Source: an uncultured Spartobacteria bacterium
GTDB taxonomy: Bacteria > Verrucomicrobiota > Verrucomicrobiia > Chthoniobacterales > Chthoniobacteraceae
Reading direction: 5' to 3'
NCBI GenBank assembly: GCA_903882875.1
Contig: CAIRYQ010000013.1
Coordinates: 1-37,569, forward strand
Length of the DNA: 37,569 bases
Shown: positions 1 through 37,569 of the stretch, one piece after another
How the letters are laid out: every line of letters starts with the position of its first letter
How positions within the stretch are numbered: the stretch's first letter is position 1
The notes under the pieces: model-generated
The model's input: the letters and a program-made list of their open reading frames with translations, nothing else
Database searches by the model: none
Told to the model about the DNA's origin: nothing
Program-made: the position numbers and the translations under genes

Positions 1-55
1 CCAAAACGCGCGCGGAGCGACGCGTTCCACCGCGCGACTCGCGCCGCTGTTCCTG

Positions 56-280
56 CCATGCCTGTCCGGTTGTTTGACTACGCGGCTTTGACAATAGCCC
101 AGCGATTCATCGCTGGGTTTGCGGAGTGAAGCGGACAAAGTCCCGTATGGGACGACAGAGCCGGTTCTTCCGTCCCTGCGGGACTTGGTTTGGCCGACGG
201 GCCGTTTTCCCGGCGATGAATCGCCGGGCTATTGTCGCCACGATTTCCCGCAGCGTTGTCAACCAACCGGACAGGCATGG
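56..280. repeat. 225-bp palindromic repeat element (MITE/REP-composite-like)
   Basis: Terminal inverted repeats of 23 bp (56-78 and 258-280) match at 22 of 23 positions. Inside lie four nested hairpins in mirror order: 98-117 (8-bp stem, loop ttca), 140-153 (gtccc/gggac), 172-184 (gtccc/gggac) and 209-228 (8-bp stem, loop tgaa). The outer pair are near-copies of each other in inverted orientation. No protein is encoded, so the element is non-autonomous. The architecture resembles the palindromic repeats mobilised by RAYT (REP-associated tyrosine) transposases, which is an inference because no transposase is in the window. It lies directly upstream of the response regulator. Bases 1-55 and 281-443 hold nothing else I can identify. 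Confidence 0.75.
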
Positions 281-443
281 GCCAGACCGACCGGCCGCGA
301 CGCGACGCTCCGGCGCGCGCGACAACGCCGGGACGGATCTGCGGCAGCGACAAACTGCCCCGCTTTTTCGACCCGCCGCGGAAACGAATCGCTTGCAGCC
401 CCGCCTTGCGCGGCGACGTTTCTGCGGCTACATCCGCCGCCCC

Positions 444-1877
444 GTGCAACCGACCATCCTCATCGTTGACGACGAAAAGCATACCCGCGAAGGGTTGCGC
501 GCGTCGTTGGAGGATTCGTTCGACGTGTATATCGCGCCGGACACGGCGGGCGCGCTCGCGGTGCTGGAGTCGGAGCATGTGGACCTCATGCTCACCGACC
601 TGCGGCTCGGCGGCGAGGACGGCATGGTGCTCATTGAAAAGGCGCTCGCCCGCTCGCATCCGCCCATCGTGATCATGATGACGGCTTACGGCGGCGTGGA
701 CACGGCGGTCGAGGCGATGAAGCGCGGGGCGTATGATTTTGTGACGAAGCCGCTGAACATTGACCGGCTCGAAATCCTCATCCGCCGCGCGCTGCGCTCG
801 AAGCACGTGGAGAAGGAGGTCATCGAGCTGAAGCAGAAGGTGGAGACGAAATACGGCCTCGAAAAACTGATCGGCCACTCGCCGGTGATGGAGGAGATTT
901 TCGACATGGTGAAGCAGGTCGCGCCGAGCCGCGCGACGGTGCTCATCACGGGCGAGAGCGGCACGGGCAAGGAGCTTGTCGCGCAGGCGATCCACGCGCT
1001 GAGCGGGCGGGCGAAGGAAAAATTTGTCGCCGTCCACATGGCGGCGTTTTCGGCGCAGTTGCTGGAGAGCGAGCTGTTCGGCCACGAGAAGGGCGCGTTC
1101 ACCGGCGCGACGGAGCGGCGTATCGGGCGCTTCGAGCAGGCAAATGGCGGCACGCTGTTCCTCGATGAGATCGGGGAGATTGACAAAAACACGCAGGTGA
1201 AACTGCTGCGCGTGCTCGGCGAGGATCGCAGCTTCGAGCGCGTGGGCGGCAATGCGCCGATCAAGGTGGACGTGCGGCTCGTGGCCGCGACGAACCGCGA
1301 CATCGAGGACATGGTCGGCAAGGGCGAGTTCCGCGACGATCTCTATTTTCGCCTCAGCGTCGTGCGCATCCACATGCCGCCGCTGCGCGGGCGCCCGGAG
1401 GACATCCCGCTCATCGCGCACCATTATCTGCGCGTCGCCGCCGAGGAAAATGGCAAACCGGTGCGCGAGATGACCGCCGACGCGATGGAACTCCTCGAAC
1501 GCTACCCGTGGCCGGGCAATATCCGCGAGCTGCGCGCGGCCATCGAGCGCGCGGTCGTGATGGCGGGCGGCACAAAAATCACGGTGCGCGATCTGCCGCA
1601 CTCGGTGCGCGACGGCGCGTCTGCGATTCCCACAGGCGGCCCGGGCCTGAAGCTGCCCGGACTTTCCAAGCCCGGCCTGCACCTGAACCTCCACGAGACC
1701 GAGCAGCGCATGATCCTCCGCGCGCTCGACGAATGCGGGGGCAACGTCACGAAGGCCGCGCGCGTGCTCGGCCTGAGCCGCCGCACGCTGCACCGGAGGC
1801 TGAAGGAATTCCGCGACGGTGAATCTGCGGAAACCGCGGGCGCGACGCCCGCACAACCCACGTCCCATGGGAGCTGA
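444..1877 (+). CDS. Sigma-54-dependent response regulator (NtrC family)
   Basis: This 477-aa protein has the full three-domain NtrC layout. The N-terminal receiver domain shows the acidic pair D9-D10 and the phospho-acceptor D52 (LMLTDLRLGG). A central AAA+ domain has Walker A GESGTGKE, the GAFTGA loop that contacts sigma-54, and Walker B LFLDEIGEI. The C-terminus is a Fis-type HTH (NVTKAARVLGLSRRTLHRRL). It should activate sigma-54 promoters after phosphorylation by a sensor kinase, but no kinase gene is visible in the window. The reading frame stays open back to 126, but those codons cross the palindromic repeat. The GTG at 444 puts the receiver domain right at the N-terminus and is preferred. 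The stop overlaps the next gene by 11 nt. Confidence 0.93.
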   Translation: MQPTILIVDDEKHTREGLRASLEDSFDVYIAPDTAGALAVLESEHVDLMLTDLRLGGEDGMVLIEKALARSHPPIVIMMTAYGGVDTAVEAMKRGAYDFVTKPLNIDRLEILIRRALRSKHVEKEVIELKQKVETKYGLEKLIGHSPVMEEIFDMVKQVAPSRATVLITGESGTGKELVAQAIHALSGRAKEKFVAVHMAAFSAQLLESELFGHEKGAFTGATERRIGRFEQANGGTLFLDEIGEIDKNTQVKLLRVLGEDRSFERVGGNAPIKVDVRLVAATNRDIEDMVGKGEFRDDLYFRLSVVRIHMPPLRGRPEDIPLIAHHYLRVAAEENGKPVREMTADAMELLERYPWPGNIRELRAAIERAVVMAGGTKITVRDLPHSVRDGASAIPTGGPGLKLPGLSKPGLHLNLHETEQRMILRALDECGGNVTKAARVLGLSRRTLHRRLKEFRDGESAETAGATPAQPTSHGS

Positions 1878-3741
1878 GATCAAGGCGCAGGAAGTCGTCC
1901 ATTCGCTCGAGCACGGCAAGGGGCGGCGCTGGATCGTGATCCTGCTGATCGTCGCCTTTGCGGTGTTCCAGGGCGTCGCGCATGTGCTGATCAACCCGTT
2001 GAACCGCCTCGGCGGGCAGGCCGCGCTGTTCGTCGGCATCACGCACCCGAAGGGCCAGGAGCAGGCTGTGATCGCGCGCGAGATCGCGCGGGGCCACGGC
2101 TTTTCCACAAAGGTGATCAAGCCCGCGGCCATCGCCCTCGTGGAGAAAAGCCGCGGCGCGAACGGCTTCTCCGCATTCCTCGATCCCGAGGGCCCGACCG
2201 GCGGCAACATCCCGGATCTCTACCACGCGCCGCTGAACCCGCTGCTGAATTCCTGCGCGCTCTTCACTGCCGCGCGCATCAGCGACAACCTCGGCCTGCG
2301 CAAGGACGCGAAAGGGCGTGTGGATTTCTGGGGCATGCACAAGGGCGAATACGTCCACCCGGCGGACCGTGTCATCGCCGCAGTCAGCGTGCTGTGTTTC
2401 CTCTTCGCGGTGTGGGTGAGCTTCCTCACCGCGCGCCGGCTTTTCGACGAGCGGCTCGCGGCAATCACCGCGGTGCTCATGCTGCTGTGCAACGAATTCT
2501 GGCGCTACTGCTCCACGGGCCTGCCGCAGATGCTCATGCTCCTGCTCTTCAGCGTGGCGATCTACTTCTCCGTGCGCGCGCACGGCGCGAAGGAAAATGA
2601 GGAGCCCACATGGCCCTGGCACGCCGCCGCAGGGCTCGCCTTCGGCCTGCTCGCGCTCGCCCATCCAATCACGATCTTCCTCTTCGCCGGCGCGCTCATC
2701 CACACGGCCTTCGCATTCTCCCCGCGCGGGCGCGACGCGGCGGTCATGCTCGCCGTCTTCCTCGCCTGCATGAGCCCGTGGCTCATCCGGAATGCGAACC
2801 TCTGCGGCTCGCCCTTCGGCATCGCGGGGCAGACACGGCTGCACGGCCTGCGCGGTTCGGAATCGCAGATCATGCGCACCCTCACCGAGCCGGACAAGAC
2901 GGTTCCGGTGCATTATTTCCGCAGCAAGGTGCAGACCGAACTGCTCGGCCAGCTCGATACGTTCCTTGGCCGGTTCGGGAAGATTTTCCTCGCGCCGATG
3001 TTCTTCCTCACGCTCCTCCACGCGTTCAGGAAAAATGAGACGCGATCGTTCCGCTGGGGATTTCTCATCATGATCCTCTCCGGAATGCTCGGCATGGCCG
3101 TCTTCGGATTCGCGGACGCCGATCTCCAGACCGACATGGAGGCGAACAACCTCTACCCGCTCTTCATCCCGATCGCCACGGCGTACGGCCTCGCCCTCCT
3201 GCTCATCATGTGGAGCCGCGTGCAGGTCGCCGGCCGCGAACTCGCATCCGTCCGGCAGATCAACATCACCTTCCACGTCCTCATCATTTTCCTGAACTCG
3301 CTCGCGCTGCTGAACGTGTACAGCGACCCGCCGAAGCTGCCCTTCGTCTGGCCGCCCTACTTTCCGTCCGCGATCAGCGATGTCGCCGACTGGTATTCCA
3401 ACGACGACATCATCTGCACCGACATGCCCTGGGCCGTAGCGTGGTACGCGGATCGCAAGGCCCTGTGGCTGCCGCTCACCATCGCCGATTTCAACGACCT
3501 GAACGAATTCCGCTTCCACGGAAAAATCACCGGCCTTCTCCTCACGCCCATCACGGGATTCCGCGGCCTGCTCAACGAGGTCGGTGTCGGCGAATTCAAG
3601 GACTGGCGCGCGTTCATCATGCGCGAGCCGCGGGCCGCGCAGAATTTCGTGCTCAAGGTCGCGCACCCGATTTTCCTCATGGGCGCGTCGCACTACCTGC
3701 TCTTCGCGGATCGCGACCGCTGGACGGAGCGGAACAACTGA
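1867..3741 (+). CDS. Polytopic membrane protein, GT-C glycosyltransferase-like
   Basis: A 624-aa protein with a single N-terminal membrane anchor (WIVILLIVAFAVFQGVAHVL), then an extracytoplasmic stretch containing EIARGHGFSTKV and many further hydrophobic segments. This resembles the ArnT/PMT (GT39) superfamily of lipid-linked sugar transferases, in which an acidic residue and a G-x-G-F motif follow the first helix. The family match is my reading of the layout; donor and acceptor cannot be predicted. The ATG at 1867 overlaps the end of the response regulator, suggesting translational coupling; an in-frame ATG at 1819 would lie deeper inside the regulator gene and is less likely. It ends 46 nt before the SAM riboswitch. 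Confidence 0.7.
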   Translation: MGAEIKAQEVVHSLEHGKGRRWIVILLIVAFAVFQGVAHVLINPLNRLGGQAALFVGITHPKGQEQAVIAREIARGHGFSTKVIKPAAIALVEKSRGANGFSAFLDPEGPTGGNIPDLYHAPLNPLLNSCALFTAARISDNLGLRKDAKGRVDFWGMHKGEYVHPADRVIAAVSVLCFLFAVWVSFLTARRLFDERLAAITAVLMLLCNEFWRYCSTGLPQMLMLLLFSVAIYFSVRAHGAKENEEPTWPWHAAAGLAFGLLALAHPITIFLFAGALIHTAFAFSPRGRDAAVMLAVFLACMSPWLIRNANLCGSPFGIAGQTRLHGLRGSESQIMRTLTEPDKTVPVHYFRSKVQTELLGQLDTFLGRFGKIFLAPMFFLTLLHAFRKNETRSFRWGFLIMILSGMLGMAVFGFADADLQTDMEANNLYPLFIPIATAYGLALLLIMWSRVQVAGRELASVRQINITFHVLIIFLNSLALLNVYSDPPKLPFVWPPYFPSAISDVADWYSNDDIICTDMPWAVAWYADRKALWLPLTIADFNDLNEFRFHGKITGLLLTPITGFRGLLNEVGVGEFKDWRAFIMREPRAAQNFVLKVAHPIFLMGASHYLLFADRDRWTERNN

Positions 3742-3787
3742 GCGGGAAAAATTCCGTTGACGGATCGGACGAGGCCCGTATCGTGCG

Positions 3788-3916
3788 CGCCTCTCTTATC
3801 CAGAGTGGCTGAGGGTTCTGGCCCCGCGACGCCACGGCAACCGCTCCGATTCAACCCGGAGGACCAGGTGCCAAATCCAGCCTCGCGCCGCAATGGTTCG
3901 GGGGTAGATGAGAGCG
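3788..3916 (+). promoter_or_regulatory. SAM-I (S-box) riboswitch
   Basis: The stretch carries the S-box landmarks in order: P1 5' strand ctctc (3791-3795), ttatccagagtggctgaggg, the ggccc block, the gcaacc motif near 3837, the aggtgccaaatcc motif near 3867, and the agatgagag block closing P1 (gagag, 3910-3914). It begins 47 nt after the membrane-protein gene and ends 58 nt before the threonine synthase-like ATG, so it should repress that gene and probably the two behind it when S-adenosylmethionine is abundant. A hairpin with ggtga/tcacc near 3921-3938 could be part of the expression platform. No strong U-run terminator is evident, so control of translation is possible. Confidence 0.93.
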
Positions 3917-3974
3917 AAGCGGTGATACGTCGTCACCCCTCGCCACTCCGGGAAGAGTTCAGTGCTGTATTGCC

Positions 3975-5249
3975 ATGCAAAAAAATACTCCTTCCTACTT
4001 CTCGAACCTCAAGTGCCGCGAGTGCGGACGACTTTACCCGAAGCAGGCCATCCACGTCTGCGACTTCGACTTTGGCCCGCTCGAGGCGGCCTACGATTAC
4101 GATGCGATCAAGGCGGCTCTTTCGCGTGAAGTAATCGAGTCGCGCCCGAAGAGCATGTGGCGCTACCGCGAGCTGCTGCCGATTGACGGCGAACCCACCG
4201 TCGGCACGCAGGTCGGCTTCACGCCGCTCGTGAAGGCGGACCGCCTCGCGGCGAAGCTCGGCATCAAGGCGCTCTACATCAAAAACGACACCGTCAATTA
4301 CCCCACGCTCTCGTTCAAGGATCGCGTCGTGAGCGTTGCACTCAGCCGCGCGAAGGAGCTTGGTTTCAAGACCGTCGCGTGCGCTTCGACTGGAAACCTC
4401 GCGAACTCCGTCGCTGCAAATGCCGCGAGCGCCGGGCTGAAAAGCTACGTCCTAATCCCCGCCGACCTCGAACAGGGCAAGGTGCTCGGCTCGCTCGTGT
4501 ACGGCACAAACGTCATCGGCATCCACGGCGCATACGATCAGGTGAACCGCCTCTGCTCCGAGATCGCCGGCAAATACGGCTGGGGCTTCGTGAACGTGAA
4601 CCTGCGCCCGTATTACGCCGAAGGCAGCAAGAGCATGGGCTTTGAAATCATGGAGCAACTCGGCTGGCGCATTCCGCGGCACACCGTCGCGCCGATGGCG
4701 TCCGGCTCGCTGCTCACAAAAATCCACAAGGCCTACGGCGAGTTCACAAAGATCGGCCTCGTCGAGGATGCGAAGTTTTCCATCTACGGGGCGCAGGCCA
4801 CCGGCTGCGCACCGATTTCCCACGCGATGAAAAAGGGCACCGACATCGTGAAGCCCGTGCCGAAGCCCGACACGATCGCAAAGTCCCTCGCCATCGGCAC
4901 GCCCGCCGACGGCTACTACGCCATCCACGTCATGCGCCAGACCGGCGGAACCGCCGAGGATGTGAGCGACGATGAAGTCATCGAAGGCATCAAGCTCCTC
5001 GCCGAATACGCGGGCATCTTCGCCGAGACCGCCGGCGGAGTCACCGTCGCCTGCGCGAAAAAGCTCATTGAGGCCGGCAAAATCCCGCGTGACGAGGAAG
5101 CCGTCCTCTGCATCACCGGCCACGGCCTCAAGACGCAGGAAGCCATCCAAGGCAAATGCGGCACGCCCCGCCTCATCAAGCCGAGCCTCCGCGAATTCGA
5201 GGAGCAAATCTATCTCCCCGACCAGGCTGCAACCGCAGCCAAATCCTAA
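3975..5249 (+). CDS. Threonine synthase-like PLP enzyme, probable homocysteine synthase
   Basis: A 424-aa fold-type II PLP enzyme of the threonine synthase family. The N-terminus has a Cys pair (C14, C17) and C29 like the zinc-ribbon start of some threonine synthases. The PLP lysine is K115 in TLSFKDRVVSVAL, and ASTGNLANSVA is the phosphate-binding segment. Classical ThrC converts O-phosphohomoserine to threonine. Here the gene sits under a SAM-I riboswitch and is followed by a MoaD/ThiS-like sulfur carrier and a NIL-domain protein, so I infer that it uses O-phosphohomoserine (or a related homoserine ester) plus carrier-bound sulfide to make homocysteine. The alternative is an ordinary threonine synthase placed under methionine control. 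The family is certain; the reaction is inferred. Confidence 0.88.
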   Translation: MQKNTPSYFSNLKCRECGRLYPKQAIHVCDFDFGPLEAAYDYDAIKAALSREVIESRPKSMWRYRELLPIDGEPTVGTQVGFTPLVKADRLAAKLGIKALYIKNDTVNYPTLSFKDRVVSVALSRAKELGFKTVACASTGNLANSVAANAASAGLKSYVLIPADLEQGKVLGSLVYGTNVIGIHGAYDQVNRLCSEIAGKYGWGFVNVNLRPYYAEGSKSMGFEIMEQLGWRIPRHTVAPMASGSLLTKIHKAYGEFTKIGLVEDAKFSIYGAQATGCAPISHAMKKGTDIVKPVPKPDTIAKSLAIGTPADGYYAIHVMRQTGGTAEDVSDDEVIEGIKLLAEYAGIFAETAGGVTVACAKKLIEAGKIPRDEEAVLCITGHGLKTQEAIQGKCGTPRLIKPSLREFEEQIYLPDQAATAAKS

Positions 5250-5268
5250 ATCCCAAATCTTAAACAGA

Positions 5269-5541
5269 ATGGCCAACGTCCGAATCCCCACCCCGCTCCG
5301 CAAACTCACCAACGATCTCGAAGTCGTCTCCGCCGCCGGAGCAAACGTCGGCGAACTCATCACGAATCTCGACAAGGCATTTCCCGGATTGCGCGAGCGC
5401 ATCTGTGACGAGCAAGGCAACGTCCGCCGCTTCGTGAACATCTTTGTCAGCGACGAGGACATCCGCTTTTTGCAGGAACTCGCCACTCCGGTGAAGGACG
5501 GCGACGAAGTGAGCATCGTCCCCGCGATCGCAGGCGGCTAG
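5269..5541 (+). CDS. MoaD/ThiS-family sulfur-carrier protein
   Basis: A 90-aa ubiquitin-fold protein (MANVRIPTPLRKLTN start) ending in VSIVPAIAGG. The exposed C-terminal Gly-Gly is the site that E1-like enzymes adenylate and convert to a thiocarboxylate in ThiS and MoaD. The ATG at 5269 is 19 nt after the threonine synthase-like gene; longer in-frame starts lie inside that gene. Position between a SAM-controlled PLP enzyme and a NIL protein argues for a role as sulfide donor in homocysteine formation instead of molybdopterin or thiamine synthesis. No E1-like or desulfurase gene lies nearby, so activation must come from elsewhere. Confidence 0.9.
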   Translation: MANVRIPTPLRKLTNDLEVVSAAGANVGELITNLDKAFPGLRERICDEQGNVRRFVNIFVSDEDIRFLQELATPVKDGDEVSIVPAIAGG

Positions 5542-5580
5542 ACGCTCGTTCGTTCATCGCGCTTTACGCATTCCGAGAAA

Positions 5581-5634
5581 GTGACTGGTGACTTGTGATT
5601 GGTGACTAGTCACTCTTCACCAATCACCAGTCAC
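5581..5634. repeat. Imperfect palindrome built of ggtgact-type units
   Basis: The 54 bp consist of repeated gtgactggtga-like units, first direct and then inverted, so that gtgactggtga (5581-5591) pairs with tcaccagtcac (5624-5634) and an inner ttggtga pairs with tcaccaa. It sits in the 150-nt gap between the sulfur-carrier and NIL genes and could fold in mRNA. It may attenuate transcription into the NIL gene or simply be a dispersed repeat. Confidence 0.6.
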
Positions 5635-5691
5635 AGCTTCGGTTTTCAAAAAAATATCCCTGACAACCCGCACCTCACGCACCCGCACCCA

Positions 5692-5940
5692 ATGGCAAAC
5701 GACACATCCCGCCTCTGGCTCATGTATCCCACCCGGCTCGTCACGCGGCCGATCATCTGGGAGCTGTGCAAGAAATTTGAAGTGACCACCAACCTGCGTC
5801 AGGCCAGCGTGAATGAAGAGGTCGGCCTCGTCTGCCTCGAACTGGACGGCGAGCGCACGGAAATCAAGCGCGCCATCGCATGGCTCGAGGAGATCGGCGT
5901 GAAGGTCGAGCCCGTCGAGATCAACACCATCGAGGGCTGA
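5692..5940 (+). CDS. NIL domain-containing protein
   Basis: An 82-aa protein that is essentially a single NIL domain: RLWLMYPTRLVTRPIIWELC at the start, a central beta stretch GLVCLELDGE and the C-terminal helix IKRAIAWLEEIGVKVEPVE. NIL domains occur at the end of methionine importer ATPases (MetN), where they bind methionine, and fused to ferredoxin domains in archaeal homocysteine synthesis. This copy has no ferredoxin part. As the third member of the riboswitch cluster it may sense methionine or assist sulfur transfer. The ATG at 5692 starts directly at the domain; an upstream in-frame start would run through the repeat. Confidence 0.88.
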   Translation: MANDTSRLWLMYPTRLVTRPIIWELCKKFEVTTNLRQASVNEEVGLVCLELDGERTEIKRAIAWLEEIGVKVEPVEINTIEG

Positions 5941-6049
5941 GCTTTGCGGATGGGCTTTTGCCGCAGGGAGCGATAGCGCGGACGAGGAAACGCGGCTGCG
6001 ACTGTGCCGAAAGTTTGCGGGGGAAGGATGCGCGCGCCGTCGGAAAAAC

Positions 6050-7504
6050 TCACGCAAGCAGCTTCGCGAGCAGATCGTTCACGACCTGTGGGTTCGCCCT
6101 GCCCTGCGAATTTTTTAGCACCTGGCCCTTGAGAAAATTGATGCTGCCGAGCTTGCCCGCCTTGTATTCGGCGACGGCCTTCGGATTCGCATCCATCACC
6201 TGTTTGCACAGCGCCTCGATCGCGCCCGTGTCGCTCACCTGCTCGAGCCCGCGCTCCTTCACGATCTGTGCTGCGGATTTTCCGGTGCCGAACATCTCGG
6301 CGAAAACTTCCTTGCCCTGCTTCGAGCTGATCTTCCCGTCGTCAATGAGGCTCACCAGTTCGTCGAGCGAGTGCGCGCTGATCGGGCAGTCGCTGATCGT
6401 CTTCTCCGCCGCAGTGAGCGCGCTAAGGAGATCGTTGATGATCCAGTTCGCGACGCTCTTCGGCTTCCTCGCGCCCTTCGCCGCGGTGTCGAAAAACTCC
6501 GCAAGCGCGCGTTCGCTCGCGAGCACGCTGGCGTCGTAATTCGTCACGCCGAATTCGGCCACGAAGCGGTCGCGCTTTTCGCCGGGCAGTTCGGGGCGCT
6601 TCGCGCGCACCTCGGGCATGAAGACCGTCGTGTCCACCGGAAGCAGATCGGGATCGGGAAAATAGCGGTAGTCGTGCGTGCTTTCCTTTGTGCGCTGGTG
6701 GCGCGTCTGCCCGATCGCGTCGTCCCAGCCGCGCGTGCTCTGCACGAGAGTCTCACCCCGTTCGCACGCGACGATCTGGCGCTTGATCTCGTAGGCCACC
6801 GCACGGCGCACGGCGGAGATCGAGTTCATGTTCTTAATTTCGATCTTCACGCCGAGTTCCTTCTGTCCCTCGGGCCGCACGGAGACGTTGCAGTCGCAGC
6901 GGAGCTGGCCCTTTTCCATATCCGCGTCGCTCACGCCGCCGTAGATGAGGATTTGCTGCAAGCTCGTGAGATACGCGAACGCCTCCTCGGGCGACTCGAT
7001 GTCCGGCTCGCTCACAATCTCCATCAGCGGCGTGCCTGCGCGATTGAAATCAATGCCGCTGTTCGTGTCGAAGTGCGTGGACTTCGCCACGTCCTCCTCA
7101 AGATGAATGCGCGTGAGCTTCACGACCTTGCCGGGATGCGCGATGCCCTTCTGCGCGTCCTTCGGATACGCAAACTCGTGCAGCGGCACGCCGCCGCCGA
7201 TGCAGATGGGCAGATCGAACTGCGTGATCTGGTAGTTCTTCGGCATGTCGGGATAGAAGTAATTCTTCCGATCAAATTTGCACTTCGGCGCGATGTCGCA
7301 GCCGAGCATGAGTCCCGCGAGCGCGGTCATTTTGAGCGCCTCGCCATTCATCACCGGCAGCGCGCCGGGGTAGCCGAGGCACACGGGGCAGGTGTGTGTG
7401 TTCGGCGCGGCGCCGTATTCGGCGGGGCAGCCGCAGAACATCTTGCTGCGCGTCTTGAGCTGGACGTGGACCTCAAGTCCGATCGTGGGAATGTAGCGGG
7501 GCAT
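6050..7504 (-). CDS. gatB: Asp-tRNA(Asn)/Glu-tRNA(Gln) amidotransferase subunit B
   Basis: A 484-aa protein, normal GatB length, starting MPRYIPTIGLEVHVQLKT. It has the conserved MFCGCPAEYG and NTHTCPVCLGYPGALPVMN region with zinc-binding cysteines, the FDRKNYFYPDMPKNYQI block, and a C-terminal GatB/YqeY helical domain that contacts tRNA. In the GatCAB complex it activates the misacylated tRNA carboxylate for amidation. It is the last gene of the minus-strand run phoH-aroC-cvpA-gatB, 12 nt after the CvpA-like gene, and converges with the NIL gene. gatA and gatC are not in the window. Confidence 0.97.
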   Translation of the reverse strand: MPRYIPTIGLEVHVQLKTRSKMFCGCPAEYGAAPNTHTCPVCLGYPGALPVMNGEALKMTALAGLMLGCDIAPKCKFDRKNYFYPDMPKNYQITQFDLPICIGGGVPLHEFAYPKDAQKGIAHPGKVVKLTRIHLEEDVAKSTHFDTNSGIDFNRAGTPLMEIVSEPDIESPEEAFAYLTSLQQILIYGGVSDADMEKGQLRCDCNVSVRPEGQKELGVKIEIKNMNSISAVRRAVAYEIKRQIVACERGETLVQSTRGWDDAIGQTRHQRTKESTHDYRYFPDPDLLPVDTTVFMPEVRAKRPELPGEKRDRFVAEFGVTNYDASVLASERALAEFFDTAAKGARKPKSVANWIINDLLSALTAAEKTISDCPISAHSLDELVSLIDDGKISSKQGKEVFAEMFGTGKSAAQIVKERGLEQVSDTGAIEALCKQVMDANPKAVAEYKAGKLGSINFLKGQVLKNSQGRANPQVVNDLLAKLLA

Positions 7505-7516
7505 GTGTTGGAAAAA

Positions 7517-8455
7517 TTACGGGACGCGGGCGGGTGGCGGCGTCGCGAGTGCTTCACGCGGCGGCTGCGGCGGCTCTTTGGACTCAGCGGAGTCCTTCGG
7601 CTTCTCCAGCGCAAAGTCGAGCGCCTTTTCAAACTCCATTTTCGACATCTCCTCCTTGAATTCGGCGTCGGTCGCAAGCGCGAGCACCTTCTCGTGCCGC
7701 AGCAGTTTCACAAAGCTGCGGCTCTCGAGCAGCTTGAAGACCTCGGGATCGTTTTTCACCGCGACCAGCTTCGGATGCTTCGCGAGCTTCGCGACGCCGG
7801 GATACGAGAGGAACCGGTCCACCGCCTCGGGGCGCGATGCCATGATTCCGAGTTTCGCGATCGTCGCGAAGACATGCGTGGCCGGCACCGCATCGTAGCG
7901 TTTCAGAAATTTTCCCGACGCACCCTCGTCAAGCGCGGTGTTGAGCTTTGCAAAATTCCGAACGAGCGGGCCGGGATCCGGCGGAGGTTCGGCATTCGGG
8001 ATTTGCTTCTCGTGCTCGATGTCCTCCATCCGCGATTTCGCGACCGCACCGACCGCACGGACGAGACCGGTCGTGACCAGGAATAGCAGCGAGCCAAATG
8101 CGACGCCGAGGATCGCGCCGAGAATCCCGTAGCTCAGGCGCACGCTGACCTTTTGCTGATCCGCGGTGCGCTTGAAGAGCCAGCGCCGCAGACCGTGCAT
8201 CCCGAGAAACGTCGCAAGTCCGACAGCCACACCGCCGATGATCGTCGTGATCTGCGGCGGATATTTCAGAAACGCAAAGACCGGTGCCGCACTCGATGCG
8301 CCGTACCACGCCGCCGCGTAAGCGCAAGCGATGGCCGCGAGTGTCATGAGCTGCCGAGCGATGCCCTGCTTCCAGCCGCTCCACCCCAACGCGGCGACGC
8401 CGATCGCCGACACGCTGTAGTACGCCGTCTTGAGAAAATCTGCGCTGACATCCAT
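7517..8455 (-). CDS. CvpA family membrane protein
   Basis: A 312-aa protein. The first ~130 residues contain four hydrophobic helices, opening VSAIGVAALGWSGWKQGIARQL, where the W-KG-xR-Q pattern is typical of the CvpA (colicin V production) family. The rest is soluble, charged and rich in Lys/Glu, ending in a proline-rich tail (PPQPPREALATPPPARVP). It starts 6 nt after aroC and ends 12 nt before gatB, so co-transcription is likely. CvpA homologues influence envelope and secretion phenotypes, but a biochemical role is not established. The long soluble extension is larger than in typical CvpA. Confidence 0.7.
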   Translation of the reverse strand: MDVSADFLKTAYYSVSAIGVAALGWSGWKQGIARQLMTLAAIACAYAAAWYGASSAAPVFAFLKYPPQITTIIGGVAVGLATFLGMHGLRRWLFKRTADQQKVSVRLSYGILGAILGVAFGSLLFLVTTGLVRAVGAVAKSRMEDIEHEKQIPNAEPPPDPGPLVRNFAKLNTALDEGASGKFLKRYDAVPATHVFATIAKLGIMASRPEAVDRFLSYPGVAKLAKHPKLVAVKNDPEVFKLLESRSFVKLLRHEKVLALATDAEFKEEMSKMEFEKALDFALEKPKDSAESKEPPQPPREALATPPPARVP

Positions 8456-8461
8456 CTCGGG

Positions 8462-9550
8462 TCAGACAGTGCCGCATTGCCCGCGGTGGCGCAATGCGTG
8501 ATCGCACAGCACGAGCGCCGCCATCGCCTCGACCATCGGTACGGCGCGAGGGAGCACGCACGGGTCGTGGCGACCGCGCGCCCTGAGCACGGCGGCCTCG
8601 CCGGAAACATTCACGGTTTCCTGCGCCTGAAAAATCGTCGCGGTCGGCTTGAACGCGGTGCGGAAAAAAATCGTCTCGCCGTTGCTGATGCCGCCCTGGA
8701 TTCCGCCGCTGCGGTTCGTGCGCGTGCGCACGCTGCCTCCGCGCATCTCGAATGCGTCGTTGTGCTCGCTCCCTTTTTGCAACGTGCCCGCGAAGCCGCT
8801 GCCAATCTCGAAGCCTTTCGTCGCAGGAAGCGAGAGCATCGCCTTTGCAAGTTCGGCCTCCAGCTTGTCAAAGACCGGCTCGCCCCAGCCCGGCGGCACG
8901 CCGCGGATCGCACATTCGATCACACCGCCGACGCTGTCGCCCTCACTGCGCACCTGCTTGATGAATTCGATCATCTTCGCCGCCATCACAGCTTCAGGGC
9001 AGCGCACGATGTTCGCTTCCACATCTGCGAGCTTCACCGACTCAGGATCCACTTCGGCGACGAGCGAATGAACCGACTTCACATACGCGACGATCTCCAG
9101 CGCAGGAGCAAACTGCGCGAGCACCTTCTTCGCAATGGCCGCCGCCGCGACGCGCCCGATCGTCTCGCGCGCCGACGCGCGTCCCCCGCCCTGCCAGTTT
9201 CGGATGCCGTACTTCGCCTGATACGTGTAGTCCGCGTGCGACGGGCGGAACATCGTCTCCATTTCCGAATACGATTCGGGCCGCGCGTCCTTGTTGAACA
9301 CGACGACGGCGATCGGCGTGCCGATGGTCTTGCCCTCGAAGACACCGCTCAAAATTTTGCACTGATCCTCCTCCGCGCGCGGCGTGACGATTTCACTCTG
9401 CCCCGGCCTGCGTCGATCGAGGTCGCGCTGGATTTCCGCCTCGGAAATCTCGATGCGCGGCGGGCACCCGTCCACCGTCACGCCGACTGCGCCACCGTGC
9501 GATTCGCCGAAGGTGGAGATGCGGAAGCTGTGACCGGACTGGCTGGACAT
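8462..9550 (-). CDS. aroC: Chorismate synthase
   Basis: A 362-aa protein converting 5-enolpyruvylshikimate-3-phosphate to chorismate with reduced FMN, the last step of the shikimate pathway. Signatures are [18 protein letters not shown] near the N-terminus, [31 protein letters not shown] and [15 protein letters not shown]. The ATG at 9550 gives the usual start just before [15 protein letters not shown]; an upstream in-frame ATG at 9589 adds 13 residues with no family resemblance. It lies 66 nt after phoH and 6 nt before the CvpA-like gene. Confidence 0.97.
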
Positions 9551-9616
9551 GGATCGTTGAGAGATGGATTGCAGGCCGAGGCTTGGCAAGCGGAACCAAG
9601 GCGCAAACGGCCGCGC

Positions 9617-10582
9617 TTATTTTTTCACATCCGTCCCGCGGTGCCGGCGATAGGCGCTGACAATGCGCTGCACGAGTTCGTGGCGGATCACGTCGCGGTC
9701 GCCGAAGTTTGCAAAGGCGATGCCCTCGATGCCGTGCAACGCGGCGAGCGCCTCGACCATGCCGCTCTTTTTGTTGTGCGGGAGATCGATCTGCGTGGGG
9801 TCGCCGGTGATGACGGCCTTGCTCTCCGTGCCGAGGCGCGTGAGAAACATGAACATCTGCTCGCTCGTGGTGTTCTGCGCCTCGTCGAGCACGACGAACG
9901 CGTGGTTCAGCGTGCGCCCGCGCATGTAGGCGAGCGGCGCGACCTCGATCACGCCGCGCTCGAAGTATCGCTGCATCTCGTCCGGCTCCACCATGTCGTG
10001 CAGCGCGTCGTAGAGCGGGCGCAGGTAGGGCATGATCTTTTCATTCAGGTCGCCGGGCAGGAAGCCGAGCGCCTCGCCGGCCTCGACCGCGGGACGCGTG
10101 AGGATGATGCGCGTGACTTCCTCCTTTTTCAAAGCGGACACCGCCATCGCCATCGCGAGATAGGTCTTGCCCGTGCCCGCGGGACCGATGCCGAAGGTCA
10201 TGTCGTGCTGCTGGATCGCCTGGATGTAGGCGCGCTGCGTCGGGTTCTTCGGAATGATGGGCGCGCGCCGCGGCGAACACTGGATGCGCGTGATGACGAG
10301 GCTGTCGAGTCCCACCGTCGCCGGGTCGCGCGCACCGCGCAGCGCGTAGCCAAATTCGTAGCGCCGGATCGCCAGCCCCGCGCGGTGCGCATCCGCTAGC
10401 TGGCGGAACATGCGGCCCGTCGCGGCGACACCGGCATCGTCGCCCTCGACGCGCAGCCAGCCTTCGCGCGTGGTGATTTTCACGCCGAGCGCCTCCTCGA
10501 CAGCACGCAGGTTTTCGAGGTCGTTGAGAAACAAATGCCCGAGCACGCGCGCGCTCTCAAATTCAAAAGTTTCAGCGATCAT
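9617..10582 (-). CDS. phoH: PhoH family ATPase
   Basis: A 321-aa PhoH/YbeZ-type protein. The N-terminal part (NLRAVEEALGVKITTREGWL) is a KH-like region, followed by the ATPase core with Walker A GPAGTGKTYLAMAMAV and Walker B FVVLDEAQNT, and the ITGDPTQIDLP motif. Family members act in RNA metabolism and ribosome maturation, often with the endonuclease YbeY. YbeY is not adjacent here. First gene of the minus-strand cluster with aroC. Confidence 0.93.
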   Translation of the reverse strand: MIAETFEFESARVLGHLFLNDLENLRAVEEALGVKITTREGWLRVEGDDAGVAATGRMFRQLADAHRAGLAIRRYEFGYALRGARDPATVGLDSLVITRIQCSPRRAPIIPKNPTQRAYIQAIQQHDMTFGIGPAGTGKTYLAMAMAVSALKKEEVTRIILTRPAVEAGEALGFLPGDLNEKIMPYLRPLYDALHDMVEPDEMQRYFERGVIEVAPLAYMRGRTLNHAFVVLDEAQNTTSEQMFMFLTRLGTESKAVITGDPTQIDLPHNKKSGMVEALAALHGIEGIAFANFGDRDVIRHELVQRIVSAYRRHRGTDVKK

Positions 10583-10694
10583 CTCAAGAGGCTCCGTTCT
10601 TTTCTCGGAAGGAGATCGCGCCGACGAAGGCAGCAGCCCAAATCGAAACCCGCATACGACGGGCAGGCCCCGAAGTCAGGATCGTTTCTTTCAC

Positions 10695-11120
10695 TCAGCG
10701 GAAGCCGTAAGCCATGCCCCAGTGCGTGCGCTCGGCGGAGGACTTCTCGATTTCGACGATGACGTAGTAGGTGCCCGTGCGCTTCGGCGTCACGCGTGCG
10801 GCGGAGAGCTGGCCCTTCTGCCACGATTCGACTTCGCACAGGTTGCCCTCGCTGTCGTAGATGTGGACGGAGATTTTCGAGCCCTTCACATCCGTCCCGG
10901 CCCAGAACCAGTATTCGTTGCCCTTGAAAAGCTGCTGCGTGATCGCCTTCGGCTGCTGGCGCGCCATGTCGCCGCCCCAGTAGTCTTCGCGCACGGTGAA
11001 GCCTTCCTTCACGTACGGCTGTGCGGCCTCGAGCGCGTAGGAGAGCGCGTCGTCCACGGTCGCCAGCGCGGGCAGCACCAAGAGGGTCAGGATGAGGAGT
11101 GTTTTGAAAAATCGTGTCAC
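10695..11120 (-). CDS. Exported protein of unknown function
   Basis: A 141-aa protein with a clear signal peptide (MTRFFKTLLILTLLVLPALA, likely cleaved after the ALA). The mature part is about 120 residues with beta-rich character (YWFWAGTDVKGSKISVHIYD, TGTYYVIVEIEKS), consistent with a small extracellular beta-sandwich of the pre-peptidase or C2-like kind. I do not recognise the family. It follows the 270-aa exported protein by 15 nt and probably shares its transcript. Confidence 0.75.
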   Translation of the reverse strand: MTRFFKTLLILTLLVLPALATVDDALSYALEAAQPYVKEGFTVREDYWGGDMARQQPKAITQQLFKGNEYWFWAGTDVKGSKISVHIYDSEGNLCEVESWQKGQLSAARVTPKRTGTYYVIVEIEKSSAERTHWGMAYGFR

Positions 11121-11135
11121 AGGTGTGGCCTCAGG

Positions 11136-11936
11136 CTAGCGGTTCTGGATTGCCTTGACCAGCCCTGCGGAGATCGCACCGACCTCGCGCACGGATTTCG
11201 CAGAAATCTCCGCGCCCTCGCTCAGACCGAGCAGCGGGCGGATCTCCTTCAGGCCACCCTGGATTTTTCCGATCAGGCTGCCTTTCTTGTAGCGAGCTTT
11301 CAGTCCTTCAAGCTGCTGGGCAAAAAGATCGAGGAGCACGGGCTGATGCAGCAGGTCCGCGCCGTCGCGCTTATAATCCGCAGTCACCACGTCGCATAGC
11401 GCCTCAGTGCCGCGCAGCCATCCGCCGAGGCTCACGAGCTGTGAAAGCTGCTCGCTGCCGAGTTCCGCCATCGCGGATTTCACCTCGCTGAGAGCGCGAT
11501 CGAGTTCCTTGCGCACCTGCTTCCAGTCCTTCTTGTCCCCAGCATCAATGATCGCCTTCGCGCGCTTCGTCACGGCCTTTCGCACGCCGAGCGCATCGCT
11601 GAGGCTGAGCACGCTGTTGCCGATTTTCTCCACCTGTGCGGCGTCCTCCGCCTCGACGGCGATGAAGCCCTCGGCGATGACGCTGCCGAGGAAAAGCGCG
11701 ACCTGCGACTGATCGCCGACTGGCTTTGCGACGGCCTTCATCGGGCGCAGCACGTCGGCCCAGCGCGGCTTGCCGAGCTTGTCGAGAATGCCGAAAATTT
11801 CGCTCGGCACGGGTATGATCACGTCGCCGATCACGCGGGACTGCTGGGGCAGCTTGCTCACGTCAATCTTTTGAGCAGGTGCGGCCTGGATCGGCATTGC
11901 GGCGAGCAGGAGGGCGGACAACAGGGTCAGTTTCAT
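11136..11936 (-). CDS. Exported alpha-helical protein of unknown function
   Basis: A 266-aa protein starting MKLTLLSALLLAAMPIQAAPAQ, a classical signal peptide with an AxA site. The ATG at 11936 is chosen because it begins the signal peptide; a start 4 codons upstream is also open. The mature part is mostly helical with many Lys/Glu and repeated VLSLSD/LSEVKSAMAELG-type heptads, so a helical bundle is likely. Family not recognised. It precedes the 141-aa exported protein and is the gene nearest the tRNA-Gly island, on the opposite strand. Confidence 0.75.
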   Translation of the reverse strand: MKLTLLSALLLAAMPIQAAPAQKIDVSKLPQQSRVIGDVIIPVPSEIFGILDKLGKPRWADVLRPMKAVAKPVGDQSQVALFLGSVIAEGFIAVEAEDAAQVEKIGNSVLSLSDALGVRKAVTKRAKAIIDAGDKKDWKQVRKELDRALSEVKSAMAELGSEQLSQLVSLGGWLRGTEALCDVVTADYKRDGADLLHQPVLLDLFAQQLEGLKARYKKGSLIGKIQGGLKEIRPLLGLSEGAEISAKSVREVGAISAGLVKAIQNR

Positions 11937-12068
11937 CGGGTCAGGCATTCGTCCACGCAGAGTGGAGGATCAGCAAAACGCAGAGGTGCATACCGCGGCA
12001 AGCCATCTTTTCCGCATTCGGCGAAATGCCTCGTCGCGCAAATTTTTTCTCTTCGGGAAAAAAATCCC

Positions 12069-12098
12069 TTGCGCGCCGCCGCGGACTTCCCCTAGAGT
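12069..12098 (+). promoter_or_regulatory. Likely sigma-70 promoter of tRNA-Gly
   Basis: A ttgcgc (-35, 12069-12074) and tagagt (-10, 12093-12098) pair with an 18-bp spacer ends 15 nt before the tRNA. The spacing fits, but the -35 match is only moderate. Confidence 0.45.
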
Positions 12099-12113
12099 CC
12101 CACTCGCGAAAAC

Positions 12114-12186
12114 GCGGGCGTAGCTCAGTTGGTAGAGCATCTCGTTGCCAACGAGAATGTCGAGAGTTCGAATCTCTTCGCCCGCT
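12114..12186 (+). tRNA. tRNA-Gly (anticodon GCC)
   Basis: A full cloverleaf is visible. The acceptor stem is gcgggcg paired with cgcccgc, the D arm gctc-agttggta-gagc, and the anticodon stem tctcg/cgaga around loop ttGCCaa. The variable loop is atgtc, followed by the T arm gagag-ttcgaat-ctctt. The discriminator is T at 12186, and CCA is not encoded. Its 3' half is the attachment site of the integrative element to the right, whose integrase reads into it from the other strand. Confidence 0.97.
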
Positions 12187-13444
12187 CTCCCTCGCCACAA
12201 GGGGCAGGGAGCGACACCAAGCGACAGGATGCGCCATTCTCAGAGGTAAAATCGGCTTTCTGCTCTCCGCATTCCCCACCCACTGTTGCGACAGCTTGCG
12301 ACACGTTGCGACCCTCCGCGCCTGAAATCTGTGCGCGTATTTGTGTATACTTTCCGAGACGAGGCAGCGACTTGATCGCCTCGTAAATCGGCAACTGCGT
12401 CTCGTCGGTGTAAACCTTGGCGGTGAGCTTCATGTCGCTGTGACGCATCAGCTTCATCGCGAAGCGCTGGGGCACATCATGCCGCTGGAGGAATGTCGCC
12501 CACGTGTAGCGCAGCGCGTGAAAATCGGCGTATCGCCCCGTTTCATCGCGGTAGGCGATACCGATTGCAGCGCAATCTTTCTCGATTCGCGAGGCACGGG
12601 GAACCCCTTTCGGAAAAACCAAATCCGACGGCAAACAATTCGCGGGCCGATGCGCCTTCAGCACTTCGGCGATTTCTGGAATGAGTTGCACACGCTCCTC
12701 CTTCTTGTTCTTCGCGCACACCACGCGCACACGGACGAACGGAACGGCATCGTCGAGCCGCAAATCCTCCCAAATCAGTTGGCGAAGTTCGTCCTGCCGG
12801 AGTCCGGTGCGAGCAGCGACCCAATACACAATTCCCCGCGGGCCGGAACCTGCCACCAAACGCCGCAGTTCATCGTCCGTGAACGCACGACGCTCTCTCT
12901 TGGATTTGCCGCGCTCGTCAATTTTTCCGGCGAACTTCAACGGGTTCGCCTTGAGTCGTCCCATCCGCTCCATCCAGTTCAGGAACGAAATCGCTGCTTG
13001 GAGGTAGAGGTTGAGAGTCCGCGCGCCATTCGTCTGCCGGGCTCTCCACGCGATGAACGAATCCGCACTGATGTTGGACGCCACTTTCCAACTGCACTCA
13101 TTGAGCAGCGTAGTGACACGCATCCTGAGCTGCCTTCCGCCCCTGCCATTGCGTCCGGCCCGGTTCCGCTTTTCCAAATCAGCCACGTAATCATCCAAGT
13201 GCGTAGGAAGCGGCTTCGCTGCGGACTCCCGAATCACCTTCGGTTCGAGAATGCCTGCCGCCTCGCGCTCTTTTTCCTGCCGGAATTCCAGCGCCTTTTT
13301 TTCCGCAACCTCCTTGTTCGTTACCCCGAGGGATTTCCAACGATCCACGAGCATTTCGCCATACCGGAATCGCAGGTAGTAGCATCGCGTTTCGCAAAGC
13401 ACTCCGTTCTTTCTGAATGCCCGTTTTTGAACTTCGTGGATCAT
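12125..13444 (-). CDS. Tyrosine recombinase (integrase) of the tRNA-Gly element
   Basis: A 439-aa phage-type integrase. The core-binding region (RNRAGRNGRGGRQLRMRV to LNWMERMGRLKANPL) precedes the catalytic domain with R in TGLRQDEL, H-x-x-R in FHALRYTWATFL, H in LMRHSDMKL and the nucleophile Y in KVYTDE. The gene reads into the tRNA: its last 11 residues (TFSLATRCSTN) and stop lie within antisense tRNA-Gly, and the 33-bp core is codons for GEGERAKRFEL. The native C-terminus is therefore probably the tail at 23319-23513, restored on circularisation, giving 492 aa. The start overlaps the excisionase-like gene by 4 nt. Confidence 0.93.
   Translation of the reverse strand: MIHEVQKRAFRKNGVLCETRCYYLRFRYGEMLVDRWKSLGVTNKEVAEKKALEFRQEKEREAAGILEPKVIRESAAKPLPTHLDDYVADLEKRNRAGRNGRGGRQLRMRVTTLLNECSWKVASNISADSFIAWRARQTNGARTLNLYLQAAISFLNWMERMGRLKANPLKFAGKIDERGKSKRERRAFTDDELRRLVAGSGPRGIVYWVAARTGLRQDELRQLIWEDLRLDDAVPFVRVRVVCAKNKKEERVQLIPEIAEVLKAHRPANCLPSDLVFPKGVPRASRIEKDCAAIGIAYRDETGRYADFHALRYTWATFLQRHDVPQRFAMKLMRHSDMKLTAKVYTDETQLPIYEAIKSLPRLGKYTQIRAQISGAEGRNVSQAVATVGGECGEQKADFTSENGASCRLVSLPAPCGEGERAKRFELSTFSLATRCSTN
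12161..12193 (+). other. Left attachment core (att1) in the tRNA-Gly 3' end
   Basis: These 33 bp, from the last variable-loop base through the T arm, acceptor strand and 7 bases beyond, recur perfectly at 23514-23546. The repeat begins where the tRNA T arm begins and restores a functional tRNA on the left, which is the usual outcome of tyrosine-recombinase integration into a tRNA 3' end. Confidence 0.92.
12211..12312. repeat. Five phased gcgaca repeats beside att1 (candidate integrase arm sites)
   Basis: gcgaca occurs at 12211-12216 and 12221-12226, then as ttgcgaca at 12286 and 12296 and ttgcgac at 12306. Within each group the spacing is exactly 10 bp, about one helical turn. The same pattern flanks the second att core at 23564-23665. 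All lie within the integrase 3' coding region. The role as arm-type binding sites is inferred from position, phasing and conservation. Confidence 0.6.
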
Positions 13445-13632
13445 GGCTTTTTCCCGTTGATGATTATGTTTACTTCACTCTCCCGGACACGGACGCCCTC
13501 CCGGACTTTGATGCGTGTCAGGTTTCCGTCCCTCATTTCTCGCTCCACGGTTTTGATGGAGCAGGCAAGTCTGTCCGCCGCTTCCGATTTTCGGAGCAGT
13601 TTGTCCGATGATTGTGTTTGTTCGTCTTTCAT
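13441..13632 (-). CDS. Excisionase-like HTH protein
   Basis: A 63-aa protein (start MKDEQTQSSDKLL) with a MerR/AlpA-type winged helix: LRKSEAADRLACSIKTVERE, then MRDGNLTRIKVREGVRVRESEV. This size and fold are typical of Xis/AlpA directionality factors that bend att DNA. The start at 13632 is fixed by a ggagg ribosome site 7 nt upstream; an earlier in-frame start at 13647 lacks one. It overlaps the integrase start by 4 nt (ATGA), so the two are probably translationally coupled. Confidence 0.75.
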   Translation of the reverse strand: MKDEQTQSSDKLLRKSEAADRLACSIKTVEREMRDGNLTRIKVREGVRVRESEVNIIINGKKP

Positions 13633-13643
13633 AGAAAACCTCC

Positions 13644-14000
13644 TCATTCCGGCGTTTCAAATTCATCCCAATCCGTAATTGGATCCCGCTGCTCATCCGG
13701 AACAGCAGACATGTAAGCCCGGTAAACGGAGCTGTGATCCGTTTCGATGCCCCTGTCGGTCAGCCATTCCGCAATCTGGCGAAACGTGAATCTTTTTTCG
13801 TCACGCAGGACTTTGATGGTTCGCGTATGATCGGTGATGAGTTTCCGCTTCGGCTCATTTGTCGCCTCCGCCAAAAAGGCATCCGGCGCGGGAATGTCGG
13901 CCAGGGGAGCGGGAACGGCGGGCGGTTTGTCATCATTGCCTCGTGGGGGGGGCGAGGGCTTTGGAGCGATCTGTTTGGTTTTTGGTTTACGGTTTTTCAT
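13644..14000 (-). CDS. Small HTH-containing protein, function unknown
   Basis: A 118-aa protein. The first ~60 residues are Lys/Pro-rich and probably disordered (KNRKPKTKQIAPKPSPPPRG). A helix-turn-helix-like segment follows (LRDEKRFTFRQIAEWLTDRG, then SSVYRAYMS). The C-terminus is acidic. It lies 11 nt upstream of the excisionase-like gene and may regulate the integrase operon. The start is uncertain: ATG 14000 is chosen, whereas ATG 14081 would add a hydrophobic stretch (NFLLELFVLFGFIFPI) with no clear ribosome site. I do not recognise the family. Confidence 0.6.
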   Translation of the reverse strand: MKNRKPKTKQIAPKPSPPPRGNDDKPPAVPAPLADIPAPDAFLAEATNEPKRKLITDHTRTIKVLRDEKRFTFRQIAEWLTDRGIETDHSSVYRAYMSAVPDEQRDPITDWDEFETPE

Positions 14001-14122
14001 GATGGGAAAAATAAACCCGAACAGAACGAACAGCTCAAGCAGAAAGTTTGATGCGATTGCCCCGCGAAATCTTTTACGCATGAACTAGGAGGGAACGGCT
14101 GGCGATGCTCGCGCCGTGTGGA

Positions 14123-14278
14123 TCAGTCCTTCACCGCTGGTGCTTTTCCGATTATTTTAACCGCCATGTGTAACCGCTTCGTCCAGCCCGGCAGCCAAAG
14201 GCGGCAATTGGAAAAAGCCTCGGGTTTGGAGGCTTCGACGGGAATCTTCTCAATCATGGCCGGGTAGGCACTTTGCAT
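14123..14278 (-). CDS. Possible small protein
   Basis: A 51-aa open frame (MQSAYPAMIEKIPVEASKPE start, basic C-terminus WTKRLHMAVKIIGKA). It continues upstream only through a TTG at 14308 that overlaps the 77-aa frame. There is no evident ribosome site and no family resemblance; it is listed because it lies in the same orientation between two element genes. Confidence 0.25.
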   Translation of the reverse strand: MQSAYPAMIEKIPVEASKPEAFSNCRLWLPGWTKRLHMAVKIIGKAPAVKD

Positions 14279-14286
14279 GCCGTCGG

Positions 14287-14520
14287 CTATCGCGGAGGCA
14301 GGTTCCAACTGCTGCCGGTGCCGGGCTTGTCCTTGGCATCCTCTCTCTTGATGAGTGCCTTCAGTCTTTTCCAGTAACGCACCTTTGCATTGTAGAGTGC
14401 GTAGTCGGACGCAGACAGGTTTTCAATTTCCTTCTGAGTCAACTGTGGCGGTTGCTCGTCCGGGGTGAAGGCTGGCAACAATGGGACGTTTCCATCGCTC
14501 GGGGAGGCGTCATTTGGCAT
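14287..14520 (-). CDS. Small hypothetical protein of the integrative element
   Basis: A 77-aa protein with a proline-rich first half (LLPAFTPDEQPPQLTQKE) and a helical basic second half (ALYNAKVRYWKRLKALIKRE). The residue pattern looks protein-like and it is co-oriented with its neighbours. An alternative ATG at 14595 would add 25 residues. No family recognised. It lies between the nuclease gene and the integrase module. Confidence 0.4.
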   Translation of the reverse strand: MPNDASPSDGNVPLLPAFTPDEQPPQLTQKEIENLSASDYALYNAKVRYWKRLKALIKREDAKDKPGTGSSWNLPPR

Positions 14521-14636
14521 ACGATTTAGAGCAAAGAGGGGGAGGAAGCTCGTTGCAAGCCCGATGGGACTACCCCTTCCCGTCCTTCCGCTCATTCAGC
14601 CCCGGCAGCGTAGCACGATCTTCATCGTCTCGATGC

Positions 14637-15842
14637 TCACGCGCTTTCACAGCGCTCGACGAGTTTCGCCGCGTCCGAGTCGTAACGAAAGTCTCCGATA
14701 GTGCCTGCCATCAGTTTTTGAATTGCGTCCTCGATAACCGGCAGAGGGACAAGAAACCACTCCCTCGGCTCCACTTGTCCGCCGAAACGATCCTTCAACT
14801 CCAAGTCCAGTCGGGCAGTGCCAAAAAACTTGTGGAGCAAGGCTTCCAGTCCCTTCCGATTGATGTTTGAAAGCTTGAAGGTCGCCACGATCTCCACGTC
14901 TGCCAGCAGATAGGTCGGATCTTTCTTCGCATTGGCGATCCTTCCTTTCACGTCACCTCCGGTCACTCCGATCTTATGAACCACCGACCGGTGCTCCGCC
15001 ACAAAGGGGTGCTCCGATTTGCTCCTGAGCACGTAGATATAGCCGGTCGGAAAATCATCCTCTTCTTCTTCATCCGAGAAAAGCGGCCCCAGATCCGGCT
15101 CGGTGATCCGACGGCTGGCCTTGTCCTTGTTCAATGCGCGCTGGAGCGAGCGGACGAGCAGATCGCTCTCCGTGCCATTGTCGTAAACGACCCTGAGCCT
15201 GCGGTCCGGCCGGCCATAATCGCTGACAAACGGCTCTCCCAGCTCGGCCACGATCACCTTTTGCCCGTCGAGGATGAACATGTCCCCCTTTTTCACGTCT
15301 GCATTCTCCTTGTATTTCAGCGTTCGCCGCTGGCCGGTCCCCAAGTCGTGTTGGACCTTTTCGAAGAGGGGCCGGAACTCGCCGAAATCCTTGCATGGGT
15401 TCCGCTGCGCGATTTCCTCCGCGGCGGTTTTCTCCTCCCTTGACCGCACGTGGACAAGTTGCGTCACGTCTTCCGCAGGGGCTGCCCCTACGCCAAGGGC
15501 GTCGAGCAGCTCCTCATCGCTCGGTTCCTCGTTCACGCGGCTGGATTGGGCATCATCTCCGATGTCGAGCAGCCCGTGCGAATCCATGCTTCGCAGGATT
15601 TCCCGGCACTCCGCCGATTCGCGGATTTTATCCAGCCGCACGGCGTAGAGACGCTCGAAAATGTCGCGGTTCTCCCCGTGTTCCGGCTTTCGCCCATGCT
15701 CCTGCACGAATCGCTCGATCTCCTCGAATCCCGCGATGATCCGTTGTTCGCGTGCGGATCGGCCCCCGGTCTGGGTCGCTTCGGCATCGACGCCGAGATC
15801 ACCCAGCAACTCGAGATCTTCGTCGGTGATGTCTTTAGGCAC
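14637..15842 (-). CDS. GIY-YIG nuclease-domain protein (T5orf172-like)
   Basis: A 401-aa protein. The N-terminal half is helical and charged. The middle (KKGDMFILDGQKVIVAELGE and the following strands) looks like a small beta domain. The C-terminal ~110 residues form a T5orf172-type GIY-YIG nuclease: GYIYVLRS, then VVHKIGVTGGDVKGRIANA with the conserved Arg, and GLEALLHKFF with the catalytic Glu. GTG 15842 is chosen because aaggag lies 7 nt upstream; a TTG at 15878 is the alternative. It overlaps the helicase gene by 8 nt. With that helicase and a methyltransferase it likely forms the cleavage arm of a restriction-type defence system. Confidence 0.82.
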   Translation of the reverse strand: MPKDITDEDLELLGDLGVDAEATQTGGRSAREQRIIAGFEEIERFVQEHGRKPEHGENRDIFERLYAVRLDKIRESAECREILRSMDSHGLLDIGDDAQSSRVNEEPSDEELLDALGVGAAPAEDVTQLVHVRSREEKTAAEEIAQRNPCKDFGEFRPLFEKVQHDLGTGQRRTLKYKENADVKKGDMFILDGQKVIVAELGEPFVSDYGRPDRRLRVVYDNGTESDLLVRSLQRALNKDKASRRITEPDLGPLFSDEEEEDDFPTGYIYVLRSKSEHPFVAEHRSVVHKIGVTGGDVKGRIANAKKDPTYLLADVEIVATFKLSNINRKGLEALLHKFFGTARLDLELKDRFGGQVEPREWFLVPLPVIEDAIQKLMAGTIGDFRYDSDAAKLVERCESA

Positions 15843-17886
15843 TCTTGCTCTCCTTCGCTTTTTTTTGGAGGAAGGCAACGCCTTCCGCCATTCGCTTCTC
15901 CCACGGATCGGCTGCGGTCAGGGAGGGCAGGCGTCCTTTCTCCGCCTTGAAACGCAGCGCACGTTTCGCCAATTCCCGGGCGTCTTCGATCGTCAGGTTG
16001 ATGCGCCGGGCGGCGATCACTTCGGCCACTTGCTTGAGCCGTTCCTGGCTCATTGATTTTGCGAGAATCGCATAGGCTTCTCCAAAGGGGTTAATCCGGT
16101 CGATCAGATCGATGTCGAGTTCCCTCACGTCCATCGCGAACTTTCTCACCCCGTCGATCAACGCCGTGTTCTTCGACGCATCCGCACCGCCTTCCGAGAG
16201 AAGCCTCTTGGCCTCCTGAACCGTATTCAACGCCGCGATGGCGTGCTGCCGGACCGCCTCTTGATCCTCCTCGGCCAAATGCGGATAGACCTCTTTCACG
16301 ATCTTACCCATGCGCACCTGCGTCAGTTCTTCGGGGACTATTTCTTTGTTGAACAGACCCTGCTCGACGGTCGCTTTGTCCTGCACGAAGGCCGTGATCA
16401 GCTCATTCAAATCCTCGCGGCAGATGCGCACGGCCTCGTCGCTCTTCGGCTCCACCAGGCCTTTGATCTCCATCTGGATTTGGCCCGTTTGCTCGTTCAC
16501 GCCCACGTTGCATTTCGTCGGATCGTAGCCGCCCTCGCCGTAGTTGAAGCCGGGTGTGGCCTCATTGTTCGGGTTCTTCGGCTTGAATTCAAACCGCGGT
16601 GCCAGCACCTGCTCCATGAGCAGGCTGGCGGCGATGGCTTTGAGCGTGTCGTTCACTGCCTCCGTCACCGCCGCTTCGGTGGCATCCGGCTCGGCGATGA
16701 GATTGGTGAATCGCGTGCGCGTCTTGCCCGGCGCGTCGCGGGTCGCGCGACCGATGATTTGCACGATCTCCGTGAGGCTGGAGCGGTAGCCGACCGTCAG
16801 CGCGTGCTCGCACCAAATCCAGTCAAAGCCCTCCTTGGCCATCCCCAGCGCGATGATGATGTCCACATGGTCGCGATTGTCCTTCTGCGAGGAATCGCGC
16901 AGCGCGGCAGTGACGCGTTCGCGCTTCACGGAATCGTCATCCACCAGATCGGCGATTTTCAGAATCCGCCCGTCCGCCGTCTTCACCAGTTGGAAGCCCG
17001 TCTTCGGGTCGGTGCCCTGCCATTCGCCGAGTTCCTCGATGATGTGCTCCGCCTCCTTGATCTTGTCCTTCGTGCTCTCTCGCGCATTGACGTTCGGGAT
17101 ATGCACTATGGTCTTCTGGTTCGGGTCGAGAACCTTCAGAACGTGGTCGGTATAGCTGTCGGTGTAGAAGTAATAGCCGATGTCGAGCTGCTTGAGGTAT
17201 TGGTAGCCGTTGAGCTGCTCGTAATAGGTGTAGGTGACGCTTTCGAACTTCGACTCGTCCTCCGGCTGCAGCACGGCTTCCGCGTCGCCGCGGAAATAGG
17301 AGCCGGTCATCGCGACGATGTGAGCCTTATTTCGCCCCATGAACTCTCCCAGATGCGCGCCCAGCTTGTTGTCGGGGTTGGCGGAGACGTGGTGGAACTC
17401 GTCCACGGCGATCAACCGGTCGTCGAAGGCCGCGACGCCGAACTTATCCACGGCGAAGCGAAAGCTCGCGTGGGTGCAGACCAGCACCTTGTCCCCGCTG
17501 TCCAGAAACGCCTTCACAGAGTCCACCTTGCCGCCGTTGTCCGTTCCCGGCGCGTCACACAGATTCCACTTCGGCTCCACCTTCCAATCCGCCCAAAAGC
17601 CGGACCGGCTCAGCGGCTCATCATGGAAGCTCGCGCCGATGGATCGTTCGGGCACGACGATGATCGCCTGCTTGACCCCCTGGTTGGCCAGCTTGTCCAG
17701 CGCGATGAACATGAGAGCGCGGCTCTTGCCGGAGGCCGGGGGCGATTTGATCAGCAAATACTGCTCGCCTCGCTTCTGGTAGGCCCGCTCCTGCATCGCG
17801 CGCATGCCGAGCGCATTGGCCTGCGTGGAGCTGCCATTCTGCGCATAGGTGACGGAGACGGAGGGAATGTTTTGCGGGATGCTCAT
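15835..17886 (-). CDS. DEAD/DEAH-box superfamily 2 helicase
   Basis: A 683-aa SF2 helicase of the restriction-enzyme type. Motif I is IKSPPASGKSRALMF, motif II DEFHH (the DEAH variant DEFH), motif III MTGSYF, motif V ALGMAKEGFDW and motif VI QIIGRATRDAPGK. The final ~200 residues are helical with no motif I recognise. It overlaps the methyltransferase by 4 nt (ATGA) and the nuclease gene by 8 nt, so the three are one transcriptional and probably one functional unit. I infer ATP-driven translocation on unmodified DNA coupled to the GIY-YIG nuclease. Confidence 0.92.
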   Translation of the reverse strand: MSIPQNIPSVSVTYAQNGSSTQANALGMRAMQERAYQKRGEQYLLIKSPPASGKSRALMFIALDKLANQGVKQAIIVVPERSIGASFHDEPLSRSGFWADWKVEPKWNLCDAPGTDNGGKVDSVKAFLDSGDKVLVCTHASFRFAVDKFGVAAFDDRLIAVDEFHHVSANPDNKLGAHLGEFMGRNKAHIVAMTGSYFRGDAEAVLQPEDESKFESVTYTYYEQLNGYQYLKQLDIGYYFYTDSYTDHVLKVLDPNQKTIVHIPNVNARESTKDKIKEAEHIIEELGEWQGTDPKTGFQLVKTADGRILKIADLVDDDSVKRERVTAALRDSSQKDNRDHVDIIIALGMAKEGFDWIWCEHALTVGYRSSLTEIVQIIGRATRDAPGKTRTRFTNLIAEPDATEAAVTEAVNDTLKAIAASLLMEQVLAPRFEFKPKNPNNEATPGFNYGEGGYDPTKCNVGVNEQTGQIQMEIKGLVEPKSDEAVRICREDLNELITAFVQDKATVEQGLFNKEIVPEELTQVRMGKIVKEVYPHLAEEDQEAVRQHAIAALNTVQEAKRLLSEGGADASKNTALIDGVRKFAMDVRELDIDLIDRINPFGEAYAILAKSMSQERLKQVAEVIAARRINLTIEDARELAKRALRFKAEKGRLPSLTAADPWEKRMAEGVAFLQKKAKESKSA

Positions 17887-20675
17887 GCTTGGAGAGGTTT
17901 CGCTTTGCGTCCGCCTTGCTTCTTCTGCGAGGCCTGCCCGGCGGTCATCTTGGTGTAGAGTTCGAAGAGCTTTTCCAGCCGCTCCGTGTCGTTCTTGAAG
18001 CGGCGGCCGATGTAGATGCGCTCCAGCGTCTCGTCGTTGCGCTCGTGGGCTTCGCGCAGGTTGGCGGGCATCGCCTCGGGGTCGTAGAGATCGGCAATCG
18101 TCGCCGGGAAATGCGCCTCACGCGCCAGCAGGATGTCCTCCGCGCAACGGGTCAGGTCAGTTTTGTTCTGCGCGGTGAGAGGGGGCACCGGAAAGGTGTT
18201 GTAGCAAGTCGCCGAGGTGTATCTCAACCGGTCTTCCAATCTTCCTGCAACAGCCGTTACCCAACAAATATGTAAGGTCGAGGAAATGATAGCGAATACG
18301 TGCAAATCGGCTTCCTGAACAATACTTGCAGCATTATTGATGATAACGTCTTCATCTAAGAATCCCGCAGTTATATATTCGCGGTTTTCCGAAAAGACCG
18401 TGGGAACTAAGATTTGTCTTCCTGTCTTTTTATTTATCCAAGCAAATTTATGGGGACGCCCCACGGCAGTCCTCGCGCGGGTTCCCGCAGTGCTTCGGAA
18501 ATTCTTAACGGCCTGAACACGGCGTTGAATTTCCTCACACTGCATCGCGAGACTAAGCGTTTCGTCGTCGATCCAAAGGCACCACCGAGACATCCCCTTG
18601 ATGAATTCGCCCGAACCCAAATACGGTCTCACAAATTGTGCAAATTTACCTGAAGACTTAGTAATCAGGTCATCCCGTTCATTGGCGTTCAAGATCAAGT
18701 GCCCGCCATCAAGCGCGCCACTTCCGTCAGTAATTTGAGCATCAAAGCCGATAGCGGACTTTGCCCCCAGAACAAAAACATTCTTCGCATTGAGCAGATA
18801 GGCGTTGATCCGATCAACAATTCTCACGCTAGTTTTGCCGTCCTTATCGGATGCGAATATCTTGCGCTGTCCCGACGGGTTAGCTGACAATCCGACAACG
18901 ATCACGGCTACTCCCGCGTTATAGCTTGCCAAGTTTGACCACTTAAACGATGTGTGCGCGAAGGAGATGCTCTGGCCGCACGCAAAAATCAGTGGCCAAA
19001 GTATCGACGCTTGAAGTCCTTGGCAAATCGAGTTAGTCGTCACGAATGCACTCGATGAGGGGCAGTGTTCGCTATACTCTGCCGCCTTGATGACCCAACC
19101 TGAAACATAGTCCAATGCTTTCCACGCTTTTGTTTTTGCGGATAGTAGCTTTCCTAGTTCCGCGGTTTGTTCGCTAGTTCGCCAGTTACTCCCCTTATAG
19201 GGAGGATTGCCGCATATATACGTTTCCCCACCTTCATTTACGAAATCGATCTCCGCCTGATCCAAAGGAGTTTCAAACAAATCATCGGCTCGGTTTTTCA
19301 CGCCTTTGCCGGTGGGCGGGCAGATGCTCAGCCAGTCGAGGTGCAGGGCGTTCCCGCAGGTGATCCAGTTTGCCGCTTCGAGCGGCAGGAATTCGGCGAG
19401 GGCAAGTTGCTGGCCGCGATAGAGCACGTCGCACTGATACTCTGCGATGATGAGGGCGAGGCGGGCAATTTCGCAGGAGAAATGACGGAGTTCGATGCCC
19501 CGAAAGTTGGTCTTCGGGATGTCGGATTTTCGCTCAGCCTCGCGGCGGCGGCGGTTGATCTCCGCCTCGATCTCCCTCATCTGCTTGTAGGCGATGACGA
19601 GAAAATTGCCGGAGCCACAGGCGGGATCGAAGACGCGGATGCGGGCGATGCGCTGGCGCAGGTTCAGGAGCTTGCGGGGATTGTTTCCCGCCTCCTCCAG
19701 CCGGGCGCGCAGGTCGTCGAGGAAGAGCGGGTTCAGCACCTTGAGGATGTTCGGCACGCTGGTGTAGTGCATGCCGAGCGCACCGCGCTCCTCGTCATCC
19801 GCCACGGCTTGAATCATAGAACCGAAGATGTCGGGATTGATCTTCGTCCAGTCGAGGGTGCCTACATGGAGCAGATAGGAGCGGGCAATCCTGCTGAAGT
19901 GGGGCACGTCAACGCTGCCGGAAAAGAGGCCGCCATTCACATAAGGGAACATATTGGCCCAACTGCGGATGCTGGCCTGCTCGCGCTCAGCGGGCTTTGT
20001 GTTCATGGCGCGGAACAGTTCGGAAAGCACCTCGTGGGTGTTCGACGAATCCCGCGCGCTCATCTGCTCAATGGTGGCGGTAAAGCGGGCTTCTTTTCCG
20101 AAGATGGCCGTGTCTTCTGCGAAGAAGCAGAAGATCAGCCGGGCCATAAAGTGGTTCAGGTCCGCGCGGCGATCGGCGGAGTCCCAATCCGGGTTCTCCT
20201 TCAGCAGCTCGATGTAGAGCCGGTTCAGTCGGCTGGTGGCCTTGATGTCGAAGGCGTTTTCCCGGATTTGCCTGACCGTGGTGATGCCGGCCAGCGGAAG
20301 GAAGAAACCAAAGTGATCGTGGAAGTCCGCGTAGGCACAGGCGACCGTCTCGCCATCCACGACATTCTCCGCCTCGAAGCTCTTGCCGTCGGTGGCGAGG
20401 ATGAACTTGCACTTCTGCCGCGTGGTCGCCGGGCTCTGCCGCAGCGCGGCCAGCGTGGCGGTGACTTCGCCTTCCGGGCAGGCCTTGATGTGAATGTTGT
20501 TCCGCTGGAGGATTCCACCCGGAATGTCGGACTGGTTCGAGTCACCGCTCCGCAAGCGCTTGAGGGTCGTCTCCTTGTTTCCAAACGCCTCAAGGAAAGC
20601 GCAAGGGAAGCTCGCCGAGTCAAACGGAGCTTCGGCGAGCCTTGAAACGGCTTCTTCGATTTCGACGGCGTTCAT
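17883..20675 (-). CDS. Class I N6-adenine DNA methyltransferase (MmeI-like)
   Basis: A 930-aa protein. The N-terminal ~340 residues resemble the helical MmeI-type spacer (RLNRLYIELLKENPDWDSAD, FGKEARFT). The SAM-binding motif is RVFDPACGSGNFLV near residue 350 and the catalytic motif ICGNPPYKGSNW near 488, the gamma-class order. A long C-terminal region should contain target recognition. No PD-ExK nuclease motif is apparent at the N-terminus, unlike Type IIG/L fusions, so cleavage is presumably left to the partner GIY-YIG protein. It is the first gene of the minus-strand defence operon and diverges from VapBC. It should methylate adenine in host DNA at a non-palindromic site; the site cannot be read from sequence. 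Confidence 0.9.
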   Translation of the reverse strand: MNAVEIEEAVSRLAEAPFDSASFPCAFLEAFGNKETTLKRLRSGDSNQSDIPGGILQRNNIHIKACPEGEVTATLAALRQSPATTRQKCKFILATDGKSFEAENVVDGETVACAYADFHDHFGFFLPLAGITTVRQIRENAFDIKATSRLNRLYIELLKENPDWDSADRRADLNHFMARLIFCFFAEDTAIFGKEARFTATIEQMSARDSSNTHEVLSELFRAMNTKPAEREQASIRSWANMFPYVNGGLFSGSVDVPHFSRIARSYLLHVGTLDWTKINPDIFGSMIQAVADDEERGALGMHYTSVPNILKVLNPLFLDDLRARLEEAGNNPRKLLNLRQRIARIRVFDPACGSGNFLVIAYKQMREIEAEINRRRREAERKSDIPKTNFRGIELRHFSCEIARLALIIAEYQCDVLYRGQQLALAEFLPLEAANWITCGNALHLDWLSICPPTGKGVKNRADDLFETPLDQAEIDFVNEGGETYICGNPPYKGSNWRTSEQTAELGKLLSAKTKAWKALDYVSGWVIKAAEYSEHCPSSSAFVTTNSICQGLQASILWPLIFACGQSISFAHTSFKWSNLASYNAGVAVIVVGLSANPSGQRKIFASDKDGKTSVRIVDRINAYLLNAKNVFVLGAKSAIGFDAQITDGSGALDGGHLILNANERDDLITKSSGKFAQFVRPYLGSGEFIKGMSRWCLWIDDETLSLAMQCEEIQRRVQAVKNFRSTAGTRARTAVGRPHKFAWINKKTGRQILVPTVFSENREYITAGFLDEDVIINNAASIVQEADLHVFAIISSTLHICWVTAVAGRLEDRLRYTSATCYNTFPVPPLTAQNKTDLTRCAEDILLAREAHFPATIADLYDPEAMPANLREAHERNDETLERIYIGRRFKNDTERLEKLFELYTKMTAGQASQKKQGGRKAKPLQA

Positions 20676-20882
20676 ACGGGATTCAGAGCAAGGCGGAAAT
20701 GGCCGCAGGGGGAGTCAAAGGTGCGTATTCCATTGCTGATTGCGCGTCACGTATCGGAACGCGCGGCGCGTGGCACGGAGGAAATGCGGGACGCGGTGAA
20801 TTGGTGATTCCCGTTGCTGCGCAACTCCCTTCCCGTCATTCCACCCGCACGTGTTCCAATCTCTCCTCGCGCTCGTCGCAGC

Positions 20883-20939
20883 CTTCTTCCTCACGGCTTG
20901 GTGGGGGAATGGTTGCCGCCTCATTGCGTGAGGAAGAAG
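20883..20939. repeat. 13-bp perfect inverted repeat upstream of vapB
   Basis: cttcttcctcacg (20883-20895) pairs exactly with cgtgaggaagaag (20927-20939) across a 31-bp loop, 46 bp before the antitoxin ATG. A candidate promoter (ttgagt at 20952 and tacgct, 16-bp spacer) lies between. It may be the VapB operator or a bidirectional control element for the divergent methyltransferase. The rest of 20676-20985 shows nothing else I can name. Confidence 0.5.
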
Positions 20940-20985
20940 TGAGCATGACACTTGAGTGCAGCCAGCTTTCAGCTACGCTGCGTGC

Positions 20986-21246
20986 ATGAGTTACGCCGCC
21001 ATTGAAGTCGAACTGCGCGAAGGGCATCTTATCGCGCGTGGATCGGAGCCGCTGCCGAAATCCGGCGCAGGGTTGCTGGTGCTCCTCTCCTGGGAATCCG
21101 AAGCGAGTCCGAAACCGGCTTGCAGCAGCGGATGGCTCCCTGCCTTGGCGGCGGTTCGCAAGCGGCAGGCTGCGCGCGGGCACGCTCCGCGGACGCCTGA
21201 CGCCGTGGCCCAGCAACTCCACCAGGAACGCGAAAGCTGGAACTGA
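20986..21246 (+). CDS. VapB-type antitoxin
   Basis: An 86-aa protein preceding a PIN toxin with a 1-nt overlap (TGATG), the classic antitoxin-toxin order. The N-terminus (MSYAAIEVELREGHLIARG) is strand-forming, as in small DNA-binding antitoxin domains, and the C-terminus is basic and then acidic (HQERESWN), suitable for wrapping the toxin. ATG 20986 is preferred over 20956 because it starts the ordered region. The assignment rests mainly on the gene pair. Confidence 0.7.
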   Translation: MSYAAIEVELREGHLIARGSEPLPKSGAGLLVLLSWESEASPKPACSSGWLPALAAVRKRQAARGHAPRTPDAVAQQLHQERESWN

Positions 21247-21647
21247 TGCGGGTGTATCTCGACACGGCGGCGGTGATCTACCTCGTGGAAAACGTCGCGC
21301 CGTGGGAAAAATCGGTGGAGGCGTTTCTCAACCAGCCCGATGCCGTGCCCCAGGTGAGCGTGCTCACGCGCATGGAGTGCCGGGTGCAGCCGCTGCGCGG
21401 CGGCAATGCTGAACTGCTCGCGGATTACGACGCATTCTTTGGCAGCCTCGACGGCGGCCTGCTGGACATGAATGCGGCGGTCTTCGAGAAGGCGACGGAA
21501 TTGCGCGCCCGATTGAATCTCAGGACGCCAGACGCGTTGCATCTCGCCGCGGCAATCTCCAGCGCGTGCGATGTCTTTTTGACGAATGACCGTGCGCTCG
21601 CACGCTGCACGGAGATTCGAGTGCAAGTGCTGGAAGAGTCACGCTGA
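21246..21647 (+). CDS. VapC-like PIN-domain toxin (RNase)
   Basis: A 133-aa PIN domain with all four acidic active-site positions visible: D in VYLDTAAVIYLVE, E in TRMECRV, D in RTPDALHLAAA and D in FLTNDRAL. VapC toxins are Mg-dependent RNases held inactive by VapB. It is translationally coupled to the upstream antitoxin and carried on the integrative element, where such pairs commonly stabilise the element or add abortive defence. Confidence 0.9.
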   Translation: MRVYLDTAAVIYLVENVAPWEKSVEAFLNQPDAVPQVSVLTRMECRVQPLRGGNAELLADYDAFFGSLDGGLLDMNAAVFEKATELRARLNLRTPDALHLAAAISSACDVFLTNDRALARCTEIRVQVLEESR

Positions 21648-21813
21648 GATCGCTGCATCGGGAAATAGGTGCATGGGAAGTCGTGCAGCCGAATCCCCCA
21701 CCGCCGCAAAGACTTCACCGTTTTCCGTTGCGCTTCGTCCACTGGCCCGCAACTCCGCTCCACTACAAACGGCGAAGACTTTGCGCCCCGCCGCCGAAGA
21801 CCCGCCGCGAAGA

Positions 21814-21845
21814 TTGAATCGCTCCGCGGAGCTACGACGATTCAA
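21814..21845. repeat. Interrupted palindrome, candidate replication origin
   Basis: ttgaatcg (21814-21821) pairs with cgattcaa (21838-21845), with a nested self-complementary gctccgcggagc (21821-21832) between. It lies in the 386-bp gene-free gap between vapC and rep. A cruciform of this kind is where an HUH Rep could nick, but no nick-site consensus can be named. Otherwise 21648-22033 shows no coding evidence. Confidence 0.4.
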
Positions 21846-21951
21846 ACTTCCCAACGAGCCAGCCACCCCACCGGGCAAAAATCCCGCCCGTCGCAGCTCC
21901 GGTCATGATTTCTGCGGCACACCACCCGCGGGACAAAGTGCTTCGCTGTTC

Positions 21952-21980
21952 GGCGGCCTCAGAGGCAAGGAGAGGCCGCC
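21952..21980. other. 9-bp hairpin downstream of rep
   Basis: ggcggcctc (21952-21960) pairs perfectly with gaggccgcc (21972-21980) over an 11-nt loop, 54 bp beyond the rep stop. There is no T-run on either strand, so it may be a weak terminator or an mRNA 3' stabiliser. Confidence 0.4.
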
Positions 21981-22033
21981 TCTCGGCTCAGGAGCGTTTC
22001 CGGTGCGCTCATTGCCGCGCGGGCTAGAGAGAG

Positions 22034-23179
22034 TCAGAGAGCTGCTTCCGCTTCGCGTTCTCCGACGTAATGCGCGCCCCACGGGATGTCGGGTTCCTGC
22101 TCCTTTCGCGGCACGAACAGCGAACGGGCAACCCTCATGCGCCGCTCCGTAGCGTCGAACCGCCTTGATTCCTCGTTGTCGTAGTTTCGCTCGATTCGGA
22201 TGTCCACGCTGCCAGCAGGAACATCCACGCCATCGGCCCGCGCCTCCTCTGAAGTCGCGTAGTAGTCCAATGGCATGGAGAGAATCGGAATCAGCAAATG
22301 GTAGCCCCACTTTTGTCCGAAGACGCGTTTCATGTCGGCGTATTCGCGAACGCCAGAGGCTTGAATGTGCGGTTGCGCTGCAAATGCAGCCAGCTTGCGG
22401 CGAAACAGACGTGCTTTCGGTGAGACGAATGCGATGTGTGAATTCACCCAGCGCATGCCCTTGCCGGTGCGCACAAGTCGCACTCCTTTGTCCTCCTTTC
22501 GCCGGTGCTGCATGTGCTTGGCGATGTAGCCGCCCGTGTACCGGGCAACGGCCTCGGCGGTGGAGCGAATGGGCACGAGCTGACAGCGGCCCAGCCAGCG
22601 GTAGCGGTTGCGCGCTTCGCGCCAAAAGGACCATTCCTTGCGGAGAAACTCCCCGCTTTCCGAATCGCCAGCAGCCGCACGCCAGAGCTGCCGGGCTTTG
22701 TGAAACTCCCGGCGCTTGGCAGCGTCGCAGGCAAGCTGCGCGAGCGTCCAGTTGAAGCCGGAGCGGATGTCCCTGCCGACGTGGATCACAAAATGAAAAT
22801 GGATTGCGCCAGACTCGTGGCGCTCCAGCACGCCCAGGTATCGGTTGCCGTATCGTTTGCGGATGATGTTCGTGAGCAGCGAATTCATCCGCTGCTGGGC
22901 GCACTTGGCGGAGAATGTCGGCTTCGCAAAGGTGAGTGTGAAAAAGGCCAACGTCTCCAAACCGTACGTCTCGGCAGCGATGCGGATGTTTTCTTTGACG
23001 CAATGCTCGGTCTTGTACGCGCTCTTGGAAACCGGGATTGCGGGTTCCTTGCACGGAGCGTCCGGGCCATCTTCCGCAGTGATGCCGATTGAGATGTTAC
23101 TTCTGAGACGAGGAAGGGCAGACGCCGCCGCTGGCGCGGCGGCATCTGCCCTTTCCAGGTCCACGACTTCCGGCTTCAC
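22034..23179 (-). CDS. HUH-endonuclease rolling-circle replication initiator (Rep)
   Basis: A 381-aa protein with the three Rep landmarks: hydrophobic motif 1 FFTLTF (79-84), the HUH motif IHFHFVIHV with H127 and H129, and a catalytic-tyrosine motif RYTGGYIAKHM (Y214/Y218, K221). This matches bacterial rolling-circle Reps of the phage gene II/REP type, which nick the origin and stay covalently attached. GTG 23179 is chosen because ggaagg-agg lies 7 nt upstream. The start overlaps the stop of a 44-aa frame. Integrated, rep stands alone near the element's right end; in the excised circle it lies 139 nt downstream of the integrase stop. Confidence 0.85.
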   Translation of the reverse strand: MKPEVVDLERADAAAPAAASALPRLRSNISIGITAEDGPDAPCKEPAIPVSKSAYKTEHCVKENIRIAAETYGLETLAFFTLTFAKPTFSAKCAQQRMNSLLTNIIRKRYGNRYLGVLERHESGAIHFHFVIHVGRDIRSGFNWTLAQLACDAAKRREFHKARQLWRAAAGDSESGEFLRKEWSFWREARNRYRWLGRCQLVPIRSTAEAVARYTGGYIAKHMQHRRKEDKGVRLVRTGKGMRWVNSHIAFVSPKARLFRRKLAAFAAQPHIQASGVREYADMKRVFGQKWGYHLLIPILSMPLDYYATSEEARADGVDVPAGSVDIRIERNYDNEESRRFDATERRMRVARSLFVPRKEQEPDIPWGAHYVGEREAEAAL

Positions 23180-23310
23180 TGCGGGCCTCCTTCCGGCAGG
23201 TGCGCGGACGTATCACGAAGGAAGCGCGCGATCCCGCTGACCACGTAGAGCGGACAGACGGGCACATGCCGACACGGCAGCGCAAAGCGCAAGGTTTGAA
23301 CCCAGTTCAT
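23176..23310 (-). CDS. Possible 44-aa protein translationally coupled to rep
   Basis: An open frame starting MNWVQTLRFALPCRHVPVC, with two cysteines near the middle, whose TGA overlaps the GTG of rep. It lies 8 nt after the integrase-tail stop. Overlap with a well-supported gene favours translation, perhaps as a leader peptide. Its own ribosome site is poor (gagg immediately before the ATG), so this remains tentative. No family recognised. Confidence 0.4.
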   Translation of the reverse strand: MNWVQTLRFALPCRHVPVCPLYVVSGIARFLRDTSAHLPEGGPQ

Positions 23311-23318
23311 ACCTCGCG

Positions 23319-23513
23319 CTATTTTGTTGGTTCAACAGATTGAACGATGGAGAGAATCGCGGCTCTCAGCGGGCCGGGGAGCTTTTCCCAAGCTGAGACT
23401 ACTTGCGACAGTTCGCGCCCCAATGCGCCTGCAATCTGTGCGCGTATTTGTGTATACCCCGCGGACGCTGAATCAGCATCCGTCTCGCCTTCTGCGGTTT
23501 GCGATTTTCCTGC
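23319..23513 (-). other. Alternative C-terminal tail of the integrase, across att
   Basis: These 64 codons plus TAG are in frame with the att core and continue GEGERAKRFELS into AGKSQTAEGETDADSASAGY, then TQIRAQIAGALGRELSQVVS and AWEKLPGPLRAAILSIVQSV. The last segment resembles the C-terminal helix of many planctomycete and verrucomicrobial integrases. The phase of the core is identical at both att sites, so circularisation would fuse this tail to the intact integrase. It also repeats the YTQIRAQI motif present in the integrase body before att. Confidence 0.75.
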
Positions 23514-23546
23514 CGAGAGTTCGAATCTCTTCGCCCGCTCTCCCTC
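23514..23546 (+). other. Right attachment core (att2)
   Basis: A perfect 33-bp copy of 12161-12193 without the rest of the tRNA. The bases to the right (cattcggggcaggg and beyond) are homologous to those right of att1, as expected if a second related element began here. Confidence 0.92.
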
Positions 23547-23563
23547 CCCATTCGGGGCAGGGA

Positions 23564-23665
23564 GCGACAACATGCGACAGGAAGCGTCATTCTCAGAGGC
23601 AAAATCGGCTTTCTGCTCTCCTCATTCCGCACCTGCTTTTGCGACAGCTTGCGACACGTTGCGAC
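23564..23665. repeat. Phased gcgaca repeats beside att2
   Basis: gcgaca at 23564 and 23574, then ttgcgaca at 23639 and 23649 and ttgcgac at 23659: the same number, order and 10-bp phasing as next to att1. A further ttgcgaca lies at 23403-23410 on the other side of the core. Confidence 0.6.
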
Positions 23666-24445
23666 CCTCCGCGCCTGAAATCTGTGCGCGTATTTGTGTA
23701 TACTTTCCGAGACGAGGCAGCGACTTGATCGCGTCGCAAATCGGCAACTGCGTCTCGTCGGTGTAAACCTTGGCGGTGAGTTTCATATCGCTGTGACGCA
23801 TCAGCTTCATCACGTAGCGCTGGGGCACATCATGCCGCTGGAAGGATGTCGCGCCACGTGTGGCGCAGCACGTGAAAACCGGCGTATCGCCCGGTTTCAT
23901 CGCGGCAGGCGACACCGTTTGCAGCGCAATCTTTCTCCAGCCATGAGGCACGGGAACCCTTTTCGGAAAAACCAAATCCGGAGGCAAACATTTCGCGGGA
24001 CGGTGCGCCCTTAACGCCTCGACGATTTCGGGGATGTGCGGGACAAACTCCTCTTTTTTTTCTTGGCGCAAACCACACGCACGCGGACCCAAGGAACGGC
24101 AACATCAAGCCGCACATCATCCCAAATCAATTGCCGAAGCTCGTCGTTTCTCAATCCCGTCCCCGCAGCAGTCAAATACACAATCCCACGCGTGCCGGAG
24201 CCTGTCACCACACGCCGCAGCTCGTCGTCGGTGAACGCCCGTCGCTGTCTCTTGGGCTTCCCGCTCTCGTCAATTTTCCCGACAAATTTCACCGGATTGA
24301 CTTTGATTCGCCCCGCTTTCTCCATCCAGTTCATAAATGCAATCGCCGCTTGAAGGTAGAGATTGAGCGTGCGTGCGCCTTTCTCAGTCCCTTGCCGAGA
24401 TCTCCATTCGAAAAACGAACCGTGCTGATGTTGAATGCCAGCCCG
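23622..24445 (-). pseudogene. Decayed second integrase (tandem element remnant)
   Basis: The stretch is closely related to the intact integrase at 12125-13444 from about its residue 120 onward: AAGTGLRNDELRQLIWDD, then FHVLRHTW, then MKLMRHSDMKLTAKVYTDET and LPRLGKYTQIRAQISGAEGR. It is broken by a frameshift at a T8 run (24054-24061), another near 23850, and a nonsense codon (TGC to TGA) at 23622-23624. Past that stop the frame runs through att2 into the 23319 tail. The 5' part is missing; homology ends near 24445, before the IS66 remnant. It shows that a related element once occupied the site to the right. Confidence 0.88.
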
Positions 24446-24550
24446 CCCGGTTGCCCTTGAGAGCTTCGAGTCGGCTTCCCGTACCGGTCATGTGAGGTGC
24501 CGTTGAGGCGGAGTAGTTGGTGGTTGCGTAGGCGGTAAGCTGCGCAATTG

Positions 24551-24928
24551 ATGAACCGGAAATCGGAACAGATATTGAAAGCGGACAAGGCGGGGCGGGT
24601 GTGGACGCCTTTGGAACAGCGGGAGGCGGCGCTGAATGAGTTTGAACGCAGCGGGATGCCGGCGTCGAAGTTCGCGGAGCGCATCGGGGTGAAGTATTCG
24701 ACGTTCGCGACGTGGGCGCATCAGCGCCGCAAGGTGCGGGGCAGTGCCAATGCCGTGAAGGAACCGCGCGGGGAGCCTGCGGCGTTGAAGTGGGTGGAGG
24801 CGGTGCCTGAGCAAGCCAGGCCATCACCGGCGGTATGTGCATTGGTGGTGCATTTGCCTGGCGGGGCGCGGACGGAAGTTGGCGACGCATCGCAGGCGGC
24901 GCTTGGGGCGGGAGGTGCGGGGTGCTGA
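24551..24928 (+). pseudogene. IS66 TnpA-like (Orf1) remnant
   Basis: A 125-aa frame (start MNRKSEQILKADKAGRVWTP) with the HTH-like segment REAALNEFERSGMPASKFAE and RIGVKYSTFATWAHQRRK, and the C-terminal LPGGARTEVGDASQAALG typical of IS66 Orf1. The last residues (GAGGAGC) depart from the family, consistent with a frameshift near 24910. The gene is nearly full length but its partners are destroyed, so it is presumably inactive. Confidence 0.75.
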
Positions 24929-25034
24929 GTTTCACCGGCAGTTGCTGGCGTTGCGCCCGGAGGCGTTTGCGATGCTCACCGATGGGATGGATCTGCGCGG
25001 AGCGAAGATGAGGCCGTGGTTTGAGCGCGCATGA
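24929..25034 (+). pseudogene. IS66 TnpB (Orf2) C-terminal fragment
   Basis: The frame EFHRQLLALRPEAFAMLTDG, then MDLRGAKMRPWFERA and stop, matches the usual IS66 TnpB ending (L-x-GMDLRG...RPW). The ~90 upstream residues of TnpB are absent. Confidence 0.6.
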
Positions 25035-25111
25035 AGCGGTGTTAAAAATTTCGCATCCGCGCCGCGGAAAAATCGCGAACATTTGAACGGCGCGGCTGTC
25101 GAACACGCGCG

Positions 25112-25195
25112 ATGCCCCAAGCGACGCCACGCGAGACCGAGTTGAGCGGAGATCTCGCCCGCGCGACGGCGGAAAATGCACGCGTGATCGCGCTA
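25112..25195 (+). pseudogene. IS66 TnpC (Orf3) N-terminal fragment
   Basis: The frame MPQATPRETELSGDLARATA, then ENARVIALLR resembles the coiled-coil start of IS66 TnpC transposases. Resemblance stops at about 25195, where the coding sequence of the minus-strand repeat protein begins. Confidence 0.45.
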
Positions 25196-28100
25196 CTCCG
25201 TGGTGTCGTAGTAATAGGTGGTCGGCTGCCAGGAGCCGTTGACCAAGGTCCAAAGCGTGACAAAGAGCCTCCTCCCGTCCACCGGCACCGGCACCGTGTC
25301 GGACAGGCTGCTCCCTTCCGCCTTGGCGTAAATGTCGGTGGCGAATGGCGCGCTGCCCACATACAGCGCATACTGCGTCCCCTGGCTGGCTGCGGCGCTC
25401 CAAGTCAGCGCCAGTTGCCCGGCGGTCAGCTTGCTTCCGTTCGCAGGGCTCGGGCCGGTCAGCAGGCCTTTGGGCGAGGTTCCTTGCACCGCCGTGGAGT
25501 AATGGGTCTTGGTTCCCTGCCATTGCCCGTTGAGCAGTGACCACAGCGTCACATACACCGGGCTTCCGTCCTGCGGGAGGTTGCTCACCGTGTCGGTCAG
25601 GTCGCTCTTCTCCGCAGTCGCATCAATATCATAGTTGGCCGGTGTGCTCCCTACATACAGCGCATACGCGGCGGCCCCGGTGCCGGCGCTCCAGGTGAAG
25701 ACGGCGGATGAAGCCGACAGCGTGCTGCCATCCGTGGGGCTGGTCAGCAGGGCCAGCGGGCCCGTGGGACTGGTGAACGCATCGTAAGTGTAGGCATTGA
25801 ACTTCCATCCCGCGCTCGTCAGCGAATACAGCCGCACATAGATCCGCCTTCCGTCCACGGGGAGGTTGTTCACCGTGTCCGACAGGTTGCTTCCCTCAGC
25901 CTTGGCATAGAGGTCAAACACGCCGGGGCTGCTACCGATGTACAAGGCGTATGCGCTCACTCCGGTGCCCGCGCTCCAGCTAAAGGTTGCCGAGGCAGAC
26001 GCCAAGGGCGTTCCCACCGAAGGAGCGGTCAGTTGCGCCTTCGTGTCCGATGCCGTGTAAACATAGCTGTTGTACACCCACGCCCCGTTCAGATACGAAT
26101 AGAGCCGCACGTAGAGCGTGTGACCGTTGATCGAGCCAGACGGGATGTTCACGGTGTCCGTGAGGCTGGCCCCTTCTGCCTTTGCATAAATGTCAAACAC
26201 GCCCGGGGCACTCCCCACGTACAGGGCATACGCGCTTGCTCCGGTCCCCGCACTCCAGGTGAAGCTGACCGATGGGGTTCCAATGACGCTTCCATTCACA
26301 GGGCTGGTCATCTGCGCCCTGTTGTCGGAAGCTGTATAATTGTAATTGTTCGGGCGGTAATTCCCGTTAATGAGCGACCACAGGGTCACATAGATGGGGC
26401 GGCCATCCACCGGCAGGTTGTTCACCGTGTCCGTGAGGCTGGTTCCCTCGGCCTTGGCGTAAAGGTCATTCCCGCCGGGACTGCTCCCCACATACAGCGC
26501 ATACGCGCTTGCTCCCGTGCCCGCACTCCATGTGAAAGTGGCCGATGAGGATCCCAGCGCACTGCCATTGATCGGGCCGATCATCTGCGCCCTGTTGTCA
26601 ACCGCCGTGTAATAGTAACTGCGTGAGACCCACTGCCCATTGATGAACGACCAGAGGTTCACATAGATCGTGCGTCCGTCCGAAGGCAGGCTGTTCACGG
26701 TGTCCGTGAGGCTGCTCCCCTCGGCCTTGGCGTAAAGATCATGCGCACCGGGAGTGTTCCCCACGTACAGGGCATACGCACTCGCCCCCGTGCTCGCATT
26801 CCAGTTGAAAGTAGCCGTTGTCCCGGTGAGCGCAGCGCCTCCGGCGGGGCTGGCCATCTGCGTCCTGTTGTCAACGGCCGTGTAATTGTAAGAAACTGGG
26901 AGCCACTTCCCGTTGATATAGGAATAGAGGGTCACATAGATCGTACGCCCATCCGCCGGAAGGTTGCTCACGGTGTCCGTGAGACTGGTCCCCTCCGCCT
27001 TTGCATAAATGTCGGCCGCACCGGGGCTGCTCCCCACGTACAGGGCATACGCACCCACTCCGGTGCCAGTGCTCCATGTTAATGCGACCGATGTGGATGT
27101 CATGGCGGTCCCATTGGCAGGGCTGGTCAGCCGCGCCCTGTTATCGGCGGCTGTGTAAATATAGCTGTTATAAAGCCACGTTCCGTTGATATATGAATAG
27201 AGCCGCACATAGACCGTGCTTCCGTCTGCCGGCAGGTTATTCACGGTGTCCGAGAGGCTTGTCCCTTCGAACTTGGCATAAATGTCAAACACACCGGGGG
27301 CGCTGCCCATGTAGAGCGCGTAGGCGCTCGCTCCGACGGCCGTGTTCCATGTGAAATTGACCGAAGTAGCTCCCAAATTCGTGCCGTTGACCGGGCTAAC
27401 GATCTGCGCCGGCACCGCAGTGGCGGTGACATTGAATGAGGTGTGCGCCGAGTTCCCGTTGGAATCCGTGGCCGTGACCGTGACCGTACCCGTAGCATTG
27501 ACATTGCCGGTCGTGGCAACATTCAGGGTGCTACCGCTGATGCTGGCAGCGATGAGCGGGTTTGAACTCACCGCGGAGAATGTCACTACGGCAGGCACGC
27601 CCGCACCCGTCGGAAAAACAGGCACAGCCTGAACACTGCCCAACGTGACCAGATTCGACAGACTGACCGAATTGTTAGCGGGGAGATTGCTCAGGACAGG
27701 CAGTTGATCAAATGGCGGGCCAAATCTGCTCCACGCGACCGGCGTGGCAGAGGTGATCGTTTGGGTGGCTGTTCCGGCAAGGGTCACAATGTTGCCGGAG
27801 ATACTGCTCACCGAAGTTCCAAACAAACCCCAACCCTGACCGAAATTCGCGGGCAGGGTTGCGGCGTTCACAGTAACCTGGCTGCCGCCAGTCGTACTCG
27901 ACGTTACCGTCAAAGTGCCGCCAGGCACCGGCAGCGCAGCCACGGCATCCACGATATTCATGCCGGTGCCGGTGATACGGCCAAACACGGCATAACCGCC
28001 CGCGCTAGCCGGAGGTAGGTTCACCGAATTGTCGGCAGTGTTGATGAACCATTCGCTGGTCGCGCTGTTCGGGTCACTCGTCCGTGCCATTGATATGGTT

Positions 28101-28555
28101 CCACGCCCGTTTGTCAGCGTGTCACCGGCCTCCAAGGCAAGGGGTGCATTTGTCGCGATGGAACCGAGGGTCGAATTATTGAGAAAGCCCCCGCCCTGGA
28201 TGACTCCGAGCGACTTGTCCGACCGGTGGATGATGCTGTCCGCATAGCTGTTGGCACTCAAATAGGCGAGGAAGTTCGCGACCGTATTCGGCGCCAGCGT
28301 GGAGTTCATTTCCACATTGAATTTGGCGCCCACGTTGAAGGTGAACTGGACGACCTGGCCCGTGATGCCCGTGACCGCGAAGTAATTCCGGAGATCAATC
28401 GCCGCCGGCGGCTGTGTTGCCAGAAAGTTACTGGCCGGGATGGCCCCGGTGTTCGTCGGAAGGTCGGCGGGATTGGTCTGCGCCTTGAGAGGGATAAGGC
28501 TGTTTACGAGGAATAGTGCGGCAAGAAGGAACAGGGATCGGAACTTAGCTTTCAT
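25193..28555 (-). CDS. Exported cyclophilin-domain protein with eight tandem repeats
   Basis: A 1120-aa protein. Signal peptide MKAKFRSLFLLAALFLVNSL; ATG 28555 is chosen because it starts the signal. Residues ~40-230 form a cyclophilin-type peptidyl-prolyl isomerase domain (FNVEMNSTLAPNTVANFLAY, IIHRSDKSLGVIQGGGF, GRGTISMARTSDPNSATSEW, FGRITGTGMNIVDAV). A cadherin-like segment follows, then eight ~92-residue repeats containing ASAYALYVGSSPG, IYAKAEGTSLTDTV and LPADGRTIYVTLYSYINGKW. The repeats look like beta-sandwich adhesion or display modules. The C-terminus abuts an IS66 scrap and may have lost sequence. An AraC-type regulator lies 46 nt upstream on the same strand. Confidence 0.88.
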   Translation of the reverse strand: MKAKFRSLFLLAALFLVNSLIPLKAQTNPADLPTNTGAIPASNFLATQPPAAIDLRNYFAVTGITGQVVQFTFNVGAKFNVEMNSTLAPNTVANFLAYLSANSYADSIIHRSDKSLGVIQGGGFLNNSTLGSIATNAPLALEAGDTLTNGRGTISMARTSDPNSATSEWFINTADNSVNLPPASAGGYAVFGRITGTGMNIVDAVAALPVPGGTLTVTSSTTGGSQVTVNAATLPANFGQGWGLFGTSVSSISGNIVTLAGTATQTITSATPVAWSRFGPPFDQLPVLSNLPANNSVSLSNLVTLGSVQAVPVFPTGAGVPAVVTFSAVSSNPLIAASISGSTLNVATTGNVNATGTVTVTATDSNGNSAHTSFNVTATAVPAQIVSPVNGTNLGATSVNFTWNTAVGASAYALYMGSAPGVFDIYAKFEGTSLSDTVNNLPADGSTVYVRLYSYINGTWLYNSYIYTAADNRARLTSPANGTAMTSTSVALTWSTGTGVGAYALYVGSSPGAADIYAKAEGTSLTDTVSNLPADGRTIYVTLYSYINGKWLPVSYNYTAVDNRTQMASPAGGAALTGTTATFNWNASTGASAYALYVGNTPGAHDLYAKAEGSSLTDTVNSLPSDGRTIYVNLWSFINGQWVSRSYYYTAVDNRAQMIGPINGSALGSSSATFTWSAGTGASAYALYVGSSPGGNDLYAKAEGTSLTDTVNNLPVDGRPIYVTLWSLINGNYRPNNYNYTASDNRAQMTSPVNGSVIGTPSVSFTWSAGTGASAYALYVGSAPGVFDIYAKAEGASLTDTVNIPSGSINGHTLYVRLYSYLNGAWVYNSYVYTASDTKAQLTAPSVGTPLASASATFSWSAGTGVSAYALYIGSSPGVFDLYAKAEGSNLSDTVNNLPVDGRRIYVRLYSLTSAGWKFNAYTYDAFTSPTGPLALLTSPTDGSTLSASSAVFTWSAGTGAAAYALYVGSTPANYDIDATAEKSDLTDTVSNLPQDGSPVYVTLWSLLNGQWQGTKTHYSTAVQGTSPKGLLTGPSPANGSKLTAGQLALTWSAAASQGTQYALYVGSAPFATDIYAKAEGSSLSDTVPVPVDGRRLFVTLWTLVNGSWQPTTYYYDTTE
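25196..27410 (-). repeat. Eight tandem ~277-bp coding repeats
   Basis: In-frame repeats within the exported cyclophilin-like protein, marked by eight copies of a YALYVG-type segment and eight of a (L/S)DTV-type segment. Units 2 to 5 are most alike; the first (27410 end) and last two are more divergent. Such arrays expand and contract by recombination. Confidence 0.85.
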
Positions 28556-28601
28556 GTGGTTTTTTTGAGAATGATAGGATCGGTAAATTTCAAGACACCG
28601 A

Positions 28602-29492
28602 TCAGCGTGCCGTGCCCGCGTCCGCAAACTGCCGGGGCGTGACGCCGAGCACGCGTTTGAAATGCCGCGCCATGTGACTTTGATCGGCGAAGCCTGCATC
28701 CTGCGCGACCGCAGCCATCGTCCAGCCGCGCTCGGTGCGCATCAGCTCCTGCGCGCGATCCACGCGCAGGCGGATGAGGTAGTCGTGCGGCGGGTGGCCG
28801 GTCGCAGTCTTGAACTGGCGGGCGAAGTGAAATGCGCTGAGGCCCGCGGCATGGGCAAGCTCGTCGAGCGACACCGGTTCGGTGATGCGGCGGCGCATGA
28901 GTTCCACCGCGCGGAGCACGGCGATGGGCGGCGCGACATCGGCGGGCCTGCGGGCCGGGAGCTGCTGGTATTCGCGCAGCAGATGCACCGCGATGGCGCG
29001 GGCGATTCCCTCGGCGACGGTCGGGCTGCCGGGCGGCGCATCGAGCTCGCCCGCGAGCGTGCGCATGAGCGCACATGCAGGATGATCCGCGGAGAGCTTG
29101 CGGACATTTGTCTCGCCGTGCAGCGAGGTGCTTGCGCCGAGTTCCGCCGCGACGCGCTCAAAGAACCACGGCTCAAAACCGAGCATGAGGGTCTGCACTT
29201 CGCCGGTCCACCGGAACGACACAGGCCGGCCCGCGGGAGTCACGCGGCCCTCGCCGGAGTGATAGCCGACCTTGCGCATTTTTCCGTCCACGACCACATC
29301 GCTGCGCAGGGGCTTGAGAAAGTAGTAGAAGACGTGCTGCCGGATGCCGGACGCATAATTCACATGGCCCGAGTGCCCACGGCGCTCCTGGAGGAAAAGG
29401 CCAGGCCATCCGATCGATCGCCGCACGACCGTGATCGCCGCAGGCACGTACGTCTCGACATCCACGAGTGGGAGGGTGGGGCGCGGGGTCAT
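28602..29492 (-). CDS. AraC-family transcriptional regulator
   Basis: A 296-aa protein. The N-terminal ~150 residues form an effector-binding cupin-like domain (VFYYFLKPLRSDVVVDGKMR, VSFRWTGEVQTLMLGFEPWF). The C-terminal ~100 residues hold the twin HTH of AraC: PVSLDELAHAAGLSAFHFAR, FKTATGHPPHDYLIRLRVDR, GFADQSHMARHFKRVLGVTP. ATG 29492 is used. The stop is 46 nt from the start of the exported repeat protein on the same strand; an inverted repeat (gatcggt 28578-28584, accgatc 28597-28603) lies in the gap. Effector unknown. Confidence 0.92.
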   Translation of the reverse strand: MTPRPTLPLVDVETYVPAAITVVRRSIGWPGLFLQERRGHSGHVNYASGIRQHVFYYFLKPLRSDVVVDGKMRKVGYHSGEGRVTPAGRPVSFRWTGEVQTLMLGFEPWFFERVAAELGASTSLHGETNVRKLSADHPACALMRTLAGELDAPPGSPTVAEGIARAIAVHLLREYQQLPARRPADVAPPIAVLRAVELMRRRITEPVSLDELAHAAGLSAFHFARQFKTATGHPPHDYLIRLRVDRAQELMRTERGWTMAAVAQDAGFADQSHMARHFKRVLGVTPRQFADAGTAR

Positions 29493-29667
29493 CAAGGCAC
29501 GAAGGATAAGCAGATCACGGGAAAAATGCCAGTGGAGGGTGGGGCGTTCGACGGCAAATCAAACTTCCTTCCCCTGATTTTCCTCCGCGATTCCTCCTCC
29601 GCGCTGGCAGCGAGAGCCCTTGAAATCAGTTCCCAGAAATGCTCCGGAAATGTGCAGCAAAAAATGC

Positions 29668-29695
29668 TTGCCGTCTGAGCGCTCCGCCGTAGCTT
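29668..29695 (+). promoter_or_regulatory. Possible promoter of tRNA-Asn
   Basis: ttgccg (29668-29673) and tagctt (29690-29695) with a 16-bp spacer, ending 21 nt before the tRNA. The match is modest. Confidence 0.35.
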
Positions 29696-29716
29696 CCGCA
29701 CCCCGCAAGCGCCATT

Positions 29717-29791
29717 TCCGAGATAGCTCAATGGTAGAGCAATCGGCTGTTAACCGATCGGTTGTAGGTTCGAGTCCTACTCTCGGAGCCA
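29717..29791 (+). tRNA. tRNA-Asn (anticodon GTT)
   Basis: Acceptor stem tccgaga/tctcgga, D arm gctc-aatggta-gagc, anticodon stem atcgg/ccgat around loop ctGTTaa, variable loop cggtt, T arm gtagg-ttcgagt-cctac. Discriminator G at 29788, with CCA encoded at 29789-29791. An integrase begins 176 nt downstream, so this tRNA is probably a second integration target; 29792-29967 holds only a gtgtgcag direct repeat and the integrase leader. Confidence 0.97.
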
Positions 29792-29967
29792 GCGCGTGCC
29801 CCTCTGACGGAGGGCGCGCCGCAGGCCCCGGAGACCCTGAAAATGACCCAACTGTGTGCAGAAGTGTGTGCAGCACGCCCGCGATTTTCACAATTCGAGC
29901 GAACTCCCGCACCACTCGCGCACTGCTCCGTTACGGGGAGGACTTCGGTGCTGCTACTCCTCATCCC

Positions 29968-31047
29968 ATGGAGAACATGCAGCCGAAATACAGAATCTAC
30001 CGACGCGGAGAAGCCGTCTTCTACTGGCAGGAAATTGGCGGCACGAAGCGCGGAAGCCTCCGCACGAAAGACCGGCAGGCGGCAGAGGAGCTTGTGCGCG
30101 CGATGAACGAATCGCACAGGCAGCCGTCGCTGAACCTCGCCCTTGGCCGCGCCTACCTCTCGGCGCACGATCCCAAAATGGCGCAGCGGACGTGGCGGCA
30201 GGTGATGGAGGAAATGGCCGCCCACGGAAAGGAATCCACCCGCCGCCGATGCCGCACGGCCATGCGCAGCAAAGGCTTCGACGCCATCCGCACCAAGCCC
30301 CTCGTGCAGACCACGAGCGCGGATTTCCTTGAGATTCTGCGCGACGCGAACACCTCGACCGCATTTTACCTCCGCAGGCTTCACAACCTCGCGCTCGATT
30401 ACGGCTGGCTTCCGTGGCCGGTTCTCTCCAACGCGGCGTGGCCCAAGATGCAGCCGAAGCAGCGCCGCGCCATCACAGAGGCCGAGCAGAGGGCCATCAT
30501 CGCGCAGGAGCAGACCACCGAGCGCAGGGCATACTACGAACTGTTGTGGCTCACAGGCGCAGCGCAGAGCGACGCGGCGGAGATGACCGCCGAAAACATC
30601 GACTGGCGTGATGGCGTGCTCAGTTTCCGCCGAAAAAAACTCGGCGTGACCAGCGAACCCGCACGGCTGACCATCGGGCCAAAACTCCGCGGACTCCTGC
30701 TCACCCTGCCAAGAAACGGCGACCTTTTTCCGACTCTCAAACGGCATATTGCCGCACATCGTGCCACGGAGTTCCAGCGCAGGTGCAGGATTCTCAAAAT
30801 CGAGGGCGTGACGCTCCACAGCTACCGCTACGCTTGGGCACAACGGGCGAAGGCATGCGGCTACCCGCAGCGATTCGCGCAGGAAGCCCTCGGCCATGCG
30901 AGCAAGGCCGTGCATGAAGCCTACGCACGCGGCGCAATGGTCGTCTGCCCCTCTCTGGACGAATACGAGCAAATCGCGGCAGAGAAAATCATGCCGATCC
31001 CCGGCGCTTACTCCATGCAGCCCATCCGCTACGGGCAAGCCGGGTGA
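29968..31047 (+). CDS. Tyrosine-recombinase-family integrase with atypical Arg I
   Basis: A 359-aa protein; ATG 29968 precedes MENMQPKYRIYRRGEAVFYW, and an ATG 3 codons later is possible. The catalytic domain has LHSYRYAWAQRA (H-x-x-R), EALGHASKAVHEAYA (His and the nucleophile Tyr), but the box I position reads LTGAAQSDAAEMT where most integrases have TGLR. The first catalytic arginine is therefore absent at its usual place. I recall this TGA(A/S)Q form as recurrent in Verrucomicrobiota, which would make it a real subfamily and not a lesion. It lies next to tRNA-Asn and converges with the HTH gene 3 nt away. Confidence 0.87.
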   Translation: MENMQPKYRIYRRGEAVFYWQEIGGTKRGSLRTKDRQAAEELVRAMNESHRQPSLNLALGRAYLSAHDPKMAQRTWRQVMEEMAAHGKESTRRRCRTAMRSKGFDAIRTKPLVQTTSADFLEILRDANTSTAFYLRRLHNLALDYGWLPWPVLSNAAWPKMQPKQRRAITEAEQRAIIAQEQTTERRAYYELLWLTGAAQSDAAEMTAENIDWRDGVLSFRRKKLGVTSEPARLTIGPKLRGLLLTLPRNGDLFPTLKRHIAAHRATEFQRRCRILKIEGVTLHSYRYAWAQRAKACGYPQRFAQEALGHASKAVHEAYARGAMVVCPSLDEYEQIAAEKIMPIPGAYSMQPIRYGQAG

Positions 31048-31050
31048 GGC

Positions 31051-31386
31051 TCAGGCACCCGCAGAAGCCTCGCCCTGCTCACAAGAAGCCGCCTTGCGAC
31101 TGTTCTTGCCGAGCCAGTGTTTTGCCAGCGCACGCGTCGCCTGAGAGAGCCAATCGGCATCCTGGGCGCATCGCTCAATTTCCACCGTGGCAAAATACTT
31201 CGGTGCATTCGGCGCGGGTTTGCCGAGCGGTGCTATCAACCGTGCGGCGATCAGCGGTGCAATGTCGTGCTCTTGGAAACCCAGCAGCACAGCGACCTCC
31301 GAAGTGTTCAATCTTGCGGGTAAGCGGCGGCAGTTGAGCAGGGCGAGAGCGTCCTGCGGATTGCAGATGCGTTTTGCACTCAGCAT
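31051..31386 (-). CDS. Small HTH protein of the replication module
   Basis: A 111-aa protein whose centre (ARLNTSEVAVLLGFQEHDIA and the following PLIAARLIAPLG) looks like a MerR/excisionase-type winged helix. The C-terminus is basic (KHWLGKNSRKAA). It begins 3 nt after the Rep stop with a ggagg site upstream and ends 3 nt from the convergent integrase. By position it may be a directionality factor or copy-number regulator; the family is not certain. Confidence 0.65.
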   Translation of the reverse strand: MLSAKRICNPQDALALLNCRRLPARLNTSEVAVLLGFQEHDIAPLIAARLIAPLGKPAPNAPKYFATVEIERCAQDADWLSQATRALAKHWLGKNSRKAASCEQGEASAGA

Positions 31387-31389
31387 GGC

Positions 31390-32097
31390 TCAATCCTCCT
31401 CCTCATAATTGAGAGGTCGTTCGCTCCACGGTGGTGACAGCCGGCAATGATTTCCAAAACGCAGTTTGGCCCATACTGCCTGCCGTCTGTCGTGCTCCGG
31501 GTCGAAAGAGCGCAAGTATGCAGTCTGTGCTTCGGGCATCGCCTTCAGAAAACTCCGCCGGACTTTTTTCTCGGGTACAGGTTTGCCTTCGTATGCTTCC
31601 GCAAGTTCCTCGTCTGGCGAACGCACGCCCATCTTTGCGCGGAGCAGGCGACCAAACGGGCTGTCGGTCATTACATCTTTCACCCGTGTACGCGGTGCAT
31701 CTCCGAACGCAGACCAGAGCCGCGCACCTCGCAGACACTTTGGCCGTCGCTTTGAGAGATACTTGCAGACGTAGCGCAGCGCGCCCTCGGGGTCGTCAAC
31801 ATGCACCACATGGATTCTTCCGAACCCGTACCGTTCGCTCAGTTCGAGGAAGCGTCGGATTTTGTACCGCCGATTCGTCAGCACGTGAAGATGCACACCG
31901 TGTTCTTCGTGCAATTCGATGACACGGACTCCTTGGAATCCGAGCTTCCGCTTGAGGATCGTCAGGAATTGATTCCACAACCCCATTGCTACTTTCAGCG
32001 AATGAACATCGCGAAAGGTGAAGGTCCAAAAGTACAGCCGGCCAGTGGCCCGGAGCATTTTTCGGACAGTGAACTCGAAGGCAGATCGGCTCTTCAT
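31390..32097 (-). CDS. HUH-endonuclease rolling-circle Rep (second type)
   Basis: A 235-aa protein with motif 1 LYFWTFTFRDV (residues 21-31), HUH motif GVHLHVLTN (H69, H71) and tyrosine motif LRYVCKYLSKR (Y109, K112, Y113). This is the layout of phage- and plasmid-type rolling-circle initiators. It is not closely similar to the Rep at 22034-23179. ATG 32097 (MKSRSAFEF) is chosen; an ATG at 32169 is open but would translate through a 9-bp hairpin into a low-information stretch (AGAPAPAMCPARLP). Confidence 0.85.
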   Translation of the reverse strand: MKSRSAFEFTVRKMLRATGRLYFWTFTFRDVHSLKVAMGLWNQFLTILKRKLGFQGVRVIELHEEHGVHLHVLTNRRYKIRRFLELSERYGFGRIHVVHVDDPEGALRYVCKYLSKRRPKCLRGARLWSAFGDAPRTRVKDVMTDSPFGRLLRAKMGVRSPDEELAEAYEGKPVPEKKVRRSFLKAMPEAQTAYLRSFDPEHDRRQAVWAKLRFGNHCRLSPPWSERPLNYEEED

Positions 32098-32144
32098 TCC
32101 GTCTGAATTGTTCTTTAGGAAACAAGGTAAGCGCGCCGGGCACA

Positions 32145-32168
32145 TGGCTGGCGCTGGCGCGCCAGCCA
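32145..32168. other. 9-bp hairpin in the Rep leader
   Basis: tggctggcg (32145-32153) pairs with cgccagcca (32160-32168) with a 6-nt loop, between the small replication-module gene and rep. It could be an origin hairpin, an attenuator or an mRNA processing site. Confidence 0.4.
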
Positions 32169-32184
32169 CGCGCCCGGTCGCTTC

Positions 32185-32571
32185 TCAGTTCCCGATTTGA
32201 GTGTTTCCGGCGGCGCGAAGTGCGGCCACGTCCGAAGCATTCAGCCGATGAATGTCCGCCGGGTTGCACGAGACGCGACGAACCCCGAACTTTTGTTCCA
32301 CCCTGTTGACGGAGACTGCCACGATTTCACCGCGCTTGAGATCCATGCGTTGTGCAAACGCTGTAGCATCCGTGTTGCCGTCGAGGAATACGGTGAGTTG
32401 GACCGAAGCGCCATCGGCAAGCAATTCGAGATGCACCTTGTAGATCCCGAACAATTGAGGAGGTGCGTTCTTATCTGACTTGTCGAAGCGCTTGGCTATT
32501 TCGGCTTTCGCGCCCCGGACATCGCCGACCATGATTGGGCCGGCTAGGAGCAATTCAATGATGCTTTTCAT
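32185..32571 (-). CDS. Small protein, possibly ssDNA-binding, of the replication module
   Basis: A 128-aa protein. The centre alternates strands in an OB-like way: LFGIYKVHLELLADGASVQL, TVFLDGN, GEIVAVSVNRVEQKFGVRR. Position directly upstream of an HUH Rep recalls filamentous-phage modules, where a small ssDNA-binding protein accompanies Rep. The OB fold is my guess from strand pattern and context; I do not recognise the family. The start at 32571 has no strong ribosome site; Met14 is an alternative. Confidence 0.5.
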   Translation of the reverse strand: MKSIIELLLAGPIMVGDVRGAKAEIAKRFDKSDKNAPPQLFGIYKVHLELLADGASVQLTVFLDGNTDATAFAQRMDLKRGEIVAVSVNRVEQKFGVRRVSCNPADIHRLNASDVAALRAAGNTQIGN

Positions 32572-33003
32572 ACTGACAAACTTTCATTTCTGCGGAGTAC
32601 CACCGCATGATGCGGTGAGAATCCAAGTTGAGTGTAGAAACCGACCCACTCTCCTGAGTGCCGCCGGGAAGGGCCGTATGCTGGCTAGGCTTGCCTCAAT
32701 GGGCATTCGTTAATGCCGCTTCTCTTTTCTACTTGTCGCTTTGTCTCAACTTGGCCGTTCTAGTTTGTCAGTGCGCCCTTTTGTTCTTTTTGGGTATTTT
32801 ATAAGCGGGCGGCTTATTTTGGAATGACGGCTCTTTTTATTTATCGCGATACTTTTTAATTAATATATGCGGTCTGGGTGGCTCTCTACGCTACGGGTGG
32901 GGTCGCGTCAACTGAAATGCACAAGATTTTGTGTTTTCGGCGCTCAAGGCGTGAGCGAAACCGGTGAGATTTACCGTTCCCCAAGGAAGGAAATCCCGTT
33001 CGC
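32572..33003. other. 432-bp AT-rich gene-free region with a 17-bp palindrome
   Basis: No credible gene is present. Upstream of the replication module lies caccgcat-g-atgcggtg (32601-32617). Bases ~32740-32880 are strikingly AT-rich for this chromosome (long T runs, ttaattaatatat, ttttatttatcgcgata). A small hairpin cgctca/tgagcg lies near 32942. It is plausible as the promoter/operator of the Rep operon, an element origin, or a junction with unrelated DNA. Confidence 0.6.
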
Positions 33004-34464
33004 CTAGCGCCGCAGGTCTTCGGCAATCGTCGCAAATTGCTCCAGCGCGGCTTCGAGATCGGCGGTGATGTCGGCGGCGATGATTTCCGGTGCGGGCAGA
33101 TTCGCGGATTCTTCGAGCGCGTCGTCTTTCAGCCAGAAGATGTCCAGGTTCACTTTGTCACGCTTGGTCAGCTCTTCGTAGGTGAAGGACTTGAAACGCT
33201 CACTCTCCTTGCGGTCGTGGCGGTTCTTCGTGTGGTAGCAAGTAACGAAATCATCGAGGTCGCTGCGCTTCAGCGTGTTTTCCTTCAGCGTGAAATGCAG
33301 GTTGGTGCGCAGATCGTAAATCCACAGCTTCGTCGTGTGTGGCTTTTCCTGCGCGGGCTTGCGGTCGAAGAACAGCACATTCGCCTTCACGCCTTGCGCG
33401 TAGAAGATGCCGGTGGGCAGGCGCAGCAACGTATGCACGTCCGCCTGCTTGAGCAATTCGCGCCGGATGGTTTCGCCCGCGCCGCCTTCAAACAGCACGT
33501 TGTCCGGCAACACCACCGCCGCGCGACCGTGCTGCCTGAGGATGGTGAAAATGTGCTGGAGGAAATTGAGCTGCTTGTTGCTCGTGCTCGCCCAGAAATC
33601 GTCGCGGTTGATGATGAGCGATTCCTTGGACGACTCGCCCGCCTCGTTGACGATGGTCACGCTGCTCTTCTTGCCGAACGGCGGATTTGCCAGGACAATT
33701 TCATACTCTCCATGCTTGCCCGCGAGCGCATCTTTGGTGACGACGGGCAAATCTTCCTCCGACTCTCCGCCGATGCCGTGCAGCAGCAGATTCATCGCGC
33801 AAAGACGCGTGACACTGTCCACCAGTTCGATGCCGAAGAACGTGCCGCTCTTGAGCTTCTTTTTTTGCGCCCGGTCGAGCGCGTGATGCTTGGCCAGATA
33901 ATCATGCGCTGCGAGCAGGAAACCACCCGTGCCACACGCCGGATCACAAATGGCCTGCCCCGGTTGCGGGGCGACTACGTCCACCATCGCGGCGATGAGC
34001 GGGCGCGGCGTGAAGTATTGGCCCGCGCCGCCTTTCACGTCCTCGGCATTCTTTTGCAGCAGGCCCTCGTAAGCGTCGCCCTTCACGTCGGCGGACAGGC
34101 TGGACCACTGCTCCTTGTCAATGAGGTCCACGATGAGCCGGCGCAGCTTGGCCGGGTCCTGGATTTTGTTCTGCGCCTTGCGGAAAATGACGCCGAGCAT
34201 GCCCGACCGCTTGCCGAGTTCCTCCAGCGTATGGCGGTAATGAATCTCCAGCTCGTCGCCATCCTTGGCCAGCAACGCCGGCCAGTCCGCCCCTTCGGGA
34301 ATGGGCGACGGCTTGTTGAACGGCGGCCGGGCCTGTTCATCCGCCATTTTCAGGAACAGCAGAAACGTCAACTGCTCCACGTAATCGCCGTAGGACAGGC
34401 CGTCATCCCGCAGGATGTTGCAGTAGTTCCAGAGTTTTTGGACGAGGGCGGTGGGATTAGACAT
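33004..34464 (-). CDS. hsdM: Type I restriction-modification methyltransferase subunit
   Basis: A 486-aa HsdM. An N-terminal helical domain (MSNPTALVQKLWNYCNILRD, YVEQLTFLLFLKMADE) precedes the methylase with GQYFTPRPLI, SAM motif CDPACGTGGFLLAAHDY and catalytic VLANPPFGKK. It methylates adenine with HsdS and protects host DNA. It lies 9 nt after the PIN gene, the last gene of the operon before the AT-rich region. Length and motifs are intact. Confidence 0.96.
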   Translation of the reverse strand: MSNPTALVQKLWNYCNILRDDGLSYGDYVEQLTFLLFLKMADEQARPPFNKPSPIPEGADWPALLAKDGDELEIHYRHTLEELGKRSGMLGVIFRKAQNKIQDPAKLRRLIVDLIDKEQWSSLSADVKGDAYEGLLQKNAEDVKGGAGQYFTPRPLIAAMVDVVAPQPGQAICDPACGTGGFLLAAHDYLAKHHALDRAQKKKLKSGTFFGIELVDSVTRLCAMNLLLHGIGGESEEDLPVVTKDALAGKHGEYEIVLANPPFGKKSSVTIVNEAGESSKESLIINRDDFWASTSNKQLNFLQHIFTILRQHGRAAVVLPDNVLFEGGAGETIRRELLKQADVHTLLRLPTGIFYAQGVKANVLFFDRKPAQEKPHTTKLWIYDLRTNLHFTLKENTLKRSDLDDFVTCYHTKNRHDRKESERFKSFTYEELTKRDKVNLDIFWLKDDALEESANLPAPEIIAADITADLEAALEQFATIAEDLRR

Positions 34465-34473
34465 CGAACCGTA

Positions 34474-34935
34474 TCAGGGAATTCTCCAGCCCGTCTGCGG
34501 ATCGAGAACAATGGCATCCAGATGTTTGCCATCGCGCAAAGCCAGAAACGCCTTGCCATCCGTCGTGAGAACTGTGGCACCGCTCACCTTGGTGGCAGCC
34601 GCGATCCAGAGATCATTTTTGTCGTGGAAGATGGCGAGACCCTGTTCCTTCGCGAGGGTGCTGAACTCCGCGTAAGCCTTCATGATCCGATCATCGCTCA
34701 GATCCACGACCACCAGCTTGGTTTTCAATTCCGCAAGCTTCCGGCGTCTCTCATCTCCCCACTTTGAACTCATTGCAAACGCCTCGATCTCACCCAGAGT
34801 CACTTCACAGATTAGGGGCCGAAAGCTGGAGGCGGTGAGCTGAAATTGCCCATCGATCGTCTCACAAACCTTGCTCCCTCGCAGCCAGTGCAGCAGCACG
34901 TTTGTGTCGAGAAGGTGGTACCCCGCCGTTGGCAT
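34474..34935 (-). CDS. PIN-domain ribonuclease (VapC-like)
   Basis: A 153-aa PIN domain with the acidic set in place: D in YHLLDTNVLLHWLR, E in EVTLGEIEAFA, D in HDKNDLWIAAATKV and D in TVLTTDGKAF. It overlaps the 315-aa gene by 1 nt (TGATG), an antitoxin-toxin-like coupling, and precedes hsdM by 9 nt. Insertion of a PIN gene inside a Type I operon suggests it guards the system or acts with it. Confidence 0.88.
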   Translation of the reverse strand: MPTAGYHLLDTNVLLHWLRGSKVCETIDGQFQLTASSFRPLICEVTLGEIEAFAMSSKWGDERRRKLAELKTKLVVVDLSDDRIMKAYAEFSTLAKEQGLAIFHDKNDLWIAAATKVSGATVLTTDGKAFLALRDGKHLDAIVLDPQTGWRIP

Positions 34936-35882
34936 CAGCTCAATTCCTCCACGGCCCGAATGAAATCCTCCTCCGATTCATCTCCAGGGATCAGGCCCAT
35001 GATTGCGGAGTAAGCCGACTGTCCGGGCCGGACGCGGGCCGCCAATGCGTGATCGTTGACAATTCCGGGCAGCGGCAGTTTCGAGAAGAAAGCATCCCGC
35101 GCTTCTGCCGCAGCGATGGCATCCGCATCGATGCGCAGGAGGGAACCAGACGGACGGAACAAGGCGAGTCCCTCGATCACCACATCCTTGCCTAGAAAGC
35201 CGGCCAGCCCCGTGAAGTCTTCCTCGTTCCACAGCGCCGTGACTGGAGTTCCATCCTCCAGATAAAGCCCCATCACCCGGCGGCTGACGCCGAGCATGTC
35301 GAGCTTGCCACACAGACGCGCGCGACGCGGTGGCGGAGTCTGACGGTAAAGCGAATCCGCCGCTGTGCTGAGCGCTTCATCGAAACGCGTTTCTGCGGAT
35401 TCCGCCCCATCCACCACGATCGCATCCAATCCGCGTCTTAGAGTATGCCGATAGCGGCTGAAACGGTGCAGAAGCGAGTGGTCAAACCGCGTGCTGTCCT
35501 TCCACTGACGGCGCACGTCCTTCATCGCCTGTGTGAGCAGATCGAAGGCCGTCTCATCCGGCTTCGGTCCATCGTCCCAGAGTTGCCGTTGTTGGAAAAG
35601 TTCTTCGGCCACATCACCGAAACGGGGCACGCGAAAGCGCAGAATCGTTTTCTCATCGCCACTCCCTTCCAACCCGATGTAACGCACGTCCGCCGCCGCT
35701 TGAAGTGCGTGAGGGATGCGTCCGCGCGTCCGGCTAGCGTGGAGAAAACCCATGCGCACCGAGTCAAGCAGCGTGTCGTGCAGGCCCGCTAGCACAGGAC
35801 CGATCAGCTCCGGGCGCGGGCTTCCACCGAGCCCGGAAGGCCCCTGAAGCTCGAAGCTGCGCTCAATATATTGGATCGCCAT
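34935..35882 (-). CDS. Unknown 315-aa protein coupled to a PIN toxin
   Basis: Starts MAIQYIERSFELQGPSGLGG. The N-terminal half is helical; the C-terminal half alternates strands (LDMLGVSRRVMGLYLEDGTP, FTGLAGFLGKDVVIEGLALF) and looks beta-barrel-like. The stop overlaps the PIN gene start. It is much larger than usual VapB antitoxins but holds the antitoxin position, so I infer it controls the PIN protein. No family recognised. It lies 55 nt after hsdS. Confidence 0.7.
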   Translation of the reverse strand: MAIQYIERSFELQGPSGLGGSPRPELIGPVLAGLHDTLLDSVRMGFLHASRTRGRIPHALQAAADVRYIGLEGSGDEKTILRFRVPRFGDVAEELFQQRQLWDDGPKPDETAFDLLTQAMKDVRRQWKDSTRFDHSLLHRFSRYRHTLRRGLDAIVVDGAESAETRFDEALSTAADSLYRQTPPPRRARLCGKLDMLGVSRRVMGLYLEDGTPVTALWNEEDFTGLAGFLGKDVVIEGLALFRPSGSLLRIDADAIAAAEARDAFFSKLPLPGIVNDHALAARVRPGQSAYSAIMGLIPGDESEEDFIRAVEELS

Positions 35883-35937
35883 TGGGAAGATGGAAAAGAA
35901 TACGGTCAGGGTGAAATTTGTCCATCGTCTCGAACGG

Positions 35938-37311
35938 TCACAGCCTCCCGGTGAATGCTTTTTGGAGGATGGACTGGCGGAGCCGGGTGGCGCGCTGGAG
36001 GTTGGCGGACACCACCGCTTCCAACTCCTCCACCACGCTCAACCGCCGCTCCACCTCCGCCACGATCCGCGGCTGCTCGCCGAGGGGTGGGAGCGGTATG
36101 AGCAATTCCCCAAATCGTTTTTGAGTAAGGTTTACACCGCTGTCGCTGATGCCGGTCTTGAGCTTGTTCACCTCGTCAAGGATGTGAGGGGCGTTCAGGA
36201 CCAATTCGAGGAATGCGGGATACACGACGTCCGGCTTACACCGCAGACGATAGGCTTTGTCGCAGAGCATCAATCTTGGACGAGTGCTTTTCACGAGGCA
36301 CGCCACTCCTACGCGAGAGTGAGGGCCTGCCCGCGTCACGAGCAAATCGCCCGGCATAAGTTCAAGATGCGCACGCGGCTTGAGTGGCGCTGGCAGTGTC
36401 TTGTTCTCATCTTCAAGGAATCGGAGATTCTGAATTGCGGTTGTCTTGATGACCGCCCAAGTCGCGTTGCTATTTGACGGTGCGCTTTCGCACTTCGGAC
36501 TCCAGCCCTGGTCCATTGTTTGAATAGCAGCAGCAATTTCCTTCTGCGGCCATTCGGCACCGGTTGGGACGAGGCGGCCTTCGCAGGCGGCTTTGAGGAC
36601 GGCGGCGCGGTAGCGTTTGAGGTTGGCCTGCACCCGCCGCAACGCCGCCACCCCCGCCTCCAGCCGCGTGAATTGCTTCTCAATCTCCGCCACAATCCGC
36701 CGCTGTTCGGGGAGGGGTGGAACGGGAACAGACAACGCCTTGAGTTTTGTCCCGTTGACGTTCGCTTGTCCGACCTGCTGGCTCACAACGGAATTCACCC
36801 ATGCTCTCCCGAAGGTCGAGTTGATGTAGTAAGCGAGGAACTCGGGGACGTAGCTATGCCGCAGGCGTGCACGGATGAGATACGAGGCACATGAGCACGG
36901 AGAAGGATTGCCGCGATAGATGGCGGATTTCCCGACGAGTTCGGCGCTGTTCGTGCGATTGAAAAGAAGGTCGCCATCGTGAAGGAGCAAAGCGGGAAAC
37001 TCTCCATGTTCTGCCGGGAGGTATTTGAGGGTATCGAGTACCAGACTGCCGTCCTTGATATTGCCCATCCGTAAAACAGGAACGCCGGTGGCGTCTTCGG
37101 AAGTTTTGGCCGACGTTCCGTATTGCATTTCATCCACCATCTCCCCGACGGACTTCCATTCCCAGCCAGAAGGCAGCACGTCACTTTCTTTCGCCCCTTC
37201 AGGGCTCGGCGTGTTTTGGGATTTGTGACCCAGGGCGGCGTCGCTGCGCTCCTTGCCCTGGGCTGGCTTGTTACGCCCCGTTGGGGCTGTGATGCCGAGC
37301 TTTGCGTTCAT
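35938..37311 (-). CDS. hsdS: Type I restriction-modification specificity subunit
   Basis: A 457-aa HsdS with two target-recognition domains separated by conserved helices. The first half has LPSGWEWKSVGEMVDEMQYG and ends in VPVPPLPEQRRIVAEIEKQF; the second ends in IPLPPLGEQPRIVAEVERRL, each leading into a coiled coil. Residues ~7-40 are foreign-looking and are encoded by a palindromic repeat inserted in frame. The start (ATG 37311) overlaps the DUF1016 stop by 4 nt. It sets the DNA target for HsdM and the missing HsdR. Confidence 0.95.
   Translation of the reverse strand: MNAKLGITAPTGRNKPAQGKERSDAALGHKSQNTPSPEGAKESDVLPSGWEWKSVGEMVDEMQYGTSAKTSEDATGVPVLRMGNIKDGSLVLDTLKYLPAEHGEFPALLLHDGDLLFNRTNSAELVGKSAIYRGNPSPCSCASYLIRARLRHSYVPEFLAYYINSTFGRAWVNSVVSQQVGQANVNGTKLKALSVPVPPLPEQRRIVAEIEKQFTRLEAGVAALRRVQANLKRYRAAVLKAACEGRLVPTGAEWPQKEIAAAIQTMDQGWSPKCESAPSNSNATWAVIKTTAIQNLRFLEDENKTLPAPLKPRAHLELMPGDLLVTRAGPHSRVGVACLVKSTRPRLMLCDKAYRLRCKPDVVYPAFLELVLNAPHILDEVNKLKTGISDSGVNLTQKRFGELLIPLPPLGEQPRIVAEVERRLSVVEELEAVVSANLQRATRLRQSILQKAFTGRL
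37191..37289. repeat. Palindromic repeat inserted in frame in hsdS
   Basis: Three hairpins in ~99 bp: gccc/gggc (37193-37205), cccagggc/gccctggg (37229-37262) and gcccc/ggggc (37275-37287). The two outer hairpins mirror each other. This resembles RAYT-type palindromic repeats seen between genes elsewhere, but here it is translated as ITAPTGRNKPAQGKERSDAA and following residues of HsdS. Confidence 0.75.
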
Positions 37312-37569
37312 GCGCGCTTTTCTCCCCCGGCTTTTTTAGCGGGCTTGGTTGCGGTGGAGAGTTCGGCCTCGATTTGTGCAATGCTCGGCAGGGCGCTCTG
37401 GAGCTTCTTCGGCAGGGCGCGGGTGAGCTGGTATTCGGAGACGCCGATGGCTTTCTTGATGCCGCGCAGGGCATACTCGGCGACGACGCGGTTTTTGTCC
37501 TGGCAGAGGATGAGGCCGATGCTCGGTTGGTCGCTGGCGTGGCGGAGACGGTCGTCCACGGCGTTTAGG
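37308..37569 (-). CDS. DUF1016/YhcG-family PDDEXK nuclease, C-terminal part
   Basis: The last 86 codons, open at the window edge (frame continues as LNAVDDRLRHASDQPSIGLI and beyond). SIGLILCQDKNRVVAEYALR, then IGVSEYQLTRALPKKLQSAL and PSIAQIEAEL are the familiar ending of YhcG-type PDDEXK nucleases that accompany Type I systems. The catalytic region would lie beyond the window. It overlaps hsdS by 4 nt. Confidence 0.9.
   Translation of the reverse strand, partial: LNAVDDRLRHASDQPSIGLILCQDKNRVVAEYALRGIKKAIGVSEYQLTRALPKKLQSALPSIAQIEAELSTATKPAKKAGGEKRA

Follow-up and report, generated by a model that had tools for sequence, protein, structure and literature searches.

A candidate MetM/MetO-type homocysteine synthase cassette with a stand-alone NIL-domain gene, downstream of a SAM-I riboswitch in Spartobacteria

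The formation of cysteine from O-phosphoserine by CysM/CysO of mycobacteria involves a PLP enzyme and a thiocarboxylated Gly-Gly carrier. In Streptomyces albulus, the metO gene is reportedly located directly downstream of metM. MetM was assigned as a homocysteine synthase in Streptomyces by Hasebe et al. 2024 (Appl Environ Microbiol 90:e01247-24), as related in the available part of PMC12172450, where a metO carrier gene and an upstream SAM riboswitch are also attributed to Streptomyces MetM. A Streptomyces homocysteine synthase dependent on O-phosphohomoserine had been mentioned in the preliminary description of the present locus, and such an enzyme does exist as MetM/MetO, going by the same text (PMC12172450). 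In the methionine importer, methionine acts at the C2 domain of MetN and inhibits transport, according to the accessible portion of PMC10710835.

The locus analysed here lies in a window of 37,569 nucleotides, the whole of contig C13 of an uncultured Spartobacteria bacterium whose genome (5.78 Mb) is rated 96% complete. The four parts named in the preliminary description, a riboswitch, a threonine synthase-like enzyme, a MoaD-like Gly-Gly carrier and a NIL protein, were confirmed by matches to RF00162, PF00291/TIGR00260, PF02597 and PF09383 respectively. The cassette matches the MetM/MetO system of Streptomyces, and its core is therefore taken to be of the known kind. It is interpreted as a predicted MetM/MetO-type homocysteine synthase under SAM control, with a probability of about 0.85 for the enzyme-carrier core, while the NIL gene is an apparent addition to that core. 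No description of a Verrucomicrobia version of the cassette, or of a MetM-NIL pair, was recognised among the papers listed by searches of the open-licence literature.

The comparison covered 89 loci, namely eight from a phylum sample of 115 genomes drawn evenly (120 asked for), 80 from named genomes and that of Nonomuraea gerenzanensis. The named-genome scan consisted of the best 80 of 429 loci, so more distant phyla fell outside it; in these best 80 the enzyme was 75-95% identical to that of the window, the nearest relatives reaching 94-95%. Two of these loci (L087 and L116) are labelled as other phyla and the remaining ones were read as Verrucomicrobiota. Among the Verrucomicrobia in the best 80 of 429, the carriers of the enzyme belonged to Spartobacteria and Methylacidiphilales. 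The order of the Nonomuraea locus agrees with that of the window: SAM-I riboswitch, enzyme (53.5% identity) and GG-ending carrier (48%). One scan of viral contigs gave 64 pattern matches and no relative. Beyond the enzyme, the carrier, NIL and overlapping frames, neighbouring gene families recurred at 11 of 81 loci at most.

The SAM-I riboswitch aptamer at 3793..3914 (+ strand) was matched to RF00162 with 74.4 bits, above the gathering score of 44.4 (E 8.2e-16), as the preliminary description had proposed. No further SAM-I element of this genome was found among the 150 of 352 first-look candidates that were scored. The cassette arrangement exceeds chance, since a SAM-I element was located 5' of the enzyme in 76 of the 80 named loci (best 80 of 429); the four without a match had 156 nt or less of sequence before the enzyme match. 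The search model for these loci was built from six riboswitches, none of them out of the 80. An alignment of 80 distinct sequences, which was fitted to the model, revealed changes on both sides for 18 of 34 model pairs, and in the same fitted alignment 94.4% of cells were paired, against 42-45% when the partners were slid. In the phylum sample, the riboswitch was present at the enzyme in five of the eight carrier genomes and was not found in G036, G057 and G008.

A consensus scan located a sigma-70-like promoter, TTGACG-16-TATCGT, directly 5' of the riboswitch at 3757..3784 (+); this single match compares with a shuffle mean of 0.5 and is weak by itself. A scan of 3600-6060 for intrinsic terminators gave none. 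As a switch model, we considered whether the 3' P1 strand could pair instead with sequence 5' of the start codon. A complement of 6 nt occurred in 10 of 77 loci (3.7 expected), of 7 nt in 6 of 77 (0.6) and of 8 nt in 1 of 77 (0.1), the shuffles having preserved base composition only; the model was rejected, as the counts were above the shuffles yet came from too few loci. Folded in isolation, 3793-3998 had an optimum without the aptamer P1 helix (z -2.15), and this fold was also set aside. No expression platform emerged from the terminator and pairing scans.

The metM-like gene (3975..5249, +) starts 60 nt after the riboswitch and encodes a fold-type II PLP enzyme of 424 aa, predicted to be an O-phosphohomoserine-dependent homocysteine synthase. 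The match to PF00291 was strong (E 2.5e-66), and the thrC profile TIGR00260 was scored at 282.9-284 bits against a cut-off of 167.1. The AF2 model (pLDDT 81.9, below 50 at 206-208) showed its best structural matches to threonine synthases, which were also the closest solved structures. The profile score and the structures are what favours an ordinary or bifunctional threonine synthase/deaminase, with the carrier serving a different pathway; the TIGR00260 profile, though, does not part MetM from ThrC. A cyanobacterial relative, 51.6% identical to the S. albulus enzyme, works as a threonine synthase/deaminase and does not fully behave like MetM, as stated in the available part of PMC12172450, and this activity is a real warning for the MetM reading. 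The gene of that relative is described there as lacking a SAM riboswitch, with another threonine synthase, ThrC2, annotated in the same genome (PMC12172450). The SAM-I riboswitch of the present cassette points instead to methionine.

The MetM-type and ThrC-type enzymes were separated in a tree of 57 proteins, in which 24 MetM-type rows split from 33 others with a branch support of 100/100, the tree program flagging long branches, including that of Nonomuraea. The Nonomuraea protein is the one actinobacterial member of the MetM-type rows; its function is predicted and it stands in for S. albulus MetM in the tree and in the comparisons. The 33 ThrC labels were assigned by similarity, three of these proteins carrying a threonine synthase annotation in their records. 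The alignment revealed 21 positions which are invariant in the 24 MetM-type rows and present in at most two of the 33 others. These include V118 and V119 after K115, which is taken to be the PLP lysine, and L142 beside the ASTGN motif. N209, R211, Y214 and S218 also belong to the set and lie in a stretch that is presumably the substrate-phosphate site of ThrC, as do A242, S243 and S245 in a loop which we take to hold the PLP phosphate. The ThrC-type residues at these group-separating positions are absent from the window enzyme, and the differences are common to it and the actinobacterial protein.

The genome of the window also encodes a second threonine synthase on contig C108 (thrC 330 bits), which is without the MetM-type residues and groups with the ThrC-type rows; the preliminary description had suggested looking for such a canonical thrC, as well as for metB/metY/metZ. 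For the latter, no full-length enzyme of PF01053 (the metB/metC/metY/metZ family) was found in this genome; partial matches reached at most 31.4 bits, the best of them (Pfam cut-off 27 bits) covering positions 71-181 of 381. MetX at E<=1e-20 was not found in the genome, and HcyBio/DUF39 gave no match in a search whose controls gave matches in 3 of 14. ThrB and MetH are both encoded. Single absences in this genome are weak because it may be incomplete, and the comparison over the phylum is the stronger test.

An orthologue of the enzyme was present in 8 of the 115 genomes with 67-100% identity, the other 107 giving no match above 37%. PF01053 at E<=1e-20 occurred in none of these eight genomes compared to 104 of the 107 others, and the three others without it (G077, G106 and G110) all have MetX. 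For MetX, the counts were 0 of 8 and 99 of 107, both resting on E<=1e-20 because all genomes stayed below the curated MetX cut-off. The Fisher p values, which ignore kinship, were 3e-10 for PF01053 and 2e-8 for MetX; counted by hand per family, PF01053 was found in 0 of 4 families compared with 28 of 29 (p 1e-4). The enzyme thus appears to stand in for conventional homocysteine synthesis. ThrB (homoserine kinase) and a second threonine-synthase-like gene were detected in all eight genomes, and the seven of these second genes that were placed in the tree all fell among the ThrC-type rows, apart from the MetM-type ones. Because PF01053 and MetX are missing in all eight, no source of homocysteine was found in them without the window enzyme. 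With the SAM-I riboswitch, the separate second synthase and the 21 diverging positions, this makes the threonine synthase/deaminase explanation very improbable. The earlier proposal that a homocysteine synthase here takes O-phosphohomoserine as substrate and its sulfur from a protein thiocarboxylate is supported by these genomic data, namely the second thrC and, in the genome of the window, the lack of a full-length PF01053 enzyme and of matches for MetX and HcyBio.

The metO-like gene at 5269..5541 (+) encodes a ThiS/MoaD-family sulfur carrier of 90 aa ending in AIAGG (PF02597, E 4.8e-16; C-terminus IAGG). A carrier was present at 83 of the 89 loci, and all 83, including that of the window, end in GG. 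Out of the six loci without it, two have no downstream room and four do (L053, L054, L055 and L072), giving an absence despite room in 4 of 78 named loci (best 80 of 429). All eight enzyme-bearing genomes hold the carrier together with a ThiF E1, which had a rhodanese domain in the three genomes checked; the genome of the window encodes such a MoeZ-type E1 (ThiF plus rhodanese) outside the cassette.

The nearest solved structure of the carrier was 3dwg chain C, which we take to be the CysO chain of a CysM-CysO complex. This is the observation that would suit an enzyme-carrier pair making cysteine in the manner of mycobacterial CysM/CysO. The enzyme itself finds its nearest matches in threonine synthases and far lower scores with CysM-type chains, the riboswitch 5' of it is of the SAM-I class, and a CysK-like gene, named by eye, is located elsewhere in the genome (L005). 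Cysteine formation by the pair is accordingly regarded as the least credible of the alternatives, with hardly any weight.

In the proposed MetM/MetO-type pathway, O-phosphohomoserine would be made by ThrB. The MoeZ-type E1 with rhodanese, encoded elsewhere, is expected to adenylate the Gly-Gly end of the carrier, leading to the thiocarboxylate, E1 being its presumed partner. The enzyme would eliminate phosphate from O-phosphohomoserine, its predicted substrate, on PLP, and the sulfur of the carrier would be added at the gamma carbon to give homocysteine, which MetH may then methylate in the genome of the window. At high SAM, the SAM-I riboswitch would lower the expression, as the presumed direction of control. 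Methionine or a related product is probably the ligand of the NIL protein, which would adjust the enzyme allosterically.

The stand-alone NIL-domain protein (82 aa; 5692..5940, +), predicted to be a methionine-sensing regulatory partner, follows the carrier gene after a gap of 150 nt, against a median of 45 nt for the 51 loci having both genes on the same strand, the present one included. An inverted repeat with 27-nt arms, 81% complementary, is placed in between at 5581..5634 (no strand assigned). The protein matched PF09383 (E 8.2e-13) and no other Pfam domain; a ferredoxin domain was not found by Pfam, as was also stated in the preliminary description. The AF2 model (pLDDT 90.8) matched MetN C2 domains, with a Foldseek E of 7.7e-6 to MetNI. 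NIL was found at 56 of the 89 loci, at four of them upstream on the opposite strand, and was not found at 33, some of which have little downstream sequence. In the enzyme-bearing genomes, PF09383 was detected once each in six of eight, always inside the cassette, while G036 and G057 gave no match; a MetN bearing a NIL domain was detected in none of the eight.

The function of NIL as an allosteric methionine sensor and regulatory partner of the enzyme is held at about even odds. The reduced genomes G036 and G057 have neither NIL nor the riboswitch and have kept the enzyme, carrier, E1 and ThrB; both regulators being lost and the catalytic parts retained, this fits a regulatory NIL. The riboswitch and NIL are not always lost together, because G008 has NIL where no riboswitch was found; this, and the 33 of 89 loci with no NIL in the sequence covered, count against the regulatory reading. 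A catalytic or sulfur-relay subunit, which would replace the NIL part of the interpretation only, is suggested by the DUF39 homocysteine route of methanogens and Desulfovibrio, where NIL takes part as outlined in the available section of PMC5764234, and by the position of NIL here beside a homocysteine synthase candidate. The cassette NIL, however, has neither a ferredoxin domain nor a conserved cysteine (32 of the 56 NIL proteins found have no cysteine at all, and a redox or persulfide role is therefore unlikely), DUF39 gave no match in the own genome, the two reduced genomes retain the pathway parts and lack a detected NIL, and a stretch of 5 kb around the Nonomuraea enzyme gave none. This subunit role is unlikely, and sulfur transfer by NIL, as its ferredoxin-fused relatives may perform, would be less likely than regulation. 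The regulatory partner offers a testable idea of what a stand-alone NIL domain does.

The genome G036 is taken to be Xiphinematobacter americani CP012665, and G057, with the same genus label, is probably its sister. The X. americani genome has 915,884 bases and retains the majority of the steps for making essential amino acids, methionine excepted, according to the available part of PMC4607532; methionine synthesis appears short of several genes, as given in the portion available of PMC7857533. In G036 no ThiS-family protein other than the carrier was detected, together with a single E1, and the cassette would fill the homocysteine step in X. americani. MetH (PF02965) was not found in G036 and was detected in just two of the eight enzyme-bearing genomes. 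A joint proposal combines these points: NIL would be a detachable methionine sensor that feedback-inhibits MetM as a second layer beside the riboswitch, and the nematode endosymbionts Xiphinematobacter would have dropped both and so supply the host with homocysteine or methionine free of feedback, contrary to the published methionine exception. This proposal is tentative and somewhat less probable than the sensor role alone. As profile-based annotation would call the enzyme threonine synthase, Verrucomicrobia that have it can look like methionine auxotrophs; those with the cassette enzyme are probably not. Homocysteine synthesis in which a threonine synthase has taken on a new function and works with a small sulfur carrier is a recently discovered route, apparently used by this member of the Verrucomicrobia.

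The cassette was compared with the known systems. Canonical ThrC (TIGR00260) is like the window enzyme in being fold-type II PLP, in the SFKDR and ASTGN motifs and in the predicted shared substrate O-phosphohomoserine, while it occupies a separate tree branch; the window enzyme has VV and not GM after SFKDR, an ASGS and not a GNAGN-type loop, and R211/Y214 in an NLRPYY stretch. CysM/CysO and the predicted window pair share a PLP enzyme that uses an O-phospho amino acid and a Gly-Gly carrier in thiocarboxylate form, but differ in the predicted product and in the window enzyme being nearest to threonine synthase. The route through DUF39 and NIL-ferredoxin leads to homocysteine with a NIL-domain protein taking part, and does not use homoserine, as far as the available text of PMC5764234 describes it; in contrast, the genome of the window gave no DUF39 match and the cassette NIL has no ferredoxin domain. 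The C2/NIL domain of the MetN importer is of the same fold and sequence family as the cassette NIL, which differs in standing alone beside a biosynthetic enzyme. The closest likeness is to MetM/MetO of S. albulus, which by its description in the available part of PMC12172450 has a threonine-synthase-like enzyme, a sulfur-carrier gene and an upstream SAM riboswitch as in the window, whereas the window belongs to another phylum and a NIL gene is present at 55 of 88 Verrucomicrobia-type loci, its own included.

The cassette of the window is preceded by a sigma-54-dependent response regulator (126-1877) followed by a PMT_2-family membrane protein (1819-3741), and two tRNA genes were placed by Rfam at 12114-12186 and 29717-29788. 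Between the genes for the ThiS/MoaD-family carrier and the stand-alone NIL protein lies an inverted repeat with 27-nt arms (5581-5634), possibly a terminator or a mobile repeat.

The make-up of the cassette varied among the loci of relatives. Both the riboswitch and the enzyme were present in four of them (L053, L054, L055 and L072), and the search within these loci found no carrier, which may be encoded elsewhere in the genome. The NIL gene of four other loci (L090, L094, L096 and L097) was positioned upstream on the opposite strand, as against its downstream placement otherwise. The cassette of genome G008 (L018) contained NIL, and the search for a SAM-I riboswitch there found none.

Searches of two genomes of about 0.916 Mb each, G036 (L016) and G057 (L017), read as Xiphinematobacter nematode endosymbionts, revealed that MetM, the carrier, its putative activating enzyme E1 and the homoserine kinase ThrB were all retained. 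No SAM-I riboswitch was found at their MetM loci, nor any NIL by the PF09383 search of both genomes. For Xiphinematobacter americani, the published genome account describes methionine steps as missing (PMC4607532).
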